Source: Candidatus Coproplasma stercoravium (GTDB lineage Bacteria; Bacillota; Clostridia; Christensenellales; Borkfalkiaceae). Taken from it: a stretch of 64,000 bases of DNA. Position numbers and translations under genes: made by a program. Positions within the stretch are counted from its first letter, which is position 1, and each line of letters starts with the position of its first letter. The notes below the pieces were generated by a model. It ran no database searches. It was not told the DNA's origin and worked only from the letters and a program-made list of their open reading frames with translations. Location of the stretch: the NCBI GenBank assembly GCA_018713165.1, contig DVFR01000032.1:1-64000 (forward strand). Reading direction: 5' to 3'. Of the stretch, positions 1 to 64,000 are shown piece by piece.

Positions 1-3000
1 TTGTCTTCGGGCTCGGAAATCGTCATTTCGTCGCCGCTGACTATAATATCAAGTCCGCCGTTCAACGCCTCGCCGCTGAGCGTGTTGCTCGTTATATTGT
101 AGTTAAGCGTTACGGTGCCGAGGCTGAGGTCTACTCCCGCAAACTCGCCGAGTATTTCGTCAAGGTCTGCCGTCGCCGTAAGGCCGCTTGCATTTGCCGC
201 AAGCTCCTTTACCATTGCGCCGAAATTGATATTGAGCAACTGCGAGATTATATCCGCAATTTCGTTGGTTTCGGGTTCTGTCGTTTCGCTGAGGGTTGCA
301 ACGCCGCTGCCCAGCAGTCCCTCTATCGTCGTCACTATCTCGGAGATATCGCAGTATACCTTTAAATCGCTGAAAGACTTGCCGAGTATGTTTGTTATGT
401 TAAGGTACGCAATGCCGTAGGTTCCTTCGGCGTATGCATAATATACGCTCGCTGCAAAGATTGTCTTTTCAGTATTTTTGAGCGTTATATCCGCCTTTGC
501 CGCGGTGTTCTTTATGCTTGCATAGCCCGTTACGTTGAGCGTTGCGCCGCTAAGCACAGGGTCGTAACCCGTTATTCCGTTGGCGTTGAGTACTGCCGCA
601 AGCGACTCGCCCTCAAGGTCAAGTCCTACCTTTACCGTGTTGCTGTTGAGAATGTCAAGCACGGAATTTATAAGGTCGTTGATATCGAGATATTCGTCCT
701 TTTCGGGCTGGGTGAGCGAAGCGGTTGAGCCGTATGCATATGCCTCTATGCCGAGCGAAGGCAGGCTGCCGTACAGCCAGCCGCCGTTTTGGTTGTAGTT
801 TTCAGCCTCGAAATCGCCGAGGTGATATTCGAGCGTTATATCGCCGACGGAGACGTCGCCGAGGAGCACCGCAAGCACGGAATCAACGTTGAGCGTTGCA
901 CCGATTACCGTGCCGTTGCCCTGTACTTCCTTTATTATGGAACCGAAATCGAGAGAGAGAATATCGTTGATAAGGGCGGCAATGTCGGTTGCGGAATCTT
1001 CGGCGAGTGCGGAAACCTCTGCGCTGCCGCCTTCGGAGCCGAACCGGGCGATAATTTTTTCTATCGCGGAGACGAGTTCGGATACGTTGCTGTAAGCCTT
1101 TACGTCGCATTCCGCGCCGAGAATATTTTTAATATTGAGATAAGCCGTGCCGTAATCGCCCGCGGAGGGGTCGATTTCGTAATAAACATCGGCGTTTAAA
1201 ACGTCGGAGTTGTCGCCGGCGCGGTAGATGCGCGCCTGAGCGCCCACGGTTACGCCGTTTATATCGACCGAGCCCGTAATTTCAAGGCGGAGGTCATCTA
1301 TGCTGCCGCCGAGGTCGGCAAGGTTGTAGTTTGCAAGCACGTCGGCGAGTTTATCGCCCTCAAGCGTAAGCTGAGCGCTTACGGTCTCTGAATTTAAAAG
1401 CTCGTAAAGGCTGTTCGCCGCAACAGTCAAATCGAAGGGCGAATCAGACTCTTCGTGCGAGATTGTCTCCGCCGACGAAGGCGTGAGCGCGAGCGAAAGA
1501 GATATGGGCGAACCGTTGTACGAAATGTTGCCGACAGAGGCGTTCGCAAAGGCATATGTGGTGCCGTTTTCGCCTTCGGACGAGGTAAAGTTGAGCTCAG
1601 CCGAAAGGCCTATCCCGAACAAATCGTCGAGGTTGAGCGCAATCGTCGCGCCGCCCTCCCTTTCGGTGAGCACGAGTCCGTTTAAGATATCTTCGAGCGA
1701 GAAACCCGAATCGGACGAAGTTTCCGCCAGAACTTCTGTATCGGACGAACCGCCGAGCGAAGATACCCAGTTTTCAAATTTGGAAATGAGCTGCGAGAAA
1801 TCGTTTATATTGACTTTGAGCGCGAAGTCGGAGGAATAATATCCGCTGACCTCGCCGTCTTTTAACTGTATGTACAAATCCTGGCTGTCGAACAAGCTGT
1901 CGGCAGAGAGCGCGAGGCGGACATCGAGCGCGCCTATCACGTCGGACGAACTGAACGCCGACATGGGCACGTTGAGATAAATTCTGCCGTAATATACGCT
2001 GTCGCCGAGCGTTACCGTTGCCTCGAACTGGTCGCCCGTGCCGTTTACCACGTCGGCAAAAGCCGTGCCGAGCAGCGTGAGCGCGTCGAGCTCGGGCTCG
2101 TCGCCGCCCGTTTCAATCTGGCCGACATACTGCGAATAGTAACTGTCGAAATAGTCGTAGTGCGCCTCGTCGAAGGTCTCCTGCTCGTACGAATAGGTCG
2201 TAGTCGTCTGAGAAGTGCTCGACATGGAGAATATATACGTTATTTCCGAAACTTCGGTCGCGTCAATTCTGAGCACGCGGTAGTTATCGTCGAAGGTAAA
2301 AGTTAAGGTTATGCTCTCGAACTCGGGAAGAGTGTCGAGCCCGCCGCGCGTCTGCATGGCGTACTGGTAGTAATACGCCGCCTTTTCGGCGTCGAGGTAG
2401 AAGGTCTGGCTGTATGTTCCGTCACCGTTTTCGACTACGTCGTCCCAGCTTAAAACGGTCTCTTCGTTGAGGATGTATACGGTCATTTCGGTGGAATACT
2501 GTCCGTATTTATACAGATACCCCTCTTTGTCGTAATACACGACGTCGTCGTTCCAGTTTGCGCCGGTGCCGGTGGTCGAACCGTTGACGGAGCCTGAGGA
2601 CGTGCGCATATAGACGCCCGCGCCCTCGCCGTTTGCGTTGCCGTCCGGCACGAAGCACGACTGCGTGCCCGCACCGGTAAAGCCGTATGTAAAATCGGAC
2701 GAGAGCATAATCCCGTCTTTATAATCTTTGAACGAATTGGTGTACTGCGTGGCAATGAGCGCCGTAGAGACGGTATTGGCCACCGAGTGATAATATTCCT
2801 GCCGGTCTAAAACATAGGCAAGATAACCGAGGGTATCGAGCCCGTCGGAGTGGAGCTGGGTATAGGTTGCACCCGACGGCAACTCCTTCCTTACGCTCAC
2901 GGTGTTGTCGGGCGCGTCGATAATTTTATCGCCGCTGAGGGCCGTGCTCAGTTTCCATATGCCGAGCACGCCGCCGACGGCAACTATAGCGCCGAGGACG

Positions 3001-3050
3001 CTGCAGAGAATGATTTTGAGTTTGTTGTGACTTTTCCTTAACTTAACCAT
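1..3050 (-). CDS. Large membrane-anchored repeat protein (5' part; 3' end outside window)
   Basis: This minus-strand frame stays open from the ATG at 3050 to the left edge (1016 codons), so it is absent from the ORF track. The N-terminus is basic (MVKLRKSHNKLK), followed by one hydrophobic helix at about residues 13-33, so I infer a membrane or surface anchor with the rest outside. The body is acidic and rich in Ser, Thr, Asp and Tyr. From about residue 540 on, at least two units of about 230-250 residues repeat similar segments: LTLEGDKLADVL then LDLEGESLAAVL, and GTAYLNIKNILG then GIAYLNITNILG. It has a near-consensus promoter and a weak AAAGGG ribosome site. I do not recognise the family; an extracellular lipoprotein-like or adhesin-like role is inference only. 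Confidence 0.8.
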   Translation of the reverse strand, partial: MVKLRKSHNKLKIILCSVLGAIVAVGGVLGIWKLSTALSGDKIIDAPDNTVSVRKELPSGATYTQLHSDGLDTLGYLAYVLDRQEYYHSVANTVSTALIATQYTNSFKDYKDGIMLSSDFTYGFTGAGTQSCFVPDGNANGEGAGVYMRTSSGSVNGSTTGTGANWNDDVVYYDKEGYLYKYGQYSTEMTVYILNEETVLSWDDVVENGDGTYSQTFYLDAEKAAYYYQYAMQTRGGLDTLPEFESITLTFTFDDNYRVLRIDATEVSEITYIFSMSSTSQTTTTYSYEQETFDEAHYDYFDSYYSQYVGQIETGGDEPELDALTLLGTAFADVVNGTGDQFEATVTLGDSVYYGRIYLNVPMSAFSSSDVIGALDVRLALSADSLFDSQDLYIQLKDGEVSGYYSSDFALKVNINDFSQLISKFENWVSSLGGSSDTEVLAETSSDSGFSLEDILNGLVLTEREGGATIALNLDDLFGIGLSAELNFTSSEGENGTTYAFANASVGNISYNGSPISLSLALTPSSAETISHEESDSPFDLTVAANSLYELLNSETVSAQLTLEGDKLADVLANYNLADLGGSIDDLRLEITGSVDINGVTVGAQARIYRAGDNSDVLNADVYYEIDPSAGDYGTAYLNIKNILGAECDVKAYSNVSELVSAIEKIIARFGSEGGSAEVSALAEDSATDIAALINDILSLDFGSIIKEVQGNGTVIGATLNVDSVLAVLLGDVSVGDITLEYHLGDFEAENYNQNGGWLYGSLPSLGIEAYAYGSTASLTQPEKDEYLDINDLINSVLDILNSNTVKVGLDLEGESLAAVLNANGITGYDPVLSGATLNVTGYASIKNTAAKADITLKNTEKTIFAASVYYAYAEGTYGIAYLNITNILGKSFSDLKVYCDISEIVTTIEGLLGSGVATLSETTEPETNEIADIISQLLNINFGAMVKELAANASGLTATADLDEILGEFAGVDLSLGTVTLNYNITSNTLSGEALNGGLDIIVSGDEMTISEPED

Positions 3051-3141
3051 CTATTTTACCCTTTAAATTTTAACCGTAATTTTTATGCGGCGCACGTTTT
3101 GCCGCAATGCAAAAAGCGCTTCGTTTAAAGCGCATAACCAT

Positions 3142-3170
3142 ATTATATAGATTTATGATAGGGTTGTCAA
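3142..3170 (-). promoter_or_regulatory. Sigma-A-type promoter of the left-edge repeat protein
   Basis: Perfect TTGACA (3170-3165) and TATAAT (3147-3142) with 17-bp spacing on the minus strand, about 90 nt before the start codon. Confidence 0.85.
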
Positions 3171-3306
3171 ATGAATGTGACAGATTGTAATAAAAAAGTA
3201 TTACATAATTTGTGATTATACATTACAAAATATGACAACATTTTTCAAAAAACGCGCCCGGCGAGGTTATATAATCGGAACGAACGGAAAGAAAAGGAGG
3301 AAAAAT

Positions 3307-4038
3307 TTGGCCGAAAAAATTTTTTTCAGGTCGGCAAAGGGCGGCGCGGGCGCAACGACGGTGTGCGCGGGGCTGGGGTTTGCGCTTGCGGCGGCGGGCG
3401 AAAGAACCCTGATTGTCGACGGCAACTACGAAAGCGGCTGCGCGCTTACGGTATGCGGCTGCGCCGACATGCAGGTTTTTACCGTTGCCGACTACAAAAA
3501 GGGCGCCTGCCGCGCAAAGCAGGCGACCGTTCAGCATCCGAAATATAAAGCTCTGTACGTAATGCCCACGCTCGGCTGCGACGACGGGGAGGCCGCCGAA
3601 CAGGCCGTGAAAGAGGTTGCCGAACTGTTCGACTTCGTGCTGTGCGACGAAACTGCGCAAAAAATCTGCACGAAGGCTTACGTCGTAACGGAACCTTACG
3701 CGCCCTCCATAAGGGCGGCCGACGCAAAGATATGCGCGCTTAAAGACGGCGGCGCGCGCGTTGCGGGGCTGATTGTGAACAAGGTGAACGGCGGGCTTAT
3801 ATTAAACGGCAGAACGGGCTACCCCGAGGAGATTGCAAAGGCGCTGAACGTGCCGCTGTTTGCCGTTTTTCCCGAGGACATGGAGCTGACGACGGGCGAA
3901 TGGCGGGCGTACAGCATGAAGTATTACAAGCTCGCCGCGGCGAGGCTGAAAGGTAAAAACGTAAAACTACCCTATCCCGAGGCGGGATATACGGGCGCCG
4001 GCGGATATTTCCGGCGCAAAATGAGGGAAAAAATATGA
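3307..4038 (+). CDS. minD: MinD/ParA-family ATPase, probable septum-site protein MinD
   Basis: A deviant Walker A motif (AKGGAGATT) opens the protein, placing it with MinD/ParA ATPases that bind membrane and partner proteins as ATP dimers. I chose the TTG at 3307 because GGAGG ends six bases before it; the ATG at 3232 in the track has no such site. The resulting 243 residues are short for MinD (about 265). The C-terminus (GGYFRRKMREKI) could form the amphipathic membrane-targeting helix known in MinD. Its stop overlaps the next start as ATGA, so the two are translationally coupled. The MinE-like partner supports MinD over ParA. No minC is present in the window. Confidence 0.7.
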   Translation: MAEKIFFRSAKGGAGATTVCAGLGFALAAAGERTLIVDGNYESGCALTVCGCADMQVFTVADYKKGACRAKQATVQHPKYKALYVMPTLGCDDGEAAEQAVKEVAELFDFVLCDETAQKICTKAYVVTEPYAPSIRAADAKICALKDGGARVAGLIVNKVNGGLILNGRTGYPEEIAKALNVPLFAVFPEDMELTTGEWRAYSMKYYKLAAARLKGKNVKLPYPEAGYTGAGGYFRRKMREKI

Positions 4039-4250
4039 AAATCCGTTCCAACGGGCTTGTTTCGCTCGACAGGGAAATAATGACCGAGACCGAGCGCGGA
4101 CTTTTTAAGCGCGACGTCATGAAGGTTGCGGGGGAATACTTCGAGACGGACGGCGAAGCCGACGTCGACATCACCAAAACGCCGAACGGCCTCTCTGTAT
4201 GCGTGCTGTTCAAGGCGCGGAGAATCAAAAAAATATGGAGCCCGCAATAA
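4035..4250 (+). CDS. minE: MinE-like cell division topological specificity factor
   Basis: This 71-residue protein overlaps the MinD-like gene by ATGA. Residues about 24-66 (LFKRDVMKVAGEYFETDGEADVDI onward) align by eye with the MinE dimerisation region (LRKDILEVICKYVQI... followed by a beta strand). MinE releases MinD from the membrane and drives its oscillation. The N-terminal part (MKIRSNGLVSL) is shorter than usual and lacks an obvious classic membrane-targeting helix. The assignment rests on the short match and the coupling to MinD; an unrelated small partner is possible. Confidence 0.55.
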   Translation: MKIRSNGLVSLDREIMTETERGLFKRDVMKVAGEYFETDGEADVDITKTPNGLSVCVLFKARRIKKIWSPQ

Positions 4251-4317
4251 ATAATTTTTAATTGAATTTTTAATATTAAAATTATTAATTTTTTAATTCG
4301 GTTTATAAACCGTAAAA

Positions 4318-4356
4318 AGCCCTGCGGGCGCCCGTTTTATGGGCGCCCGCAGGGCT
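4318..4356. terminator. Bidirectional hairpin terminator
   Basis: A perfect 16-bp stem (AGCCCTGCGGGCGCCC and complement) with a 7-nt loop lies between the convergent minE-like and S41 protease genes, with A/T runs on both sides. Confidence 0.85.
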
Positions 4357-4450
4357 AAAAAAATTAATTATTTTTTAATTTTATGCAGCAATAAAAGCCG
4401 AAATTATTTTAAAAATAAAATATATTTTTCACAGCAAAGAATTTCGTTTT

Positions 4451-5764
4451 TCAGCCGTATATCATGCCGACGGCAAGGCGCAGCTCTTCCCCGTCGCCCG
4501 AGAGAGGCAGCGGAGCCGAAACAAGATTGCAGCCGTCGGACTGCGAGAGCCCCTTGTCGTGTATGCTTTCGCCGTTCGGCCAGTAAATCTGGTGGGTGGT
4601 GAGTTTGAGCGCTTCGCCCGTGACATATTCGTACGTCGTCTGCATAATGCCCTTGCCGTACGTCCTGCCGCTCTTTGCCTCCTCTGCGGTGAGCCCCATC
4701 GCGGAGAGGTATTCCTGCGAATATTCCGAAATATATATATCGCCGTAACCTGCAATGCCGTAGCTGACGAGCACGCCTGTGAGAGCTTCGGAGGCGCTGG
4801 CCGTACTGCCGTTTGCAAGTATATACACGTCGATATCTTCGGGGAGGGTATACTGCGAAGAATAGCTCTCCGCCTCGTAAACCTTTTCGTCGCCGCTTTT
4901 TGAACGCGCCACGAGCGCAGTTTTGCCCGCCGCGGAGGGGAAACACCCCGCAATTTTCTGCATTACGCTTACAGAGCCGCCCCCGTTGTTCCTCAAATCG
5001 AGAACGAGCGAAGTCAGACCGAGCTCGTTGAACTTCTCCACAGCCGTCTTAAACTGCTGCGGCGCGCCGCCGTAGAACTGCGAAAGCGAAATGTACGCCG
5101 CGCCTTCGGGCAGGTATGATATGGCGTCGCCCTCGGTTTCGGTCATCTGCAGGGCGTCGCTGCCCGTAAAAGTCCACGCGCTGTCGTTCGTTGCCATAAA
5201 AACATAGCTTGCAGAATATACTTCCTTTGCAATGGTGCAGCTCTTGCCCGAAGCGCATACAAACTCCGCCTCCTCTCCGTCGGCAAGCGACGAGACGAAG
5301 GATGAAAAATCGGAGGACGAACCGAAATCGGTGCGTACGCCGTCCTTTACACCGTATAATACAACGTCGCCGGAGCGCAGCCCCGCGCGGTATGCGGGAG
5401 AGTTGCCCACACAGCTTATAATGGTTATTCCGCTGCCCGGGATATATGAATAGGATACGCCCAGCCCGCTCTTTACTCCTGCGTTCGACTGCTGCTGCGC
5501 GGCATACTCCTCGGCTGTATAATACTCCGAATATATATCGAGGTATTCGTCGACGAGCGCGTCGATTGCAATCTCGTCGGCGGACGACGCGTCGACGTCC
5601 TTATAATAGTGGTCGGCGATAACTCCGAGCACCCAGTCGTACGAAGTGGAGCCGACGGCGCCCCTCGTCCAGTAACCCGCCAGAAAAACCAGCGCGAGCA
5701 CCGCCGCGGCAAGGAGAGCGGCCGCAACGGAAATTATTATCTTTTTAGTCTTTGCATTTTTCAT
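4451..5764 (-). CDS. ctpA: S41 family C-terminal processing peptidase (CtpA-like)
   Basis: The protein has an N-terminal membrane helix (about residues 9-31), a PDZ domain around residues 95-165 (GLGVSYSYIPGSGITI, GLRSGDVVLYG) and the S41 catalytic core. LDLRNNGGG, NGSTASASEALTG with the likely nucleophile serine, and YGKGIMQT with the likely general-base lysine are all visible. These serine proteases act outside the membrane, trimming C-termini of envelope or signalling proteins. At 437 residues it is of normal length. The start codon lies three bases after the stop of the PucR-type HTH gene, so the two form one operon. The ribosome site is weak, which suggests coupling to the upstream gene. 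Confidence 0.9.
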   Translation of the reverse strand: MKNAKTKKIIISVAAALLAAAVLALVFLAGYWTRGAVGSTSYDWVLGVIADHYYKDVDASSADEIAIDALVDEYLDIYSEYYTAEEYAAQQQSNAGVKSGLGVSYSYIPGSGITIISCVGNSPAYRAGLRSGDVVLYGVKDGVRTDFGSSSDFSSFVSSLADGEEAEFVCASGKSCTIAKEVYSASYVFMATNDSAWTFTGSDALQMTETEGDAISYLPEGAAYISLSQFYGGAPQQFKTAVEKFNELGLTSLVLDLRNNGGGSVSVMQKIAGCFPSAAGKTALVARSKSGDEKVYEAESYSSQYTLPEDIDVYILANGSTASASEALTGVLVSYGIAGYGDIYISEYSQEYLSAMGLTAEEAKSGRTYGKGIMQTTYEYVTGEALKLTTHQIYWPNGESIHDKGLSQSDGCNLVSAPLPLSGDGEELRLAVGMIYG

Positions 5765-5767
5765 TTT

Positions 5768-6136
5768 TTACTTTCTGTTGTTGCGCCGGTATACCTTATA
5801 TAAAATTCTGAATGCCACCGCTTCGTCGAAGGAACGCACGTCGAGCCCCGTCGTGCGCTTTATTTTATCCAGACGGTACATCATCGTGTTGCGGTGCATA
5901 TAAAGTTCGCGCGCGGCGGCGGAAACGTTGAGGCTGCACCTTATAAAACATTCGGCCGTAGTCATAAGCTCAGCATCCGAAAACACCCTTCTCAGTCCCT
6001 TCACGTCGCACATTTCCATCAGCTTTCCGGCGCTTTCGTCGCTTATTTCCGACGCTATTTCGCCGAGCGTCTTTTCGAGCAGACTTTCCTCGGAACCGGT
6101 GACGGAAGTATCGGACATGCGCATTTCATCTTCCAT
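5768..6136 (-). CDS. PucR C-terminal helix-turn-helix protein
   Basis: Residues about 62-118 (LNVSAAARELYMHRNTMMYRLDKI) match the helix-turn-helix found at the C-terminus of PucR/CdaR regulators. The large sensory region of those proteins is missing; only about 55 variable acidic residues precede the HTH. AGGAGG is well placed before the ATG, so this is a complete small gene rather than a fragment. It is first in an operon with the S41 protease, so regulation of envelope proteolysis is possible, but that is inference. Confidence 0.75.
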   Translation of the reverse strand: MEDEMRMSDTSVTGSEESLLEKTLGEIASEISDESAGKLMEMCDVKGLRRVFSDAELMTTAECFIRCSLNVSAAARELYMHRNTMMYRLDKIKRTTGLDVRSFDEAVAFRILYKVYRRNNRK

Positions 6137-6159
6137 AGTTAACGCCTCCTGTATTATTA

Positions 6160-6188
6160 ATTATACTACGAAATTAGCCGGCAAGCAA
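6160..6188 (-). promoter_or_regulatory. Promoter of the HTH/ctpA operon
   Basis: TTGCTT (6188-6183), 17 bp, TATAAT (6165-6160), about 24 nt before the start codon. Confidence 0.75.
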
Positions 6189-6476
6189 GAAACGGGACGA
6201 AATATGCGCGAAAACGACTTGAAAATGTCGTGAATTTTTGGTTCATGTTGGTAAAAAGCGTGAAATCGCGGCGAAAATACAAACTTCTTCCGCCGTAGCC
6301 GCGCCCACCCTTCGACGCGGGCGCGGCCGCCCGCTGAAAGTCCGCGCAAAGATTGCCGGCAGACAAAAAAGGGGGCACATATGCCGCAGCAAGCCTTTTC
6401 CGTGCGCATTTGCTGCACGAAAAGCCGAGCTTTAAGCGGAATACAATTTTTTTACCGCACAATATTAACTTTGCCC
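6189..6476. other. Intergenic stretch without a supported gene
   Basis: The short ORFs listed here overlap each other on both strands and lack ribosome sites. The only notable feature is a CACATATGCCGCAG motif near 6377, a variant of a palindrome that recurs elsewhere in the window. Confidence 0.6.
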
Positions 6477-6505
6477 TTGACAGAATATAATTTTTGTATT
6501 AAAAT
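6477..6505 (+). promoter_or_regulatory. Promoter of the 490-residue membrane protein
   Basis: TTGACA (6477-6482), 17 bp, TAAAAT (6500-6505), leaving an untranslated leader of about 130 nt. Confidence 0.75.
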
Positions 6506-6643
6506 ATATTATAGACAAATGGTAGCGGGAAACTGTACCCTTCGTTCCGCCGTCACCGCGGTGCGCGGCGAAAAGTTCACCAAACCCCAGAAACTAAAAA
6601 AATATTTTTTAGCGCTCAAAACCACTACTGACGGAGATTTATT

Positions 6644-8116
6644 ATGAGTACGACAAAAACAAGCAAAAAGTATTTATCTGTAGTAACGTACTGCATAGCG
6701 CTCGTTTGCCTTCTGCTCGGGCTGTTCCTCCCCCTCTATAACGGCGACGGACTGCTCTTTATGGCAATACCCCAGGCGTTCTGCACGACGTTCGGCATCA
6801 CGGGCGATATCCCCGGGGAAGCGCTTTCGCGTACGTTCGAAGTAACGTTTGCAGGCGCGGGAACTTATGACTTTGCTCCCCTCCTCGTAACGCTGTACGC
6901 TGTAATCGCGGCTATCGGCATCATAATGCTCATTCCCGTATTTGCATGCAAAACCACCAAAAAGGGCGCCAACGTATGCGCATATATAGTTGAAGTGGCT
7001 GCGGCAGTGGTTCTGTTCGTTTATGCCCTTCTTCAGGTTCTCGCATACATCGACGGCACATACGGCGAAAACGCATGGGACTACGGCGTGGTTCACATCG
7101 CGCTCGGCGGCACGCTCCTCATGCTCATCATTCAGTCTCTCGGCTACAAGAAGGGTTCGGGCGTCGTTAAACTCGTCGTTACCGTTCTCGGCGCAGTCGG
7201 CGTTCTCTGCCTGCTCAACATACCCAAGCTGTTCAAGCTCAGCACCACCACCCTCTTCGACGGCAACCTCTTCATCGGTTACTTCACGGGTGCGTTCGGC
7301 ATCGAAGCGGTTAACAGCCTCGTAGGCACGGGCATCACCAACCTCTTCGGCGATTCGCTTGCACAGATGGTTGCATGCATAGCCGTAGGCTGCGGCGGTC
7401 TGCTTGCAATCGGCAACCTCGCGTTCGACATCATCGCTCTCGGCGCAGACACCAAGAAAGGCACTCTCGTATTCGACGTAATCAGGTACCTCATTCAGAC
7501 TATCCTGCTCATCCTCGGCGTGGTTATGCTCTTCGTAATCGACAACGACGTAACCCCCGGACTTCTTATGTATATCCTTCTTGCGGTTGCTCTTATACAG
7601 CTTATAATAGCTTCCGTAAGGTGCGGCGTTTACAAACCCGCCAAAAAGGCTGAAAGCTCCTACACCGGCGTTGCTCCCGTCGCATACGTTGACGACACCG
7701 TTGCTGCGAACGCTCCCGTTCCCCAGCAGCAGCCCGCATATGCACAGCCTCAGCAGCCCGCATACGTTCAGCCCGTATATCTCCAGCCCGTATACGCAGC
7801 TCCCGCGGCTCCCGCGGCGGCAGCCCAGCCTGCTCCCCAGGCTCACCAGGGCGAAGTCGTTTACACGGCTAAGGAAGTATATCACGGCCCCAGCGATTCG
7901 TTCATAGCAAGGCTTTCCGAGAGCGAAAAGATTGAGTTCTCCAAGCTCTTCTTAGAGAAGATTAACGGCCCCTATGCAAACGTTCCCGACTATGTAGTCG
8001 GCGGCGACAACAAGGATTTCTTCACCTCGATATTCATCTATCTCGGCAAGTTCCGTTCGCTCATCTCCGACGGGCTTATGAACAAGATTTATAACGAGCT
8101 CAACCTCTTAAGCTGA
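6644..8116 (+). CDS. Multi-pass membrane protein with Pro/Gln/Ala linker and C-terminal soluble domain
   Basis: I do not recognise this protein. About eight hydrophobic segments (near residues 10-30, 77-100, 109-135, 150-168, 175-197, 240-265, 280-303, 308-330) are followed by a low-complexity linker rich in Pro, Gln, Ala and Tyr (about 350-405). A soluble C-terminal domain of about 80 residues (LSESEKIEFSKLFLEKINGP) follows. CGGAG precedes the ATG by a suitable distance. It has its own promoter and a strong terminator, so it is a single-gene unit. The architecture, a membrane core with a tethered cytosolic tail, could fit envelope assembly or signalling, but nothing in the sequence settles this. 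Confidence 0.85.
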   Translation: MSTTKTSKKYLSVVTYCIALVCLLLGLFLPLYNGDGLLFMAIPQAFCTTFGITGDIPGEALSRTFEVTFAGAGTYDFAPLLVTLYAVIAAIGIIMLIPVFACKTTKKGANVCAYIVEVAAAVVLFVYALLQVLAYIDGTYGENAWDYGVVHIALGGTLLMLIIQSLGYKKGSGVVKLVVTVLGAVGVLCLLNIPKLFKLSTTTLFDGNLFIGYFTGAFGIEAVNSLVGTGITNLFGDSLAQMVACIAVGCGGLLAIGNLAFDIIALGADTKKGTLVFDVIRYLIQTILLILGVVMLFVIDNDVTPGLLMYILLAVALIQLIIASVRCGVYKPAKKAESSYTGVAPVAYVDDTVAANAPVPQQQPAYAQPQQPAYVQPVYLQPVYAAPAAPAAAAQPAPQAHQGEVVYTAKEVYHGPSDSFIARLSESEKIEFSKLFLEKINGPYANVPDYVVGGDNKDFFTSIFIYLGKFRSLISDGLMNKIYNELNLLS

Positions 8117-8125
8117 GGTTAAACG

Positions 8126-8159
8126 AAAAAGGCTCCGCGGCAAAGCGGAGCCTTTTTTT
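8126..8159 (+). terminator. Terminator of the membrane-protein gene
   Basis: GGCTCCGC / GCGGAGCC stem followed by seven T residues, ten bases after the stop codon. Confidence 0.9.
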
Positions 8160-8326
8160 GAACTTTTAATTGTGTGCCGCCACACTTTCGCGATTTGTAT
8201 GGCGGGATTTCAACGACGATGAACGGCAAACGGCAAGACGTGCAAAAGCTTCTCGCAGGTCGTAAGGTAAAACCGCCTTGCCCGGTCACCGTTCGCGCTC
8301 TGAATTATGCACTCACCCGCCTCGCC

Positions 8327-9493
8327 TTATCCGCCGTTTGCGGCAAAGCGACGGGGTTCCGCGCTTACTCCTCTTCGAAAAGTATGAGCCAGTCGGAGGT
8401 CGCCCTTGTAAGTATAGACCATATAATAGTTATCGCCGCCAAAGGCGCAGATATAGTGAGAAAGAATTTTATTGTTCAGAACAGTTTCGTTCATCGGTCG
8501 GCCTTTGGTAAAATTCAGCCGCTTCATGATAGCGAACAGATACTGAACCTCCGCGCCGCCGGGCGAATGCAGCGCGTATTCCCACGTTTCGCGGCAGCCG
8601 TACGCGCCGCGCCCGTCTTTGCTGAACTGGATAATCGCGTTGTTCCCGTATGTAAAGCCGCACGCGCCCGCAAGTACCGACCAATACATATACCTGCGCA
8701 CGTGCCTTGCCTCCCAATAGGGTTCCATAGGGTCGTGCAGCCCCTGCACTATCCCCTCGTAAGAGGGCTCGGCGTCGAGGCAGGGCTTTTTTATTTTGTA
8801 CGAGAAATTTTTGAGCACGTACTTGTAGTTGTCCTCGCCGAACGCGTCCTCGTTTTGCAGGTTATTGTCGTCCCACGATGACAGAGTAAGCTGGTCGTAG
8901 CGGCGGTGACCCGACTGGAACATGTTGAAGTCGAGCCACGGCGCGTCGTTAAACCACAGGTATGAACCCGTTCTGCCGAACGGGTGAAAGGTGACGAGCT
9001 TTTCGGGCGTGTTTTCTTTAAGTTTTTTGCCTATTTTATCAAACAGCGCAAAATTCACGTCACCCCTCACGTCGCCGCCGACCACCCAGATAACGTTATC
9101 GTATTTGCCCAGCCGCCTGCTCACCAAATCCACGTATTCCATGATTTCCTCTTCGGTCATGAGCGCATTTTTGACAAGGCTCCCCCAGAGCAGCAAAACA
9201 GCAAAGTACATTCCGAGCGAAGCCGCATACTCCAGAGCGAACGACACCTTTGCGAAATACTCTTCCGAATAAACGTCGGCTCTTTCGTGCGGCATCTCGT
9301 TTATGTCGCGGCTCTTGTCGCTTGAATAGTTGAGGACGACCTGTATGACGTTGTAACCGAGCAGGCTCCTGTTTTTAAGATAGCGCGCAATCTCCTCTCT
9401 TCCGAGATTATAAAACATCAGCCACGCGGTATCGCCCTGCCAATAGAACGGACTGCCGTCTTTATAGATATAATTTCCCTTTATCTGCAACAT
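8327..9493 (-). CDS. DUF4038/GH140-type glycoside hydrolase, possibly C-terminally truncated
   Basis: The N-terminal half matches DUF4038 (GDTAWLMFYNLGREEI, GYNVIQVVLNY, VIWVVGGDV, ACGFTYGNNAI), the TIM-barrel family that includes GH140 apiosidases acting on plant rhamnogalacturonan-II. I take the ATG at 9493 (388 residues), because GGAGG lies nine bases before it; the track start adds 20 residues without a site. No signal peptide is visible, so it is probably cytoplasmic. In family members I know, a small beta domain ending in a YDPRTG-like motif follows, whereas here the frame ends in an arginine-rich tail just after MVYTYKGD. A truncation or late frameshift is likely. Confidence 0.75.
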   Translation of the reverse strand: MLQIKGNYIYKDGSPFYWQGDTAWLMFYNLGREEIARYLKNRSLLGYNVIQVVLNYSSDKSRDINEMPHERADVYSEEYFAKVSFALEYAASLGMYFAVLLLWGSLVKNALMTEEEIMEYVDLVSRRLGKYDNVIWVVGGDVRGDVNFALFDKIGKKLKENTPEKLVTFHPFGRTGSYLWFNDAPWLDFNMFQSGHRRYDQLTLSSWDDNNLQNEDAFGEDNYKYVLKNFSYKIKKPCLDAEPSYEGIVQGLHDPMEPYWEARHVRRYMYWSVLAGACGFTYGNNAIIQFSKDGRGAYGCRETWEYALHSPGGAEVQYLFAIMKRLNFTKGRPMNETVLNNKILSHYICAFGGDNYYMVYTYKGDLRLAHTFRRGVSAEPRRFAANGG

Positions 9494-9577
9494 AAGTTGC
9501 ATCCTCCGCGGTTTGTTTGTATACATAATACATTGCGGCGGGATATAAGTCAATATTCAGCGATTATTTTTAAAAAT

Positions 9578-9629
9578 AAAAGCGCGGCGCGCCTTGCAGA
9601 AAATTTTGCAAGGCGCGCCGCGCTTTTTT
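9578..9629. terminator. Hairpin terminator
   Basis: AAAAGCGCGGCGCGCCTTGCA pairs with its complement across an 8-nt loop and is followed by T6 on the plus strand. It lies downstream of the sigma operon and upstream of the glycosidase, both on minus, where the flanking A run also gives U residues. Confidence 0.8.
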
Positions 9630-9659
9630 CACGCTGTCTGCAAATAGCAGACGGTAAAT

Positions 9660-10028
9660 TTATTTATCGTGACGCTTTATATATACCTTTACCGAGCAGC
9701 CGTCGGAAAATACGTTGCCCGAGCAGATAGTTTTTACTATATAAAAACCTCTCCCGCTCTCCGCAAAGACATCGGGGAGCGTTGCGGCGACCTTTGTGCC
9801 GTCGGTGTTTTCCGAAGAAACGCAGATGACGATGTTGTCCGCGTTTACCCCGCCTTCGAAGTTCGCTGTTTCGCCGAGATGGCGAATCACGTTGGTTATG
9901 AGTTCGCAGGAAACAAGGCGGCTGTCGAATACGTCGTCATCGGTAACGCCGAAACTGCGCAGAAATTCCAGAAAGGGTTTCAGGCAGTCGTTCATATTCT
10001 TTAAATTGTCCACCTTGAAAGTAATCAT
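9660..10028 (-). CDS. RsbW/SpoIIAB-like ATPase-fold protein, fourth gene of sigma operon
   Basis: Residues about 40-54 (RLVSCELITNVIRH) match the N box of GHKL anti-sigma kinases including its asparagine, and ESGRGFYIVKTI matches the second glycine box. The first glycine box (normally DxGxG) is not recognisable; the stretch after VICVSSENTDG goes straight to the ESGRGF segment. Members bind their sigma factor and phosphorylate the STAS antagonist. At 122 residues it is slightly short. The start overlaps the sigma factor stop by ATGA, a position not used in canonical spoIIA or sigB operons. Anti-sigma function is inference from fold and context. Confidence 0.7.
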   Translation of the reverse strand: MITFKVDNLKNMNDCLKPFLEFLRSFGVTDDDVFDSRLVSCELITNVIRHLGETANFEGGVNADNIVICVSSENTDGTKVAATLPDVFAESGRGFYIVKTICSGNVFSDGCSVKVYIKRHDK

Positions 10029-10753
10029 TGCGATAACGCTTCCTTTAATTTTTCGACAATTTTGCGCTCCGCGCGCGAAACGAACATCTGGCTTACGCCG
10101 AGAATTTTGCCTACCTCCGACTGCGACTTGCCCTGCACGAATCTCAGGGCAACGACCTTCTGTTCGGTGGGCGTAAGCTTTTTTATCTCGTCTTTGAGCG
10201 ACTGCGCGTCGTCGAACTTCTCAAACGAGTCGACGGGGTCGGGGATAACGTCGTATAAAAGTCCGTCGCCGTCCTCGCTGGTCACCGTGCCGTCGAGGCT
10301 TATCGGGTGGCGGCTCTCCATTGCCTCCATCACCGCCTCTTCGCTCTCCCCGAGCTTTTCGGCAAGCTGTTTTACGGTGGGCTTTACGCCGTGTTCTTTA
10401 AAATATTCGTTTGTTTCGTTCTTTATCTTCGCGCCGAGGGTGTATATCCTGCGGGGCAGGCGCACCGAGCGCGAATAATCGCGGAAATAGTTTTTTATCA
10501 TGCCCGTAATCGTCGGCGTAACGTACGTCGTGAACTGGTTGCCGAGCGACGGGTCAAACTTCTCCACGCCGAGAATGAGCGCTTCCGACGCAACCTGCAA
10601 CAGGTCGTCGTATTCCACGCCCCTGCCCGCAAATTTTTTTGCGAGGATTTCGGCTATGTACATGTAGTTTTCGACGAGCTTGTTGCGTATCTTAACGTCG
10701 TGCGTTTTCTGATATTCGCTGAACAGCCCGTTTGCCTGTTCGTTAGTCATCAT
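10025..10753 (-). CDS. SigB/SigF/SigG-family RNA polymerase sigma factor
   Basis: Sigma region 2 (YDDLLQVASEALILGVEKFDPSLGNQFTTY read in pieces), region 3 (KPTVKQLAEKLGESEEAV) and region 4 (LTPTEQKVVALRFVQGKSQSEVGKILG) are complete in 242 residues, the usual size of SigB/SigF-type factors. The start overlaps the upstream gene by ATGA and the stop overlaps the downstream gene by ATGA. With a STAS protein and ATPase-like proteins in the same operon, partner-switching control is the likely mode. Whether the regulon is stress, envelope or sporulation cannot be told from this window; no sporulation genes are nearby. Confidence 0.9.
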   Translation of the reverse strand: MMTNEQANGLFSEYQKTHDVKIRNKLVENYMYIAEILAKKFAGRGVEYDDLLQVASEALILGVEKFDPSLGNQFTTYVTPTITGMIKNYFRDYSRSVRLPRRIYTLGAKIKNETNEYFKEHGVKPTVKQLAEKLGESEEAVMEAMESRHPISLDGTVTSEDGDGLLYDVIPDPVDSFEKFDDAQSLKDEIKKLTPTEQKVVALRFVQGKSQSEVGKILGVSQMFVSRAERKIVEKLKEALSQ

Positions 10754-11097
10754 AATTCGAGAGTGACAGAGTTTATAACGCCGTCCCGTTTATCTATGCC
10801 GCACTTTTCGACGAGCGCGCCTATGAGGGCAAGTGAAAGGTCGTTGTCTGCTTCGGCAGGGGTGCCGCCGTTGCCCGCAAGCACGGCTTTTACTCCGCCG
10901 TCGGCGCTGAAAACGGCGGTGACGCTCTCAAAGCCGCAGTTCTTTAAAATAAGCGCGCTTTCGGTCACGCACACCTTAAAATCTTCGGCCGCGTCGACGT
11001 CCTTATCCGCTATCGAGCAAAGCGCCCCCGCGACTAACCTTAAAGCCGTATAAAACTCGCTGTCGGCGAGATTGAATTTAACCGATAATTCTTTCAT
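10750..11097 (-). CDS. Degenerate RsbW/SpoIIAB-like anti-sigma protein
   Basis: The gene sits between a STAS gene and the sigma gene, exactly where spoIIAB/rsbW is expected, and residues 1-70 follow that fold (VTESALILKNCGF aligns with the N-box helix). The asparagine that chelates Mg-ATP is replaced by isoleucine, and neither glycine box is convincing, so kinase activity seems unlikely. The ATG at 11097 overlaps the STAS stop (TGATG) and is preferred over the longer track start; the product has 115 residues. It could still bind the sigma factor or the STAS protein. Confidence 0.65.
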   Translation of the reverse strand: MKELSVKFNLADSEFYTALRLVAGALCSIADKDVDAAEDFKVCVTESALILKNCGFESVTAVFSADGGVKAVLAGNGGTPAEADNDLSLALIGALVEKCGIDKRDGVINSVTLEL

Positions 11098-11405
11098 CAG
11101 TCTATCTCCATAATGCTGTCGAGCGCGCAAATCTGGAAGAGTTTTTTAATTCTCGGCTGCACGTTGCGAAGTCTGAACGTGTGTCCGTCCTCCCTTAAAT
11201 GCTTGAAAATCTTTACAAACGTGCCGAGAGTCGTGCTGTCGATAAAAGTGAGCGCGGCGCAGTCGAACACGATGTCCTTTTTGTCGTGGGCATAGATTGC
11301 GCTGACCTGGGCATAGAAATCGTCGACGCTGGCTGAGTCTATCTCGCCCGAGAGGGCAATCACAAGCTTTTCGTCGGCGGAAATGAGTTTTACCTGCTGA
11401 ATCAT
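11097..11405 (-). CDS. STAS-domain anti-sigma factor antagonist
   Basis: The 102-residue protein is a complete STAS domain (LVIALSGEIDSASVDDF, IVFDCAALTFIDSTTLG). The serine of DSTTLG is in the place phosphorylated in SpoIIAA and RsbV. In the known mechanism the dephosphorylated form captures the anti-sigma kinase and frees the sigma factor. It is the first of four overlapping genes, with AGGAG upstream of the ATG. Confidence 0.9.
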   Translation of the reverse strand: MIQQVKLISADEKLVIALSGEIDSASVDDFYAQVSAIYAHDKKDIVFDCAALTFIDSTTLGTFVKIFKHLREDGHTFRLRNVQPRIKKLFQICALDSIMEID

Positions 11406-11663
11406 ATATATCTCCTGAATGCGCGGCTGCCGCGCCTTTCATATATTTATTTATAAACCTCAAAACGGCGGCAAAAACAGCCGCAGAGCAATTTGTAACG
11501 CGCACCGCTCCGATTTTTCACAAAAATTTTAAAGTGTGCGCAAAATGCAGAGCTTATATGCAGAATATACATAAAATGGCAATTTTATACATATTATATG
11601 CATATTTATACATAAAACACTTCACTGTATTAAAGTGAATGCCGTCCCTTGCAGGGAATTTGT
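11406..11663. other. AT-rich intergenic region upstream of two divergent units
   Basis: No coding frame with a ribosome site. It must hold the promoter of the sigma operon (minus); I see no clear consensus for it, compatible with use of an alternative sigma factor. Confidence 0.5.
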
Positions 11664-11692
11664 TTGACAAATAAGGGTAATTGTGGTATGAT
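11664..11692 (+). promoter_or_regulatory. Promoter of citrate synthase
   Basis: TTGACA (11664-11669), 17 bp, TATGAT (11687-11692), about 40 nt before the TTG start codon. Confidence 0.85.
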
Positions 11693-11733
11693 TAACTAAA
11701 TTACCGCAATTTTATGCAATTGGAGCTTATATT

Positions 11734-13110
11734 TTGGATTTTAATGAAGCGAACCTCTTAGTCAAATATTCATACATGATTTCCGAGCTGGCGGAAAAAT
11801 CGGCGCTGTCCAACAGGATAGACCCGTCGCTGTACGCAAAGTACGACGTCAAGCGCGGCTTGAGAGAGAGCAATGGCAAGGGTGTTCTGTGCGGACTTAC
11901 CGAAATTTCGGAAGTCACGTCATGGAAGGAAGAGAACGGCAAAAGAACAGAAATACCCGGCATACTGTGCTACCAGGGTTACAACGTAAGGGACCTGGTT
12001 AAAAACTGCATAGCAGAAAACAGATTCGGCTTTGAAGAGACCGTATATCTTCTCCTGTTCGGCAAACTGCCGAACAAAAGGGAATTCGAGGAGTTCTCGG
12101 AGATGCTCTCCGAATTTTCGGTGTTGCCGCGCAACTTCGTGCGCGACGTCATTATGAAGTCGCCCTCGAAAGACATGATGAACATGCTTGCGCGCTGTGT
12201 TTTAAACCTTTACAGCTACGACCCCGACCCCGACAACGTGGGCATCGCCAACGTTCTGCGCCAGTGCATACAGCTCATCGCGCAGTTCCCCATGCTCGCG
12301 ATATATTCGTACAGGGTGTACCGTTACTACAACACGAACGACGGCTCGCTGATAATTCACAAGCCCAAGTCCGAATACTCCACGGCGCAGAACATTTTGC
12401 ACATACTGCGCAAAGACAGCGAGTTTTCCGACCTCGAAGCAAAAGTTTTAGACATCTCGCTCATTCTGCACGCCGACCACGGCGGCGGCAACAACTCCAC
12501 CTTCACCACGCACGTCGTAACCTCTTCGGGCACGGATACGTACTCGTCGATGGCGGCGTCGCTCGGCTCGCTGAAAGGCCCCAAACACGGCGGCGCGAAC
12601 ATCAAAGTTATGCAGATGATGCAGAACATAAAGGAGAACGTGCGCGACTGGTCTGAAAAGAGCGTAACCGACTACATAGACAAGATTTTAAAGAAGGAAG
12701 TGTTCGACCACGCCGGGCTTGTATATGGTATGGGTCACGCCGTATATACCCTCTCCGACCCGAGGGCGGAGATATTGAAGCTTTACGCCGAAAAGCTCGC
12801 CGTAGAGAAACACAGGGAAGAGGAATATCACCTCTACGAAACGGTGGAGAACGCGGCCAAGAAGCTGATAAACGAACAGCACAAGCTTTCAAAGCCCGTG
12901 TGCGCCAACGTCGACCTCTATTCGGGCTTCGTATATTCGATGCTCAATCTCCCGACCGACTTATACACGCCGCTGTTTGCAATCTCGCGCGTGGCGGGCT
13001 GGAGCGCGCACCGCATGGAGGAACTCATCAACGGCAACCGCATAATACGCCCCTCCTACCACTGCGTAAAGTCAGACCAGACCTATATTCCCATGGATGA
13101 AAGGGAGTAA
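11734..13110 (+). CDS. gltA: Citrate synthase
   Basis: The enzyme condenses oxaloacetate and acetyl-CoA to citrate. ILHADHGGGNNSTF and LGSLKGPKHGGAN carry the catalytic histidines, and YGMGHAVYTLSDPR with a late aspartate region (DLYSGFVYSML) completes the family pattern. At 458 residues it resembles the longer Clostridia form rather than the 370-residue Bacillus enzyme. The start is TTG with GGAG eight bases upstream. It stands alone with promoter and terminator. No other TCA genes are in the window, so glutamate synthesis is the probable purpose; a methylcitrate or re-citrate role is less likely. Confidence 0.93.
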   Translation: MDFNEANLLVKYSYMISELAEKSALSNRIDPSLYAKYDVKRGLRESNGKGVLCGLTEISEVTSWKEENGKRTEIPGILCYQGYNVRDLVKNCIAENRFGFEETVYLLLFGKLPNKREFEEFSEMLSEFSVLPRNFVRDVIMKSPSKDMMNMLARCVLNLYSYDPDPDNVGIANVLRQCIQLIAQFPMLAIYSYRVYRYYNTNDGSLIIHKPKSEYSTAQNILHILRKDSEFSDLEAKVLDISLILHADHGGGNNSTFTTHVVTSSGTDTYSSMAASLGSLKGPKHGGANIKVMQMMQNIKENVRDWSEKSVTDYIDKILKKEVFDHAGLVYGMGHAVYTLSDPRAEILKLYAEKLAVEKHREEEYHLYETVENAAKKLINEQHKLSKPVCANVDLYSGFVYSMLNLPTDLYTPLFAISRVAGWSAHRMEELINGNRIIRPSYHCVKSDQTYIPMDERE

Positions 13111-13118
13111 GAAAGGAA

Positions 13119-13297
13119 TTCACGAATTTTTACGGCTGGCCGAGCCGTAAAAATCCCGTGACTTTGAAAAACTAAGTTTCTCTGTCGGCGATATTTTAGG
13201 GCCCACTATTATATAATCGCCGACATTCACTTCCAGTCAGCCTGCTGACGCAGCAAATTGTGTCGCGCTTATCGGCGAACTAAATTCGCCTTGCGCA
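13119..13297 (+). repeat. Structured intergenic element, copy A
   Basis: A 179-nt element begins nine bases after the citrate synthase stop. It contains five successive hairpins and ends in GGCGAACTAAATTCGCC TTGCGCA. The same order of hairpins occurs at 24121-24300, 43120-43296 and 42786-42960. Its stems differ from the other copies in both arms (TCGGCGAT/ATCGCCGA instead of TCGCGCGAC/GTCGCGCGA), so pairing is preserved. Confidence 0.85.
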
Positions 13298-13325
13298 AAG
13301 TTATTATTTTAAAAATAGTAAGTCG

Positions 13326-13361
13326 CCGCCCGCGCAGGTTTGCGCGGGCGGTTTGTTTTTT
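13326..13361 (+). terminator. Terminator downstream of citrate synthase and copy A
   Basis: CCGCCCGCGC / GCGCGGGCGG stem followed by a T-rich tract. Confidence 0.85.
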
Positions 13362-13421
13362 CATATATTTCTAATTTAGCGCCTGATATGCCGCGATGAA
13401 CGGCATATACGGCGCTTTTGG

Positions 13422-14282
13422 TTACTCGAAGTCTTTGCCGCGGGTTTTAAAAAACTCGTAATACGTTCGCACGTTTTTAAGCTCCGTCCACTTTTTTATG
13501 CTCACGGGAGAATCGTCCATGTCGTATATGCGCGCGCCGCGCATGGAGAGAATGAAGGGCGAATGGGTCGCGATTATAAACTGGCAACCGTAAAAGCGCG
13601 CGCTGTCGCATAAAAAGTCGCACAATCTTAATTGCAGGTCGGGCGCGAGGCTGTTTTCGGGCTCGTCCAGAAGATACAGCCCGCCGTCCTTTATCTTCTG
13701 CGTAAAGTAGTAAAACGCGCTCTCACCGTTGGACTGTTCCTTTATGTTTTCGCCCAGTCTGCTCTTTACAAACTTCGACTGGGTGAGCCTGCGCGAGGCG
13801 ACGATATCTTTCAGCCGCTCATAATCGTCAAGCGAGCGCACGGACGAAAGTTCGCGCTTATTGCGGTTGTATTCCTCGAAAAGTTCCTCGCGGCGCATGT
13901 CTACGCCCTCGTTTACCGCGCGTATGTCGAGCATATACGAAAAGACGTCGTCGCTCGTTATAACGGCGCTGTGCGCGGGAATGTCGCGCTCGCGGCCGAA
14001 GGAGCACATTTTTAAATAGTCGCCGAAAAAAGACGAGCGGTTGAAGAGCGTTCCGCGGGAGAGGGCGAGTTTTTCGGCGATGACGTTGAGCGCCGTAGTC
14101 TTGCCCGAGCCGTTGCCTCCGCACAGAATGGTAACTTCGGTAAAGTTGAGTTCGCTTAAACCGCCTCGGGAGAGCACGAAAAAGGGATACATCGTGTTGT
14201 AACACGTGCGCTTGACGTTGTTTAAACGAAAGCTGTATTCGCTGTCCCACGAAGGGAATCTGAAAGATGAGAGATAAATCAT
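13422..14282 (-). CDS. AAA-family ATPase (ABC/SMC-like, AAA_21 type)
   Basis: The Walker A motif is GGNGSGKTT, Walker B is LYLLDEPENSLAP, and IATHSPF forms the H-loop, with a SNGES signature-like segment before Walker B. The 286 residues have no membrane part. Such stand-alone ATPases resemble predicted ATP-binding proteins of the OLD/RecF-like group, several of which act with toxins or nucleases, but no partner nuclease is encoded beside it. I chose the ATG at 14282, preceded by GGGGG at eight bases, not the upstream track start. Function is unknown. Confidence 0.8.
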   Translation of the reverse strand: MIYLSSFRFPSWDSEYSFRLNNVKRTCYNTMYPFFVLSRGGLSELNFTEVTILCGGNGSGKTTALNVIAEKLALSRGTLFNRSSFFGDYLKMCSFGRERDIPAHSAVITSDDVFSYMLDIRAVNEGVDMRREELFEEYNRNKRELSSVRSLDDYERLKDIVASRRLTQSKFVKSRLGENIKEQSNGESAFYYFTQKIKDGGLYLLDEPENSLAPDLQLRLCDFLCDSARFYGCQFIIATHSPFILSMRGARIYDMDDSPVSIKKWTELKNVRTYYEFFKTRGKDFE

Positions 14283-14320
14283 ATGCAATTCCCCCGCATA
14301 TATGCCGCAACCATTTAACT

Positions 14321-15139
14321 TCACACGCTCGGAACGAAGGAGCTTTCAAAAACTTTGCCGCTCAGATATGCAAGTTTTCCGCCGCAGTCAAACGAGAGCG
14401 ATTTTGAAACGAGCCGCTGGCGGCGCGCGCCGTACTTATCGTTGAGCGTGCGGTCGCCGTACTTCTCGTCGCCGAGGAGCGGGCAGCCGATATGCGCCAT
14501 ATGCGCGCGAATCTGGTGCGTTTTGCCCGTGTGCAGCGCAATTTCGGCAAGCGCAAGCTCGCCCTCCGCCTTAACCACCCTGTATTCGGTAACTATCTGT
14601 ACAAAGCCGCGGCGTGGCGCATCGCTGACCTCCACCTCCGCCCGCTTTTCGTCCTTTTTAAGGTATGCGGTCAGCACTCCGCCCGCCCTTTTAAAGTTAT
14701 TTTTGCACAAGGCAAGGTATGTTTTTTTAACGCGCCGCTCTTTGAAAGCGCTTACAAGCTCGCTTTCCGCCGCGCGGTTTTTTGCAAATACAATCGCGCC
14801 CTCGGTGTTCCTGTCGAGGCGGTGGACGGCATAAAATTCGCCCTTTTCCGAAAGTTCACACAAGAGCGCCTCGGTGGAAACGCCCGAAAATTTATCGCAG
14901 ACGACTATGTTTTCGTCGGCATATATCACGCGGTGACTTGCCTTTTCCTCCTGCGCGGGGGTGGTATAATAGACGACCTCGTCGCCCGCACGGAGCGGCA
15001 CGTTTTTGCCCGTGCGCACGCCGTTTACCCTTATATCTTTGGCACGCAAAAGCGCCGCAAAGGCAAAACTGCCCTGCGGATATACCGAATCGGTAAAAGT
15101 TTTTAAGTCGGCTGCCGCCGTCACGGTAAATTTTTTCAT
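14321..15139 (-). CDS. RluA-family rRNA/tRNA pseudouridine synthase
   Basis: An N-terminal S4-like RNA-binding segment (ALLRAKDIRVNGVRTGKNVPL) precedes the catalytic domain with HRLDRNTEG, where the aspartate is the nucleophile, and the later TGKTHQIRAHMAHIG. The enzyme isomerises uridine to pseudouridine in RNA; the exact site cannot be told between RluC, RluD and related types. The track start at 15187 is a TTG without a site, so I use the ATG at 15139 (272 residues); its ribosome site is weak. It follows FeoB with a short gap. Confidence 0.88.
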   Translation of the reverse strand: MKKFTVTAAADLKTFTDSVYPQGSFAFAALLRAKDIRVNGVRTGKNVPLRAGDEVVYYTTPAQEEKASHRVIYADENIVVCDKFSGVSTEALLCELSEKGEFYAVHRLDRNTEGAIVFAKNRAAESELVSAFKERRVKKTYLALCKNNFKRAGGVLTAYLKKDEKRAEVEVSDAPRRGFVQIVTEYRVVKAEGELALAEIALHTGKTHQIRAHMAHIGCPLLGDEKYGDRTLNDKYGARRQRLVSKSLSFDCGGKLAYLSGKVFESSFVPSV

Positions 15140-15193
15140 CGGAAAATTTTTATCCTTAATGTAAAAAGAACGCGGAATATGCCGCAACGAAGC

Positions 15194-16861
15194 TCAGAGC
15201 GAGAACAAAAAATGCACCAGATAAGCGGCGATAAAAGCCGTCACGAGCTGAAAGGCAAAATATATTAAAGTCGTCTTTGCGCCCACCTCCCTGCACGAGG
15301 CGGAGAATGCCGAAATGCAGGCGGGGCACATAAGCAAAAAGGCACTTGCGGCAAGCGCGCCCGCAATATCCAGCCCCGCGCCACCCGGCATAAGCATGGC
15401 AATCGTCGCGGCAACGTTTTCTTTGGCGGCAAAGCCTGAAATCATCGCATACGACAGGCGCCAGTCGTTCAGTCCCATCGGCGCAAACAGCGGCGTCAAA
15501 AACCTGCTTATCTGTGCGAGCATGCTCTCTTCAAGCGCGCACGGGGCGAGCGTAAAAGTAAAATTGGAGAGCACCCAGCTTACCACGCAAAAGAGCAAAA
15601 CTGCCGTTGCCACCTTAATTATAAACCCTTTGATATAAAAAAACAACTTTTTTAAAACGGTTACGGGCGAGGGTAGCGCCACGGGCGCGACTTCGGATAA
15701 AAGCTCCTCTTCACCCCTGCCCGCAAAATAGCATACGGCGAACGAGAGCGCGATTCCGGCAAAATAAAATGCCGTAATCACGGGGAACGGGTTTGAAAAC
15801 AGCGGCGACAACAGCGTTAAAAATACGGGCATTTTTGCGCCACATGGTATATACGCGAGCGCGGCGACCGCGCGCTTTTGCGTGGAGCTTGAAGTGAACC
15901 CGCGCGTGGTGAGTATTGCCGCCGCCGTACAGCCGAAGCCGGACACGAGCGAAAACGCCGCCCTGCCCGACAGGTGCACTTTGGCAAACACGCCGTCGGT
16001 TATGAACGACAGAGCCGACATTGCCCCGCTCTCGTCGAGCAGCGTTAAAAAGAGGTATAAAACGGCAAGCTGAGGCACAAAGGAGAGCACTCCTCCCGCA
16101 CCGCCAATTATCCCGTCGCACACAAGCGAGCGCACCTTGCCCGCGGGAAGCACGCCCTCCACCGCACCGCGGAGTTTTACCGAGATTAGCTCCTCCGTAA
16201 GATTTTTCAGCGCGTCCCCCGGCATTCCCGGAAAAAACGCCATAAAAAACATTAAAATTACCGAAAATATAAAAAAGAAAAGCGCGAAATATTTGTTATA
16301 AAACAGCTTTTCGGCGCGCGTTAAACTGCAATTACCCGCATAATATGCCTCATTCAACGGCAACGCGGGCGATAAATGCGCGCCATTTTTCGCATTTATT
16401 TTTAATTTGTTTTCACCGCTTTTTATATCCTTTAAAAACTCTTTCAGCGGCTTTATTTCGGTGAATACAGGCACGCCGAGCATGCGCGAAAGGGCGGAAG
16501 CGTTCAGTCTGCCGCCCCGCCTTTTAAGCTCTTTGAGCTTGGTCACATATAAAACCACGCTCTTATTCATGGAGATTATCGTGCGCGTGAGCGAGAGCGA
16601 GTTTCTGAGCGTGAGCCCGTCCGCAACGTTTATCACAAGGTCGGCGGAGCGAATCTCCTCCGCGGCGGAGTTCTCCTCCATGGAATAGCCGTTGAATGAA
16701 TACATTCCGGGGACGTCGGCAAAGGTTATATCTCCCCTCGTCTTGTATGCGGGGCGGGTGGTTACGCCGTGCCAGTTGCCCGTTTTAAGACGGCTTTTTG
16801 TGAGCGCGTTGAAGAGCGTGGTTTTGCCCGCGTTGGGATTGCCCGCCAGAACAACCTTCAT
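15194..16861 (-). CDS. feoB: FeoB-type ferrous iron transporter
   Basis: An N-terminal GTPase domain (GNPNAGKTT, DVPGMYS) is followed by the membrane domain with the two gate motifs, GFGCTAAAILTTR and IPCGAKMPVF. FeoB imports Fe2+ across the inner membrane. I use the ATG at 16861, with GGAGG seven bases before it and ATGA overlap with feoA; the product has 555 residues, short for FeoB. The segment where the guanine-specificity motif NxxD is expected reads VLYVTKLKELKRRGG, with Thr and Glu instead of Asn and Asp. The ferrous iron role is supported by FeoA; another divalent metal is possible. Confidence 0.9.
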   Translation of the reverse strand: MKVVLAGNPNAGKTTLFNALTKSRLKTGNWHGVTTRPAYKTRGDITFADVPGMYSFNGYSMEENSAAEEIRSADLVINVADGLTLRNSLSLTRTIISMNKSVVLYVTKLKELKRRGGRLNASALSRMLGVPVFTEIKPLKEFLKDIKSGENKLKINAKNGAHLSPALPLNEAYYAGNCSLTRAEKLFYNKYFALFFFIFSVILMFFMAFFPGMPGDALKNLTEELISVKLRGAVEGVLPAGKVRSLVCDGIIGGAGGVLSFVPQLAVLYLFLTLLDESGAMSALSFITDGVFAKVHLSGRAAFSLVSGFGCTAAAILTTRGFTSSSTQKRAVAALAYIPCGAKMPVFLTLLSPLFSNPFPVITAFYFAGIALSFAVCYFAGRGEEELLSEVAPVALPSPVTVLKKLFFYIKGFIIKVATAVLLFCVVSWVLSNFTFTLAPCALEESMLAQISRFLTPLFAPMGLNDWRLSYAMISGFAAKENVAATIAMLMPGGAGLDIAGALAASAFLLMCPACISAFSASCREVGAKTTLIYFAFQLVTAFIAAYLVHFLFSL

Positions 16862-17088
16862 ACACCGCCCTCCGCGACGAGAATGTGCGAGGCAAGAGAT
16901 TTTCGTGCGGCGAGCCGCACCGAGCCGCACGATAACAGCACGCTGCTTTTAAAGAGGGAATAGCCGAGCACGGTCACAATTCTGCCGCTCGTAAAACCGA
17001 GCGAACGCATTCTCTCTGCCGCAGAGCCCGTCGCGGTGATTTTGCATATCTTTGCGCTTTCGCCAACGTTCAACTCAAGAACAGTCAT
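16858..17088 (-). CDS. feoA: FeoA-family SH3-like protein
   Basis: The 76-residue protein has the FeoA fold signature (AKICKITATGSAAERMRSLGFTSG, then a beta-rich half ending in GSVRLAARKSLASHILV). FeoA is a small cytosolic partner needed for FeoB transport. Its stop overlaps the feoB start by ATGA, so the pair is coupled. Confidence 0.9.
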   Translation of the reverse strand: MTVLELNVGESAKICKITATGSAAERMRSLGFTSGRIVTVLGYSLFKSSVLLSCGSVRLAARKSLASHILVAEGGV

Positions 17089-17493
17089 GGTTATAAAATA
17101 TGCTCAAGCTTGCCCGCATATGATATTTTGCCGAAAAAGAGAAATGCCCCGCATATATTGCCGAATTACCTTAGCTCAGCCGATAAAAGAACAGCCGCGC
17201 AGGGCTAAGCCCTGCGCGGCTTTTTTACTATATTTTACTCTAAGCAAAACTTCATGGAAGCGAGGAGTAATCCCATCCGCTCATAGCGGGTTCATAGATG
17301 CGAGCAGTACGCGACCACCCCACATCAAAACTTCATGGAAGCAAGTAACAATCCCTCTGTCACGCTGCGCATGACACCTCCCTTTACACAAGGGAGGCAT
17401 GACGCGTGCGGAAGGTTTGAGGGAGTGTACAAAGACGTACATGACCGAAAACACCCGCAGGCGCGACACCGTATTACGCCGCTTATATGAAGC
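17089..17493. other. Intergenic region with hairpin and a 20-bp-scale direct repeat
   Basis: It contains a GCCGCGCAGGGC hairpin (17194-17220) followed by T6 on plus. AAAACTTCATGGAAGC occurs twice, near 17248 and 17330. A TCCCTTTACACAAGGGAGG hairpin follows near 17381. No gene is supported; it looks like accumulated short repeat sequences. Confidence 0.6.
17194..17226 (+). terminator. Hairpin with T-tract between feoA and ileS
   Basis: 12-bp perfect stem with TAA loop and T6 on the plus strand. No plus-strand gene ends here, so its direction of use is unclear; it may also end the ileS transcript. Confidence 0.5.
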
Positions 17494-20400
17494 TTAGCGA
17501 CGTAAAATGGATATTGTAACCTTTTCGCCGTTGATGTTCTGCTCCTTTGAGTACGCGCCTTCGGGAGCGGAGCCCTCGGTTACGGAGTCGGCAAGCACGT
17601 CCTTTGCAAAACCGGCAGCGGCGAATACCTTTGCCGCCCTTCCTTCACCCTTGTAGAATACGGCAATGCGGTCGGTAACTTCAAAACCCGCCTCCTTGCG
17701 CATATTCTGAATTTTAGAGACGATTTCACGCTCCACGCCCTCGTCAATCAGCTCTTCGGTGAGCACGGTGGAGAGCGCGACGGTTACGCCCTTGTCGGAC
17801 TGGGCGACGTAGCCGTTTGCGCTTTCGGTGAAAATCTGCAAATCTTCAAGCTTTAAGCTTACGCCGAGCCCGGAAACCTCGTATTCGCCGTCTGCGCGAA
17901 TCTTAGCCACAACCTCGTCGGCATTGCACTCCGAAAGGAACTTTGAAATTGCGCCGAGCAGCTTGCCGTATTTGGGGCCGAGCGTTTTGAGCTGGGGCTT
18001 TAACTTGTACTTTATATAAACCGAGGCGTCGTTTGCCACCGTCATCTTTTTGACGTTGAGCTCTTCAAGCACAATCGACTTCTCTTCATCGGAGAGAGCA
18101 AGAGGCTTTTCGGAGACCACCACCATCTCTGCAAGCGGCTGGCGGTTCTTTAAGTTGCCCGCGTTGCGCGCCGACCTGCCGTTTACGACGATATCGGTAA
18201 CGCCCTCCATTCCGCGCTCGAGCTCCTCGTCGATGAGGCTCTCGTCGGGCTCGGGGAAGCGGCAGAGATGGACGGATACGGGCGCCTCTTTAAAGAACTG
18301 CGGCACGAGATTCGAATACATCATCTCGGCGACGAAGGGCGTGTAGGGCGCAGTAACCTTTGCAAGCGTTACGAGCACGGTATAGAGCGTAGTGTATGCA
18401 GCCGCCTTGTCGTCGGTCATGTCGCTGCCCCAGAAACGGTCGCGGCAGCGGCGAACGTACCAGTTGGAGAGTATGTCGTCAAATTCCTGAATGGCGCGCG
18501 AGCTCTCGGTTATCTCGTAGCGCGCGAGGTGCTCGTCGACGAGCTTTACAAGGCTGTTGAGTTTGGAGAGTATCCACTTGTCCATCAGCGAGAGCTTGCA
18601 GTCTTTTAAGCTGAATTTCGAGGGGTCGTACTTATCTATCTCGGCATACAGCGTGAAGAATGCATATGTGTTCCACAGCGTGCCGAGGTACTTGCGCTGT
18701 GCCTCAGACACGGCCTCTTCGTAGAACCTCGAAGGCAGCCAGGGGGCTGACGAAGTATAGAAGTACCAGCGCACCGCGTCGGCGCCCTGCTTGTCGAGCA
18801 CAGTCCAGGGGTCGACGACGTTGCCCTTGTGCTTAGACATTTTTATGCCGTTTTTATCGTTGACGTGGCCCAGAACTATGCAGTTTTTGAAGGGAGCCAC
18901 GCCGAAGAGAATGGTGTTTATTACGAGTAAGGTATAGAACCAGCCGCGCGTCTGGTCGACTGCCTCGGAGATAAAGTCTGCGGGGAAGGTCTCCTTGAAG
19001 AGGTCGGCGTTTTCAAACGGGTAGTGATACTGCGCGAACGGCATGGAGCCCGAGTCGAACCAGCAGTCGATAACTTCGGGCGTGCGTTTCATCCTGCCGC
19101 CGCACTTGGGGCAGGTGCACGTTAAATTGTCGAGGTAGGGGCGGTGCAGCTCAATCTCCGCGTCTGGCGCGAGCCCGCACTTCTCTTTGAGTTCCGCCTT
19201 TGAGCCTATTACCTCAATCTCGCCGCAGTCGGGGCATACCCATACGGGGAGCGGAGTGCCCCAGTACCTGTCGCGCGAGAGACCCCAGTCTATCACGTTT
19301 TCAAGGAAGTTGCCCATTCTGCCCTCTTTTATGGTATCGGGCATCCAGTTTACCGAGCGGTTTGCCGCCTTTATGTCTTCCTTTACCTTGGTGACCTCTA
19401 TAAACCAGCTCGAACGGGCGTAGTATAAAAGGGGCGTATCGCAGCGCCAGCAGTGGGGATAGTCGTGCTCGAAGGGCACCACCTTAAAGAGCTTGCCGCC
19501 ATTTTCGAGCATTTCGATTATAACTTTATCCGCCTTTTTGGCAAACAGCCCGTTGAGAGCGGGAAATCTCTCGTCGAAGCAACCGCGCTCGTTGACGAGC
19601 TGAACCACGGGGAGGCCGTAGCGCTTGCCCACCTTGTAGTCGTCCTCGCCGAACGCGGGCGCAATGTGAACGACGCCCGTGCCGTCGCCCATGGTGACGT
19701 AGGTGTCGCATACAACGTAGTGAGATTTTATTTTTGCACTTGCGGGGGAAATGCGCTTAACTTCCGCCGTCGTCTCTTCAAACAGCGGCTCATATTCCAG
19801 CCTCTCCCACTCGCTGCCCTTCTTTTCGGCTATGACTTTATAGTCCTCAAAGAAGTTTGAAACGAGCGCTTTTGCAAGGATATATCTCGTGCCGTCGGAC
19901 TCAATCTCGACGTAGGGTTCGTCGGGGTTCATGCAGAGCGCAACGTTCGAGGGAAGAGTCCACGGCGTGGTCGTCCACGCAAGGATATAACGGTTTTCGT
20001 CGCCCTTTACCTTAAAGCGGGCGACTACCGAATTTTCTTTTACGAGCTTATAGCCCTGCGCAACCTCGTGCGAGGAGAGCGCCGTGCCGCAGCGGGGGCA
20101 ATAGGGCACGATTTTATGTCCCTTATAAAGCAGCCCTTTTTCGTGCATGGTCTTTAATGCCCACCACTCCGACTCTATATAGTTGTCGTCGTAGGTGACG
20201 TAGGGGTTCTCCATGTCCGCCCAGTAGCCTACGCGCTCGGACATGCGCTCCCATTCCCCCTTATACTTCCATACCGACTGCTTGCACTGTTTGATGAACG
20301 GCTCTATGCCGTACTTTTCGATGTCCTGCTTGCCGTCCATGCCGAGCATCTTTTCGACTTCGAGCTCGACGGGCAGACCGTGCGTATCCCAGCCTGCCTT

Positions 20401-20643
20401 GCGCAGTACGTGCCTGCCCTTCATAGTCTGGTAACGGGGAATGAGGTCTTTCATAACGCGCGTTAAAATGTGCCCGATGTGCGGCTTGCCGTTTGCAGTG
20501 GGAGGGCCGTCGTAGAAGGAGAACTCCTCCGCGCCCTCGTTTTGCTTTACCGACTTTTCGAATACGTCGTTGTCTTTCCAGAACTCAATAACTTCCTGCT
20601 CCCTTTGGGGGAAGTTTAAGGTTGTGTCGACCTTCTTATACAT
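17494..20643 (-). CDS. ileS: Isoleucyl-tRNA synthetase
   Basis: A class I synthetase with HIGH in GKPHIGHILTR and KMSKS as GIKMSKHKGNV. The large editing domain is present, and two CxxC pairs occur in the CP1/late region (VCPDCGEIE, CTCPKCGGRM). The length of 1049 residues and the segments around WWALKTMHEKGLLYKGHK place it with the longer IleS2-like type rather than the Bacillus IleS1 type. The true start is the ATG at 20643 with AAGGAG upstream; the track start lies inside the T-box leader. It charges tRNA-Ile and hydrolyses misacylated Val-tRNA. Expression should be controlled by the T-box immediately upstream. Confidence 0.95.
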   Translation of the reverse strand: MYKKVDTTLNFPQREQEVIEFWKDNDVFEKSVKQNEGAEEFSFYDGPPTANGKPHIGHILTRVMKDLIPRYQTMKGRHVLRKAGWDTHGLPVELEVEKMLGMDGKQDIEKYGIEPFIKQCKQSVWKYKGEWERMSERVGYWADMENPYVTYDDNYIESEWWALKTMHEKGLLYKGHKIVPYCPRCGTALSSHEVAQGYKLVKENSVVARFKVKGDENRYILAWTTTPWTLPSNVALCMNPDEPYVEIESDGTRYILAKALVSNFFEDYKVIAEKKGSEWERLEYEPLFEETTAEVKRISPASAKIKSHYVVCDTYVTMGDGTGVVHIAPAFGEDDYKVGKRYGLPVVQLVNERGCFDERFPALNGLFAKKADKVIIEMLENGGKLFKVVPFEHDYPHCWRCDTPLLYYARSSWFIEVTKVKEDIKAANRSVNWMPDTIKEGRMGNFLENVIDWGLSRDRYWGTPLPVWVCPDCGEIEVIGSKAELKEKCGLAPDAEIELHRPYLDNLTCTCPKCGGRMKRTPEVIDCWFDSGSMPFAQYHYPFENADLFKETFPADFISEAVDQTRGWFYTLLVINTILFGVAPFKNCIVLGHVNDKNGIKMSKHKGNVVDPWTVLDKQGADAVRWYFYTSSAPWLPSRFYEEAVSEAQRKYLGTLWNTYAFFTLYAEIDKYDPSKFSLKDCKLSLMDKWILSKLNSLVKLVDEHLARYEITESSRAIQEFDDILSNWYVRRCRDRFWGSDMTDDKAAAYTTLYTVLVTLAKVTAPYTPFVAEMMYSNLVPQFFKEAPVSVHLCRFPEPDESLIDEELERGMEGVTDIVVNGRSARNAGNLKNRQPLAEMVVVSEKPLALSDEEKSIVLEELNVKKMTVANDASVYIKYKLKPQLKTLGPKYGKLLGAISKFLSECNADEVVAKIRADGEYEVSGLGVSLKLEDLQIFTESANGYVAQSDKGVTVALSTVLTEELIDEGVEREIVSKIQNMRKEAGFEVTDRIAVFYKGEGRAAKVFAAAGFAKDVLADSVTEGSAPEGAYSKEQNINGEKVTISILRR

Positions 20644-20664
20644 AGATTTTAACTCCTTGCGGCG

Positions 20665-20940
20665 GCTTTTATAAAAAAATAAAGCACGCGTTATTTCGGA
20701 CACCGAAAACGAGTGCTTGTAAACCACCAAAACAAACTGATATTTGCCATAACTTGTAACGGGTTATGAATCCGTATTCTCTTACTTGCCCGCATCGCAC
20801 CAAAAGCATGGGTCGCGGCAGAGGCTTTCTGAAAATAAGCTGGGAGGTGATATCCTGAAAAACTCCCCTGCCCTCTCACACCTGCCGCGGGCTCTCTGAA
20901 AGGGGAAGTAAAACGGCGTTGTCCTCCGTCGTCGCCTTTA
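20665..20940 (-). promoter_or_regulatory. Isoleucine T-box leader of ileS
   Basis: Transcript features in order: an AGAGAGCC...GGTGTGAGAGG Stem I pattern, a specifier loop with ATC (20851-20849, Ile codon) followed by ACC, an antiterminator bulge GGTGG (20728-20724), and a terminator stem (AAGCACTCG / CGCGTGCTT, 20718-20682) followed by a T run. Uncharged tRNA-Ile would stabilise the antiterminator. The T-box core GGTGGTTTAC is diverged from the usual GGTGGTACCGCG. Confidence 0.85.
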
Positions 20941-20959
20941 AATTAAATTGTATATTGCT

Positions 20960-20988
20960 ATTATACCCGAGCGCAAAAAAATTGTAAA
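20960..20988 (-). promoter_or_regulatory. Promoter of the T-box/ileS unit
   Basis: TTTACA (20988-20983), 17 bp, TATAAT (20965-20960), about 20 nt before the first T-box stem. Confidence 0.8.
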
Positions 20989-21088
20989 GCGATTTTTTGC
21001 AAAAAAGTTGCGGGCAGAATACGTCCTGAACGGCGCAGAGCGCCTGTTCATGTCAAAAAAATTAAAAAGGGGCGCACATATGCCGCAA

Positions 21089-22126
21089 CTATTTGAGCGG
21101 AATGGCCGCGGCGGCGTTTATATTAAGCGGGGAAAAATTGCCCGCCATGTACTGGTTTAAACCTTCCGAGGCAATCATTGCGGCGTTGTCGGTGCAGTAT
21201 TTCTTTTCGGGAAGGACGAGGGTAAGCCCCGCCTTTTTGCACGCGGCTGAAAGAGTGGCGCGCAGATAGTCGTTGGCGATAACCCCGCCGCCCGCCGTAA
21301 CCGTTTTTACGTTATAGCGCGTTGCAAGCTCCACCGTCTTTTTCACGAGCGGGTCGATTGCCGCGCACTGGAAGGAAGCCGCAACGTCGGCGGCTCTGAA
21401 CTGCTCCCCCCTCTGCTGTGCGTTGTGGCAATAATTTATAACCGCCGTTTTGAGCCCGCTGTACGAAAAGCGGAGCGAGGGCGAGTTTTTTACGAGCGCC
21501 GACGGGAAATTTATTGCGGGTTTGCCCCCTTCGGCAAGCCTCTGCACGTTGGGCCCTCCGGGGTAAGGAAGTCCGAGAACGCGCGCGCACTTATCGAACG
21601 CCTCGCCCGCGGCGTCGTCGGAAGTGGCGGCGAGCACCTCGAAAGCGGTATAGGACGAGGTGTGAAGTATCGCCGTGTGTCCGCCGCTTGCAAGCAGGGG
21701 TATAAACGGGGGCTTTAAATCGGGTTGGTCGAGATAAGCCGCGGCTATGTGCCCGCGGATGTGGTTGACGGCGACGAACGGCACGTTCAGCGCATAGGCG
21801 AACGCCTTTGCAAACGAAAGCCCGACGAGCAGCGCACCCAGAAGTCCTGCGCCATAGGTCGCCGCAACGCAGTCGATATCGCGCGGGGTTATGCCAGCGT
21901 CGGCAAGGGCGAGGCGGCACACCTCGTCCACAGCCTCGGTGTGCATGCGGGAGGCGATTTCGGGCACCACGCCGCCGTACTTCGCCTGTTCGGAGGCGGA
22001 GGAAATTATTCTGTTTGAAAGAATCTTTCTGCCGCGGAGCACGGCGCACGCCGTTTCGTCGCAGCTCGACTCTATGCCCAGAATTATCGGTTCGGGCTTT
22101 ACGCTGAACTTTGAAATATCGTACAT
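21089..22126 (-). CDS. tsaD: tRNA threonylcarbamoyladenosine synthase subunit TsaD
   Basis: The ASKHA-fold protein starts ILGIESSCDETACAV and carries VNHIRGHIAAAY, LASGGHTAIL and TAGGGVIANDYLR, all hallmarks of TsaD/Kae1. With TsaB, TsaE and TsaC it makes t6A37 in tRNAs reading ANN codons. The 345 residues are complete. The partners are not in the window. Just after the stop is a GCGCACATATGCCGC imperfect palindrome, part of a recurring motif. Confidence 0.95.
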   Translation of the reverse strand: MYDISKFSVKPEPIILGIESSCDETACAVLRGRKILSNRIISSASEQAKYGGVVPEIASRMHTEAVDEVCRLALADAGITPRDIDCVAATYGAGLLGALLVGLSFAKAFAYALNVPFVAVNHIRGHIAAAYLDQPDLKPPFIPLLASGGHTAILHTSSYTAFEVLAATSDDAAGEAFDKCARVLGLPYPGGPNVQRLAEGGKPAINFPSALVKNSPSLRFSYSGLKTAVINYCHNAQQRGEQFRAADVAASFQCAAIDPLVKKTVELATRYNVKTVTAGGGVIANDYLRATLSAACKKAGLTLVLPEKKYCTDNAAMIASEGLNQYMAGNFSPLNINAAAAIPLK

Positions 22127-22199
22127 AGTATAAATTTAAATGCGGCGCACTTGCGGCGCCGCAGATTTTTTTACATGGCCGCTTGTTTTTTTGCGGCTC

Positions 22200-22233
22200 A
22201 AAGCGCGCGCCTTAAAGGGCGCGCCCCGGTATG
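22200..22233 (-). terminator. Possible terminator after the helical-bundle gene
   Basis: GGGCGCGCCC and GGCGCGCGC form a GC-rich hairpin; the following T run is short, so termination is only probable. Confidence 0.4.
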
Positions 22234-22267
22234 GTTATAAACTTATTCAGGAATGAACGGGAAAAAG

Positions 22268-22732
22268 TTAAATATTTCCCTCATAGGGCGCATTGAACCC
22301 GTCGGGGTCTGCCGCCTGAACGGACTCTTCGGGCGACTCTGCGGGAATCTGCGGTATAACGACTTTGGGCGCGGGGAAGCCCGCATAATAAGTCTGCACC
22401 ATTCCGTTGATATCGTTTGCAATGTCAATCGCGAGGCCGAGAGCAGCCGACGTCTGGTCTTTCATAAAGAGCGCGTTGCGCAGCGAGAGATTGAGCATAT
22501 ATATGACTTTCTGCGCGCATTTAACGAGCTCTATCGACTGCTCAGAACGGAGCGTGCGCACGGGGAGATAGTCGACCGCGTTCACGCCCGCGCCGAGTTC
22601 GGTAGTTGTTTCAACGAGCTGAGAAAAGATGCTCTGCGCGCCCTTTCTGCTGTTTATGCCCACGCCGAGCGCGAGGATTTTAGAGGACAGCCTGAAACAT
22701 TTTTCAGACGTGGTTACAGGTGCATTTGCCAT
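22268..22732 (-). CDS. Hypothetical alpha-helical (four-helix-bundle-like) protein
   Basis: The 154-residue protein appears entirely helical up to residue 120 (SEKCFRLSSKILALGVG, RTLRSEQSIELVKCAQKVIY, SAALGLAIDIANDINGMVQ), ending in an acidic Pro-rich tail. The pattern resembles small four-helix-bundle proteins such as the 23S rRNA intervening-sequence or Avd-like group, but I cannot make a firm match and no reverse transcriptase is nearby. GGAGG precedes the ATG by nine bases, so the gene is real. Function unknown. Confidence 0.75.
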   Translation of the reverse strand: MANAPVTTSEKCFRLSSKILALGVGINSRKGAQSIFSQLVETTTELGAGVNAVDYLPVRTLRSEQSIELVKCAQKVIYMLNLSLRNALFMKDQTSAALGLAIDIANDINGMVQTYYAGFPAPKVVIPQIPAESPEESVQAADPDGFNAPYEGNI

Positions 22733-22895
22733 AATTTTCCCTCCGAAAAATATTCACCGATTTATTTTTATGAAAAAATTGAATGAATTTATTTTTGCCG
22801 CGCAAAAAATGCAAGATACATATTTTTTTGCGGCTTGATTTTTGATTGATTGCGGCATATTGCCGCACTGATTTAAAAATTTCGTATTATTTTTC

Positions 22896-23996
22896 TCAGC
22901 CTGCTTTTTTGAGATAGTCGATAATGAACCCCTGAATATCGCCGTCCATCACCGCCTGGATATCGGTTGCCTCGTATCCCGTGCGGTGGTCTTTTACGAG
23001 GGTGTAGGGGCAGAACACATACGAGCGAATCTGGCTGCCCCACTCAATCTTTTTTATCTCGCCCTTGAGCTCGGCGTCGGCCGCCTCCCTCTCTGCAATC
23101 TGCCGCTCTATAAGTTTTGCGCGCAGATACTGGAACGCCATGGCCTTGTTCTGGAGCTGGCTGCGCTCGTTCTGGCAGGTTACGACAATTCCCGTGGGGA
23201 AGTGCGTTATTCTTATCGCCGTTTCGGTCTTGTTGACCTTCTGTCCGCCCGCGCCGGAGGAGCGGTACACGTCGATTCGGATATCCTCGTCGCGAATCTC
23301 AACCTCTCCCTCGTCGTCGACCTCGGGCATTACCTCGAGCGAGGCGAACGAAGTGTGGCGGCGTTTGTTGCTGTCGAACGGGGATATGCGCACGAGGCGG
23401 TGCACGCCCTTTTCAGCCTTTAAGAAGCCGTAGGCGTTTTCGCCCTCGACTTTAAAGCTTACGCTCTTTATGCCGGCCTCGTCACCGTCCTCTCTGTCGA
23501 GTTCGGTGACTTTGAAGCCCGACTTTTCGCAGTAGCGCTGGTACATGCGGTAGAGCATCTGCGTCCAGTCGCACGCCTCCGTGCCGCCCGCGCCTGCGTG
23601 CAGGCTTAATATGGCGTTGTTTGCATCGTATTTGCCTTTGAGGAGCGCCTTTATGCGCATCTCCTCTATGTCGTCCTCCGCCGATTTTATCATATTTTCG
23701 AGCTCGGGAACGAGGCTCTCGTCGTCCGCCTCCTCAATGAGGTCGACAAACGCCTGCGCGTCTTTCAATGCGCTTTCGCCCTTGTTATAGGCGGCAATCT
23801 TGCCCTCTATCACGGAAATTTCCCTGCCGATATGTTTCGATTTTTCCAAATCGTTCCACACCTCAGGCTTTTCCTGTTCGGCTTTGAGCTCCTTTAGCTT
23901 TTCGCCTATATTGTCGATATCGAGCGCATACTTCGCCTCCGAAAGCGTTTCGGCGAGAGATTTGAGCCTTAATCTGTAATCGTCTGCTTTAAACAT
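22896..23996 (-). CDS. prfB: Peptide chain release factor 2
   Basis: The GGQ motif (GAGGQKVNKTETA) that triggers peptidyl-tRNA hydrolysis and the SPF anticodon-like tripeptide (SPFDSNKRR) identify RF2, which ends translation at UAA and UGA. The 366-residue frame is continuous. At the place of the programmed +1 frameshift known in many bacteria (around codon 25) the sequence reads SEAKYALDIDNIGE with no in-frame UGA, so the usual autoregulation is absent. It stands alone between intergenic stretches. Confidence 0.96.
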   Translation of the reverse strand: MFKADDYRLRLKSLAETLSEAKYALDIDNIGEKLKELKAEQEKPEVWNDLEKSKHIGREISVIEGKIAAYNKGESALKDAQAFVDLIEEADDESLVPELENMIKSAEDDIEEMRIKALLKGKYDANNAILSLHAGAGGTEACDWTQMLYRMYQRYCEKSGFKVTELDREDGDEAGIKSVSFKVEGENAYGFLKAEKGVHRLVRISPFDSNKRRHTSFASLEVMPEVDDEGEVEIRDEDIRIDVYRSSGAGGQKVNKTETAIRITHFPTGIVVTCQNERSQLQNKAMAFQYLRAKLIERQIAEREAADAELKGEIKKIEWGSQIRSYVFCPYTLVKDHRTGYEATDIQAVMDGDIQGFIIDYLKKAG

Positions 23997-24120
23997 AAAA
24001 CTCTCTTTAAAGTATTGTTCAGCGCTGCATAACGCGGCGCCTTAGCGGTTGCAAAAAATTCTAAATAACAAATAATGTGCGCAAGGCGGGTTTCAAGCAA
24101 CAAAGTTTAAAATAATTCTC

Positions 24121-24300
24121 TGCGCAAGGCGAATTTAGTTCGCCGTTAAGCGCGACTACATTTGCGGCGAAGGCCGGCTCACTGGAGGTGAATTCGCGCG
24201 ACTATATGCTCCGTGGGCCCTTATAAGTCGCGCGAAGAGGAACTTAGTTCCTAAAAATCACGGAATTTTTCGCATTCGGCCAAGGCGAAAAATTCGTGAA
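24121..24300 (-). repeat. Structured intergenic element, copy B
   Basis: In transcript direction it starts TTCACGAATTTTTCGCC three bases after the secA stop and ends with CTTGCGCA. Five hairpins match those of copies A, C and D. The first stem (ATTTTTCGC/GCGAAAAAT) differs from copies A and C but still pairs. Confidence 0.85.
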
Positions 24301-24303
24301 CTC

Positions 24304-27372
<3,069 letters not shown>

Positions 27373-27558
27373 TTAAACTCCTTAGAAATAATAAGTGCGA
27401 AAAATTTATTTCCCCCGCATACAGCGCCTTGGCGCACGCGCGCGGAGCGTTAATAATCCGCTTAATATTTTACTACATTCGGGGCGATATGTACAATCTT
27501 TTTTCTGCAAAATTTTAAATATTTTATGCTGAACGCGCTTATTTTCTGTTGAAAACGC

Positions 27559-27597
27559 AAAAAAGAAGGCGGCGCCCGCAGAAAAATGCGGGCGCCG
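27559..27597 (-). terminator. Terminator of the arsR/P-type ATPase operon
   Basis: CGGCGCCCGCA / TGCGGGCGCCG stem, followed in the minus direction by CTTCTTTTTT. Confidence 0.85.
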
Positions 27598-27638
27598 CTG
27601 CCATAAATTTATAATCCCGTTGCCGCGCGCGCTACTTT

Positions 27639-30131
27639 TTATTTTATAAGTTTGGTGCGCATTGCGTTGAGCACGGCGATGAGCATCACGCCCACGTCGG
27701 CCACAACGGCGAGTATGAGCGGGAAATCCGGCACGGTTACGCCGAGCACCATCACCGCAAGTTTTATGACCAGCGAGCCGACGATGTTCTGGAAAACTAT
27801 GCGGCGCGTGCCCTTTGCAATCTTTTTGCCCTTGGGAAGAAGCTCGAGATTGTCGGTTACGAGCACTACGTCGCTCGCCTCTATGGCCGCGTCGGAGCCG
27901 ACTTTGCCCATCGACACGGCGCAGTCCGCCGCCGCCATTACGGGCGCGTCGTTTATGCCGTCGCCCACGTACACGAGCTTGCCGCGCTCTTTGAGCTTTT
28001 CCGCCGCTTCGAGCTTGCCGCCCGGAAGAAGCCCCGCCTCGAACCCGTCGAGCCCGACTTCGTTTGCCACGATTTCGGCGCGGGCGGGATTGTCGCCGGT
28101 GAGCATGGTGCAGTATGTCACGCCCTGCGCTTTGAGCTGTGCGATTGCCTCCTTCGCGCCCTGCTTTACCCCGTCGCCTATCTCGATGCTGCCGACATAT
28201 TCGCCGTTCAACGCCACATATATCACGGTGTATGCGCTCTGCACGGGCGAATAGCGCACTCCGTTTTCTTCCATAAGCTTTGCGTTGCCGCAGAGCAGAG
28301 TTTTGCCGTTTACGGTGCACTTTACGCCGCGCCCCGCAATCTCCTCCGCGTTTTCGGCGGTATATGCCGTGGGCGTTGAAGCAAACGCCGCGGCTATCGG
28401 GTGCGAGGAATATTTTTCGGCGGCCGCGGCGAGGGCGAGCGCATCTTCCGAACTGTATGCGCTCACCCTGAACGAACCTTCGGTTATGGTGCCCGTTTTA
28501 TCGAACGCCGCAACCGTCGCCTGCGCGAGTTCGTCTATGCACGTGGAGCCCTTTACGAGTATGCCGAAGCCTGCGCAGCGGCCTATGCCGCCGAAGTACG
28601 AAAGGGGCACGGATATGACGAGCGCGCACGGGCAGGAAATTACGAGGAAGGAGAGCGCCTTTTTAATCCACTCGGAGTAAGTCGCCCACACATATGCGCC
28701 GTTTACCGCGCAGATTATAGTGGGAACGAGCGCCGCAACGACGAGCGCCGCCGCGCACACCGCGGGGGTGTAGTACTTTGCAAACTTTGTTATGAACTTT
28801 TCGGGCTTAGCCTTTTTCGCGGTGGAATTTTCCACGAGGTCGAGTATCTTTGCGACGGCGGAATCGGCATACTTGCGGATAATGCGCACCTCGAGCACCT
28901 TGGAGATATTTATCGCGCCAGAGAGCACTTCCTGCCCCTCCTTTACGTCCATGGGGAGCGATTCGCCGTTTAAAGAGCGCATATCCAGCGAGCTTTCGCC
29001 CTTTACTATCACGCCGTCGGCGGGTATTTTTTCGCCCGCCTTAACCAGAATAACGTCGCCCGGCTCGAGCTCCTCGGGCTTTACGACTATCTGCCGCCCG
29101 TCCTTTAAAAGGGTGGCGCTCTCGCTCTTCAAATCCATGAGCTTGGTTATGGAATTGCGCGAAGAGCCGACGGCTATCGACTGCAAAAGTTCGCCTATCT
29201 GGTAAAGGAGCATTACCGCCACGCCCTCGTATATGCCGTCGCCCGAAACGACGCCTAATACTATCGCGGCGATTGAGGCTATCGTCATGAGGAAGTTTTC
29301 GTCGAAGATACGCCCCTTCGATATGTTTTTTGCGGTATTCCACAGTACTTCGTATCCGACCGAGAAGTACGAAACGGCGAACAGCGGATAGGAAATTATT
29401 ACGCCGACCTCGCCGCCGACGAGATTTAAAACGAGTGCGGGAATAAAGAAAACGACCGATACTATTATTAAAACAATCTCTTTTAAGTGTTGCTTAAAGA
29501 GGCTCTTCGGCTTCTGCTTTACGCTTGCCCCCTCCACAATTTCCACATCCTCGAAGTGGGAAATTTCGTACACTGCCTTATCGAACGCGGGGGCGCTTTC
29601 GCACTTCAAAATGACCGTCATGTTCATAAAGTCGACGGTGGCGCTCACACCCTCGAGTTTGTTGAGTATCTCCTCGAGCTCCCTGCCGCAGTTGGCGCAG
29701 CAGAGATTCTTTATCTTTATTCTGCGTTCGCCCGAAAGATTGCGCGACGAGGATTGGGCGTTTCCGCTCTCCCCTTCCCCGCCGTCGCATGTCTCCGCGC
29801 AACAGTGTTCGCGACCGTGTTCATGGCCGCAGCCGCACCCTTCATGCGAATGAGAATGCGCGCCGTGGTCGCGGCCGCAACCACATTCTTCATGCCCGTG
29901 CGAATGCGCGCCGCTCTCCTTGCCGTACTCCACCACCTTTACGTCCTCGAAGGAGTTACACCTCTTTGCAACCTCCTCCGCCACCTCGTCGCTCTCGCAC
30001 TCGAAGCGAACTTTCTGCGCCATAAAGTCGACGGAAGCGGAACTCACGCCCTTTACCTTTAAAATTATCTCCTCGAGCTCGGCGGCACACGCGGCGCAGT
30101 CGAGCCCTTCAAGTTTAAACGTTTTATTCAT
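27639..30131 (-). CDS. Zn/Cd/Pb-type P1B ATPase (CadA/ZntA-like)
   Basis: A heavy-metal efflux pump of 830 residues. Two HMA domains (GLDCAAC near residue 9; NLCCANC near residue 147) flank a His/Cys-rich segment with HSHGHEECGCG-type repeats. The membrane metal site is SCPCALV, the phosphorylation site DKTGTIT and the hinge GDGINDAPV. The CPC motif with a cognate SmtB-type repressor favours zinc, cadmium or lead over copper. The start overlaps the arsR stop by eight bases, so the two genes are coupled and share the metal-responsive promoter. Confidence 0.92.
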   Translation of the reverse strand: MNKTFKLEGLDCAACAAELEEIILKVKGVSSASVDFMAQKVRFECESDEVAEEVAKRCNSFEDVKVVEYGKESGAHSHGHEECGCGRDHGAHSHSHEGCGCGHEHGREHCCAETCDGGEGESGNAQSSSRNLSGERRIKIKNLCCANCGRELEEILNKLEGVSATVDFMNMTVILKCESAPAFDKAVYEISHFEDVEIVEGASVKQKPKSLFKQHLKEIVLIIVSVVFFIPALVLNLVGGEVGVIISYPLFAVSYFSVGYEVLWNTAKNISKGRIFDENFLMTIASIAAIVLGVVSGDGIYEGVAVMLLYQIGELLQSIAVGSSRNSITKLMDLKSESATLLKDGRQIVVKPEELEPGDVILVKAGEKIPADGVIVKGESSLDMRSLNGESLPMDVKEGQEVLSGAINISKVLEVRIIRKYADSAVAKILDLVENSTAKKAKPEKFITKFAKYYTPAVCAAALVVAALVPTIICAVNGAYVWATYSEWIKKALSFLVISCPCALVISVPLSYFGGIGRCAGFGILVKGSTCIDELAQATVAAFDKTGTITEGSFRVSAYSSEDALALAAAAEKYSSHPIAAAFASTPTAYTAENAEEIAGRGVKCTVNGKTLLCGNAKLMEENGVRYSPVQSAYTVIYVALNGEYVGSIEIGDGVKQGAKEAIAQLKAQGVTYCTMLTGDNPARAEIVANEVGLDGFEAGLLPGGKLEAAEKLKERGKLVYVGDGINDAPVMAAADCAVSMGKVGSDAAIEASDVVLVTDNLELLPKGKKIAKGTRRIVFQNIVGSLVIKLAVMVLGVTVPDFPLILAVVADVGVMLIAVLNAMRTKLIK

Positions 30132-30477
30132 CGCAGTGCAGGTGCTCCTTTGCCACGCGTATCATCGACATAATGTGTTCGTCATCCACCGAATACAGAA
30201 TGTTTTTGCCCGAGCGGCGGCTCTTTATAATTCTGTTGTCTTTAAGCGTTTTGAGCTGGTGCGAAACGGCGCTCTGGTTGCCCCCTACCGCTTTCGTGAT
30301 ATGCTCAACGCACAGCTCGCCCGCGGAGAGCGCGAGCAGAATTTTGAGACGCGAAGGCTCGCTTATCGCCTTGAACCGCGCCGCCATTACGGCTATCGCG
30401 TCGTCCGAAGGCATGGCGGCGAGCGCCGCCTTTATCACGCCCTCGTGTTCCTCGGGCGTTTCACAGACGTTTTTCAT
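30124..30477 (-). CDS. ArsR/SmtB-family metal-sensing repressor
   Basis: A 117-residue winged-helix protein (SEPSRLKILLALSAGELCVEHI, NQSAVSHQLKTLKDNRII). The last helix has DDEHIMSMIRVAKEHLHCDE, containing the D-x-H and H-x-H ligands of the alpha-5 zinc site known in SmtB and CzrA. The CadC-type ELCVC is ELCVE here, so a CadC alpha-3N site is incomplete and zinc sensing is the better guess. AAGGAGG precedes the ATG. It should release the operator when metal binds, allowing expression of the pump. Confidence 0.9.
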   Translation of the reverse strand: MKNVCETPEEHEGVIKAALAAMPSDDAIAVMAARFKAISEPSRLKILLALSAGELCVEHITKAVGGNQSAVSHQLKTLKDNRIIKSRRSGKNILYSVDDEHIMSMIRVAKEHLHCDE

Positions 30478-30494
30478 ACTGTCTGCCTCCTTAT

Positions 30495-30541
30495 ATATGA
30501 ATGATTAATCATATGATAATATATGTTTATGATTTTGTCAA
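30495..30541 (-). promoter_or_regulatory. Metal-responsive promoter and ArsR-type operator
   Basis: TTGACA (30541-30536), 17 bp, TATCAT (30518-30513). An inverted repeat ATATGA-N8-TCATAT (30495-30514), with ATGATTAATCAT inside it, overlaps the -10 region, as in SmtB/CzrA operators. Confidence 0.85.
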
Positions 30542-30587
30542 CCGTTTGGATAAAAATTTTTTGAACCCGAATTAATTTTTTTGGCGA

Positions 30588-30628
30588 AAAGAGCCGCCCG
30601 AACGCGTTTTGCGTTCGGGCGGCTCTTT
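30588..30628 (-). terminator. Terminator of the 171-residue membrane protein gene
   Basis: AAAGAGCCGCCCGAACGC pairs with its complement around a short loop, with flanking T residues in the minus direction. Confidence 0.85.
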
Positions 30629-30677
30629 AATTCGGATTCTGATTAAGTTTTAAAATCTTAATTTCAGGACATTGTCC

Positions 30678-31193
30678 TCAGCTCTTTACCGCCGCGAATA
30701 TGCCGACAAGTCCGGCAAGAGCGCCGCCTATCGAGGTGAGCCATGCGCCTATATAAGGCGTGTATGTTCCGCTTGCAAGTCCGCCTAAATCAACGCTGAC
30801 CTTATCGCAGAAAGTAAACGAAGTGATTATGCTTACCACGCCGCATACAACGCATACTATGGCGACAACCACAAGTATGAATCTGAAGAGCTTCCAACCG
30901 AGCACCTTGCATATGCCTGCAAGAATAGTCGTCGCCGCGGCAAGAATCGCCGTAAGTATAGCGAACGACGCCATTGCCTTGAACGCTCCTCCGATTTCGC
31001 CGTCAGCCTCGCCAAAGGTATCGAACAGGTCGGAGAGGTTTATTCCCTGTGCCTCAGATTCAATAAGCCCGCCGCCTGCCTGCGCGGTAAAACTTACCCA
31101 GTCGATGCATACGCCGACGATTGCGACGATGAGCATTACGAGCACGATGAGTATGGCAATAAATCCTACTTTACCGCCTTTGCTTTTAGACAT
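30678..31193 (-). CDS. Small four-TM membrane protein
   Basis: I use the ATG at 31193 (AGGAGG seven bases upstream), giving 171 residues. Hydrophobic segments lie near residues 11-33, 75-98, 105-130 and 148-168. A polar loop of about 40 residues between the first two (SEAQGINLSDLFDTFGEADGEI) is probably outside. I do not recognise the family. It has its own promoter and terminator. Confidence 0.75.
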   Translation of the reverse strand: MSKSKGGKVGFIAILIVLVMLIVAIVGVCIDWVSFTAQAGGGLIESEAQGINLSDLFDTFGEADGEIGGAFKAMASFAILTAILAAATTILAGICKVLGWKLFRFILVVVAIVCVVCGVVSIITSFTFCDKVSVDLGGLASGTYTPYIGAWLTSIGGALAGLVGIFAAVKS

Positions 31194-31265
31194 AAATTTC
31201 CTCCTTGACATTCGCGCATATTTTCAGCGCATTTTTATTGCAAGGGTTCTCCCTCACTTTCTTAG

Positions 31266-31294
31266 ATTATACAACGGCGCGACGGATAAGTCAA
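31266..31294 (-). promoter_or_regulatory. Promoter of the small membrane protein gene
   Basis: TTGACT (31294-31289), 17 bp, TATAAT (31271-31266). Confidence 0.8.
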
Positions 31295-31468
31295 GAAAAA
31301 TAAAAAAATTTAATTTTTTAAAAAAAGTTTACACCGCATTTAATCTGTCGGTTTTGCTCGTTTATTTCCCTTTTTTGGCTTAAAAATGCCCGTTTTTGCA
31401 TATTTCACAGCGCCAAAATAAAATATATTAATTATTTAATATTTAAATTAATTTGACAAAATAATAAT

Positions 31469-34360
31469 TCAATACCATTTTATCTCCACCCCGTCGTCGA
31501 ACGCGCCGCTCTTTAATTCGGCGCCTTCGGGCACTTTGGCATATATAAGCGACGAACAGCCGTAGAACGCGTCGTACCCCACATATTCAACTTCCGAAGG
31601 CAAAATAATTTGCGTGAGATACGTGCACCCGTTGAATGCCGAATCGCCGACTGTTTTCAGCGCGCAACCCTCTTCGAAGGTAACCGAAACAAGATACGGG
31701 CTTTCGTCACTGTCGTAGAAATAGAACATTGTCGCCGGAATACACGTTACGTTTTCGCCGACCACAAGCGTCATTCCGCCGCCGTCCATGCCTGCATACC
31801 CGAACGCATTATAAACAGATTCGATATATACCGCGTCGTATTCGATAGTTTCGAGCGCCCTGCAATGAGTGAAAGCCTCTTCGCCGATTTCGGTAACGCT
31901 TTCGGGTATGTTAACCGATTTGAGCGAGGTGCAGGCAAAGAATGCGCGCTCGCCGATAACTTCAATCTGTCCGCCGAGAACAACGGTTACGATATCTGCA
32001 TTGTTCCGGAAAGCGCCGTCCGAAATTTCGGTCACGGGAAGATTGAGATAATATGAGGGAATGATAAGTTCGTTTGAGGATATTCCCGCCTCAATTCCCG
32101 CAACTATATAATAACTGCCGTCCGCCGAAAGCTCGTAAATTATGCCCTCCGTCACCGAAAGCGCGGGGATAGTTTCGGTATATCCGCCGCCGCAGCGCGT
32201 ACAGGTATATATGACGTATCCGTCCTCGTCGGCGGTAGGCTCCTTCCTTTCGCTCTCCGCGAAGTCGTGACCGAGCGCAGGCTCGCCCTCTTCGGTGTAG
32301 CTATAGCCGCACACCGTGCAAACATAATCTGTATATCCCGCGTTTTCGCAAGTGGCTGAATGGTTGGTTGCGTCATATGTATGCTCCGATTTGGCGATGG
32401 ATTGTTCTTCGGTTTTACCGCACCCGTCGCGCAGACAGCTGCGCACTTCCAAACCCTCCTCTTCGCAGGTGGGTTCTTTTACGGTAATCCAATCGCCGTA
32501 ATCGTGCCCGAGCGCTTCTACCGGCGTATCTTCGTATTCGTCGCCGCACAGTTCGCATCTGTGCAGAGTATAGCCGTCGCTTTCACATGTGGGCGACACG
32601 ATAGTTGCCGCATATTCATGCTCCAATCGCGATATTGTGCGCTCTTCCGTCGCTCCGCAGCGCGTACATTCGCGCGACTCTATCCCTTCCTCCTCACAGC
32701 TCGGCTGCGAAATTGTTTCCCAACTGCCGAAATTATGCCCGAGCGGGTCGGTTTCATTCACTTCAAAATAGTCGCAAAACTCGCAGGTTATCTCAATAAG
32801 TCCGCCGTTTTCACAGTCTGCGGGATATAACACCGTCTCTGTGAGGGTATGCCCCGACGGAGCAGTATAGGAACCCTCCTCTATCTCTTCATAGTCGCAG
32901 CGCGAACAGATTATTTTAGTATATCCCGACGAGGAACAAGTGGGAAGCACCACCTCCTCGTGCAATTCATGCCCGAGCGGGTCGCTCTCTTCGCGGTAAC
33001 CGTTATGGCAGTTTTCACATTCATAATATGTATAACCGCCCGTCGTACAGGTCGCCGCAACCGACTCCGCCGCGCTGTAAACATGGTCGGCAGGGTCAGA
33101 AATTACTACGCTGTAACTGTCGCCGCAGCGGGTGCAGTTATAGTGCTCGGTTTCACCCTGCAAACAGGTGGCAGGCTCGTTCGTTACGGCATAGTCGTGC
33201 CCCAATGCTTCGATTTCGGTACGAAAACTGTCGCCGCAATAGCGGCAGGCATACTCCCCGTAGCCGGCTTCAGTACAGGTCGCCTTTAAAAAATCATTGA
33301 GTATATAGTCGTGTTCGAGCGGCTCGGAAACAGTTTCGCTGTAGCTGTACCCGCAGCTATCGCAGATGTAATTGTTTATCTCCCCGTGCCCGCAAGTGGC
33401 CTCTTCGGTATAAACGCTGTAACTGTGTCCCGTTGCAGGCAATTCGCCCAGCTCATACGCGTTGCACGCGCTGCAATAGCGTATTTTTTCGCCGTCTGAC
33501 GTACATGAAGGCTCGGTCACCGTTACCCACTCTCCGAAAGCATGACCAGTCGCCTCGGTTATGGTGCTCTCATCTATATAGGAACTGCCGCACGCCGTAC
33601 AGGTATACTCGGTATATCCGTCCGCGGTGCAGGTCGGCTCCGTAACCGTCGCAACATAGTCGTGCTCTTTTTTATCTATCGTCTCCCACTCGGTGTAGCT
33701 GCAGTTAACGCAGCCACGCACCTTTTCGCCCTCATGTTCGCAGGTTGAATCGGTGACAATTTCCCATTCGCCCAGCTCGTGCGGCAGAGTATCCGTATAC
33801 GACTGCTCGTCAATGTACCCCTCGCCGCAGGCGGAACAGATATATTCGGTATAGCCTTCCTCGCTGCACGTCGGCGAAACGGTATGCGCTTCGTAGCTAT
33901 GCCCCGCGGCAGGAACGGCAAGCTCTTCGGAAGTTACCTCGACCGCCGCGCCGCTGTCGGCAAAATACAAGCCGCAGTCCGCACAGTACCAGTATTCACC
34001 GACGCCGCTTTCGGTGCAGGTTGCGGGAACTTCGGCATAGTAAACAAGATTGTGCTCATGCTGTGAATCGTCGCCGCCCTGCGAGGGAATGTCGGAAGAA
34101 TCATCGTCAGAGCCTCCTTCATCTCCGCCATCCCCGTCGGAACCGCCGCCATCACCGCCCGTATCCGAATCGCCACTCTCGTCGCCGCTGCCGCCGTCGG
34201 GCTGTTCGCCTTCATCGGGCAATTCGTCATCGTCGTCCGGCGCAACGATGTCCGGGTCGTCAGTCGGCAGACTTTCGACGGCGGTGCATGCAGACAAAGA
34301 AAATGCCGACGCTGCAACAGCGACGGCTGTTAATAAAATGAGTATTGATTTTTTGCTCAT
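31469..34360 (-). CDS. Surface lipoprotein with 16 CxxC repeats and BspA-type leucine-rich repeats
   Basis: The start at 34360 has AAAGGAG nine bases upstream; the product has 963 residues. The signal peptide ends in the lipobox LSAC (cysteine near residue 25), so it is a lipoprotein on the outer face of the membrane. A Ser/Gly/Asp/Glu-rich spacer (about 30-95) leads to 16 units of about 40 residues of the form PTC-x5-GYTEYTCTACG; the last lacks the first cysteine. The C-terminal 190 residues are LRR_5-type repeats (AFRNNADIVTVVLGGQ, AFFACTSLKSVNIPESVTEIG). Such proteins are thought to bind host or neighbour surfaces; that is inference from the family. Confidence 0.88.
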   Translation of the reverse strand: MSKKSILILLTAVAVAASAFSLSACTAVESLPTDDPDIVAPDDDDELPDEGEQPDGGSGDESGDSDTGGDGGGSDGDGGDEGGSDDDSSDIPSQGGDDSQHEHNLVYYAEVPATCTESGVGEYWYCADCGLYFADSGAAVEVTSEELAVPAAGHSYEAHTVSPTCSEEGYTEYICSACGEGYIDEQSYTDTLPHELGEWEIVTDSTCEHEGEKVRGCVNCSYTEWETIDKKEHDYVATVTEPTCTADGYTEYTCTACGSSYIDESTITEATGHAFGEWVTVTEPSCTSDGEKIRYCSACNAYELGELPATGHSYSVYTEEATCGHGEINNYICDSCGYSYSETVSEPLEHDYILNDFLKATCTEAGYGEYACRYCGDSFRTEIEALGHDYAVTNEPATCLQGETEHYNCTRCGDSYSVVISDPADHVYSAAESVAATCTTGGYTYYECENCHNGYREESDPLGHELHEEVVLPTCSSSGYTKIICSRCDYEEIEEGSYTAPSGHTLTETVLYPADCENGGLIEITCEFCDYFEVNETDPLGHNFGSWETISQPSCEEEGIESRECTRCGATEERTISRLEHEYAATIVSPTCESDGYTLHRCELCGDEYEDTPVEALGHDYGDWITVKEPTCEEEGLEVRSCLRDGCGKTEEQSIAKSEHTYDATNHSATCENAGYTDYVCTVCGYSYTEEGEPALGHDFAESERKEPTADEDGYVIYTCTRCGGGYTETIPALSVTEGIIYELSADGSYYIVAGIEAGISSNELIIPSYYLNLPVTEISDGAFRNNADIVTVVLGGQIEVIGERAFFACTSLKSVNIPESVTEIGEEAFTHCRALETIEYDAVYIESVYNAFGYAGMDGGGMTLVVGENVTCIPATMFYFYDSDESPYLVSVTFEEGCALKTVGDSAFNGCTYLTQIILPSEVEYVGYDAFYGCSSLIYAKVPEGAELKSGAFDDGVEIKWY

Positions 34361-34396
34361 GTTTGCACACTCCTTTGTAAAAAATTGCGCGTGCAT

Positions 34397-34740
34397 GTGC
34401 CTATTCCCTGCGCCTGAATGCCTTTACACGCGCTTACCGCAACATTATATCAGTATAACTATAATAATTACAAGCAATTTTGAGGTCAAATTTCCAACAA
34501 AACCATATTTTTACTGTATGCACAAAAAATTTTTATTTAAAACAGAAGCTTAAACCCGGAACATTGCCATTGCAAAACACCGTTGTAAAATATTTAACTA
34601 CACCCGTTGCACCGGTTTTGAAATGTTATTTTACATAAAACTTAAACAATTACAAGTTTTATATTCAAAACAATGCCATTCTGCAATGTTTTAATTGCGT
34701 TTATACTAAATATAACTATGCTGAAGGGGCGGCTTTCCGC
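34397..34740. other. AT-rich intergenic region, no gene seen
   Basis: Upstream of the lipoprotein gene. The short ORFs lack ribosome sites. It must include the lipoprotein promoter, which I could not fix with confidence. Confidence 0.5.
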
Positions 34741-34760
34741 ATGCACCGAGTCTTTACACC

Positions 34761-34793
34761 AAAAAAGCGGGCAGCAAAAGCCGCCCGCTTTTT
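34761..34793 (-). terminator. Terminator of pgi
   Basis: AAAGCGGGC / GCCCGCTTT stem with T6 in the minus direction, 23 bases after the stop. Confidence 0.85.
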
Positions 34794-34815
34794 ATCTGAC
34801 ATAATTTATATACAA

Positions 34816-36255
34816 TCAAACGATGTACTTCGAATCGAGTTCGGGAGCCGAGTCGATTTCGGCCTTCTTTGCCTCGTAGCCCTTTTTGCCGAGGAGGGCG
34901 AACGTTGCTTTTTTGCCGTTCTCCACGCCGGGCTGGTTGAAGGTATTTATGTTGAGCATTGCGCCCGCATACGCCGTCTGGAGTTCGAGCAGGAACATGA
35001 GCTGACCCATTGTAAACGCGTTTACTTCGGGTACGTGAATGGTATAGTTCATTCTGCCCGCGCGCATGAGCGCATACGCCGTTGCCTTGTTTTCGGCCTG
35101 AATGAGCTCCTGCATGGTGTGCCCGCCGAGGAAGCCGACGTCGGGAATATCTTCACAGCCGTGAGGTATGGGCATTTCGCAGGCGTATTTGCCGACGGAG
35201 ATAAAGGTTATAACCTTATCGTAGGGCCCCTCGATATACAGCTGAACCTGCGAGTGCTGGTCGGTAACGCCGAGGCTCTTTACGGGAGTGGTGCCGGCGT
35301 TTACCACATTGCCCTCATAGTCCTCCTGCTTGCCGATGCTTTCAGCCCAAAGCTGGCAGTACCAGTCGGAAAGAAGGCGAAGATTGTCGCAATAAGGCAT
35401 CATAACGTGTATATTTTTGCCATGCTTCATGGTTATGTACATGAGCGCCGCGCACGCAAGAGCGGGGTTGGAAGAAATGCTGGGCTTGTTGCAGATGCTG
35501 TCCATAAATGCAGCGCCTGCAAGCATACCCTTTATATCTATGCCGAGAACGGCTGCGGGAAGGAGTCCCACGGGACAGAGCTCTGAGAACCTGCCGCCCA
35601 CACCGTCGGGAAGGACGTATTTTTTTATCTTTCCGCCGAAAGACTGGTCAATCTTTATGAGGTTGCCGCGGCTTGCGTCGGTCGTGAATATCATATTGCG
35701 CGACAAATCTACGCCCGCCTTGGTTAAAATATCGGAGATGATGAGATACTGGGTCATCGTCTCGGAAGTGGCGCCCGACTTTGAAATTACGTTGAAGCAT
35801 GTCTTTTCGGGCTCTATGACGTCGAGAAGCGCCTTCATGCGCACGGGGTCAACGTTGTCCTCCACATAGAACTTGGGAGCGCCGCCGCGCGCCTTGGAAT
35901 TGAGTTCGTTGTGATGAAGATGGCAGAGCGCGTTGAACACCATCGAAGGGCCGAGAGCGCTGCCGCCGATGCCGAGAACGACGAAATACTTGAAGTTTTT
36001 GCGCACTTCCTTTGCCGTGGCGATTATGTCGGCAACGATTTCGTTCTGGTTGTAGGGAAGTTCCGTCCAGCCCATAAAGAGCTCGTCCCTGCCGCGGTTT
36101 TCGGCGACGTACTTAAACGCCTCCTCCGCCTTTCCCTTCAACGCCCTCAGCTCGGAATCCTTGATTCCCCTTTCGCCGAGGAACTTCGACATCATATTGT
36201 TATAATCTACGGTGACGCGCATGGATTTGCGCCATTCCTTTGTTTTGTAACCCAT
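34816..36255 (-). CDS. pgi: Glucose-6-phosphate isomerase
   Basis: Interconverts glucose-6-phosphate and fructose-6-phosphate. Family motifs are VLGIGGSALGP, VISKSGATSET, DGVGGRFSELCPVGLLPAAV (read as adjoining pieces) and LGVTDQHSQVQLYIEGP. At 479 residues it is of normal bacterial length. GGAGG lies six bases before the ATG. It is a single-gene unit with a strong promoter and terminator. Confidence 0.96.
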   Translation of the reverse strand: MGYKTKEWRKSMRVTVDYNNMMSKFLGERGIKDSELRALKGKAEEAFKYVAENRGRDELFMGWTELPYNQNEIVADIIATAKEVRKNFKYFVVLGIGGSALGPSMVFNALCHLHHNELNSKARGGAPKFYVEDNVDPVRMKALLDVIEPEKTCFNVISKSGATSETMTQYLIISDILTKAGVDLSRNMIFTTDASRGNLIKIDQSFGGKIKKYVLPDGVGGRFSELCPVGLLPAAVLGIDIKGMLAGAAFMDSICNKPSISSNPALACAALMYITMKHGKNIHVMMPYCDNLRLLSDWYCQLWAESIGKQEDYEGNVVNAGTTPVKSLGVTDQHSQVQLYIEGPYDKVITFISVGKYACEMPIPHGCEDIPDVGFLGGHTMQELIQAENKATAYALMRAGRMNYTIHVPEVNAFTMGQLMFLLELQTAYAGAMLNINTFNQPGVENGKKATFALLGKKGYEAKKAEIDSAPELDSKYIV

Positions 36256-36305
36256 ACATTTCCTCCGAATTATTTTAAAGCGGCGCGCCGCGCCGTCCTT
36301 TTTAT

Positions 36306-36334
36306 ATTATAAGGCAATTTGACGGCATAGTCAA
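36306..36334 (-). promoter_or_regulatory. Promoter of pgi
   Basis: TTGACT (36334-36329), 17 bp, TATAAT (36311-36306). Confidence 0.85.
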
Positions 36335-36433
36335 TAGCCAAATTGAATTTTAAGAGCTGTTTTTTGTAAAAAAATACGCATTTATTATCTTTTGCCGCCC
36401 TTTCGGCGCGCGCATGCATATGAAAACGACAGG

Positions 36434-36470
36434 AAGCGCCCGCGCGCAAAAGTTTTGCGCGCGGGCGCTT
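36434..36470 (-). terminator. Terminator of the pilin-like gene
   Basis: AAGCGCCCGCGCGCAAAA pairs with its complement almost without a loop, nine bases after the stop codon. Confidence 0.75.
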
Positions 36471-36478
36471 ATTGTCTA

Positions 36479-38324
36479 TTAACCGACAACCATTCCGTTT
36501 TCGTTATAGTATATTGTGACGGTGTAATTGCCTATCGCAAAGCCGTTACCGTCGTATGCAACAACTGAAAACGTGGTAACAATTTTGCCGTCATCCACTC
36601 TCAGGAAATTATAGCTGGTATCGGCGTTAGTGCGCGCGTCGAAATAGTATACGCCGTTATCTATCGTTCCGGCTTTATCGGCATTTTCCGTAGTCGTACA
36701 AACGGTACGGTTTTCGGTATCTCCCGTCCCCACCACCTGCATGACCTTTGAAACGAACGTGTAAATTTCATTACCAACCGCAAGAGAAGCCTTTTCCAAC
36801 GTTACGGTATCCATGTTCCTGTCGTAATTAGGCAAAACACCGCCTGAAACAGGCTTATAATCATACCGTACATTATGAATAATCTCGATTGAAGCAACGT
36901 CGGCGCTGATTTCGGACTGCAAAACCAGCTTCCCGTTTTCAATTTTAAAAGTATCGGCATTTAAAACAGGTTTCTGATACTCTGTACTAACCGTGCCGAT
37001 ATCCGAATTGTTGTCCGTAAGTTTTATAATGGAGCTGTTTTCGCTACCGTCGGAAGTAGCAAGCACGACCTTCGCACCACTGTACGTCGTGCCTGTTATC
37101 TCGGGCGTTCCGCTGGAAAGAATATAGACTGACTTGTCCGCACTGTACTGTTTTAAGCTGCCGTTCATAGTCGAATTGATAATTTTTGTATCATCGCTCC
37201 ATGTGCCCTGCCCGACAAAGCCGGAAACATTCGAACCATTGGCACCCATGACGGTGCCGCTCATCGTACAGCCGTCTATAACAATGCCCTGGCCGTTGCC
37301 GACAAAACCGCCCGTCGCCATCTGTGAAGTGCCCGAGGAAATAACCGTATCTTCATTAACGGTGCAATTTTTAAATTCAATCTGCCCGCCACCGGTATAA
37401 TACAAAAAGGCGCCGCCATACGTGCTGCAATTTTCCGCCGTAACGCCGTTTACGACAACTTTATCGGTAGCAGCATTGCTATACACGCCGTATCCGAGTA
37501 AAGAATAAGAAACGGAGCAGCCGCTGAACGTAACATTTTCAATCGTGTTGTTCAACCCGTAATAATCTGATATACCGAGCGCGCTGTAACCCTCCGCGCC
37601 GGATATTTTATGTCCGCCGCCGTCGAGGTGAATATTTGCGGCATAAACGGCCTCATCGTAAGAAGAGGGCAACGCAACGCCGCTCAAATCTATATCTTCG
37701 GCCAGTTGTATATAGGTCACTGAAGTTTCGCTGCCAAACATGCCGTTCTCCTGCTGCTCTGTCTGCATTTTTTGCAGGAGAACGTTGAAGCCCGCCGCAG
37801 ACGAGACGGTATATGGCGACTCTGCGCTGCCCGAACCTATGCTCGTATTGTTTTTGTTGAGAAATATAAAATCATCGACGTTGCCGTCGTTATAGGTCAC
37901 CCCGCTCAGCTCTTCGGGATAAACGACAGATTTTTCAGCGGTATCTACAAGCACTATCTTGTTTTGGCTCTTCATCCACGCAAATTCACGACCCGAACCG
38001 AGGGGAATGAGTCCCTCGCCGTTATAGCCCGACGAACTGAGTATGGCGTACACCTCGCCAATATCCTCCGGCGCGCCATCCACCGAATCAGCGGCAAGGG
38101 CGGTATTCATGTTTCTGACCGCCTGAATGTCGTTACTCTCGTTTGCCCTTTCGGTGATATTGGCAACGTAGGAATGAGAACCGCCGCAAGCACCGCAATT
38201 ACCGCTATTACGATTACAAGTTCCATAATCGTAAAGCCGCGTTTTACCGCCGATTTCAGCGAGTTATGATGAGAACGTACCCCCCCCCCACTGCTACCGG
38301 CATTCTAAATTTTTTAAGCAGCAT
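36479..38324 (-). pseudogene. Type IV pilin-like surface protein, interrupted by two frameshifts (possibly phase-variable)
   Basis: AAGGAGG precedes an ATG at 38324. Reading on, a run of ten G (minus strand, 38289-38280) puts the frame out by one; with 8 or 11 G it would continue into a prepilin peptide (KRGFTIMELVIVIAVIAVLA), where GFT-x2-E is the type III signal cut by prepilin peptidase. Near 38165 one base is missing (ACGTTGCC), after which the usual pilin continuation ANITERANESND follows in the frame of the 543-residue ORF. The rest is a large extracellular beta-helix-like domain with repeated FSGCSV/VNGVTAENCS units. The product would be a pilin-type adhesin. Either a decayed or switchable gene, or assembly indels. 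Confidence 0.75.
38280..38289 (-). repeat. Ten-base homopolymer (poly-G in the coding strand)
   Basis: Ten consecutive C on plus, directly inside the 5' coding part of the pilin-like gene, 12 codons from the start. Confidence 0.9.
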
Positions 38325-38419
38325 TTAAAATGCCCTCCTTGGAAAATATTTGCTTTATGTTACGGCGCAATATCGCCGTTAAAGCCATTTAAATAAAACA
38401 CAAAAATATGTATTTTTAT

Positions 38420-38447
38420 TATAACATAAAAATCACGGAAAGCAAGA
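38420..38447 (-). promoter_or_regulatory. Promoter of the pilin-like gene
   Basis: TTGCTT (38447-38442), 16 bp, TATAAT (38425-38420), about 95 nt before the ATG. Confidence 0.65.
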
Positions 38448-38559
38448 CCATTTATAAAAAATTTTATGTATTATTTAAAATATAATAATCATAAAACCCC
38501 GCACTCCATGCGGCGGTTGTCTGCAAAACGGCATTAAAAAATCGTGCTTTTCAAACACT

Positions 38560-38588
38560 TTACAAAACATATGTTTGTATGGTATAAT
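38560..38588 (+). promoter_or_regulatory. Promoter directly abutting the RecD-like helicase start
   Basis: TTACAA (38560-38565), 17 bp, TATAAT (38583-38588). Transcription would start about at the ATG at 38595, so the message may be leaderless. Confidence 0.6.
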
Positions 38589-38594
38589 AAAGGC

Positions 38595-39806
38595 ATGCTT
38601 GCAGAACTCACCGCCGACCAGGCCTCGGCAGACAAGTTTATAGCCGACTGGTATTTCAGATCCACGCGGCAGGTGTTCGTTTTATCGGGACTTGCAGGCA
38701 CGGGAAAAACCACCCTTTTGAGGCACACCGTGTGCGACACGCTGAAACTCGTGCCGGACGAGAGCGCGGCGTTCGTCACGCCCACGGGAAAGGCGGCGAC
38801 GGTACTCATAAGGCAGGGCATACCCGCAACCACCCTCCACCGCCTGATATACCAGGCGATGACCGAGGAACGCGAAACCGAGATAAACGGCAAGCTCGTC
38901 ACCGTTGAAAAACTGGTTTTCCGCCGCAGGGAGAATATCGACAAGGCGATAAAGCTGATTGTTCTGGACGAATTTTCGATGGTATCCGACGAGGTGCTGT
39001 CCGACATTATGCGCTTCGGCGTTAAAATGCTGGTATGCGGCGACAACGCGCAGCTCCCGCCCGTTGAGGGAATGAACAGCTTTTTGGCTTCGCCCGACTG
39101 CTGCCTTAAAACGATAGTGCGCCAGCAGGAGGGAAACCCCATAATACAGCTGGCGCGCGACGCCATGGAGGGCAGATATATCCCGTACGGAAACTACGGC
39201 AACAGGGCGTTCGTTTTAAATGCGCGAAGGCTTAAACCCGAGTACCGCAAGAGGCACTTTTTAAAGGCTGAACAGATAATTTGCGGCATAAACAAGACGA
39301 GGGCGAAGATAAACGACGAAGTACGCGCATACCTCGGCTTTGAAGGACTGCCCAGAAGCGGCGAAAAGCTGATTTGCACGCAGAACAACTGGGAACAGTT
39401 CATCGACGGGGAAATGCGGTACAACATGGTGAACGGCATAATAGGCTTCGTGCGGGACGTGAAATACTACGGAGAGAGCATGGGCTTTATGACCTTCCGC
39501 GCCGACTTTTTAGACGAGGACTGCCCCGACGTCGTGCCGTTCGATTCGGGGATATTCGAAAACGGAATGTACCGCTACCGCCACGGCGACTACTTTGAAA
39601 AGTTCGACGAGGAGGGCAACGCGACGGGCGCGTTTACTTTGAACAGGTTCGAATACGGCTACTGCATATCCTGCCACAAGGCGCAGGGCTCGGAGTTCGA
39701 AAGCGCGATAGTTTTCGACGAGAGCTATGCCTTTAAAGAGGACGCAAACCGCTGGCTGTACACTGCAATAACCCGCGCGAAGAACAAGCTTATAATTTTA
39801 AGATAA
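38595..39806 (+). CDS. RecD/Pif1-like superfamily 1 DNA helicase
   Basis: Walker A is SGLAGTGKTTLLRH, Walker B LIVLDEFSMVSDE, then CGDNAQLPPV and a C-terminal UvrD_C_2-type motif (YCISCHKAQGSEFESAIVF, WLYTAITRAKN). These match RecD2-type 5'-3' helicases, though the protein lacks the N-terminal HhH region and has only 403 residues. It is thus closer to the short AAA_30 helicases often carried by phages and found singly in genomes. I chose the ATG at 38595 because a TATAAT ends six bases before it. A DNA repair or replication role is inferred from the family. Confidence 0.85.
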   Translation: MLAELTADQASADKFIADWYFRSTRQVFVLSGLAGTGKTTLLRHTVCDTLKLVPDESAAFVTPTGKAATVLIRQGIPATTLHRLIYQAMTEERETEINGKLVTVEKLVFRRRENIDKAIKLIVLDEFSMVSDEVLSDIMRFGVKMLVCGDNAQLPPVEGMNSFLASPDCCLKTIVRQQEGNPIIQLARDAMEGRYIPYGNYGNRAFVLNARRLKPEYRKRHFLKAEQIICGINKTRAKINDEVRAYLGFEGLPRSGEKLICTQNNWEQFIDGEMRYNMVNGIIGFVRDVKYYGESMGFMTFRADFLDEDCPDVVPFDSGIFENGMYRYRHGDYFEKFDEEGNATGAFTLNRFEYGYCISCHKAQGSEFESAIVFDESYAFKEDANRWLYTAITRAKNKLIILR

Positions 39807-39815
39807 AAGTCAAAA

Positions 39816-39854
39816 AAGGCCGCGGCGCGTTACATTTTAACGCGCCGCGGCCTT
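39816..39854 (+). terminator. Terminator of the helicase gene
   Basis: AAGGCCGCGGCGCGTTA pairs with its complement, 9 bases after the stop; the following T-tract is weak on plus but six A residues precede it, giving U6 on minus. Confidence 0.7.
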
Positions 39855-39881
39855 CAATATAAGAAATTTCAAGTTAAAAGA

Positions 39882-39897
39882 GCGGCATATATGCCGC
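39882..39897. repeat. 16-bp palindrome GCGGCATATATGCCGC
   Basis: Perfect palindrome between the helicase and phosphatase genes, identical to 63854-63869. Near variants lie beside other stop codons (for example 22851-22867, 42118-42134). Confidence 0.8.
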
Positions 39898-39934
39898 AAT
39901 CAATTAAAAAATTTGCGCCATGCAGCAAAAAAAT

Positions 39935-40420
39935 TTAATGCCGCGAATCGTAGCCGAGCATGTCGGAATGGGCGGATAAAACATAGTTTAAAAAGCCCTC
40001 GCAGCCGTCGCGGATATCTGAATAAGCCTTTTCAAAATCGCGGGTGTACCACGGGTCGGCGACGTCGCGCGGGTGCGAGGTGAACGAACACAGTTTGAAT
40101 ACCTTTTCGCTGCACTGCCCGCCGGTGAGGCGGAGAACGTCGAACAGGTTGCCCGAGTCCATAACCAGCACATAGTCGGCGTTCAGCACTTCCTTTTTGG
40201 TGAGCTGGCGGGATACGTGCCTGCCCTCTATGCCGTGTGTGCGGAGGGTACGCGCCGCGGGAGGATATATGCCATTGCCCTCCTCCTCGTCGGACGTCCC
40301 GCGCGAAGTTATATCGAACGAGAGCGAAAGACTGCGCTCATCCACCATCTTTTTAAACACAAACTCCGCCATGGGCGAACGGCAGATATTGCCGAGGCAT
40401 ACGAAGATTACCGAAATCAT
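39935..40420 (-). CDS. Low-molecular-weight protein tyrosine phosphatase
   Basis: The P-loop CLGNICRSP near the N-terminus holds the nucleophilic cysteine and arginine, and ADPWYT carries the acid aspartate. The ATG at 40420 (161 residues, GAGGG upstream) gives the normal family length; the track ORF adds 55 unrelated residues. Members remove phosphate from tyrosine, often in control of polysaccharide kinases or stress. It starts seven bases after the LOG gene stop, so they form an operon. Confidence 0.92.
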   Translation of the reverse strand: MISVIFVCLGNICRSPMAEFVFKKMVDERSLSLSFDITSRGTSDEEEGNGIYPPAARTLRTHGIEGRHVSRQLTKKEVLNADYVLVMDSGNLFDVLRLTGGQCSEKVFKLCSFTSHPRDVADPWYTRDFEKAYSDIRDGCEGFLNYVLSAHSDMLGYDSRH

Positions 40421-40427
40421 CTTTCCC

Positions 40428-41012
40428 TCAGTCGGTATTTTTGAGTTCGCGCCATGACTCGTCGGAAGGCTCGTAATTTTCGAGATAGTCCAAAAGCTCG
40501 TCGGCGTCGGTAAAGTATTTATACATACGCAGGCAGGGTTCGGCGAGGAACTTCTTTTCGGCCATCTCGCGCATGAACGATTCAAGCGTATCGAAATACC
40601 CGTTTATATTGAACATGGCGAGCGCTTTTTTGTGCCTGCCGAGCTGTTTTAAGGTGATGACCTCGTAAAACTCTTCGAGCGTGCCTATGCCGCCGGGCGC
40701 TATTATGAACGCGTCGCAGTCGTCCTCCATGAGCGTTTTGCGTTCCGCCATGGTTTTGGTGTAGGTGAGCTTGTCGCATTCTGAATAAATGCGCTCCACG
40801 CGCTCTTCGCGGAAGAATTCGGGAATTACGCCGTGGATGTATCCGCCGCCGCGCTTCGTACCGCGCGCCGCCGCGCCCATTACGCCCGTTGCGCCCGCAC
40901 CGAACACCAGCGAATGCCCGCGCCTTGCCATCTTTTCGGCAAGCTCCTCCACCTTTTTCACATAGATTTCGTCAATCGTCGCGCTCGACGCGCCGAAAAT
41001 ACATATCTTCAT
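40428..41012 (-). CDS. LOG-family protein (TIGR00730, nucleotide 5'-monophosphate phosphoribohydrolase-like)
   Basis: MKICIFGASS, LVFGAGATGVMGAAARG and PGGIGTLEEFYEVIT are the Rossmann-like motifs of the LOG/TIGR00730 family, whose members release adenine-type bases from nucleoside monophosphates. The catalytic PGGxGTxxE is intact. The second ATG (41012) has better spacing from AGGA than the first (41018); the difference is two residues. It leads an operon with the tyrosine phosphatase. Confidence 0.88.
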   Translation of the reverse strand: MKICIFGASSATIDEIYVKKVEELAEKMARRGHSLVFGAGATGVMGAAARGTKRGGGYIHGVIPEFFREERVERIYSECDKLTYTKTMAERKTLMEDDCDAFIIAPGGIGTLEEFYEVITLKQLGRHKKALAMFNINGYFDTLESFMREMAEKKFLAEPCLRMYKYFTDADELLDYLENYEPSDESWRELKNTD

Positions 41013-41223
41013 CGTCATTTTCCTATAACTTAAGTTTAAGCCGCGCGCCCGTTTTTATGCGGCGGCAAACAGCAGCATTAAAACAAAGGCACGGAGCCGC
41101 TCTATTATTATATTAAAAACGCGGCAAATTGTCAACCGCCGCATTTTGAACACGGCGTGAAAGATTGCGTGCGTTTTACAGCCCGACCGCCGCATATATG
41201 CAACCTTTTGGTTTTATCCGTTA

Positions 41224-41264
41224 AAAAAAGCGGCGGCGCGCCGATTTTCAGCGCGCCGTCGCTT
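41224..41264 (-). terminator. Terminator of the SDR gene
   Basis: AGCGACGGCGCGC / GCGCGCCGCCGCT stem (one mismatch) with T7 in the minus direction. Confidence 0.8.
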
Positions 41265-41281
41265 AACTATAACGCTCTTTA

Positions 41282-42076
41282 TCACCCATACATTTTCCCG
41301 AGAATGAACGAAACCAGCCTTTTGGGCAGGATTCTGTTTAAAAACAAGAACACGGCGTATTTTGCCCCGCCCGAAACGGCGACGGGCGGATTTTTCGCAC
41401 GCGCAAGCTTTACTATCTTTTTTGCAATGAGCGAAGGCGGCAAGCCGTTCTCCTCGTCGCGCTCCATCGCCGCCACGGCGCGTTTTATTCTTTCGCCATA
41501 TTCGGGGGTATTTTTAACATTTTTCTTGCGGGAAGAGGTAAAATCGGTCTTTACGTCGCCGGGCAGAACGCAGCTGACTTTTATGCCGAAGGGCGCGACC
41601 TCGTTGCGCAGCGAGCCGCTCATCGACGAAAGCGCCGCCTTTGTTGCAGAGTAAAACGCCTGGAACGGAATGGCAAGCTCCGCCGCGACGGAACTAAGAT
41701 TTATTATCGTGCCGCCTCCGCAGCCGCGCATTACGGGCACGACCGCCTTTATCGTATTCAGCGCGCCGAAAAAGTTTACGTCGAATATCCTCTTCGCGTC
41801 GGCAAGGTCTGTGTCCTCCACCGCCCCCGATATGCCCATGCCCGCATTGTTCACGAGCACGTCTATCCTTCCGAATTTCTCCTTTATTTCAGAAACGGCG
41901 GCAAGAACTGCCGCCTCGTCGGTCACGTCGGCAGAAACGCTGTAAAACTCGTCCGACTTGCGGCGGGCAATGCACACCACGCGGGCGCCCTTTGCCTTGA
42001 AAAGCTGTGCCGCCGCCCTGCCTATGCCTGCGGTCGCGCCCGTTATAACTACGACTTTATCTTTGAGTTTATCCAA
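41282..42076 (-). CDS. Short-chain dehydrogenase/reductase
   Basis: The 264 residues show the NAD(P)-binding TGATAGIGRA, VNNAGMG, the catalytic serine in INLSSVAAE and YSATKAAL (YxxxK). The arginine-rich second strand (VVCIARRKSDE) suggests NADP(H). The start is TTG with GAGGTG seven bases upstream. Substrate unknown. The hydrophobic C-terminal tail (AVFLFLNRILPKRLVSFILG) may associate with membrane, as in several lipid-active SDRs. Confidence 0.88.
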   Translation of the reverse strand: MDKLKDKVVVITGATAGIGRAAAQLFKAKGARVVCIARRKSDEFYSVSADVTDEAAVLAAVSEIKEKFGRIDVLVNNAGMGISGAVEDTDLADAKRIFDVNFFGALNTIKAVVPVMRGCGGGTIINLSSVAAELAIPFQAFYSATKAALSSMSGSLRNEVAPFGIKVSCVLPGDVKTDFTSSRKKNVKNTPEYGERIKRAVAAMERDEENGLPPSLIAKKIVKLARAKNPPVAVSGGAKYAVFLFLNRILPKRLVSFILGKMYG

Positions 42077-42117
42077 ATTTTCACCTCGCGCCGGACGGGC
42101 ATTGAATGGAATAAATC

Positions 42118-42134
42118 GGGCATATATGCCGCCC
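42118..42134. repeat. GGGCATATATGCCGCCC palindrome variant
   Basis: Directly after the response regulator stop codon; a member of the recurring GCGGCATATATGCCGC motif set. Confidence 0.6.
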
Positions 42135-42136
42135 TT

Positions 42137-42775
42137 TTAAGTAACTTCCTTTATTTTGGCTATGGCGCTCATGCGGCTGTCTACCCCGAGTTTTAAATAG
42201 ATTGAGCTGATGTAATTGCGCGCAGTGCCGTCGGAGAGTTTAATTGCCGAGGCTATCTGCCTGTTGGTGAACCCGTCGGCGAGCATGAGCGCGATGTCCA
42301 CCTCCCTGTCCGAAAGACCGTACGCCTTTTTGAGCTTTATCTGCTTATCCGATGACACGAGCATTGCGGCGTCGGTTATCTTTTTGGCAATCTTGGAGGG
42401 AAGAATGGTGTCGCCCTCGTAGGCGTTCTTTATAGCGTCAATCAGCGCCGCAGAGCCTATATCCTTTAAAAGATATCCGCTTGCGCCGTTGTTTATGCCG
42501 CTTAAAATATAGTCGCTGTCGTCGAACGTCGTAAGAATTATAATCTTTGTATCGGGGTTGTTTTCCTTTATGCGCTTGGTGGCTGCAACGCCGTTCATCT
42601 CCGGCATGCGCACGTCCATGAGTATCACGTCTGGGTTGAGCCCTCGCGCCATCTCCACCGCCTGCACGCCGTCGTACGCTATCCCGCACACGGTAATGTC
42701 GGGACAGGTCTCCAGAACGCTCTTTATCCCTTCCGATAAAATTTTCTGGTCGTCGGCCAGCATTACTTTAATCAT
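42137..42775 (-). CDS. NarL/LuxR-family response regulator
   Basis: A receiver domain (MLADDQKIL; VILMDVRMPEMNG with the phosphoacceptor aspartate; IIILTTFDD; GYLLKDIG) is joined to a LuxR-type HTH (GLSDREVDIALMLADGFTNRQIASAI). The 212 residues are normal. Its partner is the HisKA_3 kinase just upstream, but 466 bp with two copies of the structured element separate them. GAGG nine bases before the ATG lies on the edge of element D. Confidence 0.93.
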   Translation of the reverse strand: MIKVMLADDQKILSEGIKSVLETCPDITVCGIAYDGVQAVEMARGLNPDVILMDVRMPEMNGVAATKRIKENNPDTKIIILTTFDDSDYILSGINNGASGYLLKDIGSAALIDAIKNAYEGDTILPSKIAKKITDAAMLVSSDKQIKLKKAYGLSDREVDIALMLADGFTNRQIASAIKLSDGTARNYISSIYLKLGVDSRMSAIAKIKEVT

Positions 42776-42785
42776 AACAAATTAC

Positions 42786-42960
42786 CTCACAAAATTCTCG
42801 CGCGGACCGCGCGCGATAATTTTTCGTGACTTGAGGAGCCCTGCTCCTCTTGCCGCGATTTTTTCTTCGCTCTCAATTATTTAATCGCGGCAATTCACCT
42901 CGGTGAGCCGCAAGTATGCGCAAATTGAGTGCGCCGGCGCAGGCACAGCCTGCTTGCGCC
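42786..42960 (+). repeat. Structured intergenic element, copy D (divergent)
   Basis: On plus it runs TCACAAAATTCTCGCGCGG to TGCTTGCGCC. It has the same hairpin order: outer TCAC/GTGA, TTGAGGA/TCCTC, TTGCCGCGATT/AATCGCGGCAA, then ATTCACCTCGGTGAGC as in the other copies. Sequence is much diverged but stems are kept. It faces copy C. Confidence 0.75.
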
Positions 42961-43009
42961 GTTATTTATTTTTATATCCTCACAAAATTCTGATTTTTTG
43001 GAAAGATTT

Positions 43010-43110
43010 CTCCATGCGTTCGCTCTGCTCACTTAGTTTGCGGTTTCCCCAAGGGAGCCCTCCGCAAAGTGTCGTTGGCTTCGCCTCCTCGCGCGAAATG
43101 ACATATAAAA
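43010..43110. repeat. Probable short repeat remnant
   Basis: On the minus strand it reads TGTCATTTCGCGCGAGGAGG at one end and GGAGAAATC at the other. This resembles the TGTCATTTCGAGCGAAGC...GAGAAATC intergenic sequence common in Clostridia genomes. Evidence is by eye only. Confidence 0.4.
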
Positions 43111-43119
43111 TAAATATTA

Positions 43120-43296
43120 TGCGCAAGGCGAATTTAGTTCGCCGTTAAGCGCGACACAATTTGTCGCGAAAGCGAGCTCACTGGAGGTGAATTCGCGCGA
43201 CTATACGCTCCGCGGGCACTGAAGGTCGCGCGAAGAGGAACTTAGTTCCTCAAATCACGAGTTTTTGCGGCTCGGTCAGCCGCAAAAACTCGTGAA
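43120..43296 (-). repeat. Structured intergenic element, copy C
   Basis: A 177-nt element in transcript direction TTCACGAGTTTTTGCGGCT to CTTGCGCA, nearly identical to copy B in its second half. Its first hairpin and part of the second encode the last 18 codons of the histidine kinase. Confidence 0.88.
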
Positions 43297-44516
43297 GCAA
43301 TCCTCACTTCCACTTCGCAGCCCTCGTCGGGCTCGCCCGAAAGACGCACGCCGCCGCCGAATTCCGCCGCCTTTTCGCGCATGCTTTTAATTCCGTACCC
43401 CTCCTTCGCGCCCGCGGCTATGCCGCTGCCGTTATCGGAGACGAGAAGGGTAACTTCGTCCTTGTTTTTCTTTGCCTCGATATAAAAAGCCGTCGCGCCG
43501 CCGTGGCGCAGTCCGTTGGAAATGCACTCCTTTACGCTGTTGCACAAAAAGCGCGTCCGCTCCTCGTCGAGGGTTATATCCTCCACGTCGCACCGTATTT
43601 TGAGGTCGGTGGAGTCGACCGTCTGCGCGACAATCTCCTCTATCCCGTCTTTGAGCGACATATCCGCGGGGCGTCCCGCAAGCAGGTGAACGCTTGAACG
43701 CATCTGGTCGAGCGCGTTTTTCGCCTGAATATTTGCCGAAATTATCTTGGTCTTGGCCGCCTCCGGGTCGGTATCGACGAGCAGCTTTGCCGCCTCCGTC
43801 TGCATTATCACAGAAGTTATCGAGTGGCCCGCGTTGTCGTGTATGTCCTTGGCAATCCTGTTGCGCTCCTCGAACACCGCCGTCTGCGAGAGTTTTTCGT
43901 AGGCGGCTTTGAGTTCGGCCTTGCTCTCGTCCGCCTCGGCAAGCGCCGCCGTAAGCTGCCTGCTCATGCGGTAAAAACGCATAACCGCCACCACTATTAT
44001 AAAGTGTATTGCGAGAATGAGAATGCCGAAGAGGCAGCCGCCGAGAATTTCGACGATGGACGTATAGAGCGACAACCCCCTGTTCACGCGCACCCAGCCG
44101 AGCACGAACGAGGCGACGAACACGCCCGAACTTACGCCGAATATAATGAAATTGGTTTTGAGCTTTTCGCAGCTCATATAAAATTCGGTGGCGGCGAGGC
44201 AATATAAAATGACCGTGAAATCGTTGCCAGTAATGACGGATATCACGAGCAGGAAAAAGAGGTCGGCGCCGTATGTGGCGAGCTTTATGTTGAGCGGCTT
44301 TACCACATAGAATTCGAGCGCTACCGAAACGTCGAGCAAAACGCAGCTTGCGACGAGCATGGCATACATCCACCACGGTCGGTCGTCGCGCGGGTCTGCG
44401 GAGGCGTACTGCGCGCATACGGTTATCTCCATTACGATAAGCGACACGATAACCGCCGCGCCCAGCCACCTGCTCACGTTTTCGAAATTAAGTTTGAATT
44501 TATGCTTATTTTCCAT
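43242..44516 (-). CDS. HisKA_3-type sensor histidine kinase
   Basis: About six membrane helices (residues 15-210) act as sensor region, followed by a coiled linker and the DHp helix FEERNRIAKDIHDNAGHSITS with the phospho-histidine. An ATPase domain with NSVKECISNGLRHGG, VSDNGSGI and GYGIKSMREKA completes the kinase. It pairs with the NarL-type regulator downstream. The ATG at 44516 overlaps the radC end by 11 bases, and no Shine-Dalgarno is visible, so coupling is likely. The natural C-terminus seems to be near EVRIA; the final SRVFAADRAAKTRDLRN is read from structured element C. Confidence 0.92.
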   Translation of the reverse strand: MENKHKFKLNFENVSRWLGAAVIVSLIVMEITVCAQYASADPRDDRPWWMYAMLVASCVLLDVSVALEFYVVKPLNIKLATYGADLFFLLVISVITGNDFTVILYCLAATEFYMSCEKLKTNFIIFGVSSGVFVASFVLGWVRVNRGLSLYTSIVEILGGCLFGILILAIHFIIVVAVMRFYRMSRQLTAALAEADESKAELKAAYEKLSQTAVFEERNRIAKDIHDNAGHSITSVIMQTEAAKLLVDTDPEAAKTKIISANIQAKNALDQMRSSVHLLAGRPADMSLKDGIEEIVAQTVDSTDLKIRCDVEDITLDEERTRFLCNSVKECISNGLRHGGATAFYIEAKKNKDEVTLLVSDNGSGIAAGAKEGYGIKSMREKAAEFGGGVRLSGEPDEGCEVEVRIASRVFAADRAAKTRDLRN

Positions 44517-45213
44517 TGCGAATGAGATTGCGTATAGAGTATTCACGCTCGATGTCGTCGAGCCTGCCCGTATCGAAGTAACTGTACATGTCCGTATCGG
44601 AGGCATATATCACGTGGTCGTACAGGCGCACGTTGTTCATGCTGCATATAATCTGGCACTGCTTTGTAAAATTATCGTCCATACCCGAAGGCTTTGCCGA
44701 GCCGCCCGTGTGGTTGTGCGCTATGACCATTCCGTACGGACGGGAGACCGAAACGAGTTTGATAACCTCCTCGGGACGGACGACCACCTTGTCGCTCTCG
44801 CCCGAAGTGAACCTGCATATGCGCGAGAGTTTGCCGTTTTTGTCGACGAAGTAAAGTTCGAGTTTTTCGTATGCAAGCCCGCGCATGCGCAGCTTTACAA
44901 AGTCGTAAATATCGCCCCTGTTGGAAAAATTTGCAAAAAACCTGGCGTTGTTTCCCTTTTCCACGCACTGGCCGACGCACATCAGATAGAGCGCGACCTG
45001 CTCGCCGACGCCCGGAACGGATATCAGCTCTTCATAGCTTGCCGAAAGCACTTCCGAAATACTCGGGAAGCGGTTTAAAAGCTCGTGTGCGATGGGGTTG
45101 GTGTTTTTGCGCGGATAGGCGTTGAACAGCAGCATTTCGAGGATTTCGTGCTCGAAAAGATTGTCGCCGTTTTTGAGTTTTTCGTATAATCTTTGCCTGT
45201 GACCTTCGTGCAC
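44506..45213 (-). CDS. radC: RadC/JAB-domain protein
   Basis: An N-terminal UPF0758 helix-hairpin part (ISVPGVGEQVALYL) leads to a JAMM metal-binding site (AHNHTGGSAKPSGMDD; H-x-H with downstream S and D). The start is GTG with GGAG upstream. 235 residues is normal. Despite the name, a direct repair role is unproven; members occur widely with DNA-processing genes. It overlaps the histidine kinase gene. Confidence 0.88.
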   Translation of the reverse strand: MHEGHRQRLYEKLKNGDNLFEHEILEMLLFNAYPRKNTNPIAHELLNRFPSISEVLSASYEELISVPGVGEQVALYLMCVGQCVEKGNNARFFANFSNRGDIYDFVKLRMRGLAYEKLELYFVDKNGKLSRICRFTSGESDKVVVRPEEVIKLVSVSRPYGMVIAHNHTGGSAKPSGMDDNFTKQCQIICSMNNVRLYDHVIYASDTDMYSYFDTGRLDDIEREYSIRNLIRNGK

Positions 45214-45258
45214 CTGTATTTCTCCGGTAAAAAAAGTAAATTTATCCGTAAAATCATT

Positions 45259-45286
45259 TTAACATAAATTTAAAAAAGTGTATAAT
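45259..45286 (+). promoter_or_regulatory. Promoter of the M20 dipeptidase
   Basis: TTAACA (45259-45264), 16 bp, TATAAT (45281-45286), about 90 nt before the start. Confidence 0.7.
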
Positions 45287-45379
45287 GTTTTTTAGCCGGG
45301 TGCGGCAAATTTTGGCGCACAGGGCAATTTTTGCAACTTGCGCACCTGTTTTAAGTGCGCTTTGAAGGACGGTTTTTAT

Positions 45380-46636
45380 ATGTCAGAATACACCGACGAC
45401 ATCAGAAAAAAAATTTCGCAGATAGTGCGCTTCCCCTCCTACCAGCAACCCGCGGAGAGAGGCATGCCTTTCGGCGCGCCCGCTGCCGAGGCGCTCACAT
45501 ACTTTCTGAGCCTGGCAAAGAACATGGGGTTTGAAACGCACAACTACGATAATTACGCCGGCGAAGTTATATTCGGCGAAGGCGAAGAGTTTGCGGTTTT
45601 AGCCCACCTCGACGTAGTTCCCGCGGGCAGCGGCTGGACGCACGACCCCTTCGGCGGGGAGATTGACAACGCCGCAAGGCGCATCTGGGGCAGGGGAACC
45701 ATGGACGACAAGGGCCCCGCCATAATAATGCTGTATTGCCTGAAAGCGCTCAAAGACGAGGGTTTTGCGCCCTCGCGCAAGATAAAGCTGATTGTCGGCT
45801 GCAACGAAGAGACGGGCTGGGCGTGCATGGAGCACTACAAAAAGGTCGCGCACATGCCCGAAGAGGGAATTTCGCCCGACGCCGACTTCCCCGTGATTTA
45901 CGCCGAAAAGGGCATACTCCACTTAAAGCTTAAATTCACCGTAAAGGGCGCGAAATTTGCCGAACTCAAGGGCGGCGAGCGCGCAAATATGGTGTGCGAT
46001 TTGTGTACGGCTTCCGCCGACGCCTCCTTCGGCGACCCCTCCGCATACGGACTTGCGCTCGAGAACGGCAAAGTCGTATCGCGCGGAAAATCGGCGCACG
46101 GCTCCACGCCCGACGAGGGAGTGAACGCCATAGAGCCCATGCTCCGTTACTTAAAGCTGGGCGGCATAGCCGACATTCTTTTCAAAGAAAAGCTCGGACT
46201 CAAGGGGCTTAAAGACGAGACGGGCGAGCTTACGCTCTCGCCCGACGTGATAAAGAGCTGCGGCGACGAAATATTTATCACCTGCGACATACGCTACCCC
46301 GCAACGCTCACCGAGGAATATATTTTAAGCATCGTCGGCGGATACGGCATACCCTACGAGATAACCAATTCGCAGGCGCCGCTGTACGGCGAGAAGGACG
46401 GTTTCCTCGTGAAAACGTTGTGCGACGTTTACAACGAGGTGTGCGGCACAAACGCGCAGCCGATAGCGATAGGCGGCGGAACTTACGCAAGGGCATTGAA
46501 GCGCGGCGCGGCGTTCGGCCCCGAGGAGGCGGGCGAAGAGAGCACCATTCACCAGGCGAACGAATATATCACCTTCGACAAGATTGAAAAGTGCTTTAAA
46601 ATATACAAGCTCGCGCTTGAAAGACTTACAAAGTAA
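45380..46636 (+). CDS. PepV-like M20 dipeptidase
   Basis: A zinc-dependent peptidase: VLAHLDVVPAG holds the first metal histidine, GRGTMDDKGPA the bridging aspartate, CNEETGWACMEHY the catalytic glutamate pair, and SPDADFPVIYAEKG the next ligand. A lid domain insertion follows (about residues 190-320), and GGGTYAR precedes the C-terminal histidine (STIHQANEY). PepV-type enzymes cleave dipeptides in the cytoplasm. The ATG at 45380 gives 418 residues, somewhat shorter than Lactobacillus PepV (about 470). Confidence 0.92.
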   Translation: MSEYTDDIRKKISQIVRFPSYQQPAERGMPFGAPAAEALTYFLSLAKNMGFETHNYDNYAGEVIFGEGEEFAVLAHLDVVPAGSGWTHDPFGGEIDNAARRIWGRGTMDDKGPAIIMLYCLKALKDEGFAPSRKIKLIVGCNEETGWACMEHYKKVAHMPEEGISPDADFPVIYAEKGILHLKLKFTVKGAKFAELKGGERANMVCDLCTASADASFGDPSAYGLALENGKVVSRGKSAHGSTPDEGVNAIEPMLRYLKLGGIADILFKEKLGLKGLKDETGELTLSPDVIKSCGDEIFITCDIRYPATLTEEYILSIVGGYGIPYEITNSQAPLYGEKDGFLVKTLCDVYNEVCGTNAQPIAIGGGTYARALKRGAAFGPEEAGEESTIHQANEYITFDKIEKCFKIYKLALERLTK

Positions 46637-46739
46637 GGCACCGTAAAAAAATTCGGAGCTGCGGCAACGCGGAAAAGAGCGCGCTGCCGCAGCCGATTTA
46701 AATTTTAAAACACTTTTTGCAAAACCGTTAAATAAAGTT

Positions 46740-46768
46740 TTGACAAAACCATAAAAATATGGTATATT
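46740..46768 (+). promoter_or_regulatory. Promoter of tRNA-Ser
   Basis: TTGACA (46740-46745), 17 bp, TATATT (46763-46768), about 77 nt before the mature tRNA 5' end. Confidence 0.8.
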
Positions 46769-46844
46769 GTGAAAGTCGTCACGCAAAACAAATAATTTGC
46801 GGCGGCGCGCGCAGACAAGAGCTATCTGCGCGGAATAAGTACAT

Positions 46845-46935
46845 GCAGATGTACCCAAGTGGCTCAAGGGGCTCCCCTGCTAAGGGAGTAGTGCGGGAAA
46901 CTGCAGCGTGAGTTCAAATCTCACCATCTGCGCCA
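46845..46935 (+). tRNA. tRNA-Ser (anticodon GCU)
   Basis: The acceptor stem GCAGATG/CATCTGC, the anticodon loop CTGCTAA within CTCCC/GGGAG, a long variable arm (TGCGGGAAACTGCA region), the T arm GTGAG-TTCAAAT-CTCAC, discriminator G and an encoded CCA are all visible. The long variable arm and G73 fit serine; the anticodon reads AGC/AGU. Confidence 0.95.
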
Positions 46936-46972
46936 AAAATACGGAGAGGATAAATTTCCTCTCCGTATTTTT
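46936..46972 (+). terminator. Terminator of tRNA-Ser
   Basis: AAAATACGGAGAGGA / TCCTCTCCGTATTTT stem directly after the CCA end. Confidence 0.85.
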
Positions 46973-47121
46973 GGTTGTTAACTTGTATTATGGTGAGATT
47001 TGAGGGTGGGAGGCGCGAGCGGGAGCGAGCGGTTTGCGTGCGGATTAGAAAATAGCGGTGCTCAAAGCGCAAACTGAAAGGCGGGCACCCGCCTTTCACC
47101 GGGGCGCGTCCGCTAAAGGCG

Positions 47122-47142
47122 CAAATCTCACCATCTGCGCCA
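47122..47142 (+). repeat. Second copy of the tRNA-Ser 3' end (possible attachment-site duplicate)
   Basis: CAAATCTCACCATCTGCGCC plus a final A repeats exactly the 3' end of tRNA-Ser (46915-46935), 207 bp downstream. There is no tRNA body before it. Confidence 0.7.
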
Positions 47143-47147
47143 GTTTA

Positions 47148-47190
47148 TTCACAAAAATGCCGCGCCGGCCGAGCGCGGCATTTTTCGTGA
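47148..47190 (+). repeat. Solitary first hairpin of the structured element (copy E)
   Basis: TTCACAAAAATGCCGCGC then a GGCCGA loop and the complementary arm ending TTTTTCGTGA: same ends and loop as hairpin 1 of copies A-D, without the other four hairpins. It could also act as a terminator. Confidence 0.55.
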
Positions 47191-47393
47191 GCCCGAGAGA
47201 TCAAGTTTTCGCGGCATTCTCCCCCATTTTTTTGCTGTAAAAAAAGTAATATAATAGTTTTTATAAAACTTTGTTTGGTATTGCTTTTTATTTATATCGG
47301 CGCTATACTGTAAGACAGATATTCCGTTAAACAACAATCTGATAAAATCACAAATTTAAATTTTTAAATGTTCTTCAAACCCGGTGAAACGTT

Positions 47394-48188
47394 ATGAAAT
47401 TTGAAATGTGGTCGGTCTGGCACTATCTGCTGATAATTGCACCCGCCGTTATAATCGCAGCACTGTATTTCCCGCTCCGTAAAAAGAGCTACAAAACGAA
47501 ATATATCGTCGGAGTCGTCATAGGCATAATTTCGCTGGGCATTCTTTTGCTCAGAAATATAGATATATATGTCAGGACAGGCTTTACGCCCGATATCATC
47601 CCTCTTCAGGTATGCCACTTCGGCAATATCATGGTATTCGTGGCGCTCGTGTTCCGCAGCAAAACGGCCGCGTCCGTCGCATGGTGCCTCAACCTGATTG
47701 CGGCGTTCGGTTCGCTCATATTCGCCGACGCGCTCGAAGGATATGCCACCATTCTCGCCATCAGGCCGCAGACCTATATCTGGGGGCATATATTAATCGT
47801 AGTCGGCGCGCTGTATGCCGTGATTATGAAGATAGTGAGAATCGACCTGAAATCGTTTTTCATCGGAGTGGCCGTTCTGTTTGCCCTGCTTATCCCGTCG
47901 ATAATACTCAATTCCTATTTCAACGACGTATGCGGGATGGACTGCAACTACTTCTATATATACAATTCAGAGGGCGCGCCTTTCGGCTTTTTATATATCG
48001 GCGAACGGGCGCAGTACGGCTGGTTCACGATAAACTGGATATACACTATACTCGTCGTCGTTATAGCTTTTGCCGTTATGTTCGGAATTTACAACATCCA
48101 GAAGCTGTTGTATCTTAAAGACAAAGATTATAAGACCTGCAATATATTTACGGCATTGAAAAAGAGAAAAACAGCGGATAAACAGTAA
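47394..48188 (+). CDS. YwaF/TMEM164-family membrane protein
   Basis: About seven membrane helices in 264 residues. The pattern (WSVWHYLLI at the start, LPLQVCHF-like IIPLQVCHFGNI, WCLNLIAAFGS, GHILIVVGALY) is that of the YwaF (TIGR02206) family. Bacterial function is unknown; the animal relative TMEM164 is an acyltransferase in ether-lipid metabolism. The ribosome site is weak (GGTG). Assignment is by pattern memory. Confidence 0.65.
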   Translation: MKFEMWSVWHYLLIIAPAVIIAALYFPLRKKSYKTKYIVGVVIGIISLGILLLRNIDIYVRTGFTPDIIPLQVCHFGNIMVFVALVFRSKTAASVAWCLNLIAAFGSLIFADALEGYATILAIRPQTYIWGHILIVVGALYAVIMKIVRIDLKSFFIGVAVLFALLIPSIILNSYFNDVCGMDCNYFYIYNSEGAPFGFLYIGERAQYGWFTINWIYTILVVVIAFAVMFGIYNIQKLLYLKDKDYKTCNIFTALKKRKTADKQ

Positions 48189-48280
48189 AAACCCCTCCGC
48201 CGCGATAAAACCATTGCCCGAGAAACCCGCCGCCACGGCGCAGCGGATAATAAAAATTTATATATTTTTGTGTGCGAAGC

Positions 48281-48309
48281 TTGCAATGGCGTTTGCCGTG
48301 TGCTAAAAT
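48281..48309 (+). promoter_or_regulatory. Promoter of the SGNH hydrolase
   Basis: TTGCAA (48281-48286), 17 bp, TAAAAT (48304-48309). Confidence 0.65.
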
Positions 48310-48344
48310 AATATTCAAGAGTAACATAACTTCTGAGGGGATAT

Positions 48345-48953
48345 ATGAAAATTGTTTTTATCGGCGATTCAATCACCGACTGCGAACGCGACAGAGCAGA
48401 CGAAAACTCGCTCGGCAACGGCTACGTTAAAATACTTGCCGACAAGCTCCGCCCTATCTATCCGGATATGGACATTCAGCTTGTAAACAAGGGCATAAGC
48501 GGCAACGAGGTTTGCGACGTGCTCGCGCGCGTACAGAAGGACGTGATAGACTTAAAGCCCGACGCCGCCGTTTTGATGATAGGCGTAAACAATGCGCTCC
48601 ACCAGTTCAAATACGGCAAACAGCTCGACTTCAGGCAGTTCGAGCGCGACTTCAAAGAGCTGCTGACGAAGATAAAGGACGCAGGGATAGTGCTTATCGT
48701 ACTCGAACCCTTCCTCATGCCCGCGCCCGACAAACTGAGAATGCGCCCGCTCTTTAACAAGGAGCTCGAAATCATCCACCGCATCGCCGTGGAACTTGCC
48801 GACGAATTTGTGGCGTACGACGAAATGTTCAACGGACTTTCGGAATCTATCCGCTACACCGAATATTCTGCCGACGGCGTGCATCCCACCCACCGCGGCT
48901 CGCGCCTGATTGCCGACACGGCGATAAAGGCGATACGCAAACACCTTATGTAA
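48345..48953 (+). CDS. SGNH/GDSL-family hydrolase
   Basis: IGDSITDCERD carries the nucleophilic serine, MIGVNNALHQF the block III asparagine and DGVHPTHRG the catalytic Asp-His pair. The 202 residues have no signal peptide, so it acts in the cytoplasm, probably as an esterase or deacetylase on sugars or lipids. GAGGGG lies six bases before the ATG. Confidence 0.9.
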   Translation: MKIVFIGDSITDCERDRADENSLGNGYVKILADKLRPIYPDMDIQLVNKGISGNEVCDVLARVQKDVIDLKPDAAVLMIGVNNALHQFKYGKQLDFRQFERDFKELLTKIKDAGIVLIVLEPFLMPAPDKLRMRPLFNKELEIIHRIAVELADEFVAYDEMFNGLSESIRYTEYSADGVHPTHRGSRLIADTAIKAIRKHLM

Positions 48954-48981
48954 TCTGATTTACACAACACTACTTCTTTGA

Positions 48982-49030
48982 AAATAAAAGAGCGTGCGGC
49001 ACGATTTTTGCGCCGCACGCTCTTTTATTT
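48982..49030. terminator. Shared bidirectional terminator
   Basis: A perfect 19-bp stem (AAATAAAAGAGCGTGCGGC and complement) lies between the convergent SGNH hydrolase and malic enzyme genes. Confidence 0.88.
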
Positions 49031-49039
49031 TACATCGCT

Positions 49040-50215
49040 TTATTTGCCCTGCCTTGCAACGCCGCTGCGGATTGCCGCCTCCGCCACCGACTTTGCAACC
49101 GCCTTGTGCGTTTCAAGGTCGTACGCATACGGCAGGATATAGTCGGGAGAGAGCCTGTCGCCCACGCATGCGGCGATGCCGTGCGAAGCCGCGAGCATCA
49201 TATCGAAGTTGATATCCCGCGCGCGGACGTCGAGCGCGCCGCGGAACAATCCGGGGAACACGAGCACGTTGTTTATCTGGTTTGGCTTTTCGGAAGAGCC
49301 CGTGCCAACAACCGCCGCGCCCGCCTCCAACGCGTCCTCGCGCGAGATTTCGGGTACGGGATTGGCGCAACTGAACACTATCGCGCCCTTTGCCATGCTG
49401 CGCACCATATCTTTGCTCACGCAATTGGGCGCGGATACGCCTATGAACACGTCGGCGCCCTTCATCGCGTCGGCAAGCGAACCTGCAAGGTTGCGCGCGT
49501 TGGTTATCTGCGCCATCTCCGTCTGGGCGGCGTTCATGCCCTGCGCGCCCCTGTATATCGTGCCGAACCTGTCGCACATGACGATGTCGGCAACGCCCAG
49601 CTTTAAGAGATACTTTGCAATGGCGATGCCCGCCGCACCCGCGCCGTTAATTACGAGACGGAGTGAGGAAACCTCCTTGTTTACCACCTTTGCGGCGTTT
49701 ATTAGCGCCGCCGCCATAACGATAGCCGTGCCGTGCTGGTCGTCGTGGAATACGGGAATATCCAGCTCCTTTTTAAGCCTCGACTCTATTTCAAAGCACC
49801 TCGGCGCAGAGATATCCTCGAGATTGATGCCGCCGAACGAGCCCGATATCAGTTTTATCGTTTCAACAATTTCGTCTACGTCCTTCGACTTTATGCAAAG
49901 AGGGTAGGCGTCTACGCCGCCGTATGCCTTGAACAGCGCGCACTTGCCCTCCATCACGGGCATCCCCGCCTCGGGGCCAATGTCGCCGAGCCCAAGAACG
50001 GCGGTGCCGTCGGTTTTTACCGGCACGGTGTTCCACCTGCGCGTGAGCGTGAAGCTGAGTTCGGGATTGTCGCGGATGGCGAGGCAGGGCTCGGCTACGC
50101 CGGGGGTGTACGCAAGCGAGAGAGCCTCGCGGCTGTCTACGGGTACGCGCACCTTTGTTTCAATCTTGCCCCGCCATTCGGCATGCTTTTTTAAAGATTC
50201 CTGCCTGTAATTCAT
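49040..50215 (-). CDS. Malic enzyme (oxaloacetate-decarboxylating malate dehydrogenase)
   Basis: VSDSREALSLAYTPGVAEPC-like N-terminus, TDGTAVLGLGDIGPEAGMPVMEGK and FHDDQHGTA (metal and substrate site) identify the short bacterial malic enzymes. The nucleotide fold is LVINGAGAAGIAIAKYL. It converts malate to pyruvate and CO2 with NAD(P)H. The 391 residues are normal for the short form. AGGAG precedes the ATG. Single-gene unit. Confidence 0.95.
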   Translation of the reverse strand: MNYRQESLKKHAEWRGKIETKVRVPVDSREALSLAYTPGVAEPCLAIRDNPELSFTLTRRWNTVPVKTDGTAVLGLGDIGPEAGMPVMEGKCALFKAYGGVDAYPLCIKSKDVDEIVETIKLISGSFGGINLEDISAPRCFEIESRLKKELDIPVFHDDQHGTAIVMAAALINAAKVVNKEVSSLRLVINGAGAAGIAIAKYLLKLGVADIVMCDRFGTIYRGAQGMNAAQTEMAQITNARNLAGSLADAMKGADVFIGVSAPNCVSKDMVRSMAKGAIVFSCANPVPEISREDALEAGAAVVGTGSSEKPNQINNVLVFPGLFRGALDVRARDINFDMMLAASHGIAACVGDRLSPDYILPYAYDLETHKAVAKSVAEAAIRSGVARQGK

Positions 50216-50274
50216 TAGTTCCTCTCCTTCCTGTCCGTAAAATGTCGGTCTGTTGCCGTCCGATTTTTATAATT

Positions 50275-50303
50275 ATTCTACAACAAAAATTTTATATTGT
50301 AAA
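50275..50303 (-). promoter_or_regulatory. Promoter of malic enzyme
   Basis: TTTACA (50303-50298), 17 bp, TAGAAT (50280-50275). Confidence 0.7.
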
Positions 50304-50451
50304 ATAATATTGCCGCATAAAAAAACATACTTTATATAATTTCACAAAATTTCGGGGCACGAAAACTTTCGCGCCCCGCAGCAATTCAGACATTTATATT
50401 ATCCATACTTTTATCTGCCCGTTTAAAAAGCCATGCGCCCGCAGCCGGAAC

Positions 50452-53169
50452 TCACAAAGGCGGCTGTGCCGACCGCGCCGTTTTCGCCCTGCGCGCGCGG
50501 CGCGCCTTAACTGCAAAGAGCCTGCCGCCCGCAAGAGGAATCTGCCTGCCGCGGCGCCTGTCTTTAAAGCGCAGAACCGCCTTATACAGCTCGCCCACGA
50601 GCACCACGGAGAGCGAAAGGGCGGTAACTATGCCCCATTGAACGGCATTCAGGGCGGTAAGCCCGAACGCCGATTCGAGAGGAGGCACGACGCACAGGAG
50701 CACGTTTATGCCCACGCCCGCAAGCACCGTTGCGATGAGTATTTTGTTGGTGAACAGCCCCGAAAACGCCGAGGCGCGCTCAGACCGCGTATTGAACGCG
50801 TGGAAGAGTTCGAGGAAGGATATTGTGAGGAAGGTCATCGTGCTCGCAACGGCATTCCCCCACGCCGCCAGCGCGCCGATAAACACGCCGAGCGTCACGG
50901 CCGTCATATACAGCCCGAAAAAGAGCACCGAAAGCATCGCCCCGCGCGAAAACAGCGCCTTTTCCGCCCGCTCGGGCGGTCTGTGCATCGCGTAGTCGTC
51001 GGCGCGTTCGCACCCAAGCGCAAGCACGGGAAAACTGTCGGTTATAAGGTTTATCCAAAGCAGTTGCGTGGAGCGGAGAAAATCGAAATTGAAGAACGCG
51101 AGCGAGGCGACGAGCACGGCGAGCACTTCGGCAAGGTTGGTCGCGAGGAAAAAGCATATCGTCTTTTTTATGTTCGAGAAAATGCGCCTGCCCTCGCGCA
51201 CGGCGGCGACTATCGTCGTGAAATTGTCGTCGGTGATAACCATGTCGGAGGCGTTTTTGGTCACGTCGGTGCCGCTCTTGCCCATGGCTATGCCTATATC
51301 CGCCGTTTTTATGCTCGGCGCGTCGTTCACACCGTCGCCCGTCATCGCGACGACGTTGCCGTTCTCCTTCAGATGCGTGACTATGGCGTTTTTATGCCTC
51401 GGCGTAACGCGGGCAAAAACCGTACACCTTTTAACCGCCTCGCGCCACTCGGCTGGGGTCATTCTGTCGAGTTCCTCGCCCGAGGCGACCTGCTCCTCCC
51501 GCTCGGCTATGCCCGCCTTTTTTGCTATCGCGTACGCCGTCTTTTTGTGGTCGCCCGTAATCATTACGGTGGTGATTCCCGCGCGCACGCACTCCTTCAC
51601 CGCCTGTTCCACGCCCTCTTTGAGCGGGTCGGTCATTCCGCACAGTCCCAGATATATCAGCCCGCTCTCCCTCGCGCTGCCGTCGCAGTAAGCAAACGCA
51701 AGCACGCGCAGGGCGCGGCCGCTCATCCCGTCGCTGCTTTCAAGAATTCGTTTTTTGTCATCGGGGGTAAGCGGACGCACGCCGCCTTCAGTAAAAATGC
51801 GCGTGCACGACTTTATCAAAACGTCGGGCGCGCCCTTTGAAAAGGAGAATTCACCCGCATATATATCCGAATTACCGCCGTTTTGCGCGGCGGCGGTACC
51901 GCTCTTTGCGGCAAGTTTTACGCCCACCGTCATCATCTTCCTCTCGGAAGAGAACGGAATTTCGGCAAGGCGCGAAAATTCGGGCTTTTCTTCGTGCAGG
52001 CAGGCGTATTCCTTTACGGCGACCTCCGTCGGGTCGCCCATATATGCGCCCCTTTCGCCCTTCACGTTCACGCACGCGTGCATGCACAGATACAATTTTT
52101 TCCTCGCGGCGGGAGCGCAGTCGACTTCGGCGACGCGCATTTTATTTTCTGTCAAAGTGCCCGTTTTATCGGTGCACACGTAGTTGCACCCGCCCAGCGT
52201 TTCCACCGATTTGAGCTTGCGTATAACCACGTTCTTTTTGCTCATGCGCTGAACGCCCATCGCCATTATTATGGTGACGACGGCGGGCAGCCCCTCGGGA
52301 ATGGCGGCGACGGCTATCGCGACGGCGGTCATAAAATTCTGCGCTATACCCTCCCGCCGCGCAATGAGCGAGAGCACGAAAATTACCACCGTTACGGCGA
52401 GCACGAAACCCGTTATAAATTTTCCCAGTTTGTTTAAGCTGTTTTCGAGCGGGGTCGGGCTATCCTTCGCGCCCGAGAGCATTGCGGCAATTTTTCCGAT
52501 TTCGGTATTCATTCCCGTGGCGTACACCACAGCCGTCGCCGTGCCGCTCAATACATACGACGAAGAGAAGAGAATATTGGTCTGCGCCGAAGGCGGAACG
52601 TTTTCGCCCGAAACTTTCGCCGCCGACTTCGCCTCGCCCACGCTCTCGCCCGTGAGGGCGCTTTCGTCGCATTTAAGCGCCGCGCAGGAGAGTATGCGGC
52701 AGTCGGCGGGCACCATATCCCCCTCCGAAAGGGTGATAACATCGCCCGGGACGAGTTCCTCGCTGTTTATGGCTACATCTCTGCCGCCGCGGCGGCACTT
52801 TACCGTGCATACCGAAAGTTTTTTTAAATTTTCGATTGCCTTATCCGCGCGGTATTGCTGAACGGCGCCCACGGCGGCGTTTAAAAGAATTATAAACAGA
52901 ATAATAAAGGTATCGGTCAAATCGGAGCGGTCGCCCGAAATGAAGGCTATCACCGCGGTGACGGCGGCGGCAGCCATTAAAAGAATGGTCATAACGTCTT
53001 TAAACTGTGCGATAAACAGTTTAAAGAAACCTGTTTTTTTGCCTTTTTCGAGCGCGTTTGCGCCGTATTTCTGCAAGCGGAGCTTAGCCTCTTCGTCGGA
53101 AATGCCGACAGGGGACGAGCCGAGGCTTTTGAGCGCCTCCTCCGCCCCCGAACGGTAAAAGTTGAACAT
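50452..53169 (-). CDS. P-type Ca2+-transporting ATPase (P2A/SERCA-like)
   Basis: A cation transporter with N-terminal domain (SDEEAKLRLQKYGANALEKGKK), actuator ALTGESV, phosphorylation site CTDKTGTLTENKM and hinge MTGDGVNDAPSI. The membrane motif PEGLPAVVTIIMAMGVQRM is in the M4 ion site, and M6 reads LLWINLITDSFPVLALG (N and D present), as in calcium pumps. It should expel Ca2+ from the cell. The 905 residues end in a basic Arg-rich tail. GAGGTGACT precedes the ATG. Confidence 0.92.
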   Translation of the reverse strand: MFNFYRSGAEEALKSLGSSPVGISDEEAKLRLQKYGANALEKGKKTGFFKLFIAQFKDVMTILLMAAAAVTAVIAFISGDRSDLTDTFIILFIILLNAAVGAVQQYRADKAIENLKKLSVCTVKCRRGGRDVAINSEELVPGDVITLSEGDMVPADCRILSCAALKCDESALTGESVGEAKSAAKVSGENVPPSAQTNILFSSSYVLSGTATAVVYATGMNTEIGKIAAMLSGAKDSPTPLENSLNKLGKFITGFVLAVTVVIFVLSLIARREGIAQNFMTAVAIAVAAIPEGLPAVVTIIMAMGVQRMSKKNVVIRKLKSVETLGGCNYVCTDKTGTLTENKMRVAEVDCAPAARKKLYLCMHACVNVKGERGAYMGDPTEVAVKEYACLHEEKPEFSRLAEIPFSSERKMMTVGVKLAAKSGTAAAQNGGNSDIYAGEFSFSKGAPDVLIKSCTRIFTEGGVRPLTPDDKKRILESSDGMSGRALRVLAFAYCDGSARESGLIYLGLCGMTDPLKEGVEQAVKECVRAGITTVMITGDHKKTAYAIAKKAGIAEREEQVASGEELDRMTPAEWREAVKRCTVFARVTPRHKNAIVTHLKENGNVVAMTGDGVNDAPSIKTADIGIAMGKSGTDVTKNASDMVITDDNFTTIVAAVREGRRIFSNIKKTICFFLATNLAEVLAVLVASLAFFNFDFLRSTQLLWINLITDSFPVLALGCERADDYAMHRPPERAEKALFSRGAMLSVLFFGLYMTAVTLGVFIGALAAWGNAVASTMTFLTISFLELFHAFNTRSERASAFSGLFTNKILIATVLAGVGINVLLCVVPPLESAFGLTALNAVQWGIVTALSLSVVLVGELYKAVLRFKDRRRGRQIPLAGGRLFAVKARRARRAKTARSAQPPL

Positions 53170-53273
53170 CAGTCACCTCAGAGATTGTTAAAATATAGAT
53201 ATTCACCCTCCCGCCGCCGTATGACACCCCCGCCGCAATAGTCAAAACAACAATTCGCATTTTTGGCAAAAAA

Positions 53274-53303
53274 TAAACCCTGCGGTTTTTACCGCAGGGT
53301 TTA
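53274..53303 (-). terminator. Terminator after the truncated pilin-like gene
   Basis: TAAACCCTGCGGT / ACCGCAGGGTTTA stem, eleven bases after the stop codon. Confidence 0.8.
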
Positions 53304-53314
53304 TCAAGTTATCT

Positions 53315-54235
53315 TTAATTTGTTATTGACGAGCCACTGAAATAATTTTCAATCATTGAACTTATCTGACTCAAATCATTAACAGCGAGCCACGCCGTCG
53401 CTTTATATGTCTGACCGTTTATTTCTTTTTGGAATGTTCCACCTAAATTACCGAAGAAGAAATATGTCGCACAAGTGAACTTTATCGTATAAGGCTCATT
53501 TTCACCGTCCTCAACAAAGTAAGAGAAAATCTTATCAATAGGGAAGTAACTATATTGTGTGTCAATTGTTGTATTTTCCCCGTTTACAAGCTGGAAATAA
53601 TCGCCATCATAAACAAAAGTTGATACTCCTTCACCCGGAACAAGTTGCACATTATTATTGTTTGATATATCTATGCTACTCGTATCTATCGAAAGCGTTT
53701 TATTATTCATATTGATACAGCCACCCAACAATGCCGCTTCACCTTGCGATGCGGAAACAGTGCAATTCTCTAAGGTTATATTTTTTAAGGTAAGCTTATT
53801 ATTGCCACCTGCGTGGTATCCCCACAATATGCCGACCTTTTTAGTTTCATACACTGAACTGTCTATTACTTTGACGTTTTCAAATGAAGCATTGCCCGAA
53901 ATATACCCTGCAAAAACTGCTGCTTGTGAGTTCACATACGAGCCTATTGTTGCACTTTCTACAGTTATATCTTTAACCGTTAAATTATTTACAACGGTAA
54001 ACATTGAATTACCGTAACTTGAAGAATAATTTCCGTCTGAATCATGCGCAAGCTGAGCATGTTCAGCGCTTACATATAATCCAGATATAGTCCGACTCGT
54101 ACCATCAACATCCGACTTAAGCGTAACAATAGGGTTCTTACTATAATCCCCGCCAAAATTAACATCCGCACCCATAAGATTTATGTCAGAAGTTAATGTT
54201 ATCGTAATATTTGTGCACGGGATAACAAGGAACAA
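53315..54235 (-). pseudogene. 5'-truncated pilin-like beta-helix surface protein
   Basis: The 306-residue frame begins without start site or signal (TTG, no Shine-Dalgarno). Its body matches the architecture of the pilin-like gene at 36479-38324: a beta-helix with repeated SFENVKVIDSSV / LKNITLENCTVS units, preceded by TITLTSDINLMG, comparable to IQLAEDIDLSG there. The prepilin N-terminus is missing. Base composition is clearly more AT-rich than the neighbours. I read it as a remnant of a second pilin-type adhesin gene. Confidence 0.65.
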
Positions 54236-54816
54236 GGATGAATGAGGAATATATTTCCCGAAAATTAAGAGTACTGTAAATTTTTGCGCATACGCGCCCT
54301 CGGAAGTCTATCCCACTATACACGAAGGCAAAACGGCGTTGGCGATTACTAACAAAATGGTATTTACTGTCAAGTTATGAAAAATTTTATCAAAACCCAA
54401 AATATATTGCAGGATAGCCGCGGCAGACACGGCGCTGCGGCACTATACGGAGATGTTAAAAAACTTGGCGAAAAAACGCCGCGGGCATATTGCCTGCGGC
54501 GATAAGAATTTAAGATTTGTGCCGATAAAAGTGCGCGGTTGAATTTTTGTTCAAACCTGCGGCACTTTTACGACTTCCCCCATCGGCAAAAAACGCTTTG
54601 CCGCTTTTGCCACACCCTGCGCTTTGCCGCGCACCGGCGTTTATGGTTTTTGTTCTGCGGATTTTCCTCCGCTTCACACCTATATTATATTATGCAGAAG
54701 TAAAAAAATGCGCACAAATTTGTAAAAATTAAGTAAAATTTTTTGTTTTTTACAATTACATACCGCCGCGCGCCCTTTTGCCGCGCTTTAAGCTTGCCTT
54801 TTTTGCACGATTGTTT
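54236..54816. other. Intergenic region with decayed sequence
   Basis: Upstream of the truncated pilin-like gene. It holds a CGCCGCGGGCATATTGCCTGCGGCG hairpin (54477-54501) but no frame with a ribosome site. Short plus-strand peptides such as SEVYPTIHEGKTALAITNKM look like debris and could not be assigned. Confidence 0.5.
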
Positions 54817-54828
54817 TAAACTGTAAAC

Positions 54829-55608
54829 ATGAAATTTGTTACGGGTTATAAAAAAGGAGCGTTTTTAACGCTTGCCGCCGCGCTTGCCGTTATATTTGCG
54901 GCCACCATCGTTATGAACGCCCTGCGCGAATACGACGCCGTGCGCCCCGTAGAATTTTTTATAGCCCCGATATGCGCCGCCGCGGCGGCGCTCTTTATAA
55001 GAGAAAACAAAACGGAGGGAACGCTCGTCGTCGCGGCGCTGCTCTCCACCACCTGCGCCGATTTTTTTATGGTGATTCTGGAAGATTTCTATCTGATTTC
55101 GCTCACCTTTTTCTCGGCCGCGCAACTGCTCTATTATGCCCGCATACTTTTAGCCCGCGCAAAAGAGGGCAAAAAATATATTGCGGCAAGCGTGTGCATA
55201 CGCGCGGCAGTAAGTATTGCGGTATGCGCGGCTGCGCCGTTCGTCGTGCCGCAGGCGGGAGCTTTGGCGGCGTTCGCCGCGTTCTACTTTATAAACCTCG
55301 CGGCAAACTGCGCGGAGGCGTGCGTGCTGTGCGTGTACGTTAAAGGGCGCGGAAGGCAGACAATTTTTTCCGCCATTACATTTGCCGCAGGACTTGCGCT
55401 CTTCGTAGGGTGCGACGTATGCGTTGCGCTCAACGTTGCACGCGTTGCGGGAATAACGCTCGGCGACGGCGCAATTTATGCGGTGAACATTCTGATATGG
55501 ATATTTTACGCCCCTTCGCAGGCGGCGCTGGCGCTTTCGGCAACGGCAAGATTAAATAAAAATTTAAACGAAGAGCCCTTGGGGGCAGAAAAAAAGGAGT
55601 TGCGATGA
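54829..55608 (+). CDS. YhhN/TMEM86-like membrane protein (putative lysoplasmalogenase family)
   Basis: Eight or so hydrophobic helices in 259 residues. The C-terminal half has ITFAAGLALFVGCDVCVALN and WIFYAPSQAALALS, like the conserved GxxLFxxSD and YxPSQxLIALS segments of YhhN/TMEM86 proteins, some of which cleave lysoplasmalogens. The match is by eye. No ribosome site precedes the ATG; a weak TTGCCT-N17-TAAACT promoter ends six bases upstream, so the message may be leaderless. The stop overlaps the next gene by ATGA. Confidence 0.6.
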   Translation: MKFVTGYKKGAFLTLAAALAVIFAATIVMNALREYDAVRPVEFFIAPICAAAAALFIRENKTEGTLVVAALLSTTCADFFMVILEDFYLISLTFFSAAQLLYYARILLARAKEGKKYIAASVCIRAAVSIAVCAAAPFVVPQAGALAAFAAFYFINLAANCAEACVLCVYVKGRGRQTIFSAITFAAGLALFVGCDVCVALNVARVAGITLGDGAIYAVNILIWIFYAPSQAALALSATARLNKNLNEEPLGAEKKELR

Positions 55609-56348
55609 AAACTGAAAATGACGTTAAGGCGGGGAAGGCAGTAAATTACATCGTTACGGCGGTGTTCGCGGCCATGCTGTTTATATTTTTGCTCTCCTTT
55701 TCGATAAGCCTGCCCATTTTAAACCGCTGGTTTTACTACATTCAGATAAACACGCTGCATTTAGAGGAGGCTAGCGGATACACCTACGCCGAGATAAAGG
55801 AGGCGTTTGACGAGATAATGGACTATCTGCTGCTTCCGGGGCGCGAGTTCGGCGAGGGCGTGTTCCCCTACTCCGAGAGCGGCGCGGCGCACTTTATGGA
55901 CTGCAAGCCGCTGTTCGTTTTAGACGTGGCACTTGCGGGCGCGAGCGCGGGCATAGTTTTAATAATAGCCGTGCTGCACTTTACGAAGGTTGTGAAGATA
56001 GGCAGGCTGTGCGGGCTTTCGGCGACGTTCTGGACGGCGCTCGCCGCGATAATCGTGCCGATAGTTCTCGGCTGTCTGATTGTCTCCGACTTCGACAGCG
56101 CGTTCGTCATATTCCACTCGATATTCTTCCCGGGCAAGGACAACTGGCAGTTTAATCCGCGCACCGACCCCATAATTAACGTATTGCCCGAACAGTTTTT
56201 TATGAACTGCGCGATATTTATAGGCGTGGGGCTGATAGTATTTTCGGCGGCAGCCATAGCGGGCAGCTGCATTGCACGCCATATACGCAAAAAGAACGAA
56301 ACGGCTTTTGAAAGCACCCGCGACAACGAAAACATTATACCGGATTGA
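55605..56348 (+). CDS. DUF1461 (TIGR01906) integral membrane protein
   Basis: Four membrane helices in 247 residues with the family order: first helix, an extracellular loop with NTLHLEEASGYTYAEIKEAFDEIMDYLL (quoted only as spaced motif), SGAAHFMDCKPLF, later VIFHSIFFPGKDNWQF and DPIINVLPEQFF. This is the TIGR01906/DUF1461 layout (HF-D-K, FH-xx-FF, W, D-xx-I-xx-LP-xx-FF). One family member is linked to lipoprotein maturation (Lit); this is only a family-level hint. Coupled to the upstream YhhN-like gene. Confidence 0.75.
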   Translation: MKTENDVKAGKAVNYIVTAVFAAMLFIFLLSFSISLPILNRWFYYIQINTLHLEEASGYTYAEIKEAFDEIMDYLLLPGREFGEGVFPYSESGAAHFMDCKPLFVLDVALAGASAGIVLIIAVLHFTKVVKIGRLCGLSATFWTALAAIIVPIVLGCLIVSDFDSAFVIFHSIFFPGKDNWQFNPRTDPIINVLPEQFFMNCAIFIGVGLIVFSAAAIAGSCIARHIRKKNETAFESTRDNENIIPD

Positions 56349-56377
56349 CAAAAAAATAAATTAATATAATACGTCAA

Positions 56378-56422
56378 ACGGTCTGCGCCCGCGCTGAAAT
56401 GCGCGGGCGCAGACCGTTATTT
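56378..56422 (+). terminator. Terminator of the YhhN/DUF1461 operon
   Basis: ACGGTCTGCGCCCGCGC pairs with its complement across TGAAAT, followed by TTATTTT. Confidence 0.88.
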
Positions 56423-56525
56423 TAAAAAAATTAAAAACAGCGTTAACAAAATGGTAGTTTGGCGATATTAGATAAAATATAAGTCAAAATATTATATATA
56501 GAGAGAAATTTTTTGACTGGTTTTT

Positions 56526-56738
56526 ATGGAAATCATTTTGGGCCAAAGACTGAAAGGACTGCGCGAAGAAGCAGGAATGACCCAGAAAGAAGTGGCGGCC
56601 AAACTGGGAATAAACAGCGTAACCTACCTGCACTACGAAAAATCCCAGCGCCAGCCTTCGCTTTCTATGCTTGCCGATATGGCAAAACTTTCCGACGTTT
56701 CGGTCGACTACCTTTTGGGCCTTTCAGACTACATGTAA
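56526..56738 (+). CDS. XRE-family HTH regulator
   Basis: A 70-residue single helix-turn-helix domain (LREEAGMTQKEVAAKLGINSVTYLHYEKSQ in the usual XRE pattern), ending SVDYLLGLSDYM. It lacks any sensor or dimerisation domain. Such small regulators are common in Clostridia genomes. The ribosome site is weak. It stands alone between terminators; targets unknown. Confidence 0.85.
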   Translation: MEIILGQRLKGLREEAGMTQKEVAAKLGINSVTYLHYEKSQRQPSLSMLADMAKLSDVSVDYLLGLSDYM

Positions 56739-56815
56739 AAATTAATACGGCGCGGCAAATAGTTGCCTGTTTCAAAGCAGGGCGCAGCAGTGTGCCCTGT
56801 ACCCCCTCTTTGAAA

Positions 56816-56856
56816 ACCCCGTCGTCGACTAAAAAAGTCGGCGGCGGGGTATTTTA
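56816..56856 (+). terminator. Terminator of the XRE gene
   Basis: ACCCCGTCGTCGACT and AGTCGGCGGCGGGGT pair with two G-T wobbles, followed by ATTTTAAT. Confidence 0.75.
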
Positions 56857-56902
56857 ATATGCCTTTTTTCTTTTTATCCGCGGGAGCAGGCCTGCGCATA
56901 TG

Positions 56903-59302
56903 TTATTTCCCGAAAAGTTCATTTTCGACTTCTTCGCAATAGCGTACAGACTCCATCGCGTCCTTTGCGTACTTCGTAGCGCCAATCATTTCGGCATACT
57001 CCTTATTGAGCACCGCGCCGCCGACTAATGTGCGCGCCGAGGGGTACTCCTCCTTTAAGAGCTCGATGGTATCCTTCATCGAAGCGACGGTCGTCGTCAT
57101 GAGAGCAGAGAGCCCGACCACCTCCGCGCCAACTTCCTTTGCCTTATCGACGATGGCGCGGGCGGGGACGTCGCGCCCCATGTCGTAAACTTTGAAGCCG
57201 TAATTTTCGAGCAGCGTTTTAACTATATTCTTGCCTATATCGTGAATGTCGCCCTTCACGGTGGCGATTACGATTTTAAGGTTTTTTGAATTTCCGCCGC
57301 CCGAAAAGGCTCTCTTTATGACCTCGAACGCGCCCGACGCCGCCTCGGCGCTCATCAGAAGCTGGGGCAGGAAGAGCGTTTTGTTTTCAAACCCCTTGCC
57401 GACCTCGTCGAGGGCGGGAATTATCTGCCCGTTTATCACGTCGAGCGGGGCGCACGTCTTTAAAAGTTCAGCCGCCGCTGCCTCCGCCTCGGTTTTGAGT
57501 CCCTTTTCGACGCAGTATTTCAGCGAGCCCTTCTCGCCGCTCTGCGCGCCCTTTTCGCCCGATTGGGCGTAGGATATGCTCGTCTGAACGGACTGCGCAT
57601 ATACGATATAACTAAGGCACGCCCTGTCGTACCCCGCGAGGGCGCAGTACGATTTGTAGGTTTTTATCATCTCCTGCGAGTTGGGGTTTATTATCGCCGC
57701 CGAGAGCCCGTTCGAGAGCGCCATCGCAAAGAACGTGCCGTTAATAAGGTCGCGGTTGGGCAGTCCGAACGATATGTTTGAAACGCCGAGGGAGGTATTT
57801 ACCCCCATAGTATGCCGCAAATAACGCAGTGAACCTATCGCCGCTTCCGCCGCCGTACCGTCGGCGGATACCGCCATGGCGAGCGTATCGAAGATTATAT
57901 CCTTCTTTTTAAGCCCGTACTTTTCCGCCTCTTTGAGTATCTTTTTTGCAATCTCAATCCTCCCCTCCGCCTTTGAGGGAATTCCGCTCTCGTCGAGGGT
58001 GAGCGCGATGACCGCGCCGCCGTATTTTTTTACGAGCGGGAACACCGCGTCCATAACCTCCTGTTTGCCGCTTACCGAATTTACGAGCGGTTTGCCGTTG
58101 TAGCGGCGCATCGCTCGCTCCATTGCAACGGGGTCGGAGGTGTCTATCTGCAGGGGAAGGTCGGTCACCGCCTGGATTTCGCACACGGCGCGCTCTAAAA
58201 CGGATGGTTCGTCTATCTCGGGCAGACCGACGTTCACGTCTAAAACGTGCGCGCCGCGCTCCGCCTGGTTTACGGCTTCGCCGAGTATGTACGCCATATC
58301 CCCGTCTTTGAGAGCCTGTTTGAGCCGCTTTTTGCCCGTCGGGTTTATCCTTTCGCCGATGAGCACGGGCGCGCCGCCGAAGTATACGGCGTGCGTGTAC
58401 GAGGAGATGACCGTAAGGTTTTTATCCTCAATCTTTTGCGGCGAAAACTCCGCCGCAATCTGCGATAGTTGCGCTATATATGCGGGTGAAGTGCCGCAAC
58501 AGCCGCCGACGACGCGCACGCCGAGGGCGAGAAGTTTTTTCATTTCCGCGGCAAATTCGCCGCTGTTTACGTTATAAACCGTGCGCCCCTCCCGCTCTTC
58601 GGGAAGCCCGGCGTTCGGCTTTACCACGACGGGCACGGATGCGCACTTTAAAAAGCGCTCTGCCGCAGGCAGCATATCTTTGGGCCCGAGCGAACAGTTG
58701 AGGCCTATGGCATCGGCTCCGAGTCCCTCTAAAAGCGCGGCGACTGCCTCGGGTTCGGCGCCCGTCATCATCTTGCAGTCGGAACCGAACACACCCGTGG
58801 CGATTACCGGAAGCCCGCGTCCGTACTCCTTTGCGGCGAGCACCGCCGCTTTGAGTTCGTAGACGTCGTTCATCGTTTCAATCGCGATAAGGTCTGCACC
58901 CGCCTCCGCGCCTGCAGAAATCGTCGCGCCGAAAATTTTTACGGCGGCTTCAAAGTCGAGGTCGCCGAGCGGCTTTAAAAGCTTGCCCGTGGGGCCCACG
59001 TCGAGCGCGACGAATTTATTTTTGCCGTTTCCGCGCGCACGGAGGGCGCACGCAACGCCCGCGGCGACCACCTCTTTGGTTCTTTCGCCGAATTTGAGGC
59101 TGTTCGCGCCGAAGGTGTTCGCGTAAACGACGTCGGCGCCTGCGGCAAAGTATGCACTGTGTATGCCCTCAATCACGTCGGGGCGGGAGATATTCCACTC
59201 CTCGGGCAGCTCGCCGAGGGCGAGCCCCGCGTTTTGCAGCTCGGTGCCCATCGCGCCGTCCAAAACAACTATATGGTTTTTTAAAAAACTCTTAAAGTTC
59301 AT
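56903..59302 (-). CDS. metH: Cobalamin-dependent methionine synthase lacking the activation domain
   Basis: The order is a homocysteine-binding barrel (DGAMGTELQ; zinc cysteines in GLNCSLGPKD and GGCCGTSPAY), a pterin-binding barrel (GERINPTGKKRLK, VNSVSGKQEV), a B12 helical cap and a B12 Rossmann domain with DIHDIGKN and the TLVGGAVLN strand. It transfers the methyl group of 5-methyl-THF to homocysteine. At 799 residues it lacks the C-terminal reactivation domain of E. coli MetH (1227 residues), which is here encoded by the preceding gene. A SYAQSGEKGAQSGEKG duplication lies in the linker before the cap. The ribosome site is weak. Confidence 0.94.
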   Translation of the reverse strand: MNFKSFLKNHIVVLDGAMGTELQNAGLALGELPEEWNISRPDVIEGIHSAYFAAGADVVYANTFGANSLKFGERTKEVVAAGVACALRARGNGKNKFVALDVGPTGKLLKPLGDLDFEAAVKIFGATISAGAEAGADLIAIETMNDVYELKAAVLAAKEYGRGLPVIATGVFGSDCKMMTGAEPEAVAALLEGLGADAIGLNCSLGPKDMLPAAERFLKCASVPVVVKPNAGLPEEREGRTVYNVNSGEFAAEMKKLLALGVRVVGGCCGTSPAYIAQLSQIAAEFSPQKIEDKNLTVISSYTHAVYFGGAPVLIGERINPTGKKRLKQALKDGDMAYILGEAVNQAERGAHVLDVNVGLPEIDEPSVLERAVCEIQAVTDLPLQIDTSDPVAMERAMRRYNGKPLVNSVSGKQEVMDAVFPLVKKYGGAVIALTLDESGIPSKAEGRIEIAKKILKEAEKYGLKKKDIIFDTLAMAVSADGTAAEAAIGSLRYLRHTMGVNTSLGVSNISFGLPNRDLINGTFFAMALSNGLSAAIINPNSQEMIKTYKSYCALAGYDRACLSYIVYAQSVQTSISYAQSGEKGAQSGEKGSLKYCVEKGLKTEAEAAAAELLKTCAPLDVINGQIIPALDEVGKGFENKTLFLPQLLMSAEAASGAFEVIKRAFSGGGNSKNLKIVIATVKGDIHDIGKNIVKTLLENYGFKVYDMGRDVPARAIVDKAKEVGAEVVGLSALMTTTVASMKDTIELLKEEYPSARTLVGGAVLNKEYAEMIGATKYAKDAMESVRYCEEVENELFGK

Positions 59303-59348
59303 AACTAAATCTTATTTTTTAAATGCGGCAATATTTTTGCCGCGCAAT

Positions 59349-59948
59349 TCAGTTCCCTTTCGCCTTTATCCCGACTATTGCCGTAACGCTCTTTTCGGGA
59401 ATCATCAAATCGCCGTCGGTTAAAGTTACGCCTATGTTTTTGGTGACCGAAAGCGCGGGGAAAATTTCGCGCTGGAGCTTTAAGGGCAAATCGCCGTAAC
59501 CGCAGGAAAAGCGCGGACGGGTGGAACCGTTTTCGGCAGTTATTATGCCGTTGACTTCGTCGCACCACTGCTCGACCGCGGCGGCACCCATTGCCTGCAA
59601 CACGACGGCGCGTGCGGGCGAAAGTCTGTTGTATTTTACAATCAGCCTGTCTACCCCCGCCCCGACGGTAGCCGCGAAGAGCGCAATCTTTTCACACCCC
59701 GCGAGATTGCGCGAAAGAGACCGGCTGTTGACCTTCGCAAAGCCGAGGTCGAGGAAGTCGCCTTCGCCGCGCGTGAGCGGAAACATTTCGTACACCGCCT
59801 TGGGTGCGAGCACGGGCATGAGCATACCCTCGCACTCCGCAAGGAGCTGTTCTATCCCCTCAACGCTCTTTACGCCCGCGTAGCCGAGATAGCGCAGGGT
59901 CTCCTTTATGTCGAGCTTTTCAATTCTGCCGCTTAAAATTTTTGCCAT
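59349..59948 (-). CDS. Methionine synthase activation domain protein (stand-alone)
   Basis: The 199 residues correspond to the Met_synt_B12 activation domain that, in long MetH, binds AdoMet and supports reductive methylation of inactive cob(II)alamin. RPRFSCGYGDLPL carries the RxxxGYG motif, and an N-terminal helical part precedes it (VDRLIVKYNRLSPARAV). It lies between metF and metH, so it serves MetH in trans. Stand-alone forms occur in other Clostridia. Confidence 0.85.
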   Translation of the reverse strand: MAKILSGRIEKLDIKETLRYLGYAGVKSVEGIEQLLAECEGMLMPVLAPKAVYEMFPLTRGEGDFLDLGFAKVNSRSLSRNLAGCEKIALFAATVGAGVDRLIVKYNRLSPARAVVLQAMGAAAVEQWCDEVNGIITAENGSTRPRFSCGYGDLPLKLQREIFPALSVTKNIGVTLTDGDLMIPEKSVTAIVGIKAKGN

Positions 59949-59951
59949 AGC

Positions 59952-60806
59952 TTAAATTATACCCGCAAGGTTGTCCTTTATCGCCTTTGCGACGTCGGGC
60001 TTGTTCATTGAATAGATATGTACCGCCTTTATGCCGTTGGCGTAGAGGTCAATCACCTGCTCGGTGGCGTATGCAACGCCCGCCTGGCGCATAGCCGCGG
60101 GATTATCGCCGAACCTGTCGACAATGCGTTTGAACTTTGCCGGAATGGGCGAGCCCGAGAGCGTGAAAGTGCGCTTTATCTGGGCGGCCCGCGTTATGGG
60201 CATAATGCCGGGAATAATCGGCACGGTTATGCCCGCAGAGTAAGCCTTTGCAAGGAAGCTGTAAAAGAGGTCGTTATCGAAGAACATCTGCGTGGTTAAA
60301 TAGTCGCAGCCCGCGTCGACCTTTCTTTTCAAGTTTTCTATGTCGGAAAAGAGCGTCTCCGACTCGGGGTGCCCCTCGGGGTAGCACGCGCCGCCTATGC
60401 AGAAGCCGCCGAACTCCTTTATCTCGGAAACAAGTTCGCTCGCGTATTTATATTCGAGGTTGCCCGCAAAATCTGCGGGGATATCTCCGCGCAGGGCGAG
60501 AATATTTTCGATACCCGCCTCTTTGAGCTGGACGAGCTTATCTTTTACGTCTGCCTTTGTGGAGGAAATGCACGAAAGGTGCGCGACGGAGTTTACGCCG
60601 AGCGCCTTTATCCCCTCGGAAATTTTTACGGTGTATGCCGAAGTGCCGCCGCCCGCACCGTAGGTCACGCTCATAAAGTCGGGCTTCAAAGCGGCGATTT
60701 CCTCCACCGCCTGCCACACGCCCTCGAACTTGTCGCTCGTTTTGGGAGGGAACACTTCGAAAGAGAGCACCGCACTCTTGCTCTTTAATATGTCTGTAAT
60801 CTTCAT
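59952..60806 (-). CDS. metF: 5,10-methylenetetrahydrofolate reductase
   Basis: A TIM-barrel flavoenzyme: LSFEVFPPKT at the start, DFMSVTYGAGGG, ALRGDIP, and QMFFDNDLFYSF with PIIPGIMPI. It makes 5-methyl-THF, the methyl donor for MetH. The ATG at 60806 has GGAAAG upstream; the track start is a TTG four codons earlier. 284 residues is normal. Its stop is three bases before the activation protein start. Confidence 0.94.
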   Translation of the reverse strand: MKITDILKSKSAVLSFEVFPPKTSDKFEGVWQAVEEIAALKPDFMSVTYGAGGGTSAYTVKISEGIKALGVNSVAHLSCISSTKADVKDKLVQLKEAGIENILALRGDIPADFAGNLEYKYASELVSEIKEFGGFCIGGACYPEGHPESETLFSDIENLKRKVDAGCDYLTTQMFFDNDLFYSFLAKAYSAGITVPIIPGIMPITRAAQIKRTFTLSGSPIPAKFKRIVDRFGDNPAAMRQAGVAYATEQVIDLYANGIKAVHIYSMNKPDVAKAIKDNLAGII

Positions 60807-60846
60807 AGGTCTTTCCAAAAAATATTAATTTTGGTTATTATATCAT

Positions 60847-60880
60847 ATTTTGCCGCGGCGGGCAACCGCCGCGGCAAAAT
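60847..60880 (-). terminator. Hairpin between cysK and metF
   Basis: ATTTTGCCGCGGCGG pairs with its complement around GCAA. Only a short AT stretch follows, including TATAAT (60843-60838), so it may be a partial terminator with a new promoter for metF. Confidence 0.55.
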
Positions 60881-60896
60881 AAAATTCGCAAAATAC

Positions 60897-61823
60897 TTAT
60901 TTGTTCTCAAACAACGAAGTCGAAAGATACCTGTCGCCGCTGTCGGGCAGGAGCACGACTATGCGCTTGCCTGCATTTTCCTCCCGCTCGGCAACCTTTC
61001 TCGCGGCAAACAGCGCCGCGCCCGAAGATATGCCCGTGAGGAACGCCTCTGTGCGGGCGAGGAATCTGCCCTCCGAAAGTGCCTCCTCGTCGGTCACGGT
61101 TATAACCTCGTCGTAGACGGAGGTATCGAGTGCCTTCGGCACGAAGCCGGCGCCTATGCCCTGTATGCCGTGCTTGCCTGCAACACCCTTTGAGAGCACG
61201 GGCGAGGCGGCGGGCTCCACGGCTATTATTTTAACGTCGGGAAAATGCTCTTTGAGCACCGAGCCCACGCCCGTTATCGTGCCGCCCGTGCCCACACCCG
61301 CGACGAAGAAATCGACCTTGCCCGCATCCTTTAAAATCTCCTGCGCGGTGGTCTTTCTGTGCGCCTCGGGGTTGGCTGGATTTTCAAATTGCCCCGCTAA
61401 TATGCTGCCTTCAATGGAGTTTTTAAGCTCCTCCGCCTTTTTTATCGCGCCCGACATTCCCTCTGCGCCGGGCGTTAACACAATCTCCGCGCCGTATGCC
61501 CTTATAAGCCTGCGCCTCTCCTCACTCATCGTCTCGGGCATGGTTAAAATCAGCTTATAGCCGCGCGCCGCGCACACGAGCGCAAGCCCTATGCCCGTAT
61601 TGCCCGACGTGGGCTCGATTATCGTGCCGCCCGCCTTTAAAAGTCCCTTTTCTTCGGCGTCGAGCACCATGTTGAGCGCTACCCTGTCCTTTACCGAACC
61701 CGCGGGGTTGAAATATTCGAGTTTTGCAATAATTTCGGCTTTGAGAGCGCGGCTCTTTTCGTATCTGTTCAGCCGCAACAGCGGCGTGCCGCCTATCAGT
61801 TCCGTTATGGAATTATATATCAT
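60897..61823 (-). CDS. cysK: Cysteine synthase A (O-acetylserine sulfhydrylase)
   Basis: PLP enzyme: [14 protein letters not shown] holds the PLP lysine, [13 protein letters not shown] the substrate loop, [12 protein letters not shown] the phosphate loop and SSGAALFAA the C-terminal loop. It forms cysteine from O-acetylserine and sulfide. The 308 residues are normal. GGAG precedes the ATG. It follows metY in the same direction with a 62-bp gap. A related cystathionine beta-synthase activity cannot be excluded. Confidence 0.94.
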
Positions 61824-61885
61824 ATTTTTCTCCGAAGCGCCGTGAAAAGGCGCAGTTTTAATCTTAATTGCTCCGACAGTATGCC

Positions 61886-63178
61886 TTATTTAACGGCGTC
61901 GAACGCCTGTTTCAGGTCGTCGAGTATATCGTCGATGTGCTCGGTGCCTATAGAAAGGCGCACGGTGGCAGAGGTGATTCCGCCCGCTTTGAGCCCCTCT
62001 TCGTCGAGCTGGGAATGGGTGGTCGACGCGGGGTGAATTACGAGAGATTTTACGTCGGCAACGTTGGCAAGCAGCGAAAAGAGCTTTAAACTTTCGGAAA
62101 ATTTAACAGCCTTTTCCCTTCCGCCCTTTATATCGAACGAGAATATCGAGCCGCCGCCGCGGGGCAGATATCTCTTATAAAGCTCGGCGCCCTTGCCCGT
62201 CGCGAGCGAGGGGTGGTTTACCTTTTCGACCTGCGGGCAGTTCTTTAAAAACTCCACTACTTTGAGTGCGTTTTCGACGTGCCTGTCTACGCGGAGGGGA
62301 AGCGTTTCCAGCCCCTGCAACAGAAGGAAGGAATTGAACGGAGAAAGCACCGCGCCCTGGTCGCGCAGAAGAGTAGTGCGCATTTTTAGGATATATGCGG
62401 CATTTCCGCCGACGTCGCTGAACACCACGCCGTGGTATGCGGGGTTGGGCTCGGTGATTCCGGGGAATTTGCCGCTTGCCTTCCAGTCGAACCTGCCGCC
62501 GTCGACTACTACGCCGCCCATCGCAGTGCCGTGCCCGCCCATGAACTTCGTCGCGGAGTGCACGACTATGTCGGCGCCGTGTTCGAGCGGACGGATAAGA
62601 TAGGGCGTAGCGAAAGTGGAATCGACTATGAAAGGTATGCCGTTCTCGTGCGCAATTCTTCCTATCGCCTCCATGTCAATCAGGTCGGAGTTGGGGTTGC
62701 CCATGCTCTCGGCATATATCAGTTTGGTGTTGGGCTGAATGGCCCTTCTGAAATTTTCGGGGTCGGTCTGGTCGACGAAGGTCGTCGTTATCCCCTGTTC
62801 GGGCAGGGTTACGGCGAGAAGGTTGTGCGTGCCGCCGTAGAGATTGCTCGCAGCAACGACGTGGTCGCCGCACTTTGCGATGTTCTGTATGGCGTAGGTA
62901 ATGGCGGCCGAACCGCTGGCAACGGCGAGCGCGCCCACGCCGCCTTCAAGCGCGGCAACGCGCTTTTCAAACACGTCGGTGGTGGGGTTTTGCAGGCGGG
63001 TATATATATTACCCTCCTCCTTCAAATCAAAACGCGCGGCAGCCTGCGCGCTGTTTTTGAACACGTACGAAGTGGTCATATATATGGGCACGGCGCGCGC
63101 GTCGGTTGCGGGGTCGGGCTGTTCCTGCCCTGCGTGTATTGCAAGCGTTTCGAACTTATAGGTCTTGTTTTTATCCAT
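61886..63178 (-). CDS. metY: O-acetylhomoserine sulfhydrylase (O-acetylhomoserine aminocarboxypropyltransferase)
   Basis: A Cys/Met-metabolism PLP enzyme of 430 residues, the size of MetY rather than MetB/MetC (about 380). [25 protein letters not shown] (spaced), [29 protein letters not shown] with the PLP lysine, and [12 protein letters not shown] are visible. It makes homocysteine directly from O-acetylhomoserine and sulfide, feeding MetH. AAGGAG precedes the ATG. It is the first structural gene after the attenuator leader described below. Confidence 0.94.
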
Positions 63179-63250
63179 TTTTTAAACTCCTTGTATGGGT
63201 ATTTAACAATTATTATTTTTACCGTGAAAATCTCCGCGGCTTATGGCTAC

Positions 63251-63284
63251 AAAAAAGGCAGGCGCGCTGTTGAACGCACCTGCC
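63251..63284 (-). terminator. Attenuator hairpin before metY
   Basis: GGCAGGTGCG / CGCGCCTGCC (one G-U pair) with loop TTCAACAG, followed by T6. The loop and 3' arm can instead pair with the upstream segment 63328-63318. Confidence 0.9.
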
Positions 63285-63317
63285 CGGAAAAGACGATTTT
63301 TTGGCTGTGTGGCAAAA

Positions 63318-63328
63318 TTCAACGCACG
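63318..63328 (-). promoter_or_regulatory. Antiterminator arm in the met/cys leader
   Basis: CGTGCGTTGAA can pair with TTCAACAGCGCG (63274-63263): six pairs, one bulged A, then five pairs including one G-U. It begins four bases after the leader-peptide stop codon, so a ribosome at the stop would cover it. Confidence 0.75.
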
Positions 63329-63331
63329 ACG

Positions 63332-63406
63332 TTATTCCGCTGCATATCCATACATACAGCGGCACATCATTGCGTTTGAAATTATGCTTGAAACATTGCC
63401 TTTCAC
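63332..63406 (-). CDS. Met/Cys leader peptide (24 residues)
   Basis: GGAGG (63417-63413) lies six bases before a GTG start. The peptide has MMCRCM at positions 13-18 and ends in YGYAAE. Two-thirds of this short run are Met or Cys codons, placed where stalling would break a CCGCTG/CAGCGG hairpin (63362-63357 with 63342-63337) and leave the antiterminator arm free. It precedes an operon making cysteine and methionine. Too short for the ORF track. Its function as a control peptide is inference from this layout. Confidence 0.75.
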   Translation of the reverse strand: MKGNVSSIISNAMMCRCMYGYAAE

Positions 63407-63465
63407 AGCGCACCTCCGCGGAAGTTTCCGCAGGAATTTATACGGCTACAGCCGTCCTTAAAAGA

Positions 63466-63495
63466 ATAATACCACTTTACTTCGGGCGTTGTCAA
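63466..63495 (-). promoter_or_regulatory. Promoter of the met/cys leader and operon
   Basis: TTGACA (63495-63490), 18 bp, TATTAT (63471-63466). The transcript would begin near 63459, giving a leader of about 280 nt before metY. Confidence 0.8.
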
Positions 63496-63550
63496 CGGTT
63501 TGAATAAAATTTGCGCAAAAAACGGGCAGGTAAAATTTGTAAAAAAATAA

Positions 63551-63580
63551 AGCCCGCGCAAATTTGCGCGGGCTTTATTT
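63551..63580 (-). terminator. Terminator of the 63-residue protein gene
   Basis: AAAGCCCGCGCAA / TTGCGCGGGCTTT stem, then ATTTTTTT in the minus direction. Confidence 0.88.
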
Positions 63581-63593
63581 GTGCCATTTACGA

Positions 63594-63785
63594 TTAAAAC
63601 TTTTCCTGAAGCGCAGCCTGGAGAGATTCAACGTCCGCGGCGGTTGCCTTGGGAACGTTTATAACTACTTCCATGTTGCCCATATCGTAAGTGAGCTTCC
63701 AGCTTGCTTTGAGTTCTTTAACAGTGTAAACCCAACCGCCTATCTGGATTTTTCCGCTTTCGAGTACAGTTACGGGATACGACAT
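63594..63785 (-). CDS. Small hypothetical protein (63 residues)
   Basis: The ATG at 63785 follows AGGAG by eight bases, so the real product is MSYPVTVLESGKIQIGG onward, not the 94-residue track ORF. The predicted pattern is four short beta strands (VTVLESGKIQIGG, WVYTVKELKA, WKLTYDMGN, MEVVINVP) and a terminal helix (ATAADVESLQAAL). I do not recognise the family. A strong terminator shows it is a separate small gene. Confidence 0.75.
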   Translation of the reverse strand: MSYPVTVLESGKIQIGGWVYTVKELKASWKLTYDMGNMEVVINVPKATAADVESLQAALQEKF

Positions 63786-63853
63786 CTTTCCGTTCTCCTT
63801 AAAATATATTTTCACGCCCGCACGGGCGCAAATTGCATGGTTTTTAATTGGTT

Positions 63854-63869
63854 GCGGCATATATGCCGC
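63854..63869. repeat. 16-bp palindrome GCGGCATATATGCCGC
   Basis: Identical to 39882-39897; lies 24 bases after the stop codon of the gene at the right edge. Confidence 0.8.
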
Positions 63870-63893
63870 TCTTTTCAATTTTATTGACCGCGG

Positions 63894-64000
63894 TTATATA
63901 CCGCCGTTTGAGTTTTCAGGCCCTCTGAACTTTTCCAAAAAAGTGTGCTTTACCCCGCCCGACTTGTATTCGGGGAGGGTGTCGAGCTGAACGTTGTGTA
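63894..64000 (-). CDS. 3' end of an unidentified gene (right edge)
   Basis: An open minus-strand frame enters from the right edge and ends with 34 visible residues (VQLDTLPEYKSGG, then VKHTFLEKFRGPEN, ending in NGGI). Codon use matches the neighbours. Too little is present to assign a function. Confidence 0.55.
   Translation of the reverse strand, partial: HNVQLDTLPEYKSGGVKHTFLEKFRGPENSNGGI

Follow-up and report, generated by a model that had tools for sequence, protein, structure and literature searches.

A conserved leader ahead of metY in Candidatus Coproplasma stercoravium probably acts as a trp/his-type transcription attenuator

In Bacillota, methionine and cysteine genes are usually controlled by the S-box (SAM-I) riboswitch or by the T-box. 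A 64,000-nucleotide stretch of Candidatus Coproplasma stercoravium DNA (contig DVFR01000032.1, hereafter the window) raises the question of what controls a methionine/cysteine operon whose leader appeared to hold neither element. The original prediction, made from the letters alone, had proposed a ribosome-mediated attenuator with a Met- and Cys-containing leader peptide. When the leader was searched against Rfam, no family matched, the SAM riboswitch (RF00162) and the T-box (RF00230) stayed below threshold, and weak sub-threshold matches fell on the terminator of the upstream gene, outside the leader. The absence of both elements from the leader was thus borne out, but the genome has both elsewhere: a SAM riboswitch lies before metK (G000:C31:13457-13552, L227; the only RF00162 match in the window's own genome), and T-box matches occur at other loci. 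A weak T-box match (42.7 bits, below the cut-off) was also seen at 20734-20941 of the window, minus strand, directly before an ORF (17494-20730) that resembles isoleucyl-tRNA synthetase.

The features of the locus are collected in Table 1. The TTGACA-N18-TATTAT promoter, the GGAGG-N6-GTG initiation site, the 24-codon frame, the T6 terminator and metY were all found where they had been predicted. The promoter matches at 11/12 positions, a TG precedes the -10 element, and comparison of the leaders in the genus showed that the homologues keep TTGACA and a TGGTATTATC-like -10. Behind the leader, the gene order on the minus strand is metY-cysK-metF-(199-aa ORF)-metH, and the operon products yield homocysteine, methionine and cysteine. 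The metH match to TIGR02082 (E 2e-138) is under the cut-off, which is set for the full-length model. NCBIfam gave no match for the 199-aa protein, which we take to be perhaps a methionine synthase activation part. Just upstream of the leader, a small protein (MSYPVTVLESGKIQIGGWVYTVKELK...) is encoded at 63594-63787, minus strand, and a near copy of it lies upstream of the G016 leader.

Table 1. Features of the leader and operon (window positions; all on the minus strand)
Feature	Position	Details
Leader region ahead of metY	63495-63251	promoter, short ORF, terminator
Sigma-70-type promoter	63466..63495	TTGACA (63495-63490)-N18-TATTAT (63471-63466)
Shine-Dalgarno (SD) site of leader ORF	63413..63417	GGAGG, from sequence; six-base gap to GTG 63406
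Leader ORF	63332..63406	MKGNVSSIISNAMMCRCMYGYAAE and stop; 24 codons, GTG start
Codons Ala12-Met13-Met14-Cys15-Arg16	63359..63373	invariant core A-M-C-R across six homologues
Strand 1	63364..63374	5' side of 1:2 helix; covers Met codons
Apical hairpin	63337..63362	CCGCUG...CAGCGG over Cys-Arg codons
Strand 2	63311..63332	partner of strand 1 via 63332-63323, or of strand 3
Strand 3	63269..63285	terminator 5' arm and loop, including invariant UUCAAC 63274-63269
Intrinsic terminator	63251..63285	13 pairs (63285-63256), loop of 4, T6 63256-63251
metY, O-acetylhomoserine sulfhydrylase	61886..63178	TIGR01326 above cut-off
cysK, cysteine synthase	60897..61823	TIGR01139 above cut-off
metF, methylenetetrahydrofolate reductase	59952..60818	TIGR00676 above cut-off
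199-aa protein	59349..59948	by position, between metF and metH
metH, cobalamin-dependent methionine synthase, short form, 799 aa	56903..59302	TIGR02082

A model of the leader found six true cases among 93 Candidatus Coproplasma genomes (the window, G015, G420, G003, G016 and G444), all ahead of metY. The six leader peptides are MKGNVSSIISNAMMCRCMYGYAAE, MKNLFSEAIKYAMMCRYIVTYIAE, MKNLISSAILYAMMCRYMYTYIAE, MKDCPTAIVLYAMMCRCMLCRTAE, MKALFFSAILYAAMCRFGLSAAE and MNNSTVKAISIHTAMCRYMYTYIAE; tested against NCBIfam, the leader peptides gave no meaningful match. An SD-like site at similar spacing and a terminator between the leader ORF and metY are present in 6/6. The start codon is ATG in two of the homologues, and the frame is kept at 23-25 codons, its length differences being multiples of three. 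A-M-C-R near the middle of the peptide and A-E-stop at its end are invariant; M13, C17 and M18 vary. Among matches near 30 bits, R1 match L033 was rejected as a terminator that follows a transporter gene, and R1 matches L239-L243 were rejected as being without the ATGTGCCG core. About half of the congeners having the same MetY type are without the leader; in G419, MetY is 91% identical, yet the leader is absent. Two leaderless Coproplasma metY promoters (L035 and L036) have GTTGCAAAT...GCGGCAGGGTGTATAAT in common, perhaps the site of another regulator.

Compared with dinucleotide shuffles, the leader folds far more stably (z -5.85). The hairpin CCGCTG/CAGCGG noted originally is real, but it proved to be the top of a longer helix that had been missed, in which 63374-63364 pairs with 63332-63323. 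The Met codons are therefore paired with bases immediately after the stop, giving the full set of 1:2, 2:3 and 3:4 pairings, which are mutually exclusive according to the predicted folds and pair counts. The pairing of 63328-63318 with 63274-63263 also exists, with one bulged A, but only its core is invariant in the homologues: GUUGAA and UUCAAC, the antiterminator, are kept in 6/6, and the intervening 30-45 bases vary. Strand 2 pairs with strand 3 through this GUUGAA (63323-63318) and UUUUGCC. Near the ribosome site, a GCGGAA/TTCCGC hairpin is present as described, but not conserved.

In the 1:2 helix, apical hairpin and terminator of the six sequences, 96.7% of cells hold standard pairs, compared with 94.1% after shuffling and at most 49% after sliding. 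Changes on both sides affect 4 pairs (5 such cells) in this small set of six sequences; they include three pairs of the apical hairpin and a compensatory GC to AU change in the G003 terminator, and no pair of helix 1. The antiterminator core, being invariant, cannot itself display covariation.

When the nascent RNA was folded as far as the terminator loop, a ribosome placed on the Cys codon gave a 2:3 pairing probability, P(2:3), of 0.88-0.99 in 6/6 leaders. Without a ribosome, P(2:3) was 0.00-0.23 in five of the six, in which the 1:2 helix blocks the antiterminator; the exception was G003, with 0.94 even then. With the ribosome at the stop, P(2:3) was about 0.5-0.64, strand 2 being masked only partly in the model. 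Since the equilibrium fold of the complete transcript is always the terminator, the switch must be kinetic, and in such a kinetic decision the window leader would resemble trp.

The leader is a real, conserved element, and it probably controls the metY-cysK-metF-metH operon by ribosome-mediated transcription attenuation of the trp/his type. The homologous leaders, conserved segments and predicted alternative folds support this logic; across the homologues, the short frame with Met/Cys codons, the terminator and the antiterminator are kept, and compensatory changes occur in the hairpin and terminator. From this anatomy, conservation, covariation and folding, we infer translation of the frame, a starvation signal, and termination together with its direction, as follows. 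A shortage of Met-tRNA or Cys-tRNA would halt the ribosome on strand 1, at its Met-Cys codons; strand 2, thus freed, would pair with strand 3 (GUUGAA/UUCAAC) before the 3' arm of the terminator is made, and polymerase would read through. Translation up to UAA would place the ribosome over most of strand 2 and allow the 3:4 terminator to form. If the ORF were untranslated, strand 2 would be held in the 1:2 helix and the terminator would likewise form. The modelled folds fit read-through under starvation and termination otherwise.

The Met and Cys codons in strand 1 match the amino acids that the operon produces. Dual sensing of Met and Cys, as first proposed, is plausible, but no more than one codon for each is invariant. 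Because the M-C-R codons sit in helices, part of their conservation is that of the RNA. One invariant base, the G at 63363 in the middle of the Cys codon, is unpaired, which is weak evidence for coding constraint.

The same RNA switch could be set by an arrest peptide, if the nascent chain with a ligand (Met, Cys or SAM) stalled the ribosome at M-C-R. The invariance of A-M-C-R would suit such a peptide, as would the leader peptides of the sister MetY clade, whose L-V-R-x-N-F-R-F-G-R-M shows arrest-like conservation. However, the N-terminal half is unconserved in the window clade: its codons differ by 13 synonymous versus 106 non-synonymous changes, and no purifying selection was found there on the peptide upstream of the stall site. 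The CGA-AUG codon pair, a signature of the wider family, is missing from this clade as well; the window leader reads GCA-AUG-AUG-UGC. Judged by these sequences, the leader peptide as such seems unimportant. Because its N-terminal part is not conserved, classical codon-sensing attenuation is the best reading, and we consider nascent-chain arrest unlikely.

A ligand-binding RNA, that is, an unknown riboswitch with an incidental ORF, would agree with the strong 1:2 helix and the long invariant stretches. We hold it to be very unlikely, as frame, SD, ATG/GTG start and stop survive three-base length changes, strand 1 is coding with a geometry that suits a ribosome, and Rfam offered no family. It is still less probable that the leader is a simple premature terminator or a processed 5' UTR without amino-acid sensing, with control at the promoter; several congeners do carry the same MetY type without a leader, but in that case neither the conserved Met-Cys codons nor an invariant antiterminator core within the terminator loop would have a purpose.

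The Coproplasma leader has neighbours of another kind. In the MetY tree, the Coproplasma clade adjoins a clade rich in leaders with an internal Arg-Met (R-M; support 99/93). Across the order, CGAATGTG was present in 43/78 metY upstream regions (0.7 in shuffles), and 56/78 (4.2 in shuffles) held a short ORF that has an SD and an Arg-Met within it. CGA precedes the Met codon in 54/61 R-M leader ORFs; the codon after Met encodes Cys in 33, is a stop in nine and encodes Trp in seven of the 61. A subgroup of 31 shares the peptide L-V-R-x-N-F/Y-R-F-G-R-M, in which synonymous changes are common; five different codons occur at the first Arg and five at the second, yet the third Arg is CGA in 31/31. 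A pattern search with the Arg codon left open (MGN) again returned CGA in 20/20 matches in the order. R-M leaders of metY with CGA include L128-L137, L139-L141, L154, L162, L170-L172, L177, L185 and others, with the subgroup LVRxNFRFGRM among them. Outside the order, the R-M peptide gave two matches among 349 genomes, each out of frame inside a long ORF, and no credible match to the R-M pattern was found elsewhere in the phylum; within the order, match L255 was rejected as a chance hit inside a polymerase-like gene.

Of the real leaders that the pattern search brought up, a single one does not precede metY: at L196:1465-1536, an R-M-type leader (MTDLLITLNRKNYRFGRMCCRWH) lies before an ECF-transporter S-component-like gene, and the promoter there carries an ACCTAC...TAGGT-like repeat. 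The terminator scan detected terminators in only 5/61 R-M leaders, the window included, so control in these leaders is probably translational. Pairing between CGAAUG and bases that precede the metY SD is clear in some families only. Cys sensing as an order-wide theme was rejected: Met can be followed by a stop or Trp codon (UGN), which makes Cys incidental there. Enrichment of Cys codons in leaders of cysK-bearing operons was not significant overall (p 0.20), and that of Cys near Met in such leaders (p 0.018, uncorrected for relatedness) was set aside. Leaders of a third type, with the peptide M-C-(C)-R-M-L-x-S-R-A, occur at metY in L159, L161, L164, L165 and L167; their CUCCCGGGCA segment can pair with the arm of a CCCGGGAG hairpin that lies downstream and resembles a terminator, making them further candidate attenuators at metY.

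The existence of conserved R-M leaders is well supported, and from its sequence the leader with the NFRFGRM motif is a candidate new arrest peptide. Only tentatively do we suggest a common history, in which the window leader would be a branch of an order-wide metY leader system, L-V-R-x-N-F-R-F-G-R-M, its most common form, a new CGA-AUG-dependent arrest peptide that reports methionine, and the Coproplasma form a derivative that lost the arrest motif and turned into a terminator switch that senses codons.

Among known systems, the trp, his, leu and thr attenuators (Rfam Trp_leader, His_leader, Leu_leader and Thr_leader) likewise have codons for the product amino acid in the leader ORF, alternative 1:2, 2:3 and 3:4 pairings and a U-run terminator. 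The window leader differs from them in its amino acids (Met and Cys), in having two or three such codons rather than a run, and in its Clostridia host; leaders of its type keep fewer cognate codons invariant than trp or his leaders. In Streptomyces lividans, the metL leader peptide MSTTSDRTPATEATTTPGARCMCRRMCAF, ending RCMCRRMCAF, precedes metNIQ (PMC8079986). It resembles the window leader in its Met/Cys-rich end with M-C-R and its place before a methionine operon, but it is actinobacterial, lies on a leaderless mRNA, has no typical intrinsic terminator reported and precedes transporter genes (PMC8079986). In the cys operons of Mycobacterium, too, sulfur genes are preceded by a short ORF that contains Cys codons, but the Cys runs are near the stop, without a terminator hairpin (PMC1262725). 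Within Firmicutes, leader-peptide attenuators exist for hisS/hisZ (PMC2965389), and a leucine-rich attenuator is reported from S. aureus (PMC5794164); both belong to the same mechanism class in Bacillota, but concern other amino acids and not metY. No metY leader-peptide attenuator was found in the literature searched, whose coverage excludes most subscription papers and preprints.

The attenuator would add Met/Cys synthesis to the few functions whose operons in Bacillota are under classical leader-peptide attenuation, in hosts that also possess SAM riboswitches and T-boxes. The window leader makes a compact example, in which a single Met codon and a single Cys codon are invariant. The order-wide metY leader peptides, with their arrest-like conservation and strict CGA-AUG pair, are directly testable.
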